Assembly: GCA_016872555.1 (NCBI GenBank)
Contig: VGZO01000030.1
Coordinates: forward strand, 1-51,373
DNA: 51,373 nucleotides
Direction of reading: 5' to 3'
Source of the DNA: Planctomycetota bacterium
GTDB lineage: Bacteria > Planctomycetota > Planctomycetia > Pirellulales > UBA1268
Part shown: positions 1 to 51,373 of the stretch, in pieces
Layout of the letters: every line of letters begins with the position of its first letter
How positions within the stretch are numbered: position 1 is the stretch's first letter
Program-made: the position numbers and the translations under genes
The notes under the pieces: model-generated
Database searches by the model: none
What the model was told of the DNA's origin: nothing
The model's input: only the letters and a program-made list of their open reading frames with translations

Positions 1-82
1 GCGACATCAGGGCGAGGCTGATCAGCGCGGCCAGACCACAGGCACGCGAACTCGAGCAGGGCGCGAGGCGACGCAAAGGCAT
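1..82 (-). CDS. Start of a secreted protein, cut off by the window edge
   Basis: Reading leftward from an ATG at 82, the first 27 codons give a basic start (MPLRRLAP) followed by a hydrophobic stretch (GLAALISLALM), which is the shape of a Sec signal peptide. No stop occurs before the window ends, so the rest of the gene lies outside. There is no strong ribosome binding site; the best purine stretch upstream is a weak GAAAGG. The mature protein cannot be seen, so no function is offered. The alternative is that this is a chance open frame in GC-rich DNA. Confidence 0.4.
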   Translation of the reverse strand, partial: MPLRRLAPCSSSRACGLAALISLALMS

Positions 83-1016
83 GAGCAGGCCTTTCAAGGA
101 CAGGGAAACGGGATGTGAACGGTGACACGAGGAGCCGGGGCAGACCGACGGCGGCAAAACCGACTACCGCAATAGCCCACCGGCAAGGGTGCGCAGGCAT
201 GGCACGGCGCGATCGGATGTGGCGCGGATGGCGTGCTTTCACCCAGGCCGGTCGCGCAGGCGCCGCGCGCCTGCGCATCCCGGCACTGCGGTGAGACCGC
301 AGCCGCCCCGACGCGTCGTCGCGCGCCGCTCCGCGCGCTTCACGTCGAGAGAGGGCGTCGCCACATGCGCAGCGAGACCCCGAAACCGAACCGATTCGTC
401 CGTGTTCCCGTGGCAGACTCAGGAAGGAATCGGTGCCGCCGCCCGGCGTCCAGACACCTGGACGCGCGACGACACGGAGCCTCCTCACCGGCTGCGCGCA
501 CGGTCGTAAAACGGTCGATAGCGCGAGCGAACGAGATTGCCCCGCCAATCGCTGCGCAACCCTCGCGCCATCCCTCCCCACACTTTCGACAGGTGGGCGA
601 AAGTCGATGATGAGCAGGGTGTTAGGGCGTGTCTACAGTCTGCCGAGCACCCCAGGTAACGGAGAGCGTCGGTCCGGTCCTGGAGCGAATCAGCCCAGGT
701 GGACCTGGTGGGTGGGGCGGTTCGCACCACACGAGGGGGGGCCCGACTGGGCGGGGCACAGCGCGATCCTTGTCAGAGCGGAACCGTCAGCCCGGCGCCA
801 GCAGCCACCGCAGCAGGCTCTGGTAGCGATTGCGAAGATCGCGAACGGTAGCGGTTCTCATGTGCTCCATTACTGGAGCACAACGAACGCCTTCGCAACT
901 TGTCCTGGGGAAAGATGGCAAATCGCCCGCTGATAGACTGCTTTGGGGTGATACCGGCCGGTTCGGCCGGAGATGCCGAACGTCGCAAGGCATGTACTCC
1001 CTACGAGGGGTGTAGC
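83..1016. other. Gene-free stretch with several inverted repeats
   Basis: No open frame here has a believable start, ribosome site or recognisable protein. Six short frames overlap each other on both strands with arginine-rich, low-complexity translations, as expected from shadow frames. The stretch contains a 7-bp inverted repeat (ACTTTCG at 582-588, CGAAAGT at 598-604) and the nested repeats at 830-898 described separately. It must also carry the promoter of the rightward operon that begins at 1020. It could include worn remains of an insertion sequence, but I could not identify one. Confidence 0.5.
830..898. promoter_or_regulatory. Nested inverted repeats upstream of the first operon
   Basis: A perfect 9-bp inverted repeat (TGTGCTCCA at 861-869, TGGAGCACA at 874-882, loop TTAC) lies inside a wider 8-bp one (TTGCGAAG at 830-837, CTTCGCAA at 891-898). 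The inner palindrome could be a dimeric repressor site or a hairpin in a leader RNA, 140-190 bases before the GTG start at 1020. There is no T-run after it, so it does not look like an intrinsic terminator. The regulatory role is inferred only from symmetry and position. Confidence 0.35.
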
Positions 1017-1019
1017 GTG

Positions 1020-4000
1020 GTGAGTGCGAGTCGTTCCGCGGTGGACCGGAGCGTTGCCAGGGTGGTCCTTGCCCTGGCAACTCCGCTGGCGTGCGTGGCG
1101 TTCTCCGCGGCCGTCGCCGCCGCGCCGGCTGCGGTGTCGGCCGAGGATGGGTCGTTTTTCGAGACCAACGTCCGGCCGCTCCTGGTCGCGCACTGTGCCG
1201 AGTGTCATTCGGCCGCCGACGGCAAACCCGAAGCGGCCCTGTCGTTCGACTCGCGGGCCGATTTCCTCTCTGCCGAGGGCATCGCCGTCGCCGGGAAGCC
1301 CGACGACAGCCTGATCATCCAGGCGGTGCGCTACGACGGCGACCTGCAGATGCCCCCGGCCGGGCGGCTGCCGGCCGAGGCGATCGCCACGCTCGAGGAA
1401 TGGGTCCGCCGTGGCCTCCCCTGGCCCGACGACGGCAAGCAGGCGTCGCGCGCCACGTTCGACCTCGCCGCCCGGCGCGCCGAGCACTGGTGCTGGCAGC
1501 CGCCGGTTGCCGTCGATCCGCCAGCCGTGGCCGATCCCGACTGGTGCCGCGGCGAGATCGACCGGTTCATTCTCGCGCGGCTGGAGAAGGCGGGGCTGCG
1601 GCCGGCGCCGGAGGCCGCGCGCGAGACCCTCGTCCGCCGCGCCGCCGAGGTGCTCACCGGCCTGCCCCCCGATCCGGCCGACGTGGCGCGTGTCGGTGCC
1701 GACCCCGATCCGGCGGCGTTCGAGCACTATGTCGACACGCTGCTGGCGTCGCCCCACTTCGGCGAGCGCTTCGCGCGGCACTGGCTCGACGTCGTCCGCT
1801 ACGCCGAGACGCGTGGCCACGAGTTCGACTTCCCGATCCCCAACGCCTGGCGCTACCGCGACTGGGTCGTGCGTGCCTTCAACGCCGATCTGCCGTTCGA
1901 CCGGTTTCTCGTCGAGCAGGTGGCGGGGGATCTGGTCGCCACGCCCCGGCTCGACGCCGCCGGCGCCGACGAATCGACGGTCGGAACGGGATTCTGGTTC
2001 CTCGGCGAGGAGGTCCACTCGCCGGTCGACATCCAGCAGGACGAGGCCGATCGGATCGACAACCGCATCGACACGTTCGGGAAGGCGTTTCTCGGGCTGC
2101 CGCTGGGCTGTGCACGCTGCCACGACCACAAGTTCGACGCGATCTCCGCCGCCGACTATTACGCGCTGGCCGGAACGGTGATGTCGGCGAGCTACCGCCA
2201 GGTGCCGTTCGAGACGCTCCCCGCCAACCGCGCCGTGGCGAATCGCCTCGCTGCCGCCGACGCGGCCGAGCGCCGTGGCCTTCTCCCCGCCGTCGCCGAG
2301 GCGATCGCTTCCCGGCCGCCCGACGAGGTGCTCGCCCGACTCCGCGAGCGCCTCGCCGGCGCCGCGCCGCCGGTGCCCCGCGACGGCGCGGTCGTGATCG
2401 CCGATTACGGCGACGACGCCGCGCCGACCCCCGTGGTCTGCGACGGCACCGCCTGGCGGCGAGTGGTCGCCGGCCAGCCGTTGCCGCGGGCCGCCGCGGC
2501 CGGCCTCGGCATCCTGCCGGTGTCCGTCGCGCGGGCCGACGAGGTCTGGGCGCGGACGACGTCGACCGGCGAGCGCGAGCCGGGTCCGCTCGGTGGGGTC
2601 GACAGGGGCGGCAAGGTGCTGCGGACGCCGAAGGTGTGGCTCACGCAGGGCGTCCTCTGGCACCGCGTCCGCGGCCACGTGCAGATCTTCACCTGCGTCG
2701 ATGGCCACGTGGTGATCATCGGGCCGCTGTACGGCGGCACCGTGACCACCGTCGACACTCAGGGGCAGTGGCGCTGGGTGCGGCAGGACCTGCGCGCCGA
2801 CATCGACTGGTCGCGTGGCCATTTCGTCCACGTCGAATACGCGCCGATCGCCGGCGCGGTGGACGTCGCCGAGGTCGTGGCCGCGCCCGACGAGCCGCGC
2901 CGTGGTGACGCCGTGGCGCTCGAGGTCGAACGGCGCGTGGCGGCGGGCGCCGACGGTGCCACGGCGCTGGTAACGCTCCTCGACGACGCCCTCGCCGCCT
3001 GCCGCAGCGGTGGCCCGATCGGGACGGCGCAGGCCGCGGTGCTCGAGACGGCGCTGGGCGACCCGGCGACCGACTGGACCGGCGGTGCCGCGGCCCGGCT
3101 GGCCGCCGCCGCGGCACGGGCGCGCGCCGAGCGCGCCCGGATCGCGGCCGACGTCCGGCTGGCGAGTGCGACGGCGCCGGCGCTGCTCGACGGCAACGGC
3201 ATCGAGCAGCAGATCCTCCTCAAGGGATCGTCGGCGCGGCGCGGCGACACCGTGCCGCGCCGGTTCCTCGAGGCGATCGACGGCGCCGGGCAGCCGGCCT
3301 GGCCGGCGGCGAGTTCAGGGCGGCGCGAACTGGCCGAACGGCTGGTCGATCCGGCCAATCCGCTCACGGCGCGCGTGGTCGTCAATCGCGTCTGGCACTG
3401 GCTGTTCGGCCGCGGCCTGGTGGCCACCCCCGACAACTTCGGCCGCCTCGGCGAGGCCCCCGCCGATCCGCTCGCCCAGGCGCTCCTCGACCGGCTCGCC
3501 GTGCGCTTTCGCGCCGAGGGCTGGAGCCTCAAGCGGCTGATCCGCGAGGTCGTCGTCAGCAACGCCTGGCGGATGTCGTCGGTCGCGGCTCCCGAGGCGC
3601 TGGCCGTCGATCCTGCCAATCATCTCCTCCACCATGCTCCTCTGCGGCGGCTCGAGGGGGAGGCGGTCCGCGACGCGCTGCTGGCCGTGTCGGGGCGGCT
3701 CGACCGCACGGTCGGCGGACCGCCGGTCGAGGTCCACCTGACGGAGTTCCAGGAGGGGCGCGGGCGCCCGTCCCCCGGGCCGCTCGACGGGGCCGGTCGC
3801 CGCAGCCTGTACACGAAGATCCGCCGCAATTTCCTCCCCCCGTTCCAGCTCGCCTTCGACATGCCGGTGCCGTTCCAGGCGATGGGGCGGCGCAACGTCA
3901 CCAACGTCCCGGCGCAGGCGCTGGTGCTCCTCAACGATCCGTTCGTCCACGAGCAGGCGCGGCTCCTGGCGGCACGCGTGCTGGCGGAGCCGGTCGCCAC

Positions 4001-4205
4001 GCCGCGCGAGCGGATCGCGGTGCTGGTCGGCGCCGTGTTCGCACGCCCGCCGCGCCCCGACGAGATCACCGCCGCCGAGGCGTTTCTCGCCGAGCAGGCA
4101 GCACTCCATGGCGTCGACTTCGCGGCCGATCCGCGCCACGAGGCCAGCTGGGCGGATCTCGCCCACGCGCTTGTCAACGCCAAGGAGTTCATCTACCTGC
4201 CATGA
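1020..4205 (+). CDS. Exported cytochrome c/DUF1549/DUF1553 protein (planctomycete PSCyt1-PSCyt2-PSD1 type)
   Basis: This is a protein of about 1061 residues. A signal peptide covers residues 1-41. It is followed by a cytochrome c-like domain with the haem motif CAECH at 59-63. Next comes DUF1549, with the typical run WLDVVRYAET and a second CxxCH motif in CARCHDHKFDAIS. An inserted region of about 200 residues may be a beta-sandwich. DUF1553 ends the protein (NPLTARVVVNRVWHWLFGRG). The family is abundant in planctomycetes and its reaction is not established; a redox or hydrolytic role on the cell surface is inferred. I chose GTG 1020 because a purine block (GAGGGGTG) lies about 8 bases before it and the signal peptide begins there. 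GTG 1017 is possible, and the open frame continues upstream to 900 with no signal-like sequence. The stop overlaps the next start as ATGA, so the two genes are translationally coupled. Confidence 0.9.
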   Translation: MSASRSAVDRSVARVVLALATPLACVAFSAAVAAAPAAVSAEDGSFFETNVRPLLVAHCAECHSAADGKPEAALSFDSRADFLSAEGIAVAGKPDDSLIIQAVRYDGDLQMPPAGRLPAEAIATLEEWVRRGLPWPDDGKQASRATFDLAARRAEHWCWQPPVAVDPPAVADPDWCRGEIDRFILARLEKAGLRPAPEAARETLVRRAAEVLTGLPPDPADVARVGADPDPAAFEHYVDTLLASPHFGERFARHWLDVVRYAETRGHEFDFPIPNAWRYRDWVVRAFNADLPFDRFLVEQVAGDLVATPRLDAAGADESTVGTGFWFLGEEVHSPVDIQQDEADRIDNRIDTFGKAFLGLPLGCARCHDHKFDAISAADYYALAGTVMSASYRQVPFETLPANRAVANRLAAADAAERRGLLPAVAEAIASRPPDEVLARLRERLAGAAPPVPRDGAVVIADYGDDAAPTPVVCDGTAWRRVVAGQPLPRAAAAGLGILPVSVARADEVWARTTSTGEREPGPLGGVDRGGKVLRTPKVWLTQGVLWHRVRGHVQIFTCVDGHVVIIGPLYGGTVTTVDTQGQWRWVRQDLRADIDWSRGHFVHVEYAPIAGAVDVAEVVAAPDEPRRGDAVALEVERRVAAGADGATALVTLLDDALAACRSGGPIGTAQAAVLETALGDPATDWTGGAAARLAAAAARARAERARIAADVRLASATAPALLDGNGIEQQILLKGSSARRGDTVPRRFLEAIDGAGQPAWPAASSGRRELAERLVDPANPLTARVVVNRVWHWLFGRGLVATPDNFGRLGEAPADPLAQALLDRLAVRFRAEGWSLKRLIREVVVSNAWRMSSVAAPEALAVDPANHLLHHAPLRRLEGEAVRDALLAVSGRLDRTVGGPPVEVHLTEFQEGRGRPSPGPLDGAGRRSLYTKIRRNFLPPFQLAFDMPVPFQAMGRRNVTNVPAQALVLLNDPFVHEQARLLAARVLAEPVATPRERIAVLVGAVFARPPRPDEITAAEAFLAEQAALHGVDFAADPRHEASWADLAHALVNAKEFIYLP

Positions 4206-5644
4206 GCGCGCCCGGCTCCGGTTCGCCGTTTCCCTGCCGCCGCGTCCGCCCCGCGGCGCCGTCGCGGCGCCAGTGGCTGGCGGAGACGGCCTGCGGGTTC
4301 GGTGCCGTGGCGGCGACGGCGCTGCTGGAGGGGGAGCGGGCGGCGGCGGCCGGCGTGACCGCGTGCCACCATCCGGCGCGCGTGCAATCGGTGATCTTCC
4401 TGTACATGGACGGGGGCGTGTCGCAGGTCGATTCGTTCGATCCCAAGCCGCGTCTGGCGCGCGACGCCGGCCGGAACCCGCGCGAGCTGTTCAAGGTCGA
4501 CGCCACGCAGTTCAACAACGTCGGCACGGTGCTGCCGAGCCCGTGGACGTTCCGGGCCCACGGCGAGAGCGGCATCCTCGTCAGCGACCTGTTTCCCTGC
4601 ATCGCCGCCGAGTCCGACCGGCTGGCGGTGATCCGCTCGATGACCAGTGCCTTTCCCGAGCACACCAACGCCAACTACTTCCTCCACACCGGCAGCGGGC
4701 TGCAGGGGCGGCCGAGCATGGGGGCGTGGACGACGTACGGCCTGGGGAGCGAGAACGCCGACCTCCCCGGCTTCATGGTGATCAACGGCGGCCTGATCCC
4801 GCCGGGTGGCCTCGACAACTTCACCGCCGGGTTCCTCCCCGCGACGTTCCAGGGGTCGGTGATCCGGCCGACGGCGGCGGGGCTGGCCAACGTCGCGCCG
4901 CGCGAGGGCAGCCGGGCGCGGCAGGGCGCGAAGGTCGACCTCGCGCGGCGGTTCGACGGTGGGTTCGCCGCGGCCTATCCCGCGGTGCCCGACGCGCTCG
5001 ACAGCGCGATCGCCAACCGCGAGTTGGCGTGGCGGATGCAGACGGAGGTCCCGGGCCTCCTCGATCTCGCCGCCGAGTCGACCGTCACGAAGCGCGCCTA
5101 CGGCCTGGAGAGCGAGTACGAGCCGACGCGAATCTTCGCCAGCGAGTGCCTGCTGGCGCGGCGGATGGTCGAACGCGGCGTCCGGTTCGTGGAGCTGACC
5201 TGCCCGTCGGTCGGGACCGACCGCTGGGACCAGCACTCCAACCTCCGCGAGGGGCACGCGCGCAACGCCCGTGCGGTCGACCAGCCGATCGCCGCCCTCC
5301 TCGCCGACCTCGGGCAGCGCGGGCTGCTTGATTCGACGCTCGTGGTCTGGAGCGGCGAGTTCGGCCGGACGCCGTTCGCGCAAGGGTCCGACGGCCGCGA
5401 CCACAACCCCCAGGCGTTCTCGATGTGGCTGGCGGGCGGGGGCGTCCGGGGGGGCACGGTCGTCGGGGCGACCGACGACTACGGCTACAGGGTGGTCGAC
5501 AAGGCCTGCACGATCCACGACCTCCACGCCACGATGCTCTGGCTGCTGGGCATCGACCACACGCGGCTCACCTACCGCTTCAGCGGCCGCGACATCCGCC
5601 TCACGGACGTGGCGGGAACCGTGATCCGCGAGGCGCTCGCCTGA
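4202..5644 (+). CDS. DUF1501 family protein, Tat-exported
   Basis: This protein of 480 residues has an N-terminal twin-arginine signal (SRRQWLAETACGFG). DUF1501 belongs to the alkaline phosphatase/sulfatase fold. The family hallmarks are present: a start strand with FLYMDGGVSQVDSFDPKP, then WSGEFGRTP and GRDHNP near the C-terminus, which supply likely metal ligands. The substrate is unknown. The gene overlaps the upstream DUF1549/DUF1553 gene by four bases (ATGA), a pairing found throughout planctomycetes, so the two products probably work together outside the cytoplasm. The stop lies 12 bases from the end of the convergent small membrane gene, leaving almost no room for a separate terminator. 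Confidence 0.9.
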   Translation: MSAPGSGSPFPCRRVRPAAPSRRQWLAETACGFGAVAATALLEGERAAAAGVTACHHPARVQSVIFLYMDGGVSQVDSFDPKPRLARDAGRNPRELFKVDATQFNNVGTVLPSPWTFRAHGESGILVSDLFPCIAAESDRLAVIRSMTSAFPEHTNANYFLHTGSGLQGRPSMGAWTTYGLGSENADLPGFMVINGGLIPPGGLDNFTAGFLPATFQGSVIRPTAAGLANVAPREGSRARQGAKVDLARRFDGGFAAAYPAVPDALDSAIANRELAWRMQTEVPGLLDLAAESTVTKRAYGLESEYEPTRIFASECLLARRMVERGVRFVELTCPSVGTDRWDQHSNLREGHARNARAVDQPIAALLADLGQRGLLDSTLVVWSGEFGRTPFAQGSDGRDHNPQAFSMWLAGGGVRGGTVVGATDDYGYRVVDKACTIHDLHATMLWLLGIDHTRLTYRFSGRDIRLTDVAGTVIREALA

Positions 5645-5656
5645 CCCGGCGAATGC

Positions 5657-5944
5657 TCAGTCGCCGCCGCGCATCGACAGGCTGCGGAGCGTGAGCACGG
5701 AGCCGGCCGACATCAGCGCCAGCCCCAGCCAGCGCGGCGGGGCGAGGATCTTCCGCCCCGTCGGTGCTTGCCAGATGCCCGCTGCCGTGGCAGGGGCGGC
5801 CGGCTGGGCCCCGAGCTGAGTGGCGATGAACCGGGTCGACTTCTCGGACAGGGTGAACGACTCGACGACGCGGAACTGGACCCCCGCGAAGAACAGGAGC
5901 AGCCCGGCGAGGAGCAGGTGCTGTCGCTTGACCATCATTCGCAT
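5657..5944 (-). CDS. Small membrane protein of unknown function
   Basis: This protein of 95 residues has two hydrophobic segments, one near the N-terminus (LLLAGLLLFFAGVQF) and one near the C-terminus (WLGLALMSAGSVLTL). They flank about 45 soluble residues that would lie on the far side of the membrane if both ends face the cytoplasm. The start at ATG 5944 is supported by GGAGG seven bases upstream. Two further Met codons follow within the first four residues. I do not recognise the family. It stands alone, reading toward the end of the DUF1501 gene, with a divergent barrel gene on its other side. Confidence 0.7.
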   Translation of the reverse strand: MRMMVKRQHLLLAGLLLFFAGVQFRVVESFTLSEKSTRFIATQLGAQPAAPATAAGIWQAPTGRKILAPPRWLGLALMSAGSVLTLRSLSMRGGD

Positions 5945-6228
5945 CGCACAACCTCCGCGGCCGTCTCGCGCCGCCCACGCGGCCTATTGTGGATCGTGCC
6001 GCGGCGGGGGTGCACTGGAGGCCGGGCGGGGAGTTTCCGCGCGGGGGGATCGTGACGGCCAGCACGGGGGCGAGGCCTCGACGGCCGCATGGACAACCCT
6101 GGAAAGCTGGGCAAGCGGCCGGTGAAGACGACGGATTTTTCTCGTGAATCGATTCTGACGGTGACGATAACTCCACCGCGTATGCCGGTTGTTCGGGTTT
6201 CGACGACTTTTCGCACACGGGGCCGACC

Positions 6229-7674
6229 GTGAAGCACTTCATGCGGACGAGGACGACATTGCCTGGCACGGTGTGGAGCGGCCTGTTGACGGCCGTCTGC
6301 TGTGCCACCACCGGCCTGGCCGCCGACGTCGCGCCTGTCTTCCCAGACTCGCGCGCCGAGAGCGTCCTCGCCAGCCCCGCGGTGCTCGGGGCACCGGCGC
6401 TCGAGCTCGAGGAAGCCCCGGCCGCAGACCCGGGCATGATCCTCGAACCATCGGCCGTGGAAGGGGCTTTGGTGCCCGTTGAGCCGATCCTCGGGGGCGT
6501 GCCGGACCTGCCGCAGCGGATGGCCGACGACATGCGGCTCGACGAGTCGTTCATGGAGCGGATGCCCGACGAGGTCAGCTCCGGGAGTTGGTTCTCGCTC
6601 GGGCAGTGGTACGGCTCCGCCGAGAGCGTGTGGATGGGGCGGGATCGCGAATACCGCCGCGTCGTCGGCCACGACATCCTCGTGCCGGTACCGGCGGGGC
6701 GCAACAAGCAGGGGGTGTTCGTCACCGATTCGATCCCCTACGACCTCTCCCCCGGGGCCCGGGTGACACTCGGTACCTACGTCGGGCGCGACTATCTCAA
6801 TCGCGACCAGTCGCTCGAATTCACCTACTACGGCGGCTTCGCCTTCGTGGTCAACGACACCTGGAACGCGATCGTCCTCAACAGCGGAACCGCGTCGTCG
6901 TTTCTCGTGCCGACGCTCGCGGCCGCCTCGCCGGGTTTCACCGGCGCCCAGGAATACGACCTCAAGACGACCTCGAACTTCAACAGCATGGAGCTGAACT
7001 GGAAAATCCACCGCCGGCTCGGCCGCGACAAGGTGACGATGTCGCCCAACGGCGAATGGACGCGCCATGCCGAGCGCGGATGGCTGCCGAGCCTGATCAT
7101 CGGGCCGCGGGTCGCCAACGTGAACGAGTCGGTCAACTTCATGGGGCGGATGCCCGGGCAGCCGGTGACGAGCTTCGGCGGCGACTACAACATCGAGACG
7201 CAGAATTGGCTCCTTGGCCTCAATCTCGGCGGCGAATTGATCAGCCAGAACGAGTTCTTCTACTGGGGCCTCCGCGGCCGGGCGGCACCGGCGATCTCGT
7301 TCACGTCCAACCAGCAGTCGTTCAACGGGGTCAACACCTACCTGCCGTCGCAGATCCCGATCCGCGACCTCGACGGCAATCAGATCGTGTTCAACGGTGT
7401 CCCGCAGACCGTCACCGTGCCGCAGGGCACGGAGAGCTGGCAGATGGCCGCCAAGCAGACGGCGCCGGGATTCCTCGGCGACCTGACGGTCCTCGCCGGC
7501 TGGAACGTAACCCCCAACTTCGCCGTCCAGTGCAGCTACGACTTCCTCTGGATCGGCGGATTGGCGACCGCGACGCGGCAGTTCAACATGAACAAGATCC
7601 GGCAAAACCCGATCGACGGCGGCGGGCAGATGTTCCTCAACGGCTTCGCGTTCGGCATCAACGGGACATGGTGA
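6229..7674 (+). CDS. Outer-membrane beta-barrel protein, BBP7-like
   Basis: This protein of 481 residues has a signal peptide (about residues 1-32, ending GLAAD). After it comes a short acidic, proline-rich linker. The rest alternates aromatic, small and polar residues in the pattern of barrel strands (LEFTYYGGFAFVVND, QNEFFYWGLRGRAAPAISF). The last residue is Trp, which fits the terminal aromatic used for barrel insertion. The overall plan resembles the BBP7 beta-barrel family of planctomycetes; the family name is a judgement from general pattern rather than a decisive motif. GTG 6229 is used as the start; ATG 6241, four codons on, is an equal alternative. A 284-bp upstream stretch should hold its promoter. 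Confidence 0.65.
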   Translation: MKHFMRTRTTLPGTVWSGLLTAVCCATTGLAADVAPVFPDSRAESVLASPAVLGAPALELEEAPAADPGMILEPSAVEGALVPVEPILGGVPDLPQRMADDMRLDESFMERMPDEVSSGSWFSLGQWYGSAESVWMGRDREYRRVVGHDILVPVPAGRNKQGVFVTDSIPYDLSPGARVTLGTYVGRDYLNRDQSLEFTYYGGFAFVVNDTWNAIVLNSGTASSFLVPTLAAASPGFTGAQEYDLKTTSNFNSMELNWKIHRRLGRDKVTMSPNGEWTRHAERGWLPSLIIGPRVANVNESVNFMGRMPGQPVTSFGGDYNIETQNWLLGLNLGGELISQNEFFYWGLRGRAAPAISFTSNQQSFNGVNTYLPSQIPIRDLDGNQIVFNGVPQTVTVPQGTESWQMAAKQTAPGFLGDLTVLAGWNVTPNFAVQCSYDFLWIGGLATATRQFNMNKIRQNPIDGGGQMFLNGFAFGINGTW

Positions 7675-7778
7675 GCGGACGGCGAACGACAGCGAGCCGA
7701 GCGGACGGCGAACGACAGCGAGCCGAGCGGACGGCGAACGACAGCGAGCCGAGCAGACGGCGAACGACAGCCTGCCGA
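7675..7778. repeat. 26-bp tandem repeat, four copies, between convergent genes
   Basis: The unit begins GCGGACGGCGAACGACAG and ends CGAGCCGA. Copies at 7675-7700, 7701-7726 and 7727-7752 are identical. The copy at 7753-7778 has three changes, and a decayed start of a fifth follows at 7779. The array begins directly after the stop codon of the barrel gene and lies before the end of the convergent ketosynthase-like gene. A 26-base period is not a multiple of three, so it is not evolving as coding repeats. It looks like a young slippage or unequal-crossing product. Confidence 0.9.
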
Positions 7779-7829
7779 GCAGACAGTGGCCGGGAGCGTG
7801 ACCGGCTCCATGCCGGGAGCGACGGCGGT

Positions 7830-9098
7830 TCAGCCGTCGGCGGCGATCGCCACCGCCACCGCCTGGCCGGTTGAGCAGAGATTGACCACCAGCGCCGTCG
7901 CCGGCCTTCCGGCGAGCGGCCCACCGTGGACGACGCGGACTGGGCACTGCGGATCGGGATGCTCGTAATTGAGCGTCGGCGGCACGAGCCCGTGTTCGAG
8001 CGCGAGCACGCTGGCGGCCAGTTCGACGGTGCCCCCGCCGGCGCCGAGGTGGCCGAACGACGATTTCGGCGCGGTCACGGGTACCGCTCCCAGCTCGGCG
8101 GCGATCGCCGTCGCCTCCGCGCGGTCCATGTCGATCGTGCCGACGCCATGGGCGTTGACGTGGCCGAGCCGTTCGGCGTCGAGGCCGGCAGCGGTCATCG
8201 TCGCGGCGATCGCCTGGCGGAGTGACGACCCCGTGAGGCCGGTGCGGCGCGCGCCCGGCTCGCAGCGCGACGCCGTGGCGAGGATCCGGGCCCGGATCCT
8301 CGCGCCGCGGGCCACCGCATGCGCTCGCGACTCGATGACGAGGACACCGGCCCCTTCGCCGTTGACCAGCCCGTCGCGGTCGCGGTCGAAGGGGCGGCAG
8401 GCGCCGCGGCCGTCGCCGGCGCGGTGGCTCAGCAGGGCGTCGCCGCGGGCGACCAATGCCGTCGGGTGGAGCCGGCAGCCCGTGCCGCCGGCGAGCATCA
8501 CGTCGGCCCAGCCGCGCTGGATCACGCTCGCCGCCTCGCCGACGGCCAGCAGCCCCGACACGTCGCCGAGAACGATCGAATTGTTCGGGCCGCGCGCGTC
8601 GTGGGCGATGGCGATGTGCGACGCGGTCATGTTGGGGAGATGCTTGAGCAGCCAGAGTGGATGGAGCTCCTCGTGGACCGCCTCCGACCAGAGGCTGAAG
8701 TCGAATTGCCGGCCGCGGAGCGAGCGGCGGTAGGCGCCGGCGAGGTCTTCGAGGTCGGCGTAGATCATGTCGCCGCCGAACACCACGCCGAACCGGTCGG
8801 GGTCGCGTGCCGCGCCCACCAGACCGGCGTCGGCCATCGCCAGTTCGGCGGCGGCGAAGCCGAGCTGGATCTCCCGGCTCATCACCTTGAGGCTCTTGCG
8901 CGGCCGGACATGTTCCTTGGGATCGAAGTCGGTGATCTGGCCGCCGAACCGCACCGACAGGGCACTGGCATCGAAGCGGTCGAGCGGCTTGATCCCGCTC
9001 TCGCCGGCCACGAGCCGGCGCCAGAACGTGTCGGTGCCGATGCCCAGTGGGCTGACGACCCCGATCCCGGTGACGACGACCTCGAAGGTAAACCCCAT
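7830..9098 (-). CDS. Ketosynthase-fold protein (FabF-like) lacking the catalytic cysteine
   Basis: This protein of 422 residues matches beta-ketoacyl-ACP synthase II along its whole length: VVVTGIGVVSPLG at the N-terminus, GPNNSIV before the nucleophile elbow, and the two histidine motifs NAHGVGT (His317) and SSFGHLGAGGG (His350). At the nucleophile position, where condensing enzymes have TACASG or a close variant, this protein reads LGDVSG, with Asp179 (codon GAC at 8562-8564) in place of Cys. It therefore cannot form the acyl-thioester. Known non-condensing relatives are chain-length factors and decarboxylating KSQ domains, which carry Gln there. No acyl carrier protein or partner ketosynthase is next to it. 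ATG 9098 follows an AGGG stretch. Fold assignment is firm, activity unknown. Confidence 0.85.
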   Translation of the reverse strand: MGFTFEVVVTGIGVVSPLGIGTDTFWRRLVAGESGIKPLDRFDASALSVRFGGQITDFDPKEHVRPRKSLKVMSREIQLGFAAAELAMADAGLVGAARDPDRFGVVFGGDMIYADLEDLAGAYRRSLRGRQFDFSLWSEAVHEELHPLWLLKHLPNMTASHIAIAHDARGPNNSIVLGDVSGLLAVGEAASVIQRGWADVMLAGGTGCRLHPTALVARGDALLSHRAGDGRGACRPFDRDRDGLVNGEGAGVLVIESRAHAVARGARIRARILATASRCEPGARRTGLTGSSLRQAIAATMTAAGLDAERLGHVNAHGVGTIDMDRAEATAIAAELGAVPVTAPKSSFGHLGAGGGTVELAASVLALEHGLVPPTLNYEHPDPQCPVRVVHGGPLAGRPATALVVNLCSTGQAVAVAIAADG

Positions 9099-9207
9099 GC
9101 GGGAACCCTAAACCAATCCCCGGCCGGCAGGAAGTGGTTCGCCGTGGGGGCGACAGCCGTCCGCGGCCAGGGTCCGCCCGGCCCTCGGTCCGCGTCGGAG
9201 CCAGAGG

Positions 9208-9780
9208 CTACGGCTGCCGCGGATGGCGTGCCCGCCACGATGAGGGTTCGATGGGGTTGTCGGCAGCCCACAGGCCACGCCGTTCGCGCCGGGCGGCGCT
9301 CTCCGCGGCCACCAGGTCGGGATCGGGCGCGCGGTTGAAGACCCAGGCATACCCCTGGCTGACGAGCCGGGTGTTCACATCGACGCCCTCCACCCGCAAC
9401 CGTCCCAGCACGCGGCCGTGCTGGTCGAGCCCGTGCGACTCGACCGCGATCCGGCGTCCCCCCACCTGGGCGGCGAGGGCATCACGGGCCTCGCGGCCGA
9501 ACGGCTGGTCGTATTCGGGGGCGTCGATATCGACCAGGCGGATCGGTTGATTGCCTCCGTCGGGGGCTTTCGCGGTCACCGTGTCGCCGTCGTTCACCGT
9601 GACCACCAGCCAATCGCCTGCGGTCGCGGCGTCCTGCCTCCGGCAGCGTTCGACCCCGGCGACGATCAGGCTCGCGGCAAGCGCCGCCACGAGGTGCTGC
9701 ACCGGCACGCCGCGCCGCCTCCGCCGCCGTGGGGGTCGGCGCGGGGCAGAGCGATCGGGCGGCTGGTCGCGCGACGCCAT
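9208..9780 (-). CDS. Membrane-anchored thermonuclease-family (SNase-like) nuclease
   Basis: This protein of 190 residues begins with a very basic stretch (RRPPRRRRRRG) and one hydrophobic segment (about 29-43), which should anchor it with the catalytic domain outside the cytoplasm. The staphylococcal nuclease core follows: VNDGDTV, then IRLVDIDAPE with Arg81 and Glu89, then QHGRVLGRL with Arg123. These match the catalytic Arg-Glu-Arg and the calcium-binding Asp residues of the family. The C-terminal NTRLVSQGYAWVF and RRGLWA blocks are also typical. It likely cleaves DNA or RNA extracellularly for nutrient use or defence. It is 109 bp upstream of the ketosynthase-like gene on the same strand and may be cotranscribed. 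Confidence 0.88.
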   Translation of the reverse strand: MASRDQPPDRSAPRRPPRRRRRRGVPVQHLVAALAASLIVAGVERCRRQDAATAGDWLVVTVNDGDTVTAKAPDGGNQPIRLVDIDAPEYDQPFGREARDALAAQVGGRRIAVESHGLDQHGRVLGRLRVEGVDVNTRLVSQGYAWVFNRAPDPDLVAAESAARRERRGLWAADNPIEPSSWRARHPRQP

Positions 9781-9798
9781 CGGGGGGTGCGTCAGGAG

Positions 9799-9826
9799 TT
9801 GACAGATGATCGGGCGGATGTGAAAT
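9799..9826 (+). promoter_or_regulatory. Candidate sigma-70 type promoter for the LRR lipoprotein
   Basis: A perfect TTGACA at 9799-9804 is followed after 16 bases by TGAAAT at 9821-9826 (four of six matches to the -10 consensus) in a locally AT-richer patch. It points toward the lipoprotein start at 9944. It lies just outside the divergent nuclease gene that starts at 9780. Such a clean -35 is unlikely by chance in DNA this GC-rich, but promoter rules in this phylum are poorly known. Confidence 0.4.
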
Positions 9827-9943
9827 CTAAACTACCCGTCAGGCAGGGCCCACGCTGCCCCCGAAATGGTGGGAGGTGGGCCGGTGGACACCGCAGGGGA
9901 GCGGTGCATCGGTCGCGGCGGACGATGGGATGCGGGCGTGGCC

Positions 9944-10510
9944 ATGGCGTGGGTACGTTGGCTCGTGATCGTCACGGTCGCCGTGACCATCGGTTGTTCC
10001 CGCCCACCGGAAAAGCGTGCCGAGAGCCTCGCGCGGAGTCTCGGCGGCCGGGCGGTGTTCGACGACGACCGGCTGTTCCGTTTCGAGATGCAGCGCTCCC
10101 GGATCCGCGACGACGATCTCGGCCAACTCGTCGGCTGGGTGCCGGAGGTCGAGGAGATCGAATGCACCCAGACGCGGATCACCGACCAGGGGGTCGCCCG
10201 GCTGACGGGGCTCGGAAAGCTCCGCAAGCTGACGCTGTCGAGCACGAAGATCACCAATGCCGCCCTCGGCCATCTCGCCGGCTGCCCGAAGCTCACCGAT
10301 CTTTATCTGGTGCAGACGGCGATCGACGACCAGGCGATCGACGTGCTGGCGACGATGACGAACCTGCGGAAGCTCGGCCTGTCCGGGACGGATCTGTCGC
10401 CCGCAGGAGTCGAACGCCTCCGCGAGTCGCTGCCCGGTGCGACGATCTTCGCCGAGGCGATCGGCACCCGCTCCAAGTCCGCCGGCGTGAAGCGCACCGA
10501 CGGAACGTGA
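9944..10510 (+). CDS. Leucine-rich-repeat lipoprotein
   Basis: Starting at ATG 9944 gives 188 residues with a short lipoprotein signal (VRWLVIVTVAVTIGC, lipid-modified Cys18). After it come about four leucine-rich repeats of the planctomycete/GALA type, with blocks such as LRKLTLSSTKITNAAL and LTDLYLVQTAIDDQAI. The repeats probably form a curved binding surface on the outside of the inner or outer membrane; the partner is unknown. The open frame continues upstream to 9866, but that extension is charged and would bury the signal. It is divergent from the nuclease gene and convergent, 25 bp apart, with the next DUF1501 gene. Confidence 0.8.
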   Translation: MAWVRWLVIVTVAVTIGCSRPPEKRAESLARSLGGRAVFDDDRLFRFEMQRSRIRDDDLGQLVGWVPEVEEIECTQTRITDQGVARLTGLGKLRKLTLSSTKITNAALGHLAGCPKLTDLYLVQTAIDDQAIDVLATMTNLRKLGLSGTDLSPAGVERLRESLPGATIFAEAIGTRSKSAGVKRTDGT

Positions 10511-10535
10511 CGGTGGCGCTCGGCGGCGGCGTGCG

Positions 10536-11951
10536 TCAGGCCAGCCAGTCGTCGATCACCCGGCCGTGGACGTCGGTGAGGCGGAAATCGCGCCCGCTGT
10601 GCCGGTAGGTGAGGCGGGTGTGGTCGAGCCCGAGCAGATGGAGGATGGTCGCCTGGAGGTCGTGGACGTGCACCGGTTTCTCCACCGCCTTGAAGCCGAG
10701 CTCGTCGGTGGCGCCGTGGACCGTTCCACCACGGACCCCGCCACCGGCCATCCAGACGGTGAACCCGTGGTGGTTGTGGTCGCGGCCCGAGGCGACCGTC
10801 ACGTTGCCCGGTGAGGGGAGCTCGATCGTCGGTGTCCGGCCGAACTCGCCCCCCCAGAGGACGACGGTGCTCTCCAGCATCCCCAGACCCACCAGGTCGT
10901 CGAGCAGCGCACCGATCGCCTGATCGCACTCCTTGGCGAGCCTGCGATGGGCCTTCTCGATGTGTTCGTGGCTGTCCCACGGCTGTCCCTCGCCGTGCCA
11001 GACCTGCACGTAGCGGACGCCGCGCTCGACGAGGCGCCGGGCGATGAGCATCTGCCGCCCCTGCACGTCGTCGCCGTAGCGTTCGCGGACATGCTTCGGT
11101 TCGTGGGTGACGTCGAAGGCCTCGCTCGCCTCCGCCTGCATCCGCCAGGCCAGTTCCATCGACGCCAGACGGGCCTCGAGCTGCGGATCGTGGGGGCGGG
11201 CGGCGAGGTGGTCGCGGTCGAGGGTCGCGGTGAGGTCGAGTTGGCGGCGCTGGGTGGGGCGGTCGAGCACCGGGTGGCGGACGTGCTCGACGAGCTCCTC
11301 GACCGTCTTCTTCCGAGTGTCGACGTAGGTGCCCTGGTAGGCCCCGGGGAGGAAGGCACTCCGCCAGTTCTCGGTGCCCTTGATCGGATAGCCGCCGGGG
11401 CACATGGCGACGAATCCGGGAAGGTTCTGGTTCTCGGTTCCCAGTCCGTAGGTCACCCAGGCGCCGGCCGCGGGGCGCACCAGCCGGCCGTCGCCACAGT
11501 TCATCAGCATCAGCGACGGCTCGTGGTTGGGCACGTCGGCGTGCATCGACCGCACCACGAGGAGCCGGTCGGCGTGGCGCGCCACCGACGGAAAGAGATC
11601 ACTGATCTCCAGCCCGCTGTCGCCGTGGCGGGCGAAGGCGAACGGCGAGGGGAGGGCGGCCCCGGTGCGCCGCTCCGTGGGCAGCCGACCGGGCACCTCC
11701 TGCCCCGCGTACTTCTCGAGGGCTGTCTTCCGATCGAAGGTATCGAGGTGGCTCGGGCCACCGTTGGCGAACAGATGGATCACCGCCCGCGCCCGCGCGG
11801 CGAAATGCGGGGGCCGCGGTGCCAGTGAGCGCGGAGCCGCCGGTCCGCCGCCGTCGCCGGCCGCCGTCCCGGTGAGCAAGTCGCTCGCCCCCAGCCAGCC
11901 GATCCCCAGGCCGGTGCGGACGAGGGCATCACGTCGCGTGAGGGCATCCAT
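10536..11951 (-). CDS. DUF1501 family protein, Tat-exported
   Basis: This is a 471-residue protein starting MDALTRRDALVRTGLG, a twin-arginine signal. DUF1501 landmarks are FANGGPSHLDTFDRK near the N-terminus and WGGEFGRTP and GRDHNHHGF near the C-terminus, as expected for a metal-dependent member of the alkaline phosphatase/sulfatase fold. Its specific substrate is unknown. ATG 11951 was chosen because the open frame upstream of it has no signal-like sequence and runs into the preceding gene. The preceding DUF1549/DUF1553 gene ends 35 bp upstream on the same strand, so the two form an operon with the same order as the pair at 1020-5644. Confidence 0.9.
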   Translation of the reverse strand: MDALTRRDALVRTGLGIGWLGASDLLTGTAAGDGGGPAAPRSLAPRPPHFAARARAVIHLFANGGPSHLDTFDRKTALEKYAGQEVPGRLPTERRTGAALPSPFAFARHGDSGLEISDLFPSVARHADRLLVVRSMHADVPNHEPSLMLMNCGDGRLVRPAAGAWVTYGLGTENQNLPGFVAMCPGGYPIKGTENWRSAFLPGAYQGTYVDTRKKTVEELVEHVRHPVLDRPTQRRQLDLTATLDRDHLAARPHDPQLEARLASMELAWRMQAEASEAFDVTHEPKHVRERYGDDVQGRQMLIARRLVERGVRYVQVWHGEGQPWDSHEHIEKAHRRLAKECDQAIGALLDDLVGLGMLESTVVLWGGEFGRTPTIELPSPGNVTVASGRDHNHHGFTVWMAGGGVRGGTVHGATDELGFKAVEKPVHVHDLQATILHLLGLDHTRLTYRHSGRDFRLTDVHGRVIDDWLA

Positions 11952-11986
11952 GGGATCGTTCCCAAATTCGGGGCACCGTCGGCGGA

Positions 11987-14848
11987 TCAATCGACGAACT
12001 GGAACTCCGCCGTCGCGAGCAGGGCTTGGGCGAGCCGGCACCAGCAGTCGAAATCGGTGGGGCCGGCCGCATCCGCTTCCCGATCACGCTCCAGCCAGGC
12101 GCGGGCGGTGATCCGCTCGCCGGCAGTGGGACCGCGGGACAGCACCGCCCGCCACAGTCGCGCGAGCCGCTCGTCGTCGGCCGCCCCGCTGCCCGCCTCG
12201 CGCGCCGATCGCCCGGCGACCCCCCGGGCGGCCTCCACCACCAGCGGCGCGTTGAGCACCGTGAGCGACTGCTGCGGCACGCTCGTCCGCGGCCGCACGT
12301 GGACGGCGGTGTCGGGATTGGCCAGGTCGAAGATCCGGAGGGTGCCGGGCACGTCTTGGCGGTCGAGCCGCGTGTAGAGGCTGCGCCGGTCGGCAGAATC
12401 CTTCGTCAGCGGATCGCTCCCCGGTCCACCCCGGCGGTTCGTCGACAGGGTGCCGGCCGCGCTGAGGAGCGAGTCGCGGAACGCCTCCCAATCGAGACGG
12501 CGGCGGTTGGCGCGGGCGAGCAGCCGGTTGTCGGGGTCGATCGCCGCGGCAGCGGCGGCGGTGGCGCTCGACTGCCGCCAGGCGCGGCTGGTGACGATCT
12601 CGCGGTGCAGCCAGCGGAGGCTCCAGTGCCCCTCCTCGATGAAGCGGCGCGCGAGATCGTCGAGCAGCTCGGGGTGGCTCGGGGCCTCGCCGCGGAGGCC
12701 CAGATCGCCGGGGGTCGGCACGAGGCCGCTGCCGACATGATGCGTCCAGACCCAATTGACGATCACCCGTGCGGTGAGGGGATTGTCGGCGGCGACGATC
12801 GCCTTGGCGAGCTCCAGCCGGCCGCTCGTCTGCGTGGGTAGCTCGACACCGCCGAGGATCTCCGGGAGGCGCCGGGGCACGCGGTCGCCGGGCCGGCCGG
12901 GATTGCCACGGATGAGGATCTGGCTGTCGTGGGGTTGATCGGCGTCGACGAGGACCATCGCCTTGGGGGGTCCGCCGGGAGCCTCGGCCTCGTGCCGGAC
13001 GATGTCCTGCCGGCGCTTGCGCGCTTCGTTCTGCTCGGCGACGGTCGCGACCCGCATCGCCTCCGCCTGCGCCAGCACCAGTGGTGTGCCCTCCGCCCCG
13101 AGCAGCGCCCGGACCTCCGCCATCCCGTCGGGATCGGTCCCCGGGGCAGGGCCGCCGGCCATCTCCGGTGCCGCGCGCAGGATCACCCGCGCATAGGCCT
13201 CGGCCAGCGCGCGGAGCGAGTCGGGCGCGGACGAGCGCAGTTCGGCGAGCACGAGCGGATTGACGACCGTGGCGGGCGGGGCCTCGCCCCAGACGGCCAG
13301 CAGGTCGCGCACCGCGGCCCCCAGTTCGGCGTCGGGGCGACCCTCGAGGGCGACCCACGGCCCGAGGACGGGATGATTCGCATCATGGCGGTTGACGAGC
13401 GCCGCGAGCCGGTCGATGAGGAACTGCTGCAGGTCGTAGCCATCGGCCGTCCGCGGGGGGCGGTTGTCGGCGTTGCGCGGCGCCGGGCGGGCGGTTTCCA
13501 TGAAGTAGTCGGCCGCGTGGGCCACCGCCTCGCGGGAGCCGCGTGCCTGGACCGCCTGCTCGTGGGCAGGGATCGCCGCCCGGAGCTCGGCCAACCGGGC
13601 GGCGAACGCCTCGGCCTCGGGGCCGGGGGGTGCCGGGCCGATCACCGGCAGGGCGTCGGGGATCCGCGAACTGGCGAACACGCCGTGGAGGGCGTAGTAG
13701 TCGGCCGTCCCGATCGGCTCGTACTTGTGGTCGTGGCAGCGGGCGCAGGCGACCGTGAGCCCCATCAGGCCGCGCGTCACCAGATCGATCCGGTCGTCGA
13801 TGATGTCGTGGGTGTTGCCGAGGAAGGTCCGCCCCACGGTGAGGAACCCGAGGGCGGCGAGGTCGGCGGAATCGACCGGCGGTTCGATCCGGTCCGCCGC
13901 CAGCTGGAGGGTGACGAAGCGGTCGTAGGGGAGATCCGCGGCGAGCGCCCGCACGACCCAGTCGCGGTAGGTCCAGGCGAAGGGATAGCGCGGATCCTGG
14001 TTCGCGAACGCGTAGCCCATCGTGTCGGCATAGCGGGCGAGATCGAGCCACTTGCGGGCCCAGTGTTCGGCGTGCTCGGGCGTGGCGAGCAAACGGTCGA
14101 CGAGCGCCCGGTAGGCCTCCTCGGTCGGCGCCGAGACGAACGCATCGGCCTCGTCGGCCGGTGGCGGCAGACCGACGAGGTCAAACCACAGCCGGCGGTG
14201 GAGTTCGCGTGGTGCCGCCTCCGCGGACGGCGACAGACCGGCGGCGGAGATCGCGGCGAGAAGGAAGCGATCGATCGGGGAAGTCCACGTCGATCCAGCG
14301 GGAGCGGTGGCTGGTTCTGGGGGGGCATGACGCACGGGGGGGCGGTAGCCCCAGTGCCCACCGCGGGCGGCGGCGATCCTGTCGGCCAGGGGAAGGCTCG
14401 CCAGGTCGATCGCGCCACCGGAGTCGGGCCACGGTGCACCGGCTGCGATCCATGATTCGAGCACCGCGACTTCCTCGGCCGGAAGCGGCTCGTCGGGGGG
14501 CATCGCCGCCAGGTCGCCGGTCCGCCTGATCGCGGCCACCAGCCGGCTGGCGGCGACGTCACCCGGAACGACGACAGGCCCGCCGTCGCCCCCCTTGTCG
14601 AGCGCCTGGCGGCTGTCGAGCCGCAGTCCCGCCTCGGCGACGCCCGGGCCGTGGCACCGCTGGCAGCGCGCCACCAGCACCGGCCGGACGCGCTGCTCGA
14701 ACTGCGTCTCGGCGGCTCGGGCGTCGGCGGGGGGAGGCTCGGCCGCACGCGCGCTTGCCGCCCAGGCCACGAGCATGGCCGCCAGCAGGATCGCCGCCGC
14801 AGCCGGGCGTGACCGAACGCGGCGGTAGGAAAAAACCAGCTTCACCAT
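11987..14848 (-). CDS. Exported cytochrome c/DUF1549/DUF1553 protein
   Basis: This protein of about 953 residues has a signal peptide (ILLAAMLVAWAASARA), a cytochrome c-like domain with CQRCHGPG, DUF1549 with WARKWLDLARYADTMG and CARCHDHKYEPIGTADYY, and a C-terminal DUF1553 (NPLTARVIVNWVWTHH). Two CxxCH motifs suggest covalent haem in the first domain at least. Unlike the protein at 1020-4205 it has a long helical insert between the two DUF regions rather than a predicted sandwich. The start at ATG 14848 begins the signal peptide; the frame is open to 15034 but that part is arginine- and proline-rich. A divergent DUF1501 gene starts 211 bp away. It heads an operon with the DUF1501 gene downstream. 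Confidence 0.9.
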   Translation of the reverse strand: MVKLVFSYRRVRSRPAAAAILLAAMLVAWAASARAAEPPPADARAAETQFEQRVRPVLVARCQRCHGPGVAEAGLRLDSRQALDKGGDGGPVVVPGDVAASRLVAAIRRTGDLAAMPPDEPLPAEEVAVLESWIAAGAPWPDSGGAIDLASLPLADRIAAARGGHWGYRPPVRHAPPEPATAPAGSTWTSPIDRFLLAAISAAGLSPSAEAAPRELHRRLWFDLVGLPPPADEADAFVSAPTEEAYRALVDRLLATPEHAEHWARKWLDLARYADTMGYAFANQDPRYPFAWTYRDWVVRALAADLPYDRFVTLQLAADRIEPPVDSADLAALGFLTVGRTFLGNTHDIIDDRIDLVTRGLMGLTVACARCHDHKYEPIGTADYYALHGVFASSRIPDALPVIGPAPPGPEAEAFAARLAELRAAIPAHEQAVQARGSREAVAHAADYFMETARPAPRNADNRPPRTADGYDLQQFLIDRLAALVNRHDANHPVLGPWVALEGRPDAELGAAVRDLLAVWGEAPPATVVNPLVLAELRSSAPDSLRALAEAYARVILRAAPEMAGGPAPGTDPDGMAEVRALLGAEGTPLVLAQAEAMRVATVAEQNEARKRRQDIVRHEAEAPGGPPKAMVLVDADQPHDSQILIRGNPGRPGDRVPRRLPEILGGVELPTQTSGRLELAKAIVAADNPLTARVIVNWVWTHHVGSGLVPTPGDLGLRGEAPSHPELLDDLARRFIEEGHWSLRWLHREIVTSRAWRQSSATAAAAAAIDPDNRLLARANRRRLDWEAFRDSLLSAAGTLSTNRRGGPGSDPLTKDSADRRSLYTRLDRQDVPGTLRIFDLANPDTAVHVRPRTSVPQQSLTVLNAPLVVEAARGVAGRSAREAGSGAADDERLARLWRAVLSRGPTAGERITARAWLERDREADAAGPTDFDCWCRLAQALLATAEFQFVD

Positions 14849-15059
14849 ACGTTCATCGTATCCGCCCGGCGCGGGGGATGACCGAAAGCGTCCGGCCGAC
14901 CCCGGGGCGGGAAGGGTGCGGTGCGGCCGATCACGCCGAGGCTGAAAACAGCGTGGTTTTGCCCTGGAGGGGGCGCGCGGGAGGGGTACAATCGGGCCGT
15001 GATGCGGCAGGGCAGCGGCGGCCCGTGCGGGCACTGGGTCGCGGTCGAGGGGGTGTGCC

Positions 15060-16448
15060 GTGGGTGGTCGGTTGCCTCATCCCTGCCGCGGTCCCGTCCC
15101 CCGCCGGGAGGTGCTGCGGATCGGCGGCCTGGGGGCGCTGGGGGTGAGCCTCGGCGACCTCGTCTCGCGGCGGAAGGTCGCCGGTGCGGCCGCGCCGGCC
15201 GGCACTGCCCGGGCGCGCAACTGCATCGTGCTGTTCCTCGCCGGCGGTCCGCCGCAGCACGAGACGTTCGACCCCAAGCCGGCGGCCCCCGTCGAGATCC
15301 GCGGGCCGTTCCTGCCGGTATCGACGAGCGTGCCGGGGGTGGCGTTCTGCGAGCTCTTGCCGCGGCTGGCCCGGCGCGCCGACCGGCTGTGCGTGATCCG
15401 CTCGATGACCACCGGGATCCATTCCCATTCCACCAGCGGCTGCTTCATGCTCACCGGCCACGAGCCGGCGAGCGTCGCCGAGAACGTCCCCGCCAGCGCC
15501 GCCGACTGGCCGAGCATCGCCGCGGCGGTGGGAGCGCTGCGGCCGGCCGACGACGGCCCGCTCGACGCGGTCGTGATCCCCGAAGGCCTCGTCAACAACC
15601 CCGCCATCCCCTGGCCCGGCCAGAATGGCGGCTTCATGGGGGCGGCCTGGCATCCGCACCTGCTGCGCTGCGACCCGTCGGCGGCGCGCCTCGAGATCGA
15701 CGGGCTGTCGGTGCCCGCCGAGGCCGTCCGTCGCCTCGGCGCCAGGCGCGGCCTGCTCGAGTCTCTCGACGGCCTGGCGATTGCCGGCAGCCAGGGGCTG
15801 CTCGAGGCCCAGCGCGTGCGCCACGAGGCGTTCGAGCTGCTCTCCGCCGGCGCCACGCGCCGGGCGCTCGAGATCGAGCGCGAGACGGAGGCGACGCGCG
15901 ACCGCTACGGCCGGACGAAGTTCGGCCAGAGCGTGCTCCTCGCCCGCCGCCTGGTCGAGGCGGGGGTCCGGCTCGTGCAGGTCAACTACCCGCGCGAGCC
16001 CGGCGACACGACCTCCAACAATCCGCTGTGGGACACCCACGTCGACAACGCCGGCCGGCTCGAGCGCGTCCTCTGCCCGTCGTTCGATACGGCATTGGCG
16101 GCACTGCTCGACGACCTCGCCGAACGCGGCCTCCTCGACGACACGCTGGTGGTGGCGATGGGGGAGTTCGGCCGCACACCGCGGATCAACCCCTCCGGCG
16201 GCCGCGACCACTGGGGGAGCGTGTTTTCGGTGGCGCTGGCCGGCGCCGGCCTCCCCGGCGGCGCGGTGATCGGCGCGAGCGACGCCCACGGCGCCCAGCC
16301 GACGCTCCGCCCCGTCCGTCCCCCCGACCTCGCGGCGACGATCTTCCAGTTGCTCGGGATCGCCCCGGCGACCGAGTTCCGCGACGGCCTCGGCCGGCCC
16401 CTGGCGCTGGTCACCGGTGGTGAGCCCCTGGCGGAGCTGGTCGGGTAG
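15060..16448 (+). CDS. DUF1501 family protein, Tat-exported, standing alone
   Basis: This protein of 462 residues starts at GTG 15060, with GAGGGGG about eight bases upstream. The twin-arginine signal is VPRREVLRIGGLGALG. DUF1501 motifs are FLAGGPPQHETFDPKP, GEFGRTPRINPSGGRDHWG and a C-terminal block typical of the family. The segment GRTKFGQSVLLARRLVEAG is the usual central helix. It has no DUF1549 partner on its strand, but is divergently arranged with one (14848) across a shared 211-bp control region. That region contains a possible -10 box, TACAAT at 14987-14992. The gene converges with the four-gene operon that ends at 16545. Confidence 0.88.
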   Translation: MGGRLPHPCRGPVPRREVLRIGGLGALGVSLGDLVSRRKVAGAAAPAGTARARNCIVLFLAGGPPQHETFDPKPAAPVEIRGPFLPVSTSVPGVAFCELLPRLARRADRLCVIRSMTTGIHSHSTSGCFMLTGHEPASVAENVPASAADWPSIAAAVGALRPADDGPLDAVVIPEGLVNNPAIPWPGQNGGFMGAAWHPHLLRCDPSAARLEIDGLSVPAEAVRRLGARRGLLESLDGLAIAGSQGLLEAQRVRHEAFELLSAGATRRALEIERETEATRDRYGRTKFGQSVLLARRLVEAGVRLVQVNYPREPGDTTSNNPLWDTHVDNAGRLERVLCPSFDTALAALLDDLAERGLLDDTLVVAMGEFGRTPRINPSGGRDHWGSVFSVALAGAGLPGGAVIGASDAHGAQPTLRPVRPPDLAATIFQLLGIAPATEFRDGLGRPLALVTGGEPLAELVG

Positions 16449-16544
16449 CGGCCGGTCGGGCACGCCGGCGCCCCGGGCGCGGCGACGGGCGCGGCCAGTG
16501 CGGACCGTTGCACCCCGCAGCGAGGAGCAGCCGGCGCGCGCCTT

Positions 16545-19277
16545 TCACTTCGCCGTGATCCCCTGGAACGTCCGCAACGCCGTCAGCGCGGCGTCGACCT
16601 CGGCCTGCTTCGCCGTCGCCTGGGCGCGGGCGGCTTCGAGCGCCGCGGTCGATTCGGCGACGACCGCGGCGGCGGCGGCGATCCGACCGTCGATCTCGGC
16701 CATCTTCGCGCTGACGACCGGCATCGCCGCCTTCGCCTTGGCGGCCACCTCGACCCGACCGGCGGCCTCCTGCTCCCAGGCGGTGCGTTCGGCGGTCTGC
16801 GCGGCGAGGGCCTCCTGCATCGCCTTCATCTGGGCGGCCTTGGCGGCCATCGTGTCGCCGAGGACTTTCACCGCTGCGGCCAACTCGGCATCGCCGGGAG
16901 CCGCGGCGGCCGCGGCCTGGGCCTGCGTGGCGGCCGCCCCGAGGAGGCCGGCGGCGGTGGCGAGGCGTTCGAGGGTGGCCTGCGCGGCGGCCAATTCGGT
17001 CTGCCGGACGGCGACGCGTTCGAGCAACGCCCGGTGTTCCTGTTCCGCGGTCGCCACGGCGGCGACGAGGGTCTCGAGCTCCTTCTGGTTCGCGGTGCGC
17101 TCGTCGGTCATCGCCCGCCGCGCCGCCTCGTCGGCGGCGACCTTCGCCTCCGCGTCGGCTGCCGCCTGCTCCGCCTGGCGGAGCACCTCCTCCGCGGCGG
17201 TGACGGCAGCGGCGAATTCGCGGTAGCGCCCCACGAACGCCCCCTCGTCCTGCCACCGGGCCAGTTCGGCCCGGGCGGTGTCGAGCCGCGCCGCGGCTTC
17301 GGCACGGGCTGCCTCGGCGGCGTCAGCCGCCGCCCGGAGAGACGCCAGTTCCGGCTCGAGCGCCCCGACCTGGGCGGCCATCGAGTCGGCGGTCGTCCGG
17401 GCGGCGTCGCGGGCGGCGTTCATGCCGGTCAGCGCGGCATCGGCGGCGCCGAGCGCCGCTTCGCGGGCGGCGCTGTCGGCGGCCGCCGCGGCGCGGCGCT
17501 CGCGCTCGGCGCGGAGGCGGACCTCGCCGGCGGCGACGGCGGCGCGGTCGGCGCTGCCAGGCGCGGCGGCCAGCGCGGCCAACGCCGTGGAATGGGATTC
17601 GACCGCCGCGGTGAGCTGCCCCTCCACCTCCGCCAGGGCCGCGGTCGAAGCCGCCCGTGCAGCCTCGGCGGCGGCCCGCGCCGCGGTGGCGGCCTCGGCC
17701 TGTTTCTCGGTCTCGGTGAGCCGCGCCATGGCCGCGTCGCGCTCGGACATGAGCCCGGCGAACGCGCGCTGCATGTCGCCGTGCCTGGCGGCCGCGGCGG
17801 CTGCGGCCACCGCCGCCGGCTCGACCGCCGGGGCGGTGTCGGCCACGGCCTTCTCGGCGGCGGCGATCCGTTCGGCCAGGGTGGGGGGGTTCGTGGAGAG
17901 GTCGGGGAGCCGGACGGCGTCGGCCCCCTTGAAGACACGGATCGCGCCGGTCCAGTCGCCGACGACGACCGCATCGGTCTCGTCGCAATACGACGCCGCG
18001 AGGCCGAGGTCGGGGCAGGCCTCGAAGGCCTTCTGCTGGTTGCCATCCTGCGCCCAGAGCTTCGGCGTCTTGTCGCGGCCGACGCTCACCAGCCGGCCGT
18101 CACGCGTGAACTCGAGCGCCGCCACGCCGCCGCCGTGGGCGTTCCAATTCTTCATCTGGCCACCGTTCTCCATCTCCCAGAGGCGGATCGTGCCGTCCTC
18201 GCTGGCGCTGGCGAGGAGGTTGGAGTCGGGCCGCCAGGAGAGCGCGGTGACGCTCGCGCCGTGGCCGCCGAGGACGAGGTAGTCGCGGCCGGTGGCCGCC
18301 TCCCAGACGATCACGCCGCCGTTGCGGTCGCCGGTCGCCAGGAGCACGCCGTCGGGGCTGAACGACAGCGCCGTGATCCAATCGGTGTGCTTGCGCAGGT
18401 CGTGGAGCTTCTCGCCGGTGGCAGCGGAGTGGATCCGCACCACCTTCTGCGGGCCGCCGAGCGCGACCAGGGCGTGGTCGGCGCTGATGTCGGCGGCGAG
18501 GACCGTGTCGAGCTCGTCACCGACGGTGAGCACCCGACGGCCATCCTCGACGTTCCAGGCGACGACGCGGCCACTGGCGCCGCCGCGCCCGCCGCCGGCG
18601 AGGACGAGGCTGCCGGAGCGGCTGAAGGCCACCACCTGCGGCCGGCCCTCGGGGAAGGGGAGGATGCCGGCGAGCCGGCCGGTGTCGGTGCGCCACAGGA
18701 CGATCTGCTTCTGACCGCACGCTGCCGCCAGCGGCGCCCAGGGACTGGTGGCGATCGAGCAGCAGGCGCCGTCGGCCGCCGTGCGGACCACCGGCTCGAG
18801 CGGCAGCCGGGCGGGGAGCGGGACCACGGCCGGGCGCTGCGACGGGGCGGCGTCGGTCGCGGCGAGCATCGGTTTCTTCTTCGGCGCCGCCGCCTTGCTC
18901 CCCTTGTTCTCGAGGATCCCGCCGGCGATCCAGCGTTCGAGGATCTTCGCCTCCGCCTCGGGGATCGGCGGCGAATCGGGGGGCATCTTCGGTTCGCTCG
19001 AGTGCGTCACGAGCTGGTACAGATAGCTCGCCGACGGGTCACCGGCCTCGACCACGGCGCCGGAGCCGCCGCCGGCCATCAGGCCGGGATACGTGGTCAG
19101 ATCGAGCCCGCCGGCCTTCTTGTCGGGGTTGTGGCAGGTGCCGCAGCGCTGGCGGAAGACCGGGAGAGCATGGTCGTCGAACGTCACCTTCTCGCCGTCG
19201 GCGGCATGGCCGGGCGCTGCCCCACCGAGGAGCGCGGCGGCGATGGCGAACCGGGGGAGAACGGAGGGAAACCTCAT
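16545..19277 (-). CDS. Cytochrome c domain, WD40 propeller and alanine-rich coiled coil in one exported protein
   Basis: This protein of 910 residues has a signal peptide (about 1-26), a cytochrome c-like domain with CGTCH at 45-49 and distal MPPDSPPIPE, then WD40 repeats (about 165-450; HTDWITALSFSPDG, SEDGTIRLWEM). The last 450 residues are extremely alanine- and glutamate-rich with heptad-like spacing, predicted to be a long coiled coil. The combination suggests a periplasmic or surface scaffold: a redox or sensing domain, a protein-binding propeller and a rod. AGGTGA precedes ATG 19277; the extra 11 codons upstream to 19310 are not needed. It is the last gene of the four-gene operon, 52 bp after the DUF1549 gene. 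Its partners are unknown. Confidence 0.88.
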   Translation of the reverse strand: MRFPSVLPRFAIAAALLGGAAPGHAADGEKVTFDDHALPVFRQRCGTCHNPDKKAGGLDLTTYPGLMAGGGSGAVVEAGDPSASYLYQLVTHSSEPKMPPDSPPIPEAEAKILERWIAGGILENKGSKAAAPKKKPMLAATDAAPSQRPAVVPLPARLPLEPVVRTAADGACCSIATSPWAPLAAACGQKQIVLWRTDTGRLAGILPFPEGRPQVVAFSRSGSLVLAGGGRGGASGRVVAWNVEDGRRVLTVGDELDTVLAADISADHALVALGGPQKVVRIHSAATGEKLHDLRKHTDWITALSFSPDGVLLATGDRNGGVIVWEAATGRDYLVLGGHGASVTALSWRPDSNLLASASEDGTIRLWEMENGGQMKNWNAHGGGVAALEFTRDGRLVSVGRDKTPKLWAQDGNQQKAFEACPDLGLAASYCDETDAVVVGDWTGAIRVFKGADAVRLPDLSTNPPTLAERIAAAEKAVADTAPAVEPAAVAAAAAAARHGDMQRAFAGLMSERDAAMARLTETEKQAEAATAARAAAEAARAASTAALAEVEGQLTAAVESHSTALAALAAAPGSADRAAVAAGEVRLRAERERRAAAAADSAAREAALGAADAALTGMNAARDAARTTADSMAAQVGALEPELASLRAAADAAEAARAEAAARLDTARAELARWQDEGAFVGRYREFAAAVTAAEEVLRQAEQAAADAEAKVAADEAARRAMTDERTANQKELETLVAAVATAEQEHRALLERVAVRQTELAAAQATLERLATAAGLLGAAATQAQAAAAAAPGDAELAAAVKVLGDTMAAKAAQMKAMQEALAAQTAERTAWEQEAAGRVEVAAKAKAAMPVVSAKMAEIDGRIAAAAAVVAESTAALEAARAQATAKQAEVDAALTALRTFQGITAK

Positions 19278-19329
19278 CGGGTCACCTGCGGGATGCGGCG
19301 CCACCGTCAAAGCGCGCCGGTGCCGGGCG

Positions 19330-21765
19330 TCAGTGGTTGAAGACGAACTCGCGCGAGTTGAGGATCGCCCAGAATCCGTCCTCGAGGGCCTGCTGCGGAT
19401 TCGCCTCGGCCGTCACCAGCGCGAGCAGATCGGCCTTTTCCGTGTCGGTCGGCCGGCGCGACAAGGCGCGGACGTAGATCTCCTCGATCACCTGCTCGGG
19501 CGACTGGCCGGCGTCGAGGAGCCGCTTCACCAGGCCCCCGGCCTGGATCTTGCCCTGGACGGTGTCGCCGTTGAGAAGATGCAGGGCCTGCGACAGATTG
19601 GGCTCCATCTTCACCTCGCAGGAGCAGACGCTCCCGCGCGTCGCCCGGCCGAAGGTGGTGAGGAAGTAGGTCGACGTGTTGCCGTCGGCGATCTGCACGG
19701 CCCGGGCCCCGAGCGGCAGCCCGGAGAACTTGTTCTTCGTGTCGGTGACGGCCGAGACCATGTCGAGGAGGACCTCCGCCCGCACGCGCCGCAGGAGGGC
19801 GTGGGAGAAGTTGCGCTCGTCGGTCGCGTTGGTCTCGTTGGTCGCGGTCGAGAGCTGGTACGTCCGCGAGGTGCAGATGTCGCGGACGAGTTTCTTGAAG
19901 TCGTACTTCGATTCGACGAACCGCCGCGCCAGGTCGTCGAGCAGTTCCTCGTTGACCGACGGATTACTGACGCGGACGTCGTCGACCTCGTCGACGAGGC
20001 CGCGGCCGAAAAAGTGCGCCCACACGATGTTGACGAGGTTCCGGGCGAAGTAGGCATTGTCCGGGGCGGTGAGCCACTCGGCCATCGCCGCCCGGCGGTC
20101 GCGGCCGGCGAGGTCGGGGGAGGCGCCGCCGAGGAACTTCGGCGGCACGACACGGCCGCCGACCGGGTGCTTGACGTCGCCGCCGCCGGAATTGAAGACC
20201 ACCGTCTCGCGCGGATCCTCCCCCGGCTTGCGGCCGATCTGAGCGAAGAAATTGGCGAACCCGTAGTAGTCGTCCATCGTCCAGCGGTCGAAGGGATGGT
20301 TGTGGCACTGGGCGCACTGGATCCGCATCCCGAGGAACACCTGGGCGACGTTCTCGGCCACCTTCAGTGTGTCGGTCTCGTTCTGGTAGTAGTTCGTCGC
20401 GGCATTGGTGAACGTCCCGCCGCTGGCCGACAGCAGCTCGCGGACGAGCTGGTCGATCGGCACGTTGGCCTGGATCCGCTCCTGGAGCCAGTTGTAGTAC
20501 AGGAGCATCGCCTTGTAGCTGATCTGCTGCGCGGTGCGGATCATCAGCAGCTCCGACCATTTCATCACCCACATCTCGACGAACTCCTTCCGCGCCAGGA
20601 GCGAATCGACGAGGTGGGCACGCTTGTCGGGATCGGTGCTCGCCATGAACGAGCGGTATTCGTCGGCGGTGGGCAGCGCGCCGCAGATGTCGAGCGACAC
20701 GCGGCGGAGGAACTCCTCGTCGCTGCACGGCTCCGAGGGGTTGATCCGCAGCTTCCGCAGCTTGGCGTTGACGAAGGTGTCGACGGCGTTGGCGGCCGGG
20801 GGATCGGCCCACGTGAACGACAGCCCCTTGGGAAGGACGATCACGTCCATCCCCACCGTGTGCGTGTCGTAGCGTGCCATCACGAACGCCTCGCCGCGGT
20901 TCTTGGCGGTGATCAGCCCGTCGGGAGAGACCGCGGCGGAGTTGTCGTTGCCGGTGAGGAACACGGCGAGGTGGGTGACGTCGCGGTCACTGCCGTCGGC
21001 GTAGATGGCGCGGACGGTGAGCTGCTGCGTCTCCCCCGCGCCGTCGAGGACGGCGCCGGCCGGGAAGATCTCGACCTTCGTCACGGCGGGAACCGGGCCG
21101 GGATCGGTGGCCGCCCCCTTCTCGAGCCACTCGAGCAACGTGGCGTAGGCGGGGTCGCCGACCTTGATCTTCGCGCCGCCGCTGTGGGGCACGGTGCCGG
21201 TCGCCTTCTCGAGGAGCAGGCTCTCCGCCGCCAGGGCGAGGTTGAGGCGGCGGCCGGCGATCTCGCGCGTCAGCCGGTGGTGGTCGCCGTCGGGGTCGAA
21301 GCCGAACAGCGACAGGCGGAAGCCGTCCTTCCCGCGCGCCGCACCGTGGCAACTGCCGGTGTTGCACCCGGAGCGCATGAACACCGGCATGACGTCGAGT
21401 TTGAAGCTCAGCGGCGGCGTTTCCGCGGCACGGGCGACGGTGACGGGCACCGACAGCGTGCGGTCGCCGAAGCTCACCGCGATCGTCGTCGTCCCGTCGG
21501 CGACCGGCCGGACGACACGGCCGTCGAGCGCGGCGATCGCCGGATCGGCGGCCGTGAGCGTCGCCGTGGCGGTGACGTCGCGCGTGATCCCGTCGGCGTA
21601 GGTGGCCTGGACGACGAGCGACTGGCGGTCACGGCTCCCGGCCAGCTGCACGGTCGCGGGATGGACGTCGACGGCGACCAGCGCCGGACCGTCGGCGAGC
21701 GCCGGGGCGGCAAGGGCCGTGAGCGACATGGCGACGAGCGAAAGCACGCGGACGGCGAAGGTCAC
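19330..21765 (-). CDS. Ig-like (Big2), DUF1549 and DUF1553 exported protein
   Basis: This protein of 811 residues has a signal peptide (1-24). It has two bacterial Ig-like domains (about 28-110 and 208-295; VVQATYADGITRDVT and TVRAIYADGSDRDVT) flanking a region with CNTGSCH (134-140), a spaced Cys-Cys-His motif that may bind haem as CX4CH. DUF1549 follows, with CAQCHNHPFDRW, then DUF1553 (NAYFARNLVNIVWAHFFGRG). This is a different architecture from the two proteins at 1020 and 11987, which carry a canonical CxxCH cytochrome domain instead of Ig-like domains. The start is GTG 21765 and no good ribosome site is visible, so ATG 21732 or another internal start is possible. It lies third in the operon, 51 bp after the PPC-domain gene. 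Confidence 0.88.
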   Translation of the reverse strand: MTFAVRVLSLVAMSLTALAAPALADGPALVAVDVHPATVQLAGSRDRQSLVVQATYADGITRDVTATATLTAADPAIAALDGRVVRPVADGTTTIAVSFGDRTLSVPVTVARAAETPPLSFKLDVMPVFMRSGCNTGSCHGAARGKDGFRLSLFGFDPDGDHHRLTREIAGRRLNLALAAESLLLEKATGTVPHSGGAKIKVGDPAYATLLEWLEKGAATDPGPVPAVTKVEIFPAGAVLDGAGETQQLTVRAIYADGSDRDVTHLAVFLTGNDNSAAVSPDGLITAKNRGEAFVMARYDTHTVGMDVIVLPKGLSFTWADPPAANAVDTFVNAKLRKLRINPSEPCSDEEFLRRVSLDICGALPTADEYRSFMASTDPDKRAHLVDSLLARKEFVEMWVMKWSELLMIRTAQQISYKAMLLYYNWLQERIQANVPIDQLVRELLSASGGTFTNAATNYYQNETDTLKVAENVAQVFLGMRIQCAQCHNHPFDRWTMDDYYGFANFFAQIGRKPGEDPRETVVFNSGGGDVKHPVGGRVVPPKFLGGASPDLAGRDRRAAMAEWLTAPDNAYFARNLVNIVWAHFFGRGLVDEVDDVRVSNPSVNEELLDDLARRFVESKYDFKKLVRDICTSRTYQLSTATNETNATDERNFSHALLRRVRAEVLLDMVSAVTDTKNKFSGLPLGARAVQIADGNTSTYFLTTFGRATRGSVCSCEVKMEPNLSQALHLLNGDTVQGKIQAGGLVKRLLDAGQSPEQVIEEIYVRALSRRPTDTEKADLLALVTAEANPQQALEDGFWAILNSREFVFNH

Positions 21766-21816
21766 GGGAGGGATCCGGTGAGGTGGGGCGGGGTTCGGGT
21801 GGGGTTGAACGGGCGG

Positions 21817-24294
21817 TCAGGGGGCGGGAGAGGGGCTTGGGCCCTTGGCCTGCTGGCGGAGCTTTTCCAAGCGCGACAGCGGCTTGGCGGGGGCCGCCTC
21901 GGGAGCGGGCGGGGGGGGCGCTGCCGCCTGGGGCGCGGCGGCGGAGGGAGCGGCGGGCTTGGTCGGGGCGGCGATCTGCAGCTCGGTCTGGCCGCCGCGC
22001 GCCTGGACCGGCTCGCCGGCGACCGACGCGATCAGCTCCACGAACGGCGTCTTGTGGTTGCCGACCGGGCTCTTGTCGGAGGTCGCCACGTCGAACACCA
22101 GCTGCGTGGTGTCCTTGGTGAACTTCAATTCCGGAGCGCTCGTCTCCGGGGGCAGGCCCTGGAGCCGGGCCACCGCCTCCCCGTCGAAGGGCGCCTTCTG
22201 CTCGAGCGTGCAGACGATCTGCGCCGGCTGCCCCTGCTCGCAGGAGGCGCGGGCGAGCGTCGCGGTCGTGAACGGCTCGGCGATGTCGAGGCTCGCCAGC
22301 TGTGAGGCAGCCCAGGCCGGGCCGCCGACGTCGGCCTGGCCGATGCAGTAGACCGGCCAGTTGCCCAGCGCCGCGTTGGCGTCGGCATTGAGCGTGCAGA
22401 GCCCCTCGGTGGCGTCGGCGGCGATCGTGATCGACGGCGGCGCGCCGATCCCCGGCGGACGGAAGGGAAACTCGACCGTCACCGCTCCGGCGAAGCCCTC
22501 GGCACGGGTGACGACGACCTTGAGGTTCATCGAGCCGTTGCGCACCAGCGGCGCCTTGGGCTGGACGATCTCGATGCGGAACGGCAGCGCCTCGATCACC
22601 GCCATCGCCAGGGCGTCGACGCGGGCGCCGTAATACACGGCGTTGTTGGGGGGGCCGAGGATGAAGTCGGCGAAGTTCTCGAAGCGGCCGCGGATCTTCG
22701 GCTCGTCGGCGGTCGGCCGGGCCTCGAGGACCGTCAGGCCGCCGGCGACGGGGGCGTCGGCGGCCGCCTCGAAGACCACCGGCATCTGCGCGACGCTCGC
22801 CGGCATCGGCCGGGCGTGGACGGTGACGCCGGAGGGGAGCTGCCCCGGCTCGAGGACCAGCTCGCCGCCGAAGTTGGCCCGGGTGGCGTTGACCAGCACG
22901 GCGTAGCGGTTGCCGCGCGGCACGGCGATCTGCTGGCGGGTCTGGGAGTAGCGGTCGACGCGCGGGATCGAGAGGGCGAGGCTCGGCTTCACCGGTTCGA
23001 TCTCGACACGGTAGACGAAGTCGGGCCGCCCGCGCCCGAGGTGGTCGGTGATCCGCACCACGTAGTCGCCGTCCTCGGGCAGCTGCAGCTGGAGGAACGA
23101 GTCGGGGCCGCGCGAGTCGTCGTTGCCGGCGATCGCCCGGCCGTCGGCGTGGAACAGGTTCATCACCGGGTCGAGGCCGCTGCGGATCCGGCGCGCGTAG
23201 CACTCGATCGCCACCGCCTGGCCCTTGGTGCCGGCGAAGCGGAAGCAATCGACGTCACCGGGGGTCTCGACGACGCCGTTGAAGGCGGTCTCCGCTGCCG
23301 CGGCGGTGGCCACCGGCAGGTCGTTGTTCGGCTCCTGCTCCAGCGTGTTGCCCAGGGCCGAGATCCGCAGTGGCAACGGCGACGGGCAGATCCCGCTGCC
23401 GTCGGTGGGAAACAGCTTGAGTACGCTGCCGGCCGCCGGCACGGCGACGTCCTGGCGGATCGGCCCGGCGGCGTCGCCGAGAAAAGTCACGGCCGTCGTG
23501 TCGCCGGCCTTGCCGCCCGCCGGGTAGACGGCCGTCGGGCGTGGGAACGAGCCGACGTGGAGACGGTAGCGGCAGTTGCCGTCGCCGGCGTAGCTCGTCT
23601 CGCGGACCTGGACGTAGTACGTGCCGTCGTCGGGGGCGAGGATCGAGAGCACGCCGTCCTGCTGGGCGATCGCGGCGTCGTCGACACTCGCCACCTCGAA
23701 GCGCCGCCCGTCGAGGATCGCGATCGCCGGATCGAACAGGTGGCTGCCGAGCCGCAGGGCCTCGACCTCGACGGCGATCCGCTGCCCCTTGGCCACCTTG
23801 ATGGCGAACAGGTCGACGTCCTCGCTGGTGACCACGCCATGGACGGTCGTGCCCGGAACAATCGCCTGGGCCTCGTCGAGCGCGCCGTTGGGTTCGATCT
23901 CGTCGACCACCGGCAGCGCGCCGACGACGAACGAGCGGAAGTCGGAGATCCCGGACTTGCAGCGCACCTGGACGAGGTGCTCGCCGAGCCGGCAATCGGC
24001 CGGAATCTCGACGACGGCCTTGAAGGAATTGTCGTCGACGGGGGTCAGTGCCGTGACGACGAACCCGGCCGGGGCGTCGGGGGTGGTGGCGTGGAACAGC
24101 AGCTCCTCGGCGTCCTTGAGCCGCGCCCCCTGGAAGAGCAGCTCGCGCTGGCCGCCGCGCTGGACGCCGCGAGGGAGGATCACGCTCAGTTGCGGAAACG
24201 ACGCCAGGGCGTCCGCCGCACCGAGTCCCCAGGCCACGCCGGCCATCGCCACCGCGATCCAGTGGCACCCCACCAGGCCCCGCTTCGGTTGCAT
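21817..24294 (-). CDS. Large exported protein with two PPC domains
   Basis: This protein of 825 residues has a signal peptide (about 1-31). Two pre-peptidase C-terminal (PPC) type beta-sandwich domains are visible from their EPNGALDEAQ and EQEPNNDLPVA starts and the later LPEDGDYVVRITDHLG and APDDGTYYVQVRET strands. Further beta-rich regions follow, then a proline/alanine-rich tail ending in a short basic segment (SRLEKLRQQAKG). No catalytic domain is seen; PPC domains normally accompany secreted hydrolases, so this may be a substrate-binding or scaffold subunit. ATG 24294 is the first start after the upstream gene. The open frame extends through that gene in another frame to 25758, but that part is a shadow. 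It is second in the operon, 98 bp after DUF1501. Confidence 0.82.
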   Translation of the reverse strand: MQPKRGLVGCHWIAVAMAGVAWGLGAADALASFPQLSVILPRGVQRGGQRELLFQGARLKDAEELLFHATTPDAPAGFVVTALTPVDDNSFKAVVEIPADCRLGEHLVQVRCKSGISDFRSFVVGALPVVDEIEPNGALDEAQAIVPGTTVHGVVTSEDVDLFAIKVAKGQRIAVEVEALRLGSHLFDPAIAILDGRRFEVASVDDAAIAQQDGVLSILAPDDGTYYVQVRETSYAGDGNCRYRLHVGSFPRPTAVYPAGGKAGDTTAVTFLGDAAGPIRQDVAVPAAGSVLKLFPTDGSGICPSPLPLRISALGNTLEQEPNNDLPVATAAAAETAFNGVVETPGDVDCFRFAGTKGQAVAIECYARRIRSGLDPVMNLFHADGRAIAGNDDSRGPDSFLQLQLPEDGDYVVRITDHLGRGRPDFVYRVEIEPVKPSLALSIPRVDRYSQTRQQIAVPRGNRYAVLVNATRANFGGELVLEPGQLPSGVTVHARPMPASVAQMPVVFEAAADAPVAGGLTVLEARPTADEPKIRGRFENFADFILGPPNNAVYYGARVDALAMAVIEALPFRIEIVQPKAPLVRNGSMNLKVVVTRAEGFAGAVTVEFPFRPPGIGAPPSITIAADATEGLCTLNADANAALGNWPVYCIGQADVGGPAWAASQLASLDIAEPFTTATLARASCEQGQPAQIVCTLEQKAPFDGEAVARLQGLPPETSAPELKFTKDTTQLVFDVATSDKSPVGNHKTPFVELIASVAGEPVQARGGQTELQIAAPTKPAAPSAAAPQAAAPPPPAPEAAPAKPLSRLEKLRQQAKGPSPSPAP

Positions 24295-24392
24295 GGCTGT
24301 CGTACGACGGAGACCGCCGCGTCGCGCTCCAGGGGAAGGAAGGGGGAGGGAAACCGACGCCCGCAGACCGCCGCAGCGGCGGCGGACAGGCG

Positions 24393-25700
24393 TCAGACGA
24401 CCAGGTCGCGCCGCACCTTGCCGCCGTCGACGATCTCGATCGGGCGGTCGCCGGGGGCCATCAGCTCCTTGTCGGCGACGATCCCGAGCCGGTCGTAGAT
24501 CGTCGTCGCCCAGTCCTCGACGGTGAGCGGGTCGTCCTCCGGCTCGCTGGCGGTGGCGTTGCTCGATCCGTAGACGAGCCCCTGCTTGATGCCGCCGCCG
24601 GCCATCACCACGCTGAACACTTTCGGCCAGTGGTCGCGGCCGGCGGTGCCGTTGATCTTCGGGGTCCGGCCGAACTCCGAGCTGATGCAGACCAGCGTCG
24701 AGGCCAGCAGGCCGCGCCGGTCGAGGTCGCGGATCAGCGTCGCGAACCCCTGGTCGAGCACCGGCATCTGCCCCTTCATGCTCCCGGCGATGTTGTCGTG
24801 CATGTCCCAGCCGCCGTAGGTCAGCGTCACGAACCGGACGCCCGCCTCGACCAGCCGGCGGGCCAGGAGCATCCGCATCCCCGCCTGGTTGCGGCCGTAC
24901 TCGTCCTTGATCGCGTCGGGTTCCTTCGTCATGTCGAAGGCCTCGCGGGCCTTCTCCGAGCTGATCAGGCTGTAGGCACGGTCGTAGAACGTGTCGAGGG
25001 CGTCGAGTGAATCGCTCTTTTCCTTGGCGCGGAAGTAGCCGTTGACGACGTCGAGCATCTTGCGGCGCTTGTCGAAGCGCCCGGCGTCGACGCCGCCGGG
25101 GAGGGCGAGGTCGCGGACCTGGAAATTGCCGTCGGCGGGGTCGCTCCCCAGCGAGAACCCGGCGTAGGAACTGCTCAGGTAGCCGGTGCCGGCGAACTCG
25201 TTGGGCTGGTTGGGGATGCAGACGTAGGGGGGGAGGTTGTTGCGCGGGCCGAACTCGTGGGCCACCACCGAGCCGATGCTCGGATACTGGAGCGCCGGGC
25301 TGGGCCGGTAGCCCGTGAACATGTTGTGCGTGCCGCGCTCGTGGGCCGCCTCGCCGTGCGTCATCGACCGGCAGATCGCGAGCTTGTCGACCACCTTGGC
25401 GGTGTGCGGCAGCACCTCGCCGACGCGCACACCCGGCACGACCGTCTCGATGCTCCCCAGCGGGCCGCGGTATTCGACCGGGGCGAACGGCTTGGGATCG
25501 AACGTCTCTTGGTGGGCCATGCCGCCGGGGAGGAAGATCGAGATCACGCTCTTGGCGACCCCCTCCTTGCTCTCGTAGTTCTTGAGGTCGGCCCGGGCCT
25601 GCTCCATCCGCAGCATGTCGGCGAGCGTAATCCCCAGTCCGCCGGCGACGCCCACCGAAAGGAATCCTCGGCGATCGAGCCAGTTGCCGGTGCACTTCAT
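24393..25700 (-). CDS. DUF1501 family protein, first gene of the four-gene operon
   Basis: This protein of 435 residues begins MKCTGNWLDRRGFLSVGVAG, which carries a twin-arginine signal. DUF1501 signatures are FLPGGMAHQETFDPKP, SSEFGRTPKINGTAGRDHWP and MAGGGIKQGLVYGSS. It has the alkaline phosphatase/sulfatase fold, probably metal-dependent, with unknown substrate. GGAG lies eight bases before ATG 25700. It is the promoter-proximal gene of the leftward operon that continues with the PPC protein, the Ig/DUF1549/DUF1553 protein and the cytochrome c/WD40 protein. Here DUF1501 comes first, whereas in the two shorter operons of this window it comes last. Confidence 0.9.
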   Translation of the reverse strand: MKCTGNWLDRRGFLSVGVAGGLGITLADMLRMEQARADLKNYESKEGVAKSVISIFLPGGMAHQETFDPKPFAPVEYRGPLGSIETVVPGVRVGEVLPHTAKVVDKLAICRSMTHGEAAHERGTHNMFTGYRPSPALQYPSIGSVVAHEFGPRNNLPPYVCIPNQPNEFAGTGYLSSSYAGFSLGSDPADGNFQVRDLALPGGVDAGRFDKRRKMLDVVNGYFRAKEKSDSLDALDTFYDRAYSLISSEKAREAFDMTKEPDAIKDEYGRNQAGMRMLLARRLVEAGVRFVTLTYGGWDMHDNIAGSMKGQMPVLDQGFATLIRDLDRRGLLASTLVCISSEFGRTPKINGTAGRDHWPKVFSVVMAGGGIKQGLVYGSSNATASEPEDDPLTVEDWATTIYDRLGIVADKELMAPGDRPIEIVDGGKVRRDLVV

Positions 25701-25807
25701 CAGACTGCTCCGGGGGGGGGCCGCGCCGAGTGCGCGGTGCGAGAGGGCGGGGGATCACGGTCTGACGCAGGCCCGAAAGTCTGCCACACGGAGAAAGCGC
25801 TGTCGAG

Positions 25808-25829
25808 AAAAAACCCCCGCAGGGCGGGG
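25808..25829 (-). terminator. Intrinsic terminator of the DUF58-transglutaminase-MoxR operon
   Basis: Read leftward, CCCCGC pairs with GCGGGG around a CCT loop and is followed by G and six T residues. The hairpin starts about 78 bases after the MoxR stop codon at 25907. It is the clearest rho-independent terminator in the window. It also separates this operon from the DUF1501 operon that starts at 25700. Confidence 0.85.
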
Positions 25830-25906
25830 TGGCGCGGCACGACCGCCGCGCGCAACACCCTTCGTGCGAACACGTTCCGCGTCCACGGGAAGACAGCCGG
25901 GATGCG

Positions 25907-26857
25907 TCAGGGCACGGCCACGCTGCCGAGCAATTCGTCGGTCACGGCCCCGGCCTCGCCGACCTCGATGCCCAGCCGGACCGACAGCACCGGCTCCGCG
26001 ACCTGCTGGACGTCGTCAGGGCTGACGAATCCGCGTCCTTCGAGCCAGGCCCGTGCCTGGGCGACGCGCTGCCATGTGAGGAGTCCGCGGGGGCTCACCC
26101 CGAGACTCACCCCGGGATGGCTCCGCGACCGGCGCGCGAGTTCGGCGAGATAGCGCTGTACGTCGGTCGCCACCGGGACCGCCGCGACGGTGGCCTGGAT
26201 GCGGTCGAGCTGACCGGGGGCGAGCAGGGCCGCGGGGGGGGTGGTGTGTGGTCGGTCGGGGTGTTCGATCGCGGCGGCAAGCATCGCCACCTCGTCGTCG
26301 GCGGCGGGGTAGCCGATCTCGAGCTTCATCGCGAACCGGTCGAGCTGCGCCTCGGGGAGCGGGTAGGTGCCATGCTGTTCGTGTGGGTTTTGCGTGGCGA
26401 TCACGAAAAACGCCTCGGCCAGCGGAAACCGCCGTGTGTCGACGGTCACCTGCCGCTCCGCCATCGCCTCGAGCAGCGCGCTTTGCGTCCGCGGCGTGGC
26501 CCGGTTGATCTCGTCGGCGAGCAGGATCTCGGCGAACACCGGACCGGGGCGGAACTCGAACTCCTGCGTCTTCTGGCTGTAGATCGAAAACCCGGTGATG
26601 TCGCTGGGGAGGAGATCGGGGGTGCACTGCAGCCGTGCGAAACGGCCGCCGAGGGCATCGGCGAGTGCCTTGGCGAGCGTCGTCTTGCCGAGGCCGGGAC
26701 GGTCCTCGAGGAGCAGGTGGCCGCGCGCCAGCAGGCATTCGAGGACGCGGCGGATGACACCGGGCTTGCCCTTGAGCACCACCTCGAGGCGCAGGCGGAC
26801 GGCATCGATCGCCACCCGGTCGTCGGCGGCCAGACGGGGCATCGTCGTCGCGGTCAT
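25907..26857 (-). CDS. MoxR-family AAA+ ATPase
   Basis: This protein of 316 residues has Walker A RPGLGKTT (53-60), Walker B LLADEINRATP, sensor 1 IATQNPHEQHGTYPLPEAQ and the arginine-bearing C-terminal lid, all in the order seen in MoxR proteins. MoxR ATPases act as chaperones in the assembly or activation of partner proteins, often with DUF58 and von Willebrand factor proteins. ATG 26857 has GGGAG about eight bases upstream and overlaps the transglutaminase stop as ATGA, so translation is coupled. It is the last gene of a three-gene operon, before a strong terminator. Confidence 0.93.
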   Translation of the reverse strand: MTATTMPRLAADDRVAIDAVRLRLEVVLKGKPGVIRRVLECLLARGHLLLEDRPGLGKTTLAKALADALGGRFARLQCTPDLLPSDITGFSIYSQKTQEFEFRPGPVFAEILLADEINRATPRTQSALLEAMAERQVTVDTRRFPLAEAFFVIATQNPHEQHGTYPLPEAQLDRFAMKLEIGYPAADDEVAMLAAAIEHPDRPHTTPPAALLAPGQLDRIQATVAAVPVATDVQRYLAELARRSRSHPGVSLGVSPRGLLTWQRVAQARAWLEGRGFVSPDDVQQVAEPVLSVRLGIEVGEAGAVTDELLGSVAVP

Positions 26858-29226
26858 CGTCGGGCTCCCGGGGTGGGAAGGAGTGGCGTCGGCACGCTGG
26901 CGCGCTGGCGCAGCCGCGCCCATGACCAGCAGGTCTCGGAGACGGCCGCCGCGGAGCGGACGGCCCGCTCCCCGATGTCGATGCCGGCCGGGGCGTAGAG
27001 CGCGGTCTCGAAGTAGCGGAGGGCCTCCGCGGCGCCGACGGCATCGGATTCCGATGCCGCGGCGAGCGCCGCCAGCCAGCGCGGAAGTGTGACATGGGGA
27101 GGCCGAGGCACTCCTGCCCGCCGGCAGCGCCGGTCGAGCCTGGCGACCAGCGCCCGCACCGCGTCGCGCCCCGAGGGTGTCGGCCGGAGCCGTTGCACCG
27201 CTGCATCGACGGCGTCCACGAAACGGCGCCGCAGGACGACCGCGGCCATGAGCGTCGCCACCGCGAGCACCGCGAGCAGCGGGTTCCGCGCGACGGCGCG
27301 GAGGGCCCCGTGGGCTGCGGCGGCGACCCACTCGCCCCACGACAGCGGTGGACGCAGGACCTCGTAGCCGGGCGCGGCCTCGAGCGTGACCCAGTTTCCC
27401 GTCGCCAGGAACAGCTCGGCCCAGACGTGGACGTCGTCGGCGAGCACGGCGGTGTGACCCGCGCGGCGATCGTAGCGTTCGGGACGGGCGTAGAACCCGC
27501 TCACGAGCCGTGCGGGATAGCCGAGACCGCGCAGCGCCACCACGGCGGCCGAGGCGAACAGATAGTCGGGACCGCGGCGCGTGCGGAGGAGGAAGTCGGC
27601 CACGGCGTGACCGGTGTCGGCGCCGGCCCGGGCTTCCGGATCGAGCACGTAGTCGGTGCGGAGCCGTTCCAGGACTCGGTCGATCTGCTTCCAGCCGCGC
27701 GGCAGGTCGGCGACCCACGACGCCACCAGCTCGCGGACGCGGTGCGATTCGGGATCGTCGCCGCACTGCCGGTAGGAGTCGGGGCCGGAGTTGGCGAACA
27801 GCGGGAGGCGGTCGCGGGCCCGCAGGCTCTCGGCGCGTGTCTGGAGGTGGATCGGGGTCAGCGACGGGATCGTATCGCGGTCGAGCCGGAGGATCCCGGG
27901 CTGCGCCCAACGGAAGAAATCGGCTTGGCCGAGCTTGTCGACGTGGACGCCGGTGAGGCGTGCGGGGGCCGGGATCCGGTTGCTCTGGAGGTTGACGATC
28001 TTCACGGCGTGGGTTTCCGGCGGACCGTAGCCGTTGAGCGTGACCACCGACTCGATCCGCAGCCAGGGGCGCCCGTGGACGGTGTCCATCGAGAGCCGGG
28101 GAACGAGGACTCCGTCGGCCGGCGCGGGCTCGGGCTCGGGATGCCACTCGACTCCGTCGTAGCGGTCGAACGACTCGAGTCGCAGGTGGAGCGGCACTCG
28201 TCCCTTGACGTGAAACACCGCCGGCGAAGCGACGTCGCCGATCGCGCGGCGGTCGGGGCGCCCCGGCTTGCGCACCAGGGAGAACTCGCGGCTGGCGCGG
28301 CTGGCGGTAGCCGCATCATGGCGCTCCGGAACCTGCGCCGTCTGTGGTGGCAGGCTGATCGCACGCTGCTGCTGCGTGGTTTTCCGCGGCTCGTTGTAGG
28401 TGTCGTTGAAGATGTCGTACAGCGCCGGCTCGTGCGACGTCATGAAGGGCGCGTCGTCGATCGGCGCGAAGCTCTTGATGTTGTCAAGGCCGGCGACGAG
28501 GTCGTCGCCGTCACCGACACCGGAGCTCGCCCAGGGAGCACCGCGGTCCTGACCGCCCGAGGTCGGCATGAATCCGTCGAGGGCGTGGATCTGTCTCCCG
28601 GCGACCGGGAGCGCGAGGAGCAGGAGGAGGAGCGTCACGGGTAGGGCGACCAGCCATGGCCGCGGCACGCCACGGTGGGCGCTGGCGACGAGCTGACCGT
28701 CGAGGCTCTCCCAGTAGCTCCCCATCAGCCACCACACCCCGACCAGCGCGAAGGCCACGACCAGCCCCTGGATCCACAAATGGCCGGCCAGCGCCGAGGC
28801 GAAGATCACCAGGAACGTCGCCAGCACTCCGCCGATCCGCTGGGCATCGGCATGGTGCGAAAACAGGGCGAGCAGCAGGACCGCGTTGCGGAACAGCGCC
28901 AAGGGGAGTTTCTCGACCGGCAGGGGTGCCTCGACGGCGAGGCGGACCGCGACCTCGGCCGCGAACGCCGCCACCGTGCCGCAGGCCACGAGGGCGAGCC
29001 GCTGCCGCGGCGTGCGCCCCAGCCAGGGGGCGTGGGCCACCGTCCGGGCCCCGAGCCACAGGCCGACCGCGCCGGCCACAGCCGCGGCCCCGAAGGCGAA
29101 GACATCCCGTGCGCCGTCGACGAACAGCCCCGTCGCCTCGAGCGTCGCCACGGCGACCACGGCCAGCCCCACGGCGAGCAGCCTGGTGCCCGTGGCCGGT
29201 GCGGGGGGCGTCGTCTCAGCCGGCAT
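26854..29226 (-). CDS. TgpA-like membrane protein with a degenerate transglutaminase core
   Basis: This protein of 790 residues has about six N-terminal transmembrane segments (up to about residue 210). A large extracytoplasmic region follows, with the transglutaminase-like core near 550-620, one more transmembrane segment (LLAVLAVATLMAAVVL) and a cytoplasmic tail. The core is clearly recognisable (RRGPDYLFASAAV, LGYPARLVSGFY, DDVHVWAELF). The nucleophile position, usually Cys in the G-x-C-x-x-F pattern, is Asp554. His600 is present, and the third residue is Glu616 rather than Asp. Catalysis of the usual kind is therefore unlikely. GGAGG lies ten bases before ATG 29226. The start overlaps the end of the DUF58 gene by 11 bases. 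It sits in the standard MoxR/DUF58/TgpA gene set. Confidence 0.88.
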   Translation of the reverse strand: MPAETTPPAPATGTRLLAVGLAVVAVATLEATGLFVDGARDVFAFGAAAVAGAVGLWLGARTVAHAPWLGRTPRQRLALVACGTVAAFAAEVAVRLAVEAPLPVEKLPLALFRNAVLLLALFSHHADAQRIGGVLATFLVIFASALAGHLWIQGLVVAFALVGVWWLMGSYWESLDGQLVASAHRGVPRPWLVALPVTLLLLLLALPVAGRQIHALDGFMPTSGGQDRGAPWASSGVGDGDDLVAGLDNIKSFAPIDDAPFMTSHEPALYDIFNDTYNEPRKTTQQQRAISLPPQTAQVPERHDAATASRASREFSLVRKPGRPDRRAIGDVASPAVFHVKGRVPLHLRLESFDRYDGVEWHPEPEPAPADGVLVPRLSMDTVHGRPWLRIESVVTLNGYGPPETHAVKIVNLQSNRIPAPARLTGVHVDKLGQADFFRWAQPGILRLDRDTIPSLTPIHLQTRAESLRARDRLPLFANSGPDSYRQCGDDPESHRVRELVASWVADLPRGWKQIDRVLERLRTDYVLDPEARAGADTGHAVADFLLRTRRGPDYLFASAAVVALRGLGYPARLVSGFYARPERYDRRAGHTAVLADDVHVWAELFLATGNWVTLEAAPGYEVLRPPLSWGEWVAAAAHGALRAVARNPLLAVLAVATLMAAVVLRRRFVDAVDAAVQRLRPTPSGRDAVRALVARLDRRCRRAGVPRPPHVTLPRWLAALAAASESDAVGAAEALRYFETALYAPAGIDIGERAVRSAAAVSETCWSWARLRQRASVPTPLLPTPGARR

Positions 29227-30469
29227 GGCAGAGGTTCCTCCAGCCGCGGCGGAAGCTGTCGGCGACGTCGCCCGAAAGCCACAGGCTACGGCCCGGCAGG
29301 GGGGACCGCGGGCCGGCGGTGTCGTTGTCGATGACGATCCACAGCCGGTCGCCATGGACGTGGCGGTGTTCGACGCGCCGCGTCAGCGCCCGTCGGCTGA
29401 CGATCGAAACCTGGAACACGCCGCAGTTTCGATGGTGGATCCGACGGCACCCCGGCGCGGTGCCGTGGTGGCAGTCGTCGCGGTCGGTCCGTGGCAGGAA
29501 CCGGGCGAGGTCGTCGAGGAAGCGGCGCAGCCCGGCTTCACCGGGGGCGACGCGAAGGGTGGTGTGGCCGAAGCAGCATTCGACCGCGGCGTGCTGGCGT
29601 TGGTAGGCGGTGGCGATGCTGGCGGCGATCCGGATCGCATGTTCGAGCGTCCCGTCGGGCCCCTCCCCCTCGTGCAGCGCCGGCTCCGGATCGAACACGA
29701 TCCGCACCGCGGACAGGACCGGCGCCTGCCTCTCACTGACGACCATCGTCCCGCCGCGCGCGGTGAGCGGCCAATGGACGCGCCGCAGTGAGTCGCCGTC
29801 GCGGAACGGGCGCGTGCCGATGGCATCGCCCGACTCGCCGGCGCGCGACTCGGAGACGAGGTCGCTCGACGGGCGCGTCTCGGCCGCGTCGAGGAGCGTC
29901 TCGAGGAGCACCGTCCGCGGCCAGACGAGGATCGGGCGCGCCGTCGCGACCGTCCGGCTCGCCTGCCGCAGGCCGAACGGAAACCCGGTCACCAGACGCA
30001 GCGGCAGTGCCGGATGGCAGCCACGGCGCCGCGGCACGAACTCCCAGGTGAAGGTCGCCGTCGACAGTCCCGCGATGCGCGCCAGGGCCACGCTCGCCGG
30101 CCCCCCCAGATCGCCCTCCAGGGAGATTCCCCACACCGGCCATGGCCACGAGTTGCGGACCGCTACCTCCGCGCGGGCCACGTCTCCTTCGACGACGCGC
30201 GGCTGCTGGAAGCGGAGCGTGGCCGACAGGCCGCGGACCGCGATCGACGGCCAGGCATATCCCAGCGCCACGACGACGCCGATCGCCACCGCGGCGACCA
30301 GCGCGATCGGCTTGACGAACACGGCGCACAACACGGCCGCCGCCAGCGCCAGTGAAAGGCTGGCGATCGGCTTTTTCATCCAGTACACCCAGCGATTGGC
30401 GCCGGGGCAGAAATCGTGTGTCAGGAGGCGCCCCAGCGCCGCGCCGAGGGCCTGCACCTGGAGCCGCAT
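29216..30469 (-). CDS. DUF58 domain membrane protein
   Basis: This protein of 417 residues has two closely spaced N-terminal transmembrane segments (about 27-70), then a beta-rich region and the DUF58 signature FRDGDSLRRVHWPLTARGG followed by MVVSERQ. DUF58 proteins are typically partners of MoxR ATPases and may carry a von Willebrand-like fold. The molecular task is not established. ATG 30469 was chosen because AGGG lies six bases before it; the frame is open to 30541 without signal-like sequence. It is first in the DUF58-TgpA-MoxR operon and diverges from the A24-like gene across about 140 bp. Confidence 0.9.
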   Translation of the reverse strand: MRLQVQALGAALGRLLTHDFCPGANRWVYWMKKPIASLSLALAAAVLCAVFVKPIALVAAVAIGVVVALGYAWPSIAVRGLSATLRFQQPRVVEGDVARAEVAVRNSWPWPVWGISLEGDLGGPASVALARIAGLSTATFTWEFVPRRRGCHPALPLRLVTGFPFGLRQASRTVATARPILVWPRTVLLETLLDAAETRPSSDLVSESRAGESGDAIGTRPFRDGDSLRRVHWPLTARGGTMVVSERQAPVLSAVRIVFDPEPALHEGEGPDGTLEHAIRIAASIATAYQRQHAAVECCFGHTTLRVAPGEAGLRRFLDDLARFLPRTDRDDCHHGTAPGCRRIHHRNCGVFQVSIVSRRALTRRVEHRHVHGDRLWIVIDNDTAGPRSPLPGRSLWLSGDVADSFRRGWRNLCHAG

Positions 30470-30610
30470 CGTGAACCCTGCCAACGAGGATCGACAACCA
30501 GTCTGCACGAGCAACGTGGTTGCACAAGCGCATCGTATCATGCGGGGCCGGCGGGGTCAGCGATCGGGCCGCACCATGCGGCCGCCGGCATCGGTCCGGA
30601 GAACGCGGCG

Positions 30611-31714
30611 GTGAACGACCCGGAGCCCGGCCTCCCCCACCTGCCGTCCCCGGCGGAGCGGCACTCCGACCGGCCGCTGGTGCTCGCGGTCCTGACCCTG
30701 TGCATCGGGCTGCCGCTGCTTCGTCCGGTCGCCGTGGCGGTCGACGCGAGCGCCCGCCCCGTACGCCGCCTCGTCGAGGAGTCGGCGGCGGAGCAAGTAC
30801 GGATGGGGCTCGTCGAGGCGCTGCTGACCGCCGGCGTGTTCGCTCTCGGGGCGACGATCGGAAGCTTCCTCAATGTCGTCGTCCACCGGTTGCCGCTGGG
30901 GCGTTCGCCGCTCCACGGCCGCTCCCACTGCCCGGCTTGCGGCCATGGAATCCGCGCCCGCGACAACGTTCCGGTCCTCGGCTGGCTGCGGCTCGGGGGG
31001 CGTTGCCGCGACTGCGGCTCGGAGATCTCCCCCCGCTATCCGATCGTCGAGGCGATCTGTGGTGGTCTTGCACTGCTCCTGTGGGAGTGCGAGCTGCTCT
31101 CCGGAGGCGCCACGCTCCCGGTCCGCCCCCCGAACCTGTTTGCCGGGCTGGCGTGGGTCATCCTCTACCCGCGTCTCGACCTGATCGGCCTGTTCCTGTT
31201 CCACGTCGGCGTGATGGTGGTCCTGGTGGTCTGGACCCTCGTCGCCACCGACGGCGGCCGGCTTCCGCCCCGCCACCTGGCGACGATGCTCGGCCTGGTG
31301 GTCGCGGTGACGACTGCGTGGCCGTGGCTCCATCCCGTGCCGCTCGTCCCGGGAGACATGCCGGGGCCACCTTGGCTCTCCCGAGGTCTGGCCGTGGCAC
31401 TCGTCGGTCTCGCGGTCGGCGGTGTCGTCGGCAGCGCTGCCGGCCGGTCGATCGGCCCGTCATGGTGGTCGGCGTCCTGCCTGGCACTGTGGGGGGCGGC
31501 GTGCGGATGGCAGGCCGTCGTGGGAACCGCCCTGGTGATGGCCGGGCTGGTCGCGGCCGACCGCCTCGCATCGCGATCGACACCGTGGCTGCCGCTTCCG
31601 GCGCCGTGGCTGTTTCTCGCCTCCGCCACGATTCACCTCGTGGCGTGGCGCTGGATTCACGGATTTCTGTTCGGCGCGGCGCAGGCCTCGGTCGTCGCGC
31701 TCACTTGGTGCTGA
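30611..31714 (+). CDS. Prepilin peptidase homologue (A24-like) without the catalytic aspartates
   Basis: Read from GTG 30611 (GGAG about nine bases upstream), this gives 367 residues. The N-terminal part is intact, with a transmembrane helix, GSFLNVVVHRLP, and two CxxC pairs (CPACGH, CRDCGS) that bind zinc in PilD-type enzymes. In the peptidase half, the first catalytic Asp (seven residues before the Pro of the LP pair) is Ala212; a Asp is seen only at 214. The second motif, normally GxGD followed by K, reads GPSWWS, with Trp285 at the Asp position. Both catalytic aspartates are thus missing by this alignment, although the multi-helix membrane topology is kept. Two pseudopilin-like genes lie within 6 kb. 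The last 14 bases overlap the convergent lipoprotein gene. Confidence 0.78.
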   Translation: MNDPEPGLPHLPSPAERHSDRPLVLAVLTLCIGLPLLRPVAVAVDASARPVRRLVEESAAEQVRMGLVEALLTAGVFALGATIGSFLNVVVHRLPLGRSPLHGRSHCPACGHGIRARDNVPVLGWLRLGGRCRDCGSEISPRYPIVEAICGGLALLLWECELLSGGATLPVRPPNLFAGLAWVILYPRLDLIGLFLFHVGVMVVLVVWTLVATDGGRLPPRHLATMLGLVVAVTTAWPWLHPVPLVPGDMPGPPWLSRGLAVALVGLAVGGVVGSAAGRSIGPSWWSASCLALWGAACGWQAVVGTALVMAGLVAADRLASRSTPWLPLPAPWLFLASATIHLVAWRWIHGFLFGAAQASVVALTWC

Positions 31715-32174
31715 GCTCGATCGTCGGCAGTTCGGTCGTCGAGGCGCTGACCTCGACCGACATCTCCGAACGGTCGCGCATGGCGTACCGGCTGCGGAGC
31801 AGGTCGGGGATGTCGGGCGTCGCTCCCATGCTGACCGGCAACTTGCTCTTGGCAGGATCGGGCCACGAGGCGGTCACCTTGAACTTTCCGGCGGGGAGGC
31901 CGGGATTGGTCTTGAACACCACCTTGTAGGAACCGCTTGAATCGGTCGTCCCCGTGCCGACGTCGCCCGGCGCCCCTTCCCGGTGAAACAGCAGCACGAC
32001 GCCTTCGGGTGCCTTGCCATCGACGGTGACGCGGCCGGTCACCGGATAGAGTTTTTCGCTCGCCGGGCCACCGCAGCCGGCGAGTGCCAGGCCGGCCGCG
32101 GCGACGAGTGCCGTCACCACCGATCCGCCATGGCAGCGACCGGACAGGGGATGAGAAGTCACGAAACGGTGCAT
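31701..32174 (-). CDS. Lipoprotein with a carboxypeptidase-regulatory-like fold
   Basis: This protein of 157 residues has a lipoprotein signal with LALAGC (Cys34) and one compact beta-sandwich of the transthyretin/carboxypeptidase regulatory type (VTGRVTVDGKAPEGVVLLFHREG, GTTDSSGSYKVVF). Many planctomycete genomes carry such lipoproteins next to DUF1559 pseudopilin genes, as here; the partner is presumably the gene upstream at 33465. GAGGGAG is eight bases before ATG 32174, and the frame extension to 32306 crosses the terminator-like hairpin so is not used. Its stop overlaps the A24-like gene end on the other strand. Confidence 0.82.
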   Translation of the reverse strand: MHRFVTSHPLSGRCHGGSVVTALVAAAGLALAGCGGPASEKLYPVTGRVTVDGKAPEGVVLLFHREGAPGDVGTGTTDSSGSYKVVFKTNPGLPAGKFKVTASWPDPAKSKLPVSMGATPDIPDLLRSRYAMRDRSEMSVEVSASTTELPTIELSTK

Positions 32175-32237
32175 GGCGACGGCTCCCTCGGGGACGACAC
32201 GAACGCAGCGACTCGGCTCACAGGCTCCGGGAAAGCG

Positions 32238-32276
32238 GCCCGCCCGTCCGGGACGCGCGGTCCCGGACGGGCGGGC
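32238..32276. terminator. Perfect 17-bp hairpin between the DUF1559 and lipoprotein genes
   Basis: The arms 32238-32254 and 32260-32276 pair without a mismatch around GCGCG. It lies 83 bases after the DUF1559 stop at 32359 and about 64 bases before the lipoprotein start at 32174, both on the minus strand. Read leftward only three T residues follow, so it may act as a partial terminator or as an mRNA-stabilising end that sets different levels for the two genes. Confidence 0.7.
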
Positions 32277-32358
32277 GTATTGTTCACGCTCTGACAGGGG
32301 AAACACAACCGACCGCCATGGAATCGACCAGGGCGGGCCGGTCGGCGACCCCGGTGAA

Positions 32359-33465
32359 TCAGTCCATCGCCAAGTTCTCGCCGCTGTCGCGGGTGATCAT
32401 CGCCACGACGATGTTCGCCGCGGTCTCGGAGGAGAGGAAGCTCACCGACCCGTCGGCCCGGACGACCATCGCGCCACCCGGATGCATCGAATAGATGCCG
32501 TCGCGGTTAAGGATGTTGATCGCCGAGCAACCGGCCTGCGACGGGATGGTCGCGTCGGCACCGCTGTAGCCCTGGATCCGGCGGGCGGTGTTCCAATCGC
32601 CCCAGAACGAGTTCAAGTGGATCGGCTCCCCCGACACGCCGCGGTCGTTGATGCCGTCGACCACCGACGCCGGGACGAGCTTGCCCATGAAGTAGCGTTC
32701 CTGCTTGCCGGCGATCTCGGCCAGCAGGATCGTCTTCGACGTGCCGTCGGTGGCGGCGGCGAGCTTGATCCGCGGCGTCCGCTCGAGCGTCGGGCAGTTG
32801 AGTCCCGAGCAATCGGCGTCAGACGCGCCCAGCATGCCGTTGTCCAGGTTGGCGTTGGACAAGCCGGAACAGGCGGCGAGATTGCCGGCGACGCCGCGGG
32901 TCGGCACGTAGTCGGTCCGTCCCAGCTTGTACAAAGGGGGCCAACCCGGCAGGCCGCCGGACTGCCCCCACGGCCCGTAGTCGCTCTTGTCGCTCGGCGT
33001 CGACGGGCAGATGAAGACCTGGACGTTCTCACGGCTCGAGGCGGGAACCGTCGCGCCCGGATAGGGAGAGGGCAGGTTGCGGGGATCGACCAGCGGCCGC
33101 TTGGTATCGAACAGGGCGAACCTTGTCGCCTCCTCGATGAACGGCAGGACCTGACCGTTGGCGGCGAAGCCACGGCGCGTGTCCTGAGAAGCATTGGCGA
33201 ACGGCGCCGGCGGGGACAGCGCGTTCAGCTCGGCCTGCGAGAAGTGACGGTTCCACGTGGGGAAACCCTTGTAGCTGCCTTCGTAGTTGTGATACGCGAG
33301 GCCGAGCTGCTTGAGGTTGTTGGAGCAGGCCGAGCGCCGGGCAGCCTCGCGCGCCGCCTGGACGGCGGGCAGGAGGAGACCGACGAGCGTGCCGATGATG
33401 GCGATGACCACGAGCAGCTCCACGAGCGTGAAGCCGGCCCGTGAGCCAGGACGGGGACGATTCAT
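32359..33465 (-). CDS. DUF1559 pseudopilin-like protein
   Basis: This protein of 368 residues begins with a textbook type IV prepilin signal: basic leader, then the cleavage site [16 protein letters not shown], with Glu at +5 and a hydrophobic helix. The mature part is the planctomycete DUF1559 domain ([17 protein letters not shown] near the start, [20 protein letters not shown] near the end). These proteins are numerous in the phylum and are thought to form surface appendages or pseudopili. ATG 33465 follows GAGGAG at seven bases. The gene has a leader of up to about 340 nt from the promoter proposed at 33814-33842. A lipoprotein gene follows after a strong hairpin. Confidence 0.93.
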
Positions 33466-33613
33466 GATGAGACTCCTCTTCTCCGGAGCGGAATGAAGGA
33501 CAGGTAATGAAGAAAAAATCGCTGACGAGAGACCAGCCCGGGAGGTTCACCGAATGGTGGAGAGCCGGGCGACACCGCGACGACCTTTGCAGGCGACGCG
33601 GATGGACGACAGT

Positions 33614-33635
33614 TTCATCGAATCTTCATCGAATC
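33614..33635. repeat. Two adjacent copies of an 11-bp repeat
   Basis: TTCATCGAATC occurs twice in a row (33614-33624, 33625-33635), with one helical turn per copy. It lies in the proposed leader of the DUF1559 gene, between promoter and start codon. The spacing would place two identical binding sites on the same face of the helix, so a regulator site is possible. A chance duplication is equally possible. Confidence 0.4.
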
Positions 33636-33813
33636 GGATGGTGAGCTTCGTTGAGGTCGAAACCGAGCTCGGCGGAGATGCCCCTGGTTGGCAGATTTCG
33701 TGAGCGGTCGGCCAACGACCGAGGTGTCGTACGCAGTGCATCGCGTGTGCGTTCGCTCTCGATGCACGCCGACCCACGGATGCGGACGACCACCATTCCC
33801 TTCCCCACCCCTC

Positions 33814-33842
33814 ACTATACGGAGTCGGGACAATTGCTGCAA
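33814..33842 (-). promoter_or_regulatory. Candidate sigma-70 type promoter for the DUF1559 gene
   Basis: Read leftward, TTGCAG (33842-33837), a 17-base spacer and TATAGT (33819-33814) form a good vegetative-type promoter. It is in an otherwise gene-free gap (33466-33974) where nothing else needs it. The gap contains no believable gene. The start would give the DUF1559 mRNA a leader of about 340 bases. Confidence 0.5.
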
Positions 33843-33974
33843 TGGATCGGTGGCGTCATGTGGGTCCGGGACACAGGTTCCCTACCGGTCCCCGTTTCCG
33901 CCCATCCACCCCGGCCGTGTCGTGGCCGTGAATCCGCGCCGCGACAGGAGACCTCGAATCGCCGCTTTTTCGCG

Positions 33975-35432
33975 TTATTCGGCGCCTCGGGCGGCCGGCC
34001 GCACGAACCCCGGGTCCCCCTCCCAGGGCAAGGTCTTCTGGTCGAGCCCGTCAAACGGCAGCGTGTCGGGGGTGACGCGGACGGCGGTCGACACCTTGAA
34101 AGGAAACAGGCCACCGGATTCGTATGCGAGCTCGACGAACGCCGCCGTCCATCCCTTGTCGGCCGGCTTGGCCTTGCCTGTCCAGGCCCCGTCGGCGCCG
34201 GCCTCGAGCGGCGTGCTCGTCCAGGTCTTGCCGATCGTGTCGACGCGGAAGTCGCGTGCCGAGGGGTTGTGGGCCTGCCAGAGCGTGACCGACTTGGGCT
34301 TCACGGCGCTCGTCACGCGGATCGACCCGTCGGGTGTGAACGTCCAGGCGGCTTCCGGTCGCGGCTTGCCGGCGATCAGCATCTGGTAGAAGGCGACGAT
34401 GCTCGTCACCGCGTCGAACGAACCGTCGACGCCATGGTCGGTGTTGGGGACGTAGCGGATGTGCTTCTCCCCGAGGAGCTCGGCGTAGTAGAAGCGCGAC
34501 GAGTCGGGGAGGAAAAACTGGTCACCGCTGCCGTTGACGATGTACTTGGGGAGCGTCAGCCGCTCGCGGTAGGAAAACGGATCCTCGACCCGATGCAGGT
34601 CCTGCATCCGCGGATGGTCGGGGCGCTGGACGATGCCGTGCTGGACGTAGTTGCCCAGCGCCTTGGCCCAGAAGCCGTAGGCGGCGCCATGGTGGCGCAT
34701 CGACTCGTCGACGTTGAGGACGTCGATCACGATCGGGACGATCGCCTCGACGCGCTTGTCGACGACGCCCGCCATCCAGGTCGTCCAGCCGCGCTTGCTG
34801 CCGCCGGCGACGACGAATTTCGCCACCGGTGCCCCTTCCTTGGCCGACCACTCCTGGAGGCAGTCCATCGCCTTGACGACGCTCTTGACCATCGGCAGCC
34901 GCGGCAGCCAGGTCGGGTCGCCGCTGTCGAGGAACTGATCCCAGCAGTAGGCGATCAGGTCGTCTTCCTTGCGCGGCACGCCGTCGCCGTGGAACACGAG
35001 CGGCTGGTTGGGAATCATCCGCAGCTCGGCCACCATGCTGCCGGTGGCCTGGGCGATCTGCGCGATCACCTGGTTGGGCTTGTCGGGGGGGCCGCGGTCG
35101 TTGGCCCCGCCGCTGACCAAGAGAAACAGCTTGTCGGTCTTGAGCGACTCCGGCTTGACGACCGTGAGCCAGTGCTGCCAGACGGGGCGATCGACCTCCT
35201 CGGGGCCGCGCCATGTCTGCGACGTGAGCTTGATCACGAACGTCTTCGAGGGATTGCCGGGAAACGTGTTTTCCACCGTCCAGCCGTAGGCCGCCTCCGG
35301 GCGGGCGACGTAGTCGTCGATCGCCGTGGCGAGGTCGGCCTCGACCACCGCCTGGCTCCACCCGCGCCCGGCGGCGGCCGCGAACCCTGCCGCCACGATC
35401 AAGCCCCACGCCATCCATCGTGCCGCGACCAT
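33975..35432 (-). CDS. PhoPQ-activated pathogenicity-related (PqaA) family hydrolase, secreted
   Basis: This protein of 485 residues has a signal peptide (1-27) and an alpha/beta hydrolase domain of the PqaA family. The nucleophile elbow is AGGSKRGW (Ser212), the acid is in VNGSGDQFF (Asp304) and the histidine is in PNTDHGV (His333), so the triad is complete. A C-terminal beta-rich domain follows. The family is known from Salmonella as a PhoP/PhoQ-regulated gene product, but the substrate is unclear; it is common in planctomycetes. GGGGAGG is seven bases before ATG 35432. No PhoP site can be claimed here. It stands alone, with a gene-free gap downstream. Confidence 0.9.
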   Translation of the reverse strand: MVAARWMAWGLIVAAGFAAAAGRGWSQAVVEADLATAIDDYVARPEAAYGWTVENTFPGNPSKTFVIKLTSQTWRGPEEVDRPVWQHWLTVVKPESLKTDKLFLLVSGGANDRGPPDKPNQVIAQIAQATGSMVAELRMIPNQPLVFHGDGVPRKEDDLIAYCWDQFLDSGDPTWLPRLPMVKSVVKAMDCLQEWSAKEGAPVAKFVVAGGSKRGWTTWMAGVVDKRVEAIVPIVIDVLNVDESMRHHGAAYGFWAKALGNYVQHGIVQRPDHPRMQDLHRVEDPFSYRERLTLPKYIVNGSGDQFFLPDSSRFYYAELLGEKHIRYVPNTDHGVDGSFDAVTSIVAFYQMLIAGKPRPEAAWTFTPDGSIRVTSAVKPKSVTLWQAHNPSARDFRVDTIGKTWTSTPLEAGADGAWTGKAKPADKGWTAAFVELAYESGGLFPFKVSTAVRVTPDTLPFDGLDQKTLPWEGDPGFVRPAARGAE

Positions 35433-35591
35433 ACGAACCTCCCCGAGTGGATTGCCGCGAAACCCGGCGGGCGACGCGCACCGCCGCCCGCATTCCCGCG
35501 GAGTATAGCGGGCTACCGCGTGCTCTCTTCTTCAACTTCAACGCGCTTGTTCGGCAAGCGGCCTTCGGTCCGAGGGGTGCGCGCCGGCGCG

Positions 35592-36245
35592 TCACAGGCC
35601 GTCGTCGGTCAGCGACCCGAGGCCGGTCGACGGGGCCGGGGGATGCCACACGGGCCAGTCGACCGCGTGGCGCCGGTTCAGTGACTCCAGGTCGATCTCG
35701 ACCGACGCCGGCCACGGGGCGGTGGCGTCCTTGGGGGCGTGGTAGAAAAACGCCGAGAAGTCCTTCGTTCGCCGTGGGCCGGGGCGGCGCGGCTGGCTGC
35801 CGGGGTTGTTCGGGGAGACCACCAGCAGGAAATCGCTCGGCGCGACGCCGGCGACGTCGCTGTCGCGCCACGGCGCGAACGAGCAGCGCATCATCGGCGG
35901 CCGGGTCCGCGCGGCGGTGGCGTTGGCCGGCGCGGCCACGGGCAGACGGACGTCGAGGGCCTGAAACAGCGCCCGCTCCTCCATGAACGGGAGGATCTCG
36001 CGCGCCCAGCCACCGGGGTTGGGGGGCGCCGGCGGCGGCGGCAGGACGCCCCGGCTCGAGTCGCAGAACATGTCGAGGGCCAGCGACAGCTGCCGCTTGT
36101 GGTCGGCGCACTCGGCCCGTGCCATCCCCGCACGGACCGATTGGATCGCCGGAAACAACAGCGACACCATGATCGAGATGATCGCCAGGCAGACGAGCAG
36201 CTCGACGAGCGAGACGCCACGGCGGCGGACGGCGCAGCGTGTCAT
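35592..36245 (-). CDS. Short pseudopilin-like protein, DUF1559-type
   Basis: This protein of 217 residues has a prepilin signal RRG|VSLVELLVCLAIISI, with Val at +1 instead of Phe and Glu at +5, then CADHKRQLSLALDMF, which matches the DUF1559 start. The rest is shorter than the DUF1559 protein at 32359 (217 against 368 residues), proline-rich, and lacks the usual C-terminal block. It may be a minor pseudopilin. Its ATG at 36245 overlaps the stop of the Uma2 gene by one base (TGATG), so its translation depends on that gene. This is an odd pairing of a nuclease and a pilin-like protein, and both may simply share a promoter. Confidence 0.82.
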   Translation of the reverse strand: MTRCAVRRRGVSLVELLVCLAIISIMVSLLFPAIQSVRAGMARAECADHKRQLSLALDMFCDSSRGVLPPPPAPPNPGGWAREILPFMEERALFQALDVRLPVAAPANATAARTRPPMMRCSFAPWRDSDVAGVAPSDFLLVVSPNNPGSQPRRPGPRRTKDFSAFFYHAPKDATAPWPASVEIDLESLNRRHAVDWPVWHPPAPSTGLGSLTDDGL

Positions 36246-36823
36246 CAGGCACCTCGTGCCGCGGTGAGCGCGGCGAGGGGGACGGTCACCCGGCAGCGGT
36301 CGCAGATCATGATGTCGGCCGTACCGCTGCCGACAGGGTGGCTTGTCCACCGCGCGGTCGCACCGGTGGCGACGCGCTCGAACAGCTCGACCGTGCCGTC
36401 GTCGGGATCGACGACCACGTACCACGCGACACCCTGGTCCAGGTACAGGTCCTTCTTCACGGTCAGATCCCGCTCGCGGGTCGCCGGCGAGAGGATCTCG
36501 ACGACGATCGCCGGTGCCGTTTCGACGTGCCGCTCCGGCACGCCCCCGCAGACGACGACCAGGTCGGGGCGGACCACGGTGTCATGGGCCACGATCCAAT
36601 CGATCTCGGTGAGGACCGTCGCCCGGCAGCCCCCGGGGCGATTCTCGGCGTCATCGACGGCGTACTTGAATGCTGCCGCCGCGTCGGTCAGCGCCTTGGC
36701 GTGCCGTCCGAACGGGCTCGGGGTCATCGCGACGGCCAAGCCGTTCCACAGTTCCCAGCGCCCCTCCCACTGCCGCCAGTCGGCGACCGTAGAGCGCGGT
36801 TCGTAGCGGGGTGCGGTGCTCAT
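36245..36823 (-). CDS. Uma2 family endonuclease-like protein (DUF820)
   Basis: This protein of 192 residues carries the Uma2/DUF820 restriction-endonuclease-like motifs: VRPDLVVV, then IVVEILSPATRERD and KKDLYLDQGVAWYVVVDPDDG, containing the Asp, Glu and Lys residues of a PD-(D/E)XK active site. The family is widespread in cyanobacteria and planctomycetes and its biological task is not established. ATG 36823 is the first start in the frame. It is cotranscribed with the pilin-like gene, one base overlapping, and diverges from the AAA/DUF4143 gene. Confidence 0.88.
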   Translation of the reverse strand: MSTAPRYEPRSTVADWRQWEGRWELWNGLAVAMTPSPFGRHAKALTDAAAAFKYAVDDAENRPGGCRATVLTEIDWIVAHDTVVRPDLVVVCGGVPERHVETAPAIVVEILSPATRERDLTVKKDLYLDQGVAWYVVVDPDDGTVELFERVATGATARWTSHPVGSGTADIMICDRCRVTVPLAALTAARGA

Positions 36824-36973
36824 GGCGGCACTGGTCCGGGAACTGCGTGGACGCGCCGCGCGGGAGTCGCCCCGCGGAAGATCCCGCGCGGAGGGCTCAT
36901 GGGGCGACGACCTGCCGGCCTGGCAGTCGGGAGACTACCACGTTCGCCGCCGCCGAGGCCGCCCCTCGCTGAT

Positions 36974-37006
36974 TGCAAATCGTAGGATTTCAGCCTACGA
37001 TTTGCA
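36974..37006. promoter_or_regulatory. Perfect 13-bp palindrome directly before the AAA/DUF4143 start codon
   Basis: TGCAAATCGTAGG (36974-36986) and CCTACGATTTGCA (36994-37006) are exact reverse complements around ATTTCAG. The right arm ends two bases before ATG 37009, so it covers where a ribosome site would be, and no other Shine-Dalgarno is visible. It is AT-rich compared with its surroundings. Likely roles are a repressor site (perhaps for the product of the gene itself) or an mRNA hairpin hiding the start. Symmetry is seen; role is inferred. Confidence 0.7.
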
Positions 37007-37008
37007 CG

Positions 37009-38202
37009 ATGTGGATAGAGCGTTCGATCGAGCCGAGGATTCACTCACTCGCGGCGACGCGCCCGGTCGTCGTCCTCACCGGCGCGCGGCAAACCGGCAA
37101 GACGGCCCTGGCACGGCGGCTGTTTCCCGACCATCGCGTCGTGTCGCTCGACCTCCCGAGCATCGCCGCGCAGGCCGAACACGATGCCGCGACGTTTCTC
37201 GAGTCGCACCCGCCGCCGGTGGTGATCGACGAGGTCCAGTACGCGCCCGGGCTGTTCCGGTACCTGAAGCGCGCCGTCGACGAGCGGCGCGGCGAACCCG
37301 GGCGATTCATCCTCACCGGCTCGCAGCCCTTCACGCTGATGCGTGGAGTGGCGGAGTCACTGGCCGGGCGGGCGGCGATCGTCGAGGTCGAGGGCCTGTC
37401 GCTCGCCGAGATCCGCCGTGCCCGGCCGGACGTGGGGATCGAGGAGGTCATCCTCCGCGGCGGCTTTCCCGAGCTCCACGCCGATCCGGCGATCGAACCT
37501 GTCGAGTTCATGCACGCCTACGTGGCCACCTACCTGGAGCGCGACCTCCGCAGCCAGCTCCGTGTCGGTAGCCTCCGCGATTTCGAGCGTTTCGTCCGTG
37601 CCGTGGCGCTGCGCACGGCCTGTCTGGTCAACCGCGCCGAGTTGTCCCGCGATGTCGCAGTCGCCGGGTCGACCGCCGGAGAGTGGCTCGGTTTGCTCGA
37701 GCGCGGCTCGATCGTGTCGTTCCTCGAGCCCTGGTTCTCAAACCGTGGCAAGGCGTTGGTGAAAACGCCGAAACTCTACGTCCGCGACACCGGTCTGGCG
37801 GCGTTCCTGACGGGAATCGGCAGCGTCGCCGAGCTCCGTGGCTCGCCGCTGGTCGGGCCGCTGTGGGAGACCTTCGTCTGTGCCGAACTGCGGAAGTCCC
37901 TCGCCGATGCCGGATCCGGCCGGCAGTTGCACTTCTGGCGCGACCGGACGAAAGAAGCCGACTTTCTCATCCACGCCGGCGGCAGGTTTGCACTCGCAGA
38001 CGCCAAGTGGGCCGAGACGCCGTCGGGCACCGACGCGGCGCGCCTCCGCAGGGTCGGCGATCAACTCCCCCGCGGCCGTGTGCAGCGGATGGCGCTGATC
38101 TGCCGCACGGCCCACCGGCACCGTCTCTCGTCCGGCGATCCAGTCCCCGTGTTCGCCCTGCCGGTCGAGGAAGCCGCCGGCTTCGCGACTGCCGCCACCT
38201 GA
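37009..38202 (+). CDS. AAA ATPase with C-terminal DUF4143
   Basis: This protein of 397 residues has Walker A LTGARQTGKT (25-32), Walker B VVIDEVQYAPG and sensor 1 FILTGSQPF. The DUF4143 half follows, with the typical LYVRDTGLAAFLTG and WETFVCAELRK, and an HFWRDRTKEADFLI block resembling a restriction-endonuclease-like fold (D-E-x-D-F-L). These ATPases are usually solitary, mobile and of unknown role; DNA binding is suspected. ATG 37009 is preferred over the upstream start at 36973 because the palindrome lies between them. It converges with the isomerase-like gene with 26 bp between stops. Confidence 0.88.
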   Translation: MWIERSIEPRIHSLAATRPVVVLTGARQTGKTALARRLFPDHRVVSLDLPSIAAQAEHDAATFLESHPPPVVIDEVQYAPGLFRYLKRAVDERRGEPGRFILTGSQPFTLMRGVAESLAGRAAIVEVEGLSLAEIRRARPDVGIEEVILRGGFPELHADPAIEPVEFMHAYVATYLERDLRSQLRVGSLRDFERFVRAVALRTACLVNRAELSRDVAVAGSTAGEWLGLLERGSIVSFLEPWFSNRGKALVKTPKLYVRDTGLAAFLTGIGSVAELRGSPLVGPLWETFVCAELRKSLADAGSGRQLHFWRDRTKEADFLIHAGGRFALADAKWAETPSGTDAARLRRVGDQLPRGRVQRMALICRTAHRHRLSSGDPVPVFALPVEEAAGFATAAT

Positions 38203-38228
38203 CCGGAAGGTCCGTCGTCTTCTCGCCG

Positions 38229-39194
38229 TCACCGCGCGATCCCCGCGGCGACGCAGGCGGCGGTGATGGCGCGGTGGCACTGCCGGGCCGCTGCCGCGGC
38301 GTCGTAGCCGGTGCGTTTCGATACCTGGCTGCTCACCTCGCAACAGACGTCGCCGCCGTAGCCGGCCGTGACGAGGCCGCGAAGCGTCGCGGCGTGGTCG
38401 GGGGTGCCCGTCGTGCCGGGCAGCTCGAAGCCCACCTTCCCATCCGCCTCGGCCGCGTCCTTGACCGCCACGTGGAACAGCCGCGGCGTTGCCGTCGCCA
38501 GTGCGGCGGCGAGATCGATGCCGCGGAACACGAGATGGCTGGCGTCGAACACCAGCCCCACCGATCCGGGACCGCCGAGCTGGTCGATCAGCCAGCGCCC
38601 CTCGGCCGGTGTCGACATCGCGCCGAAGCGATGCGGCTTGACGGCGATCCGGAAGCCGTCGCGGTCCGCGAGGTCGCGCCAGGCGCCGACGCGGTCGAGC
38701 AGCAGCGCGCGCACGTCGTCCCAGCGCCCTCCGCCAAGCACGGTCTGCACCAGGGGCACCCGGTCGGGGGCGAGGTCGCGCGCCAGCGCCGCGGCGCGGA
38801 CGAGCCGATCGAGCTGCATGCGGTGCGCCGTCTCGTCGGTGGCCGGGGGGAGGTTTTCCATCAGCGCCGAGAGGACAAGGCCCCGGCCGGCCAGCCGCGC
38901 CCGGAGGTCGTGGCGGTCGACGGCGGTGAGCCGCTCGGGTGCCGTCGGCCAGTCGGTGAGGACCGCGATCTCGATCGAATCGAAGCCGGTGTCGGCGACG
39001 AGATCGACGGCCGCCGCCGGGGAAAGCGATGGCATGCCGTAGGTGCCGATGCCGAGCGTGATCCGCGCCGCGCGCTGTTCGTCGGCCCGCGCCAGCGGTA
39101 TGGCCAGCAGCGCTGCGGCCAGCAGGCGGCGCCGCTGCACGGCCGCCGGAGCGGAGCGCCCGGTTGTCTGCCGCGGTCGTCGACCGTGTCGCAT
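38229..39194 (-). CDS. Exported sugar phosphate isomerase/epimerase-like protein (TIM barrel)
   Basis: This protein of 321 residues starts with a basic stretch and a hydrophobic segment (RRRLLAAALLAIPLARA), so it is probably exported through Tat or Sec. The rest fits the xylose isomerase-like TIM barrel: SIEIAVLTDW carrying a metal-binding Glu, VFDASHLVFRG carrying Asp and His, and GDVCCEVSSQ carrying the last Glu. Planctomycetes have many such proteins, most without known substrates. The start ATG 39194 is 13 bp after the stop of the large fibronectin-repeat gene, so the two probably form an operon. Confidence 0.85.
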   Translation of the reverse strand: MRHGRRPRQTTGRSAPAAVQRRRLLAAALLAIPLARADEQRAARITLGIGTYGMPSLSPAAAVDLVADTGFDSIEIAVLTDWPTAPERLTAVDRHDLRARLAGRGLVLSALMENLPPATDETAHRMQLDRLVRAAALARDLAPDRVPLVQTVLGGGRWDDVRALLLDRVGAWRDLADRDGFRIAVKPHRFGAMSTPAEGRWLIDQLGGPGSVGLVFDASHLVFRGIDLAAALATATPRLFHVAVKDAAEADGKVGFELPGTTGTPDHAATLRGLVTAGYGGDVCCEVSSQVSKRTGYDAAAAARQCHRAITAACVAAGIAR

Positions 39195-39207
39195 GCCGTC
39201 GCGCCCG

Positions 39208-42200
39208 TCAGCCGATCGTGATCATCCGCTGCGCCGAGGGGGCGCCGTCGCCGGCCGCGTTCCGGGCGACGATCCGGAAGGCATAGTTCGCGCCGCGCAC
39301 CAATCCCGTCACGGTCCGTGTCCGCGAGATCGACGCGCCGTCTTCGACCGTGCTCCAGAAGTCGGTGTTGAGCCGCCGGTACTGGACCAGATAGTCGCTG
39401 ATCGGCCCGCTGCCGCTGTTCGACGGCATCATCCAGGTCAGCGTCGCCGAGCCGGAGCCGGCGAACAGCGACAGCCAGGTTGGCGGGCCGGGGGAAGCGG
39501 CGGTCGTGGCCACGGCCGTGCCCGAGGGCGTGGCGTCGCCGAAGGCGCTGCGGGCGACGATCCGGAACACGTAATTGGCCCCGGGCACCAAGCCCGTGAC
39601 GGTCGCCTGCGTCCGCGGCGCGACGCCGTCGGCGAACATCGACCAGACGGCGGCGCTCGCTCGGCGGTACTGGACGACGTAGTCGGTCACCGGCGAACCG
39701 TTGGCTGCGGCCGGCGCGTTCCAGGTGAGGTCGGCCTTGCCGTTCCCGCCGACGGCGCGGAGGCCCGTCGCCGCGGCCGGGGGCCCGAGCACCGTCGCCG
39801 TCCGCTGGCCGGACGGAGCGGCGTCGCCGACGGCATTGCGCGCGATCACCCGGAAGGCGTAGTTGGCACCGCCGACCAGACCGGTGACCGTGGCCTGGGT
39901 CGCCGTCGACACGCCGTCGGCAAACGTCGACCACTCGACCGCGCTCAACCGCCGGTACTGGATGACGTAGTCGGTGACCGGCGTGCCGCCGCTGTCGGCC
40001 GGCGCTTGCCACTGGAGCGTCGCGCTTCGGTTGCCGCCGGTCGCCAGCAGGGCGCTGGCCGGAGCGGGGGGGGCCACCGGGGTGACGGCCGCCGACGGAT
40101 CGCTCCACGGCCCGGTGCCGGCCGCGTCGCGGGCCGCGATCCGGAACCGATACGGGGTGCCGTTGGTGAGGCCCGTGATCTCGAGGGCCGTGTCGGCCGA
40201 CGCGGTGTCGGGCAGATCGCTCCAGGTCGCCCCGTCGTCGGTGCTCGACTGGATGCGGTACCCCGTCACCGGCAGGCCGGGGACCGCCGGCGGTGCGCTC
40301 CACGCGAGGTCGACCCGGCGGTCGCCGGCAGTTCCCGCCACGGCCGTGGGGAACCCGCGCGCCGTGACCGTGAACGCCGCCTGCGACGACAGCCCGCGGT
40401 CGTCGGTGGCGATGATCGTGATCGGCTCCAGTCCGAGCGTCGTGGCCGGCACGAGCGACCAGGTCCAGGTGCCCGCGGGATCCTGCGTGATCGTGCCTGC
40501 CGACGCCGTGAGCACCACCGTGTGGCCGGCGTCGGGGGATCCCCATGTGCCCATGTTGCCGATCGTGCCGCCGACGGTGCCGCTCACGGCCGTGGACCCG
40601 GCGGTGAGCGTGGGAGGCGTGGCGGCAGGGGGGGCGGCATCGTCGATGAACACGATCTCGGGGAGGACGTACGCCTCGGCGTAGAGCGTGTCGCCGGTGA
40701 CGATCTGGTGGTTGACGTATGACTTCCGCCCGCCCGGCGCGGCGCTGCCGGCAGCCGCTGTCACGGCGACCACCTGCGGGACGTTCCAATTGGCCGGCGT
40801 GAACGTCAGCGCCGTGCCGCCGGCGGCGTTTTCGGCGGTGATGCCCTCGTCGGCCGGCGCCAGGTTGATCGTCACGTCCTGTCCGGGGGCGCGCGTGAGC
40901 ACGAGCGCGTAGGTGTCGGGCTCGCCCCCCTCGACAACGCGCGTCTCGCCGTCGGTGGGCATCACGAGCACGGCGGGGTAGTCGTTGTCGACGATGTTGA
41001 CCAGCACGCGCGGCATCCCCACGCCGTCGTAGGCGGGGTCGGCGCTGCGGGGCACGTGGCGGATCGTCGAGCGGTGGAGGCTCTGCTCGACGGTGTCGTC
41101 GACGGCGCGGACCGTGACGCTCCGCGGCACGCTCCAGTTGTCGGGCGTGAACACGACGCTCGTCGCCTGCTCGTCGCCCGTCGGGAAGACCCGGAGCTTG
41201 TGCGATGGGGCGACGAGATCGACGACGACGTCGGCCGTGGGCTGCTCGCGGAGGACGATCGTGTAGGAATCCTCGTAGCCCGACTCGGCGACGGTCGTCA
41301 CGCCGCCGGTCTCGACGACGATCGCTCCGGGGCCGGCGACGGTCTGGATCGCCGCCAGGTCGGGGTTGATGTCGAAATGCATCTTCCCCTGTCCGTTCGC
41401 CTCCCAGCCGCGGAAGTCGAGGTGCGCCTGCCGCAGGTAGCCCGCCTCGCCGCCGGAGAACACGGCATCGATCCAGCCGCTGGTCATGGTGTCGAAGCCG
41501 AACACGCCGTCGATCCCCGGGGCGATGTCGATCACCAGCCACAAGAGGTTGGTCCACACCAGGTCGACGCCCTGGTCGGTGGGCACGTGGACGGCGTCGA
41601 TCATGTACACCGGCGCGTCGCGCGAGCCGCCGACGCCGCCGACGGTCTCGGTGCGCGTGTAACCGACGTCGTTTTCGTCGAGGACACCGTCGCCGTTGGA
41701 GTCGAGGCCGAGCGACATCGCGATCGCCGAGGAGATGATCGTCACCTGGGCGCCGGTGTCGAACATGAAGTTGCCGCCGACGACGGCGTCGCCGTGGTGG
41801 ACCTCGGCCGAGAAGAAGGGGATGTCGGCCCAGACCGGCGGGAACTCGCCTTCGATGACGTGGCCGTCGGGGGAGAAGTTGACACGGTCGTCGACGCTCA
41901 CCGTGTAGCGCGGCACGGTCGCCGCCGGAACCTCCATGGCGAAGTCGGTCGCCATCAGGAAGTTGCCTTCGTCGAACGAGAGCCAGGGGGTGAAGTCGAG
42001 CGTCGTCACACGCTCGGTCATCGCCGGCATCCCCACGATCCCGAACGGCCCGAACATGCTCACGTCGCGCGTCGCGTCGGAGATCACCCGCGCGTCGACG
42101 AGCGTCTGCCGGACCCCCGACGTGCCGGCGAAGTCGAATTGGTACGGCGCGGAGATGTCGAACAGCTGCGCGCCGCCGACGCCGAGCTCCTCGAACACTC

Positions 42201-42516
42201 CCTCGACCTGGTACGGCGGCGGCGATTCGTTCATGTCGTCGACGCCGGTCTTGAACACGAGGATCGTGTTGGCACCGGTGTCGAGCAGCCAGCTGTTGAA
42301 GATGTCGGGGCCGATCGACTGCCCCTGGGAGTTGCCGAGCTCGACCGTCACCCGCGGCTGGTCGAGGGCGACGTTGTCGCTCGGGCCGAGGTCGATGAAC
42401 GGCCGTAGTGCCGACGCCGACAGCGCGAGCCGCGCCTCGAGAGGTTCCACCGCCGCCGCTGCCTGCCGCCGGGCTGCCGCCCGCCGTGCCATCCCCCGCC
42501 GCCGTCGGTTCGACAT
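39208..42516 (-). CDS. 1102-residue surface protein with two aspartic-protease motifs, an EF-hand loop and four fibronectin type III repeats
   Basis: The N-terminus (residues 24-35) has a PLEARLALS motif that marks exported planctomycete surface proteins. Two retropepsin/pepsin-like motifs follow, LLDTGANTI (Asp79) and MFDTGAQVTII (Asp253), with their usual downstream strands; the second is followed by a calcium-loop DSNGDGVLDEND (272-283). Next come two or more copies of a sandwich module (TFTPANWNVPQ type, about 400-640) and four fibronectin III-like repeats (about 700-1100; NAVGDAAPSGQRT, SAFGDATPSGTAV). The product may be a secreted or wall-bound protease-like adhesin. GGGGAGGAGG lies just before ATG 42516, and a TATACT box at 42643-42648 may be part of the promoter. 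Proteolysis is not proven: both DTG motifs could lie in one bilobed enzyme. Confidence 0.82.
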   Translation of the reverse strand: MSNRRRRGMARRAAARRQAAAAVEPLEARLALSASALRPFIDLGPSDNVALDQPRVTVELGNSQGQSIGPDIFNSWLLDTGANTILVFKTGVDDMNESPPPYQVEGVFEELGVGGAQLFDISAPYQFDFAGTSGVRQTLVDARVISDATRDVSMFGPFGIVGMPAMTERVTTLDFTPWLSFDEGNFLMATDFAMEVPAATVPRYTVSVDDRVNFSPDGHVIEGEFPPVWADIPFFSAEVHHGDAVVGGNFMFDTGAQVTIISSAIAMSLGLDSNGDGVLDENDVGYTRTETVGGVGGSRDAPVYMIDAVHVPTDQGVDLVWTNLLWLVIDIAPGIDGVFGFDTMTSGWIDAVFSGGEAGYLRQAHLDFRGWEANGQGKMHFDINPDLAAIQTVAGPGAIVVETGGVTTVAESGYEDSYTIVLREQPTADVVVDLVAPSHKLRVFPTGDEQATSVVFTPDNWSVPRSVTVRAVDDTVEQSLHRSTIRHVPRSADPAYDGVGMPRVLVNIVDNDYPAVLVMPTDGETRVVEGGEPDTYALVLTRAPGQDVTINLAPADEGITAENAAGGTALTFTPANWNVPQVVAVTAAAGSAAPGGRKSYVNHQIVTGDTLYAEAYVLPEIVFIDDAAPPAATPPTLTAGSTAVSGTVGGTIGNMGTWGSPDAGHTVVLTASAGTITQDPAGTWTWSLVPATTLGLEPITIIATDDRGLSSQAAFTVTARGFPTAVAGTAGDRRVDLAWSAPPAVPGLPVTGYRIQSSTDDGATWSDLPDTASADTALEITGLTNGTPYRFRIAARDAAGTGPWSDPSAAVTPVAPPAPASALLATGGNRSATLQWQAPADSGGTPVTDYVIQYRRLSAVEWSTFADGVSTATQATVTGLVGGANYAFRVIARNAVGDAAPSGQRTATVLGPPAAATGLRAVGGNGKADLTWNAPAAANGSPVTDYVVQYRRASAAVWSMFADGVAPRTQATVTGLVPGANYVFRIVARSAFGDATPSGTAVATTAASPGPPTWLSLFAGSGSATLTWMMPSNSGSGPISDYLVQYRRLNTDFWSTVEDGASISRTRTVTGLVRGANYAFRIVARNAAGDGAPSAQRMITIG

Positions 42517-42787
42517 GGAAGCCTCCTCCCCGGGATGCGGCCGCGCGCACCACGGCATCGCCAACGACGAATCGCGGCGGTCGGCCGCCTGGCCGGATCC
42601 CCGCCGACGTGATCCCCTCCCCCGGACAGAGCGTCAGTATGCAGTATACGGACCGCGCCGCGCGGAGGCAGCAGGAGAATCAGCGGCTCGCCACCGGCCG
42701 CGCTGCCGCTCGCGACCGGCGCCCGCAGCGGGGACGAGATCGCGCGCTGGACGTGAACGAACGCCGGTTTCGCTTCCGCCCGGCCGG

Positions 42788-43198
42788 CTATTTCCCCTTC
42801 GTCGCCGGGAACCCGGCCTCGACGAGATCGGGATAGCCGGGCTTGAGGGCACGGACGTCGTAGCCGAGCGGCTCGAGCAGATCGGCCACCTTCTGGCAGC
42901 GTCCGCCCGCCTGGCAGTGGAGGTAGATCACCTTGTCCTTGGGAAGGACCTTGGCGACAGCTTCCTTGTCGATCTGCTTGAGGCTGCTCATCGGCAGGTG
43001 GCGGGCCTCGCGGAGATGCCCGTCCTCCCATTCGTCGGCCTCGCGGACGTCGACGATCACAGCCTTCTTCTCGACCAGCCCCTTCTTGACCATCTCGAGG
43101 GTGTCCGTGGTGTGCTCGGCGAGGGCCGGCAGGGCGGCGGCCCCTGCCAGGGCGGCGACGACGAAGGCACAGTCGCGGCGAGTCAGACGGGTGGACAT
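42788..43198 (-). CDS. Exported single-domain rhodanese
   Basis: This protein of 136 residues has a signal peptide (RRDCAFVVAALAGAAALPALA) and one rhodanese domain: VIVDVREADEWEDGHL, then the active-site loop HCQAGGRC with the catalytic Cys95, then DLLEPLGYDVRALKPGY. It should transfer sulfane sulfur in the periplasm or cell-surface space. ATG 43198 follows GAGGAG at six bases; the open frame goes back to 43366 into the divergent gene's control region. It diverges from the phosphoesterase gene across 171 bp. Confidence 0.92.
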   Translation of the reverse strand: MSTRLTRRDCAFVVAALAGAAALPALAEHTTDTLEMVKKGLVEKKAVIVDVREADEWEDGHLREARHLPMSSLKQIDKEAVAKVLPKDKVIYLHCQAGGRCQKVADLLEPLGYDVRALKPGYPDLVEAGFPATKGK

Positions 43199-43369
43199 CG
43201 GGATCTCCTCGGGACGGGATGACGGTTGATCATGGCATAGCACATGGCCGGCCGATGCCGGAAGGGCTCCCGGCCCGGCCGGTGCGGCCCCACCGCGGCG
43301 ACTACGATGGTGCGGCCGAAAGCCGGCAACGCTGACCCGTCGGCCGATCGACCGCGACAGGAGCACGAC

Positions 43370-44650
43370 ATGCGGCGCCCCTCACTGGCCTTGGCGATCA
43401 CGGTTTTCCTCTTCGCCGGCCGCGCTGTCGGGCAGGATCATGTCGGGGTGTTCCTCACCTGGCCCGACGACCCGACCCGGGGGATGGTCGTCAACTGGGT
43501 GAACCTGTACCCGAAGAACGCCACCACCGTCTTCTTCCGCCGCGCCGACGCCGCCGACGATGCCGACTGGTCGAGCGCCGAGGCGGAGGAGCTCCAGCTC
43601 GCGCCGTCGGCGCTGGTGCTGCGCCGCGTGGAGCTGGCCGGTCTCGCCCCCGACACGCTGTACAGGTTCGGGATCGGTAGCCGCCCCGACACGCCCTCGC
43701 AGGGGTGGCTTGCGCGCACGATGCCGGCCACGCTCTCCCGGCCGGTGCGCTTCGTCGCCGGCGGCGACATGATGCACGCGCGCGAGTCGCTCGACCGGAT
43801 GAACCGCCAGGCGGCCCGGCTCGACCCCGACTTCGCCCTCCTCGGCGGCGACCTGGCCTACGAAAACGGCGCTCTGGCGATGCGCTGGATCGACTGGCTC
43901 TCTTCGTGGACGACGGCCGGCGCGGCGGCCGACCGCCGGCTGATTCCGCTGGTGATCGGGATCGGCAACCACGAGGTCCGCGGCGGCTACGGCGGCGCGA
44001 TCCCCAACGACGCTCCGTATTACTACGGCCTGTTCGTCCGGCCGGGGGGGCGGAGCCATTTCGCGGCCGACGTCGGCGACTACCTGTCGCTGGTGATGCT
44101 CGACTCGGGTCACACCGTGCCGATCCCCGCGCAGGCCGACTGGCTCGGGGAGGCGCTTGCTGCCCGCCAGGCGCGGCCATTCCTGTTTGCCGCCTACCAC
44201 TTTCCTGCCTACGGCACCGCCAAGGCACCTGCCGACAAGCTGCCGATCGAGCACCCGCGCTCTGTCGAGATCCGTGAGCACTGGACGCCGCACCTCGAGC
44301 GCCACGGTGTCTCGGCGGTGTTCGAGCACGACCACCACACGTTCAAGCGTTCTCACCGTCTTCGCGGCCACCGCCGCGACGACACCAACGGCATCCTCTA
44401 CCTGGGCGACGGCGCCTGGGGGGTGCGCACGCGTCCCGTGCCGTCACCGGAGGCGGCTTGGTGGTTGGCACGGGCCGAAGCGAGGAACCACTTGTGGTGC
44501 GTGAACCTGCGGCCGGGCGCGGCGGGCGGGCCCCCCACGGCCCTGGTCCGGGCGATCGACGCCGACGGCGTGGTGTTCGACGAATTCGAGCTGCTCCCGA
44601 TCCGCACACGTCCCGAGGCCCAGGCCGAGCCGGTCACGGCTGCGGATTGA
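43370..44650 (+). CDS. Secreted metallophosphoesterase, purple acid phosphatase-like
   Basis: This protein of 426 residues has a signal peptide (1-21), an N-terminal fibronectin-like domain (about 22-118) and a calcineurin-like phosphoesterase domain. The metal motifs are GGDMM (Asp133), GGDLAYENG (Asp161, Tyr164), GNHE (Asn200, His201), AYHFPAYG (His277) and EHDHHTFKRSH (His320, His322). Tyr164 after the second Asp is what gives purple acid phosphatases their colour. The usual GHxHxYER is EHDHHTFKR, a mild departure. It probably releases phosphate from organic esters outside the cell. AGGAG is six bases before ATG 43370. Confidence 0.88.
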   Translation: MRRPSLALAITVFLFAGRAVGQDHVGVFLTWPDDPTRGMVVNWVNLYPKNATTVFFRRADAADDADWSSAEAEELQLAPSALVLRRVELAGLAPDTLYRFGIGSRPDTPSQGWLARTMPATLSRPVRFVAGGDMMHARESLDRMNRQAARLDPDFALLGGDLAYENGALAMRWIDWLSSWTTAGAAADRRLIPLVIGIGNHEVRGGYGGAIPNDAPYYYGLFVRPGGRSHFAADVGDYLSLVMLDSGHTVPIPAQADWLGEALAARQARPFLFAAYHFPAYGTAKAPADKLPIEHPRSVEIREHWTPHLERHGVSAVFEHDHHTFKRSHRLRGHRRDDTNGILYLGDGAWGVRTRPVPSPEAAWWLARAEARNHLWCVNLRPGAAGGPPTALVRAIDADGVVFDEFELLPIRTRPEAQAEPVTAAD

Positions 44651-44846
44651 CGGCCTGGCGCGAGACCGCGGGCGGGAGTCGCCCGTGGATCGTGAGCCGA
44701 TCATGGGCAGGGCGGATCATGAGCGGATCGGATCCGGGCTTCCCTGGGCTGGTCGGCTGGACCGCCTCCCGCGCGCGGGTATCTTTGACACTGACGACGG
44801 GAATCGCTGCCGGGCGTGGGTGACAAACGCCCTCGAAGGTTTTCCC

Positions 44847-45465
44847 ATGGCCTCGCTGCGCACCACGCGCGAGTCTGCTCCCGCGGCTTCGCGACGAGCC
44901 CGACGATTCCGGCGCGTGGACCGAGTTCGTCACCATCTACGGGCGCCCGGTCGTGCAGTGGTGCCGTAGTCACGGCCTCCAGCACGACGACGCCCACGAC
45001 GTCGCGCAGGACGTGCTCGTCCGCTTCTGGCGCCATGCGGCGGTGTTTCGCCACGACCCGGCGCGGCGGTTCCGCGGCTACCTCCGGCAGATGGTCGTCG
45101 CCGCCGTGTCCGACTGGAGCGCGGCGCGCCGTGCCGACCGACTCGGTACGGGCGCCGCGACGCTGCAGGATTTCCTCGCCACCGTGCCGGCGCGAGACAG
45201 TCTCGTCCGCCGGATCGAGGAGGCGTTCGACATGGAGGTGCTCGACTTGGCCCTCGATGACGTCAAGCGACGCGTGCAGCCGCGGACCTGGCAGGCCTTC
45301 CATTTGCTGGCGATCGAGCGGGTGCCGGCCGCCGACGTCGCCGGCCGGCTGGGGATGACGGTCGACAACGCCTACCGCGCCCGCAGCTACGTCCTCCGCC
45401 TGCTCCGCCGGGCGGTCGCCCGGCGGGAACGGTCGGCGGCCGACTCCGTCCACCAACCGTCGTGA
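44847..45465 (+). CDS. ECF-type RNA polymerase sigma factor with an apparent frameshift
   Basis: ATG 44847, with GAAGG seven bases upstream, opens as MASLRTTRES, the usual start of this planctomycete sigma family. The continuation (LLPRLRDEPDDSGAW, then HDVAQDVLVRFWRHA of region 2) is in the frame one base later. The switch must occur around 44871-44875. A deletion of GC from an original GAGTCGCTGCTC would explain it. Region 4 is intact (AFHLLAIERVPAADVAGRLG), and the stop at 45463-45465 overlaps the kinase start (GTGA). A shorter protein from GTG 44953 (170 residues) would lack region 2.1. Either the gene is broken, or the base is a sequencing error. It is the regulatory partner of the kinase. 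Confidence 0.75.
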
Positions 45466-46511
45466 GGCTGGCGATGACGGCGCCCGTTCCCGACGACGCT
45501 GCCGCGGGCCCGCCTCTCCCCGCCGCCGACGTGGCCCTGATGGAATTGATCACGCGCCCGCGCCGTGCGCCGGGGCCCGACACGATGGCAATCGTCGGTC
45601 GCCTCGCGGCTCGGCCACCCGAGCCACCGCCGTCGCCACCTCTGGCTGTGCCCGGGCTCACCGATTTGGTCGAGGTCGGCCGTGGCGGCATGGGGGTGGT
45701 CTACCGGGCGCGCGAATCCCGACTCGACCGGGTCGTCGCCGTCAAGGTGCTCGCCCCCGACGCCACACCGACGCCCGAGCGGCGCTCGCGAGCCGAGCGC
45801 GAGGCGCTGCTCCTGACGCGCATCGTCCATCCCAACGTCGTCCAGATCCTCTACGTCACCGATGTCGCCGGCGCACCGGCGATCGTCATGGAATGGATCG
45901 ACGGACCGTCGCTCGACGAGCGCGTCGGTGCCGGCACCTTGCCGGCGGCCGAGGCCGCGGCGCTGGTCGCCGACGTCGGCCGGGGCGTGGCGGCGCTCCA
46001 CGCGCGCGGCATTATCCACCGCGACATCAAGCCCGCCAACGTGCTCCTCGCCCCCGCCGCCGGCGGCCGTCGCCCGACGCCGAAGCTCGTCGATTTCGGC
46101 CTCGCCCGGCCAGACGCCGATCCCGGGCCGGCGGTGACGCGCGACGGGATCGCCGTCGGCACCTCCTCGTTCATGGCCCCGGAGCAGACCGGCCTCGATC
46201 CGGCGCTCGGGCAGGTCGGCACCGCCGCCGACATCCACGCCCTCGGCGGCCTGCTCTACTGGCTGCTGTGCGGCTCGGCGCCGTTCGATGCCAAGAGCAC
46301 GTCCGAATCGCTCCGCCGCGCCGCGGCGGGGGAGTTCCGGCCGCTGGGCGCGCTCGTCGCCGGCGTGCCCGCCGATCTGACCCCGCCGCGGGCAACTGTG
46401 CGCCGTCGGTCCGGCGGTGCCCCGCTCACTCGCGGCCGTCGCGCGGGGCCCTGTCAACCGCGATCACCAGATTGGCGCCGTTGCGCCGCAGGCCGCCGCT
46501 TGGCCGGTTGA
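45462..46511 (+). CDS. Serine/threonine protein kinase, truncated
   Basis: Read from GTG 45462, which overlaps the sigma stop. The kinase catalytic elements are in order: GRGGMGVVYRA (P-loop 73-78), VAVKVLAP (Lys95), HRDIKPANVLL (186-196), DFGLA (211-215), APEQ (239-242) and the alpha-F helix Asp258. The likeness ends at about residue 306 (VPADL), where the C-lobe helices, membrane segment and sensor region should follow. The last 40 residues are arginine-rich, unlike any kinase, and the final 86 bases run antisense through the glycosidase gene. A deletion at about 46375-46425 joined two unrelated ends. It may still bind ATP but is probably non-functional or misregulated. Confidence 0.8.
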   Translation: MRLAMTAPVPDDAAAGPPLPAADVALMELITRPRRAPGPDTMAIVGRLAARPPEPPPSPPLAVPGLTDLVEVGRGGMGVVYRARESRLDRVVAVKVLAPDATPTPERRSRAEREALLLTRIVHPNVVQILYVTDVAGAPAIVMEWIDGPSLDERVGAGTLPAAEAAALVADVGRGVAALHARGIIHRDIKPANVLLAPAAGGRRPTPKLVDFGLARPDADPGPAVTRDGIAVGTSSFMAPEQTGLDPALGQVGTAADIHALGGLLYWLLCGSAPFDAKSTSESLRRAAAGEFRPLGALVAGVPADLTPPRATVRRRSGGAPLTRGRRAGPCQPRSPDWRRCAAGRRLAG

Positions 46512-47460
46512 CGACGCGAAACCCGTCGCTTCCGGGCGGCGCGGCGACGAGCGTCGTCGAGCCGCCACCGTCCATGTTGACGCCGTCATCGGCGCCCATG
46601 TCGCGGAGCAGTTCGCCGACCTCGCGCACGGTCAGTCCTTGGCTCGCCGCCTGGCGGCCGTCGGCGACGAGGATGAACAGCGTCTTTCCGTCGGCCGACA
46701 GCCCGAAGCCGGTCCGCGGATGGAGGACATCGTCGGGGGCGGAGGGCACGCCGTCGATCAAGCAGAATGAAAACCCACTGACGGCCGTCTCGATCGCGGT
46801 CAGGTCGTCGCCAGGATTCACGACGCGCAGCTCCGCGCTGCCGTCGTGGCCGATCACCAGCGCTGGTCGCCCCGTGGCCGGCGACACGACCACGCCGTCG
46901 TCGACGACCAGCCCCATCCGGTCGGCATGTTCGAACGCCTTCCCCGGCACGAACGGCTCCCACGGCGACGCATTGACCCCGAGCACGACCGGCACGCCGG
47001 CTGCCCGTTCGGCGGCGACGAAATCGGGCACGGTCTGGAGCGCCGTGCGGATCACGAGGTCGGGAAACGCCTTGTCTCCATGGGGAGGCATCGGCTGGCC
47101 CCACCCGGCCGCGCGGGGCGTGGCCTCGCAGCGCGTGCCGGGCCGGGTGAGGTCGACGCGCACACAGCCGAGCGCCACTTTCCGCGGCGCCGCCGGATCG
47201 AACGCGGCGTACTGCGGGCAGGTGAGCCCGGCCTCGGGCTCCTTGACGATCGTCGTCGTCACCATCTCGACACCCGGCGCGAGTGCCTCGGCCCGCGCCC
47301 AATCGAAGTCGGCGCGGGCCACGCGGACGCTGCAGGCGAGAACCGCTGCCGCGGCCGCGAGCAGGACCGCCCCCGCGCGTGTCCCTGTGATGCGGCAGCA
47401 GCACGAGTGCGGCTCGACCAAGGGGGAGCGTGTGACGCGATGGTGGTATCGCTGATGCAT
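46426..47460 (-). CDS. Exported phosphodiester glycosidase family protein (NAGPA-like, DUF2233)
   Basis: This protein of 344 residues has a signal peptide (about 1-46, hydrophobic AVLLAAAAAVLACSV). The family hallmark GADDGVNMDGGGSTTLV is followed by NRPSGGLRRNGANLVI, as in the human uncovering enzyme and bacterial NAGPA-like proteins. It should cleave or modify phosphodiester-linked sugars on the outside. ATG 47460 has GGAG nine bases before it; the frame extends to 47526 without support. Its end overlaps the truncated kinase frame by 86 bp on the opposite strand, consistent with a deletion that brought the two together. Confidence 0.87.
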   Translation of the reverse strand: MHQRYHHRVTRSPLVEPHSCCCRITGTRAGAVLLAAAAAVLACSVRVARADFDWARAEALAPGVEMVTTTIVKEPEAGLTCPQYAAFDPAAPRKVALGCVRVDLTRPGTRCEATPRAAGWGQPMPPHGDKAFPDLVIRTALQTVPDFVAAERAAGVPVVLGVNASPWEPFVPGKAFEHADRMGLVVDDGVVVSPATGRPALVIGHDGSAELRVVNPGDDLTAIETAVSGFSFCLIDGVPSAPDDVLHPRTGFGLSADGKTLFILVADGRQAASQGLTVREVGELLRDMGADDGVNMDGGGSTTLVAAPPGSDGFRVVNRPSGGLRRNGANLVIAVDRAPRDGRE

Positions 47461-47687
47461 TCGGAGTGTCTCCGCGCGTTCCTCGGACAGCGGCGGCGGT
47501 CGTGGCGCCCTCGGTCGTCCAATCACGCTGTTTTCTGTGTCGTCTGAAAACCGGTGGCGCGCGATGGGGGGGCGGTCCTGGTCCCCGGGAGGAGCCCGTG
47601 GCCCTGCCGGGGTCGCGGCGACGTCAGCCGCGATCGGTTGACACCCCGATCATCGCTGCAAGACAATGTCGTGCAACGGGGTCTACC

Positions 47688-47903
47688 ATGTCGACGTTGA
47701 CGATTCGGCTTCCCGACGAGCTGCGCCGCGAGCTCGACAAACTCAGTCGAGACGAGAACAAAGCCGTCAGCGACATCGTCAGGGAATCGCTGCGGCGCTA
47801 GATCGCCGTCGAGAGATTCAGGGCGCTGCGGAGAAGGGCTCTTCCGTTTGCCGAGGCTCAGGGGCTCCTGACCGACGAGGATGTCTTCAAGGCCCTGTCG
47901 TGA
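47688..47903 (+). pseudogene. VapB/CopG-type antitoxin with an in-frame amber codon
   Basis: ATG 47688 begins a ribbon-helix-helix protein (STLTIRLPDELRRELDKLS). After 37 codons TAG (47799-47801) stops it, yet the same frame then continues with the C-terminal toxin-binding part (ERFRALRRRALPFAEAQG, then TDEDVFKALS) to a TGA at 47901-47903. Homologues have Tyr here, so a single base change would give the stop. A truncated 37-residue antitoxin would keep DNA binding but lose the toxin clamp. An alternative is readthrough or a sequencing error. Confidence 0.82.
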
Positions 47904-47992
47904 AGACGCGGGTCGTCCTCGATGCCAACGTGGTGATCGCCGCCACCGCCGCGCAGCCAAGGGTGGATAGGGGGGCGCGGTGGCCAACGTGA
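47900..47992 (+). pseudogene. PIN-domain (VapC-like) toxin remnant
   Basis: GTG 47900 overlaps the antitoxin stop (GTGA) in the usual coupled arrangement. KTRVVLDANVVIAAT is the first strand of a PIN nuclease with the first catalytic Asp. The family likeness then ends after 20 or so codons, and the frame closes at 47992. The other three or four acidic residues of the active site are absent. The remaining toxin has been lost, so no active RNase can be made. Confidence 0.8.
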
Positions 47993-48217
47993 TCGGCCGC
48001 CGGTTTCTGACGCAGGCGACCTGGGAAGCGGCGACTCGTCGCTCCGCGGCCGGCCGACGGCCGTTGCGATGGCGGAATTCGCCCTGCCTGGACTGGCCGG
48101 TGATGCGGCAGGCGTCGCCAAGCCGATGAGCAGCTGAAGCGAGGGGCGCGAAAAACCGGCGCGCGGGGTGGGAAAAAAGCCGGCGCCGCAAGGGTTTGCA
48201 GCAAGTCGCAACGGGCT
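47993..48217. other. No gene seen between the VapC remnant and IS21
   Basis: Nothing recognisable is encoded in either direction. It has direct repeats of a kind (AAAAACCGGCGCG and AAAAAAGCCGGCGCC at about 48161-48190) and A-runs that read as T-runs after GC-rich sequence on the minus strand. These could stop transcription leaving istB. I cannot place it in any insertion sequence. If the ISL3 remnant beyond the IS21 element was once whole, its N-terminal half is not here. Confidence 0.5.
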
Positions 48218-48267
48218 GTGAACGCCGGTTGAAAAGTGCAGCGCGCAGCGGCCGAAAAGTGCAGCGC
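48218..48267. repeat. Left end of the IS21 element with two terminal repeat copies
   Basis: Outer copy CGGTTGAAAAGTGCAGCGC (48226-48244) and inner copy CGGCCGAAAAGTGCAGCGC (48249-48267) are direct repeats two differences apart. The outer copy is part of the inverted repeat shared with the right end. Two such copies are what IS21 transposases bind. Confidence 0.85.
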
Positions 48268-48322
48268 TGGGGTTGGGTTTGGAATCTACTCCGTCAAGTC
48301 ACTTGCTCCAAGGATCGATCTG

Positions 48323-49096
48323 TCAGGCCGACGGTCCTGCCCTGCGTTGCCGTCTCCGGGCATCCTTGAGTCGATAGCTCTCGCCTTTCGCCTCGAGGAT
48401 GTGGCAGCGGTGTGTGAGGCGGTCGAGGGCAGCCCCTGTGAGCCGCTCGCTGCCGAGCACCTCGGTCCACTGCTCGAAGGGGAGATTCGTGGTCACGATC
48501 AGGCTCTGACGCTCGTAGGCCGTCGACAGCACGTCGAAGAGCAGCTCGGCCCCGGCCTTACCGGTGGGCACGTAGCCGAGTTCGTCGAGGATCACGAGGT
48601 CGAGTTGCTTGATCTGCTTGCGGAGGCGGATGAGTGACTTCTCCTCTCTGGCCTCCAGCAGCAGCGTGATCAGCTCGGTGACCCCGAAGAATCGCACCTT
48701 CCGCCCCTGCCCGCAGGCCGCCAGGCCGAGGGCGATCGCCAGATGCGTCTTGCCCACGCCGCTGGAGCCGATGAGGAGGACGTTCTCGCGCTCGTCGATG
48801 TACTGCCCCTTGGCGAGTTCGAGCACGAGCGGTTTGTTGATCGAGGGCTGCTGATCGAAATCAAACTCGTCGAGCGTCTTCGTTTGCGGGAAGCGGGCCG
48901 CTTTGAGCCGCCGTTCGGCGGCTCGCCGCTCCCGCTCGATCAGCTCCAGTTCGCACAGCCGCTGGAGGTAGGCGATGTGATCGAGGTTCTCGATCGCCGC
49001 CTGCGAGGCGACCTTCTCGCACTCCTCACACATCGTCGGCAGCTTGAGCGCCTTGAGATGATGCTTCACGAGCACCGCGCACTTCGTCTTGCTCAT
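48323..49096 (-). CDS. istB: IS21 helper ATPase IstB
   Basis: This protein of 257 residues is a DnaA/DnaC-like AAA+ ATPase. Walker A is GSSGVGKTH, Walker B VILDELGYV, and sensor 1 is VTTNLPFEQW. The N-terminal helical domain with ECEKVASQAA fits IstB. It assists target choice and strand transfer by IstA. ATG 49096 overlaps the IstA stop (ATGA). Its full length and intact motifs suggest it works. Confidence 0.95.
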   Translation of the reverse strand: MSKTKCAVLVKHHLKALKLPTMCEECEKVASQAAIENLDHIAYLQRLCELELIERERRAAERRLKAARFPQTKTLDEFDFDQQPSINKPLVLELAKGQYIDERENVLLIGSSGVGKTHLAIALGLAACGQGRKVRFFGVTELITLLLEAREEKSLIRLRKQIKQLDLVILDELGYVPTGKAGAELLFDVLSTAYERQSLIVTTNLPFEQWTEVLGSERLTGAALDRLTHRCHILEAKGESYRLKDARRRQRRAGPSA

Positions 49097-50586
49097 ACGG
49101 ACACCTCCGTCTCCAGCAGCGACGCGTACGCGCTGATGTCGGTCGGTGGGACGTGCACGAGCTTCAGGTGGGGACGGCTGTCGAGGCAGAAGAGCGCGAC
49201 CGGAGACTCACGGCGGTGCTCCAGGATGACGCGGATCGTGTCAGCATCGGCGACGCCCTGTCCGAGCGCGTAGTCGAGCGCCGTGGCGAGTTCATCGAGC
49301 GTCGCCTTCTCCAAGAGCAAGAGCACCCGGATGAACTCGCGTGTCCCGAGTCCGTCAGGGGTGCGCTCCATCCGACGGCGGAGCACATCGAAGCAGTCTG
49401 GGAGCTGCCAGTCGGCAAGCGGACGGGCGTAGTCGAAGGCACCGGGCTTGCGCTCCAGGAGCGCCAGATAGTGGATCGGATCGAAGAAAAAGCGTTCCCG
49501 GCCCCAGTGGCGGCGATGCCTCGCGATCAGACGATCCTCGAAGATCATCTTCACGTCATCGACCGTCGCCACCACCGTGATCGTCCGGTGGGCGTACTTC
49601 ACCGGCACGCTGTAGCTGTTGGTGTCGAAGCGCACCAACGACAGCGAATTGGCCCCGGTCTGCGTGATCCGGCGCGCCTCACACTCCTGGGCCGGAAGCG
49701 GCAGCAAGGCACTCCGCTCCTCCAAGAGCCTCTCTCCCTTCGTGCCATCCTTGCCCCGCAGTTGCCGGGCAAGATCCGCCCGGCAGCGCTGCTCGAGCGT
49801 CTCGTTGAGTTCCGCGAGCGACTCGACGCTCGGCACCGGTACGAGGAAGTTCGCCCGACCGAAGTCGACGAGGCATTCGACGTGCCCTTTTTCGTTCGCC
49901 CGCCGCACCAGGCAAAACTGCGTCTCGAACAGACAGTGGCTCTGGAGCCGCTGAAACTCCCTCGTCACCTGCCGCTCGCGGCTGCCGGTGATCTTCGCCA
50001 CCGCGATCTTGCTGTTGTCGTAGCGGATCTTTCGCGGCACGCCACCGATGAAGCGGAAGGCCCGATTATGCCCCTCGAGGAAAGCCTCGGTGCACTCCCG
50101 CGGAAACGCCTGAATGTAGAGCGCGTCCGAATACGGCAGCGTCATCACGAACAGCGCTACCTGATGCCGCTCACCGGCGAGGTCGACATAGGCGAAGCCG
50201 AAGTCGACCTGGGCCTCGCCCGGTGGATGCGAGAGCGGCACGAAGACTTCCTTCCTGGAGTCCTTCCACTCCCGGACTGCCGCCCTCACCATTGTGACGC
50301 CGCCGGTGTAGCCGCGTTCGGCCCTCAGTCGGTCGAAGATCCGCTGCGCCGTATGGTGCTGCTTCTTGGGCGCCTCCCGGTCCTGCTCCAGCACCTCGTG
50401 GATCCACGCCAGGTGCGGCCCCAGGATCGGCTTCTCACGCTTCGTCCGACGGCGGTACCCGGGCGGCTCGGCGTGTGCGAGCATCTTCGCAAGCGTCCGC
50501 CAGTTGATGCCGTATTCCTGGCAGGCCGCCCGCTTCGACAATTCGCCGGTCAGCACCCGGCGCCGGACCTCGGTCCACATCTCCAT
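49093..50586 (-). CDS. istA: IS21 transposase IstA
   Basis: From ATG 50586 the protein has 497 residues; the open frame begins at 50661 with little support. An N-terminal helix-turn-helix (LSKRAACQEYGINWRTLAKML) precedes the DDE core: QVDFGFAYVD (first Asp), KIRYDNSKIAV (second Asp) and RRANEKGHVE (Glu). The C-terminal beta-barrel region (FDTNSYSVPVKYAHRTI) is normal. The catalytic triad is complete and no stop interrupts it. Together with IstB it should move the element. Confidence 0.94.
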   Translation of the reverse strand: MEMWTEVRRRVLTGELSKRAACQEYGINWRTLAKMLAHAEPPGYRRRTKREKPILGPHLAWIHEVLEQDREAPKKQHHTAQRIFDRLRAERGYTGGVTMVRAAVREWKDSRKEVFVPLSHPPGEAQVDFGFAYVDLAGERHQVALFVMTLPYSDALYIQAFPRECTEAFLEGHNRAFRFIGGVPRKIRYDNSKIAVAKITGSRERQVTREFQRLQSHCLFETQFCLVRRANEKGHVECLVDFGRANFLVPVPSVESLAELNETLEQRCRADLARQLRGKDGTKGERLLEERSALLPLPAQECEARRITQTGANSLSLVRFDTNSYSVPVKYAHRTITVVATVDDVKMIFEDRLIARHRRHWGRERFFFDPIHYLALLERKPGAFDYARPLADWQLPDCFDVLRRRMERTPDGLGTREFIRVLLLLEKATLDELATALDYALGQGVADADTIRVILEHRRESPVALFCLDSRPHLKLVHVPPTDISAYASLLETEVSV

Positions 50587-50673
50587 CGCTGCATACACTC
50601 CTCGTGCCTCGCTCTCGGTAGGGGGAGATCGCGGCTTCGCCGCGATTCTCCTGACCGACACCGCTGCACAGTT

Positions 50674-50738
50674 GTGCGCTGCATTTTTCGACCGGCGGGA
50701 CTACCCGCCGCGCGCTGCACTTTTCAACCGGCGTTCAC
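50674..50738. repeat. Right end of the IS21 element with two terminal repeat copies
   Basis: Inverted relative to the left end: outer copy at 50712-50730 (GCGCTGCACTTTTCAACCG) and inner copy at 50676-50694 (GCGCTGCATTTTTCGACCG). The outer copy plus GCGTTCAC to 50738 is the exact partner of the left terminus. The inner copies of the two ends are spaced differently, as is normal for the family. Confidence 0.85.
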
Positions 50739-51076
50739 GCCATCTGCTCCGCGAGGCCTTCCAGCGATTCTGGGAGTACACGAATCCTGCGGCGGCTGGA
50801 AACTTCCTCGACGAGTGGACCACCGGCGCGATGCGGAGCCGCCTCGACCCGATGAAGAAGGTCGCCCGCAGCATGCGACGCCATCGCCATCTGATCCTCA
50901 ACTGGTTACGGGCCGGAGGCACGATCTCGGCGGGCGTCGTCGAGGGTTTCAACGGCAAGGCGAAACTGACCACTAGAAAAGCGTTCGGCTTCCGAACGTC
51001 ACAGGGCATCGAAATCGCCCTGTTTCACGTCCTCGGACGACTACCAGAGCCGGATTCCACCCACAGATTCTGCTGA
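50739..51076 (+). pseudogene. ISL3-family transposase, C-terminal remnant
   Basis: The translation from the IS21 end to the TGA at 51074-51076 gives the last 112 residues or so of an ISL3 transposase: NWLRAGGTISAGVVEGFNG, KAKLTTRKAFGFRT, then LPEPDSTHRFC, which is the conserved C-terminus. No start codon of its own exists. Just after the stop the sequence GAGGCTCTAAACAAG matches the style of ISL3 right terminal repeats (GGCTC-type). The catalytic N-terminal two thirds are missing on the far side of the IS21 element, so the gene was cut by deletion, not only by insertion. Confidence 0.88.
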
Positions 51077-51109
51077 GGAGGCTCTAAACAAGAACAACCC
51101 GACGGCCGG

Positions 51110-51325
51110 TGTGGTGGCGACATCCGCCTCATCGCGTTCATTACCGATCCGGGGCCGATCCGGAAGATCCTTACACATCTCGGCGAACCGCTCGAACCAC
51201 CGCCCGTCTCTCCCGCCCGTGGCCCACCGACCGACTGGGGAGACCTCGTGCAGGTCCACAACGAATGCGACGTGACTCAGACGTCGCCCGACGAACTGCC
51301 CGTGATCGACATTCGCAGCCTCTGA
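51110..51325 (+). pseudogene. IS91-family transposase, C-terminal remnant
   Basis: The frame at 51110-51325 reads CGGDIRLIAFITDPGPIRKI, then HLGEPLEPPPVSPARGPPTD, and ends VIDIRSL at a TGA. These are the characteristic last residues (zinc-finger Cys and the region after it) of IS91-family Y2 rolling-circle transposases. There is no start and the nuclease domain with its tyrosines is absent upstream, where ISL3 DNA is found instead. The last 48 bases of the window after the stop may contain the terminus of the element, but I cannot delimit it. Confidence 0.82.
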
Positions 51326-51373
51326 CGGGATCCCATGTCACGGTGCGGACGGCCCGTGAGAAGGGCGGTTTCA

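Follow-up and report, generated by a model that had tools for sequence, protein, structure and literature searches.

A planctomycete ketosynthase homologue with aspartate in place of the catalytic cysteine: a candidate orphaned CLF-like subunit

A ketosynthase homologue that carries aspartate at the position of the catalytic cysteine is encoded in a 51,373-nucleotide stretch of a Pirellulales genome (Planctomycetota; assembly GCA_016872555.1, contig VGZO01000030.1, positions 1 to 51,373, hereafter the window). On balance, we lean towards the view that this protein is an orphaned CLF-like KS-beta whose ancestor was the leading gene of an ancient ketosynthase tandem, KS1-KS2. The substitution itself has been known since 2009 from Rhodopirellula baltica (Rattray et al. 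2009, Biol Direct 4:8; PMC2649909); what is added here, from comparison of genomes, is a phylum-wide family, its probable origin from the tandem pair and a candidate partner. Pirellulales and Planctomycetales typically retain one or two proteins of ketosynthase fold that are unable to use the standard Cys mechanism, and one of those adjoins core fatty-acid genes in several genomes, a situation unexplained since it was noticed in 2009. The gene order yields a concrete hypothesis, in which CLF-like partner subunits may extend beyond specialised polyketide clusters, have a part in making membrane lipids, and be encoded away from their partners.

An acidic residue in a complete FabF fold

The reading frame, strand and coordinates of the gene were all confirmed, and the features on which the argument depends are as follows, in window coordinates.

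7830..9098, minus strand: group A acidic ketosynthase-like protein (KS1 / KS-beta-like), 422 aa; from the ORF, Pfam, AF2, Foldseek and VIA
8865..8897, minus strand: residues 68-78, KSLKVMSREIQ, with the clade-wide motif K68, K71, M73, R75, Q78; from conservation
8628..8660, minus strand: residues 147-157, PLWLLKHLPNM, the KS1 hallmark; from the motif by group and the segment length
8562..8564, minus strand: Asp179 codon GAC at the catalytic Cys position; from the codon read and alignments
8148..8150, minus strand: His317, equivalent of FabF His303; from alignments and 43/43 same-family sequences
8064..8066, minus strand: Lys345, conserved equivalent of FabF Lys335; from alignment
8049..8051, minus strand: His350, equivalent of FabF His340, Asn in most other clade members; from alignment
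7866..7886, minus strand: residues 405-411, degenerate gating loop VNLCSTG, against NSFGFGG in FabF; from alignments

The central claim of the original prediction, Asp in place of the catalytic Cys, was borne out: GAC is read at 8564-8562 on the minus strand, and in alignments to solved FabF structures Asp179 shares the column of E. coli FabF C163, its motif being VLGDVSGLLAVGEA where FabF has ATACxSG. A Cys elsewhere in the nucleophile elbow had been named beforehand as a finding that would overturn the claim, and the same alignments place none there. Both catalytic His columns are filled, by His317 (FabF H303) and His350 (FabF H340), and Lys345 is kept. It had also been stated that all other FabF landmarks are retained; this is correct for the two His and the fold, but the GFGG gate is gone together with its Phe (NLCSTGQ stands there instead), the HGTxT motif has Val for its first Thr, and the equivalog score is low. 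The fold is indeed intact, as predicted: both ketoacyl-synthase domains are recognised by Pfam (N domain PF00109, 3.7e-40; C domain PF02801, 1.7e-20), and the AF2 model (pLDDT 93, pTM 0.93) is a complete FabF fold, placed with FabF by both Foldseek and VIA.

Fold comparison does not tell FabF and CLF apart, since the VIA Z is 63.1 for the best FabF and 60.9 for the actinorhodin CLF (1tqy_B). By search score, the top PDB matches are FabF proteins, the best solved structure being FabF 1j3n (218.7 bits, 1.5e-63), and the actinorhodin CLF ranks lower with 141.5 bits. Compared with the fabF equivalog TIGR03150, the protein has the fold and the two catalytic His but lacks the nucleophilic Cys and the GFGG gate, and its 281.7 bits lie below the cut-off of 493.75; it falls well below the AmcF cut-off too. 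It differs from actinobacterial type II PKS CLFs in having Asp rather than Gln and in that its best PDB matches are not CLFs, and from KSQ domains likewise in having Asp179 instead of Gln, while the His pair that it would share with them is present in the window's family and not in most of the clade. As in a KS-beta/CLF, the nucleophilic Cys is absent; the adjacent Cys ketosynthase expected of one is missing from the window and present in clade relatives. All marks of the acidic KS1 clade are found in it: the acid at 179, the PLWLLKxLPNM and KxxKxMxR[DE]xQ motifs, and the position in the tree.

Conservation and phylogeny of the acidic ketosynthases

Homologues were gathered at four levels, namely the same family, order, class and phylum. 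Asp179 occurs in 43/43 distinct same-family sequences, accompanied by His317 in 43/43 and His350 in 42/43, and Asp is found in a 99%-identical sister genome as well. A sequencing error or a single mutation is thereby ruled out. A decaying, pseudogene-like remnant, to which the loss of the nucleophile and the gating loop could point, is hardly credible and was rejected, because Asp is invariant in the family, the frame is open and free of internal stops in nearly all sampled genomes of the order, and dN/dS is 0.06-0.19 in five pairs, indicating purifying selection.

Beyond the window's family, either Asp or Glu occupies site 179, and Asn frequently takes the place of the second His. Position 350 is Asn in 31/35 operonic sequences of one order and in 20/22 sequences of a second group, B; counting replacements by any residue, the second His is lost in 35/35 and 22/22 of these, respectively. 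Several members of the clade have Phe, Ser, Thr or Gly in place of the first His. The Cys ketosynthases that were tabulated have Cys-His-His in all 96 cases.

In a maximum-likelihood tree of 83 sequences, computed with the three catalytic columns excluded, all Cys ketosynthases lie on one side of a branch with 100/100 support and the acidic ones on the other. Group A, which includes the window protein, is supported by 98/93, group B by 99/94 and the operonic group by 100/98, and A and B are joined with support of only 95/47; as far as the tree resolves, A and B would be co-orthologous to operonic KS1. Character changes, counted as label changes on the tree, number one for Cys versus acid, at least 14 for D versus E, at least 6 for His350 and at least 9 for His317. 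According to the tree, the replacement of Cys by Asp or Glu happened once, in a planctomycete clade, and the acid is the stable feature of that clade, which the His pair is not. An acid that is held while the catalytic triad drifts is as expected of a non-condensing subunit. The original prediction held that an Asp conserved in a clade would speak for a real new subfamily, and the tabulation of residue 179 in planctomycete homologues supports such a subfamily, with the acid having arisen once.

Tandem ketosynthase pairs in other lineages

Other lineages encode the acidic ketosynthase (KS1) immediately ahead of a Cys-His-His ketosynthase (KS2), and the full cluster, with its parts identified by Pfam, has the order FabZ-(FabG)-ACP-FabZ-KS1-KS2. 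KS1 is directly followed by KS2 in L079, L082, L083, L088, L092 and L218; the contig of L092 stops within KS2, and the other five loci have FabZ, FabG and/or ACP genes upstream of the pair and, mostly, an alpha/beta hydrolase and a GH3 homologue downstream. In the order to which G343 belongs, a KS1-type match is present in 45/45 genomes, with KS2 on the same strand less than 200 bp away in at least 39/45. Ten longer loci (L276-L285) show the cluster around the pair, and the pair is found in 17 further loci from other families of the phylum. All these neighbour counts are approximate, as a simple gene caller misses or mis-starts some genes. In a sample of 292 genomes of the phylum, KS2 was found in 76, a KS1-type match in 57 and both in 56, with thresholds that are arbitrary and with relatedness of the genomes ignored; KS2 without an adjacent KS1 occurs in L374 and L377.

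The KS2 partner in the pair loci is always Cys-His-His. Of the 17 further KS1 proteins and another located at a contig end (L378), 14 have Glu at residue 179, two Asp, one Gln (L366) and one Asn (L375). The L366 protein has Gly and Glu at the His positions and the L375 protein Asn and His, showing that the site is free to vary after the Cys has been lost. Furthermore, in four genomes of a more distant family (f34), KS1 retains Cys and already has PLWLLKxLPNM, and it precedes KS2 in L214, L215 and L217. This looks like the ancestral arrangement, in which two active ketosynthases stood in tandem and the first later lost its nucleophile.

Compared with FabF, KS1 and KS2 share about 13 inserted residues (a segment of 40 versus 27), after which KS1 reads PLWLLKxLPNM and KS2 ExEQEPNM. 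The KS1 motif is equally conserved in A and in operonic KS1, with P, L, N and M at 99-100% and W at 95%, which suggests that selection still acts on the same dimer surface in A. Its Trp149 aligns with FabF Phe133, a residue that we take to border the acyl pocket where the two subunits meet. The K68/K71/M73/R75/Q78 motif presumably lies where FabF binds ACP and could thus serve in docking.

A displaced cluster and two dispersed copies

In the Pirellulales and Planctomycetales genomes examined, the cluster reads FabZ-(FabG)-ACP-FabZ-KS2, with KS1 absent. That of the window's genome is located on another contig, C29 (locus L117; 36,000 + 3.5 to 6.9 kb), and its KS1 slot is empty; the genes are listed below in coordinates of L117.

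3531-4133: FabZ, by Pfam
4421-4813: ACP, by Pfam
5004-5504: second FabZ, by Pfam
5657-6931: KS2 (Cys-His-His)

KS1 has thus been lost from the cluster in the very lineage that carries A and B. It had been argued that the lack of an acyl carrier protein next door speaks against a simple pair. This argument fails, because an ACP of the cognate type, two dehydratases and a Cys ketosynthase sit on C29 around an empty KS1 slot. KS2, the ACP and the two FabZ proteins of C29 are thereby the candidate partners. Besides its displaced cluster, one Planctomycetaceae genome (G313, contig C170, L320:7459-9984) carries another KS2, immediately preceded by an Asp KS1.

Genomes of Pirellulales and Planctomycetales usually have both A, to which the window gene belongs, and B, with Glu. 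In the window's genome (G000), B (contig C1:105811-107091; L116:10791-12113) carries Glu in place of Cys and Asn at 350, and lies downstream of rpmF-fabD-fabG-acpP-fabF and upstream of nusA-infB, a placement in the fab ... nusA-infB region that recurs in several other genomes. The window locus of A is away from any fatty-acid gene, and A is orphaned in every Pirellulales and Planctomycetales genome examined, with no conserved operon partner found. KS2 does not require A, since five genomes (G023, G043, G050, G273 and G324) lack A and retain KS2 and B. A also diverges faster than KS2: in G040, for example, the two are 45% and 73% identical, respectively, to the proteins of the window's genome.

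Both types of copy have been seen before. Rattray et al. described two FabF paralogues of R. baltica without Cys, RB3714 with Asp163 and both His kept, and RB4527 with Glu163 and Asn as the second His, and assigned no function to them (PMC2649909). Compared by their reported residues, these match groups A and B residue by residue, in the same phylum and with the same substitutions; the KS1-KS2 gene pairs, the two-copy pattern and the displaced cluster are described here and not in that paper. Searches of the literature for Asp/Glu ketosynthases by phrase, and for RB3714 and RB4527 by locus tag, found nothing beyond it.

Comparison with known ketosynthase pairs

The KS1-KS2 arrangement resembles KS-alpha/KS-beta of type II PKS, such as those of actinorhodin (1tqy) and ishigamide (6kxd, 6kxf), in that adjacent genes encode a Cys-His-His and a Cys-less protein of the same fold. 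It differs in that the CLF has Gln where KS1 has an acidic residue, that the degenerate gene is downstream in PKS and upstream in KS1-KS2, that A and B of planctomycetes are unlinked from KS2, and that the window protein is nearer to FabF by sequence. The origin of KS1-KS2 seems to lie in or close to the planctomycetes. In AmcF-AmcG (KS-CYF) of cispentacin biosynthesis, a heterodimer has been shown biochemically (PMC10698177); a FabF-like Cys subunit likewise goes with a degenerate partner there, although AmcG has no recognisable ketosynthase motifs whereas KS1 has the complete fold. ApeO-ApeC of aryl polyene clusters is also a KS-CLF heterodimer, encoded along with ACPs, two dehydratases and a ketoreductase (PMC8358021), the same kinds of parts as in the planctomycete cluster. 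ApeC has a single thiolase domain and roughly half the size (PMC8358021), in contrast to the full-length KS1, and no aryl-polyene-specific genes were recognised in the planctomycete cluster. KSQ loading domains share with the window's family the ketosynthase fold, the replaced Cys and both His; they have Gln and lie within type I modules, unlike the acidic clade, which has Asp here and is mostly without the second His.

A proposed CLF-like subunit and alternative explanations

Three options had been offered for the protein, a decarboxylase-type enzyme, a chain-length partner or a new enzyme, of which the phylum-wide gene order favours the chain-length partner. The CLF-like reading, to which we give somewhat better than even standing, draws on the conserved fold, the nucleophile lost once, the drifting His, the invariant Cys partner next door elsewhere and the conserved interface motif. 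Modelled on the known KS-CLF pairs (actinorhodin, ishigamide, aryl polyene and the cispentacin AmcF-AmcG), the mechanism would be as follows. The tandem pair would have arisen in a dedicated type II cluster, FabZ, FabG, ACP, FabZ, KS1, KS2, from which the KS1 function has since been split off, with copy A in the window, copy B on contig C1 and KS2 left on C29. KS1 would pair with a Cys ketosynthase, namely KS2 or, for B, perhaps FabF, so that A is predicted to form a heterodimer. The Cys partner would hold the acyl chain and condense it with malonyl-ACP, and KS1 would load no chain, as its nucleophile site is taken by a carboxylate and its gate is missing. Trp149 of KS1 may enter the acyl pocket of the partner and help to set chain length or specificity, and the basic patch of KS1 would be retained for ACP. 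A could then still serve KS2 at a distance, and the product may be a specialised acyl chain. Counted against the CLF-like reading are the position of A, which is not beside KS2 in the window's genome, the loci L374 and L377, where KS2 has no KS1 next to it, and the strict Asp-His-His of the window's family, which a purely structural subunit does not need; moreover, the faster evolution of A and its dispensability in five KS2 genomes argue against a simple obligate pair.

These same observations feed the alternatives. The orphan position, the persistence of KS2 and B in genomes without A and the faster divergence of A would suit a non-catalytic, acyl-ACP-binding or regulatory homodimer, released from the KS1 role after A/B duplication and relocation, as would the clade-wide basic motif K68/K71/R75 at the ACP site; we regard this as doubtful, because A and operonic KS1 conserve PLWLLKxLPNM equally well. 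The His pair, nearly invariant in the window's family, and the intact fold with Lys345 are compatible with a gene that stands alone and encodes a homodimeric KSQ-like decarboxylase, in which His317 and His350 turn malonyl-ACP into an acetyl-ACP primer for fatty acid synthesis. Such an activity is unlikely: decarboxylation by FabB/FabF needs both His, according to literature cited in PMC2649909, the second His is lost throughout the operonic sequences of one order and group B, the first is replaced in several members, the site carries Asp and not Gln, and the genome has its own FabH, so that a primer bypass is not forced. The decarboxylase option of the original prediction is weakened accordingly, in that most relatives have Asn at the second His, even though the window's own family keeps both. 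A bypass for a genome devoid of FabH was rejected outright, FabH being present above its cut-off, and so was kinship with the malonyl-ACP decarboxylase MadA/MadB, since the MadA decarboxylase domain and MadB have the hot-dog fold and are not ketosynthases.

The strict Asp-His-His of the window's family could also point to a new enzyme that uses Asp179 and the two His without a thioester intermediate, for example in hydrolysis, acyl transfer or an aldol-type reaction on acyl-ACP, and a desaturase gene next to A in other families (see below) hints at lipid chemistry. We hold it very improbable, as across the clade the site holds, besides Asp, also Glu and in rare cases Ser, Gln or Asn, the His positions vary too, and A has no conserved operon partner; that a stand-alone Asp179-His-His enzyme acting on acyl- or malonyl-ACP, again with no thioester intermediate, has been kept across the whole family seems a distinctly long shot.

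Gene neighbourhood and lipid-related genes

Upstream of A lies the following gene, judged to stand outside the system.

9208..9780, minus strand: SNase-type nuclease gene (PF00565, 2.2e-19)

This nuclease neighbours A in 25 loci examined, nearly all of the same family. A gene for a secreted protein at 6271-7674 on the plus strand, convergent with the ketosynthase gene and without a Pfam match, adjoins A in about 50 loci, most of them in that family. A functional link of A with either was rejected, as the arrangement hardly extends beyond the family.

A fatty acid desaturase gene (PF00487) stands next to A in divergent orientation at 14 loci from other Pirellulales families (e.g., L147:7160-8287), an adjacency that is absent in the window's family. 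Alpha/beta hydrolase and GH3 homologues follow KS1-KS2 at L079:10772-13540, and similarly in L083, L088, L279 and L283. Such GH3 proteins, distantly related to the ornithine lipid synthetase OlsH, might link the acyl product to an amino acid. The GH3 and hydrolase genes are reminiscent of OlsH and OlsI, known from planctomycete ornithine lipids (PMC12493201); the GH3 homologues by the KS pair score 84-110 bits, against an OlsH cut-off of 620 bits, and no GH3 was found in the window's genome, so that a GH3/ornithine-lipid role in this organism was rejected. The desaturase and the GH3/hydrolase neighbours each hint at a possible membrane lipid chemistry.

Elsewhere in the window, two adjacent genes at 48323-50586 on the minus strand resemble, by eye, an IS21-type transposase pair (IstB-like and IstA-like). 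Several pairs of large secreted proteins, among them those at 1062-5644 and 10536-14848, resemble, again by eye, the cytochrome-type/DUF1501 pairs of planctomycetes.
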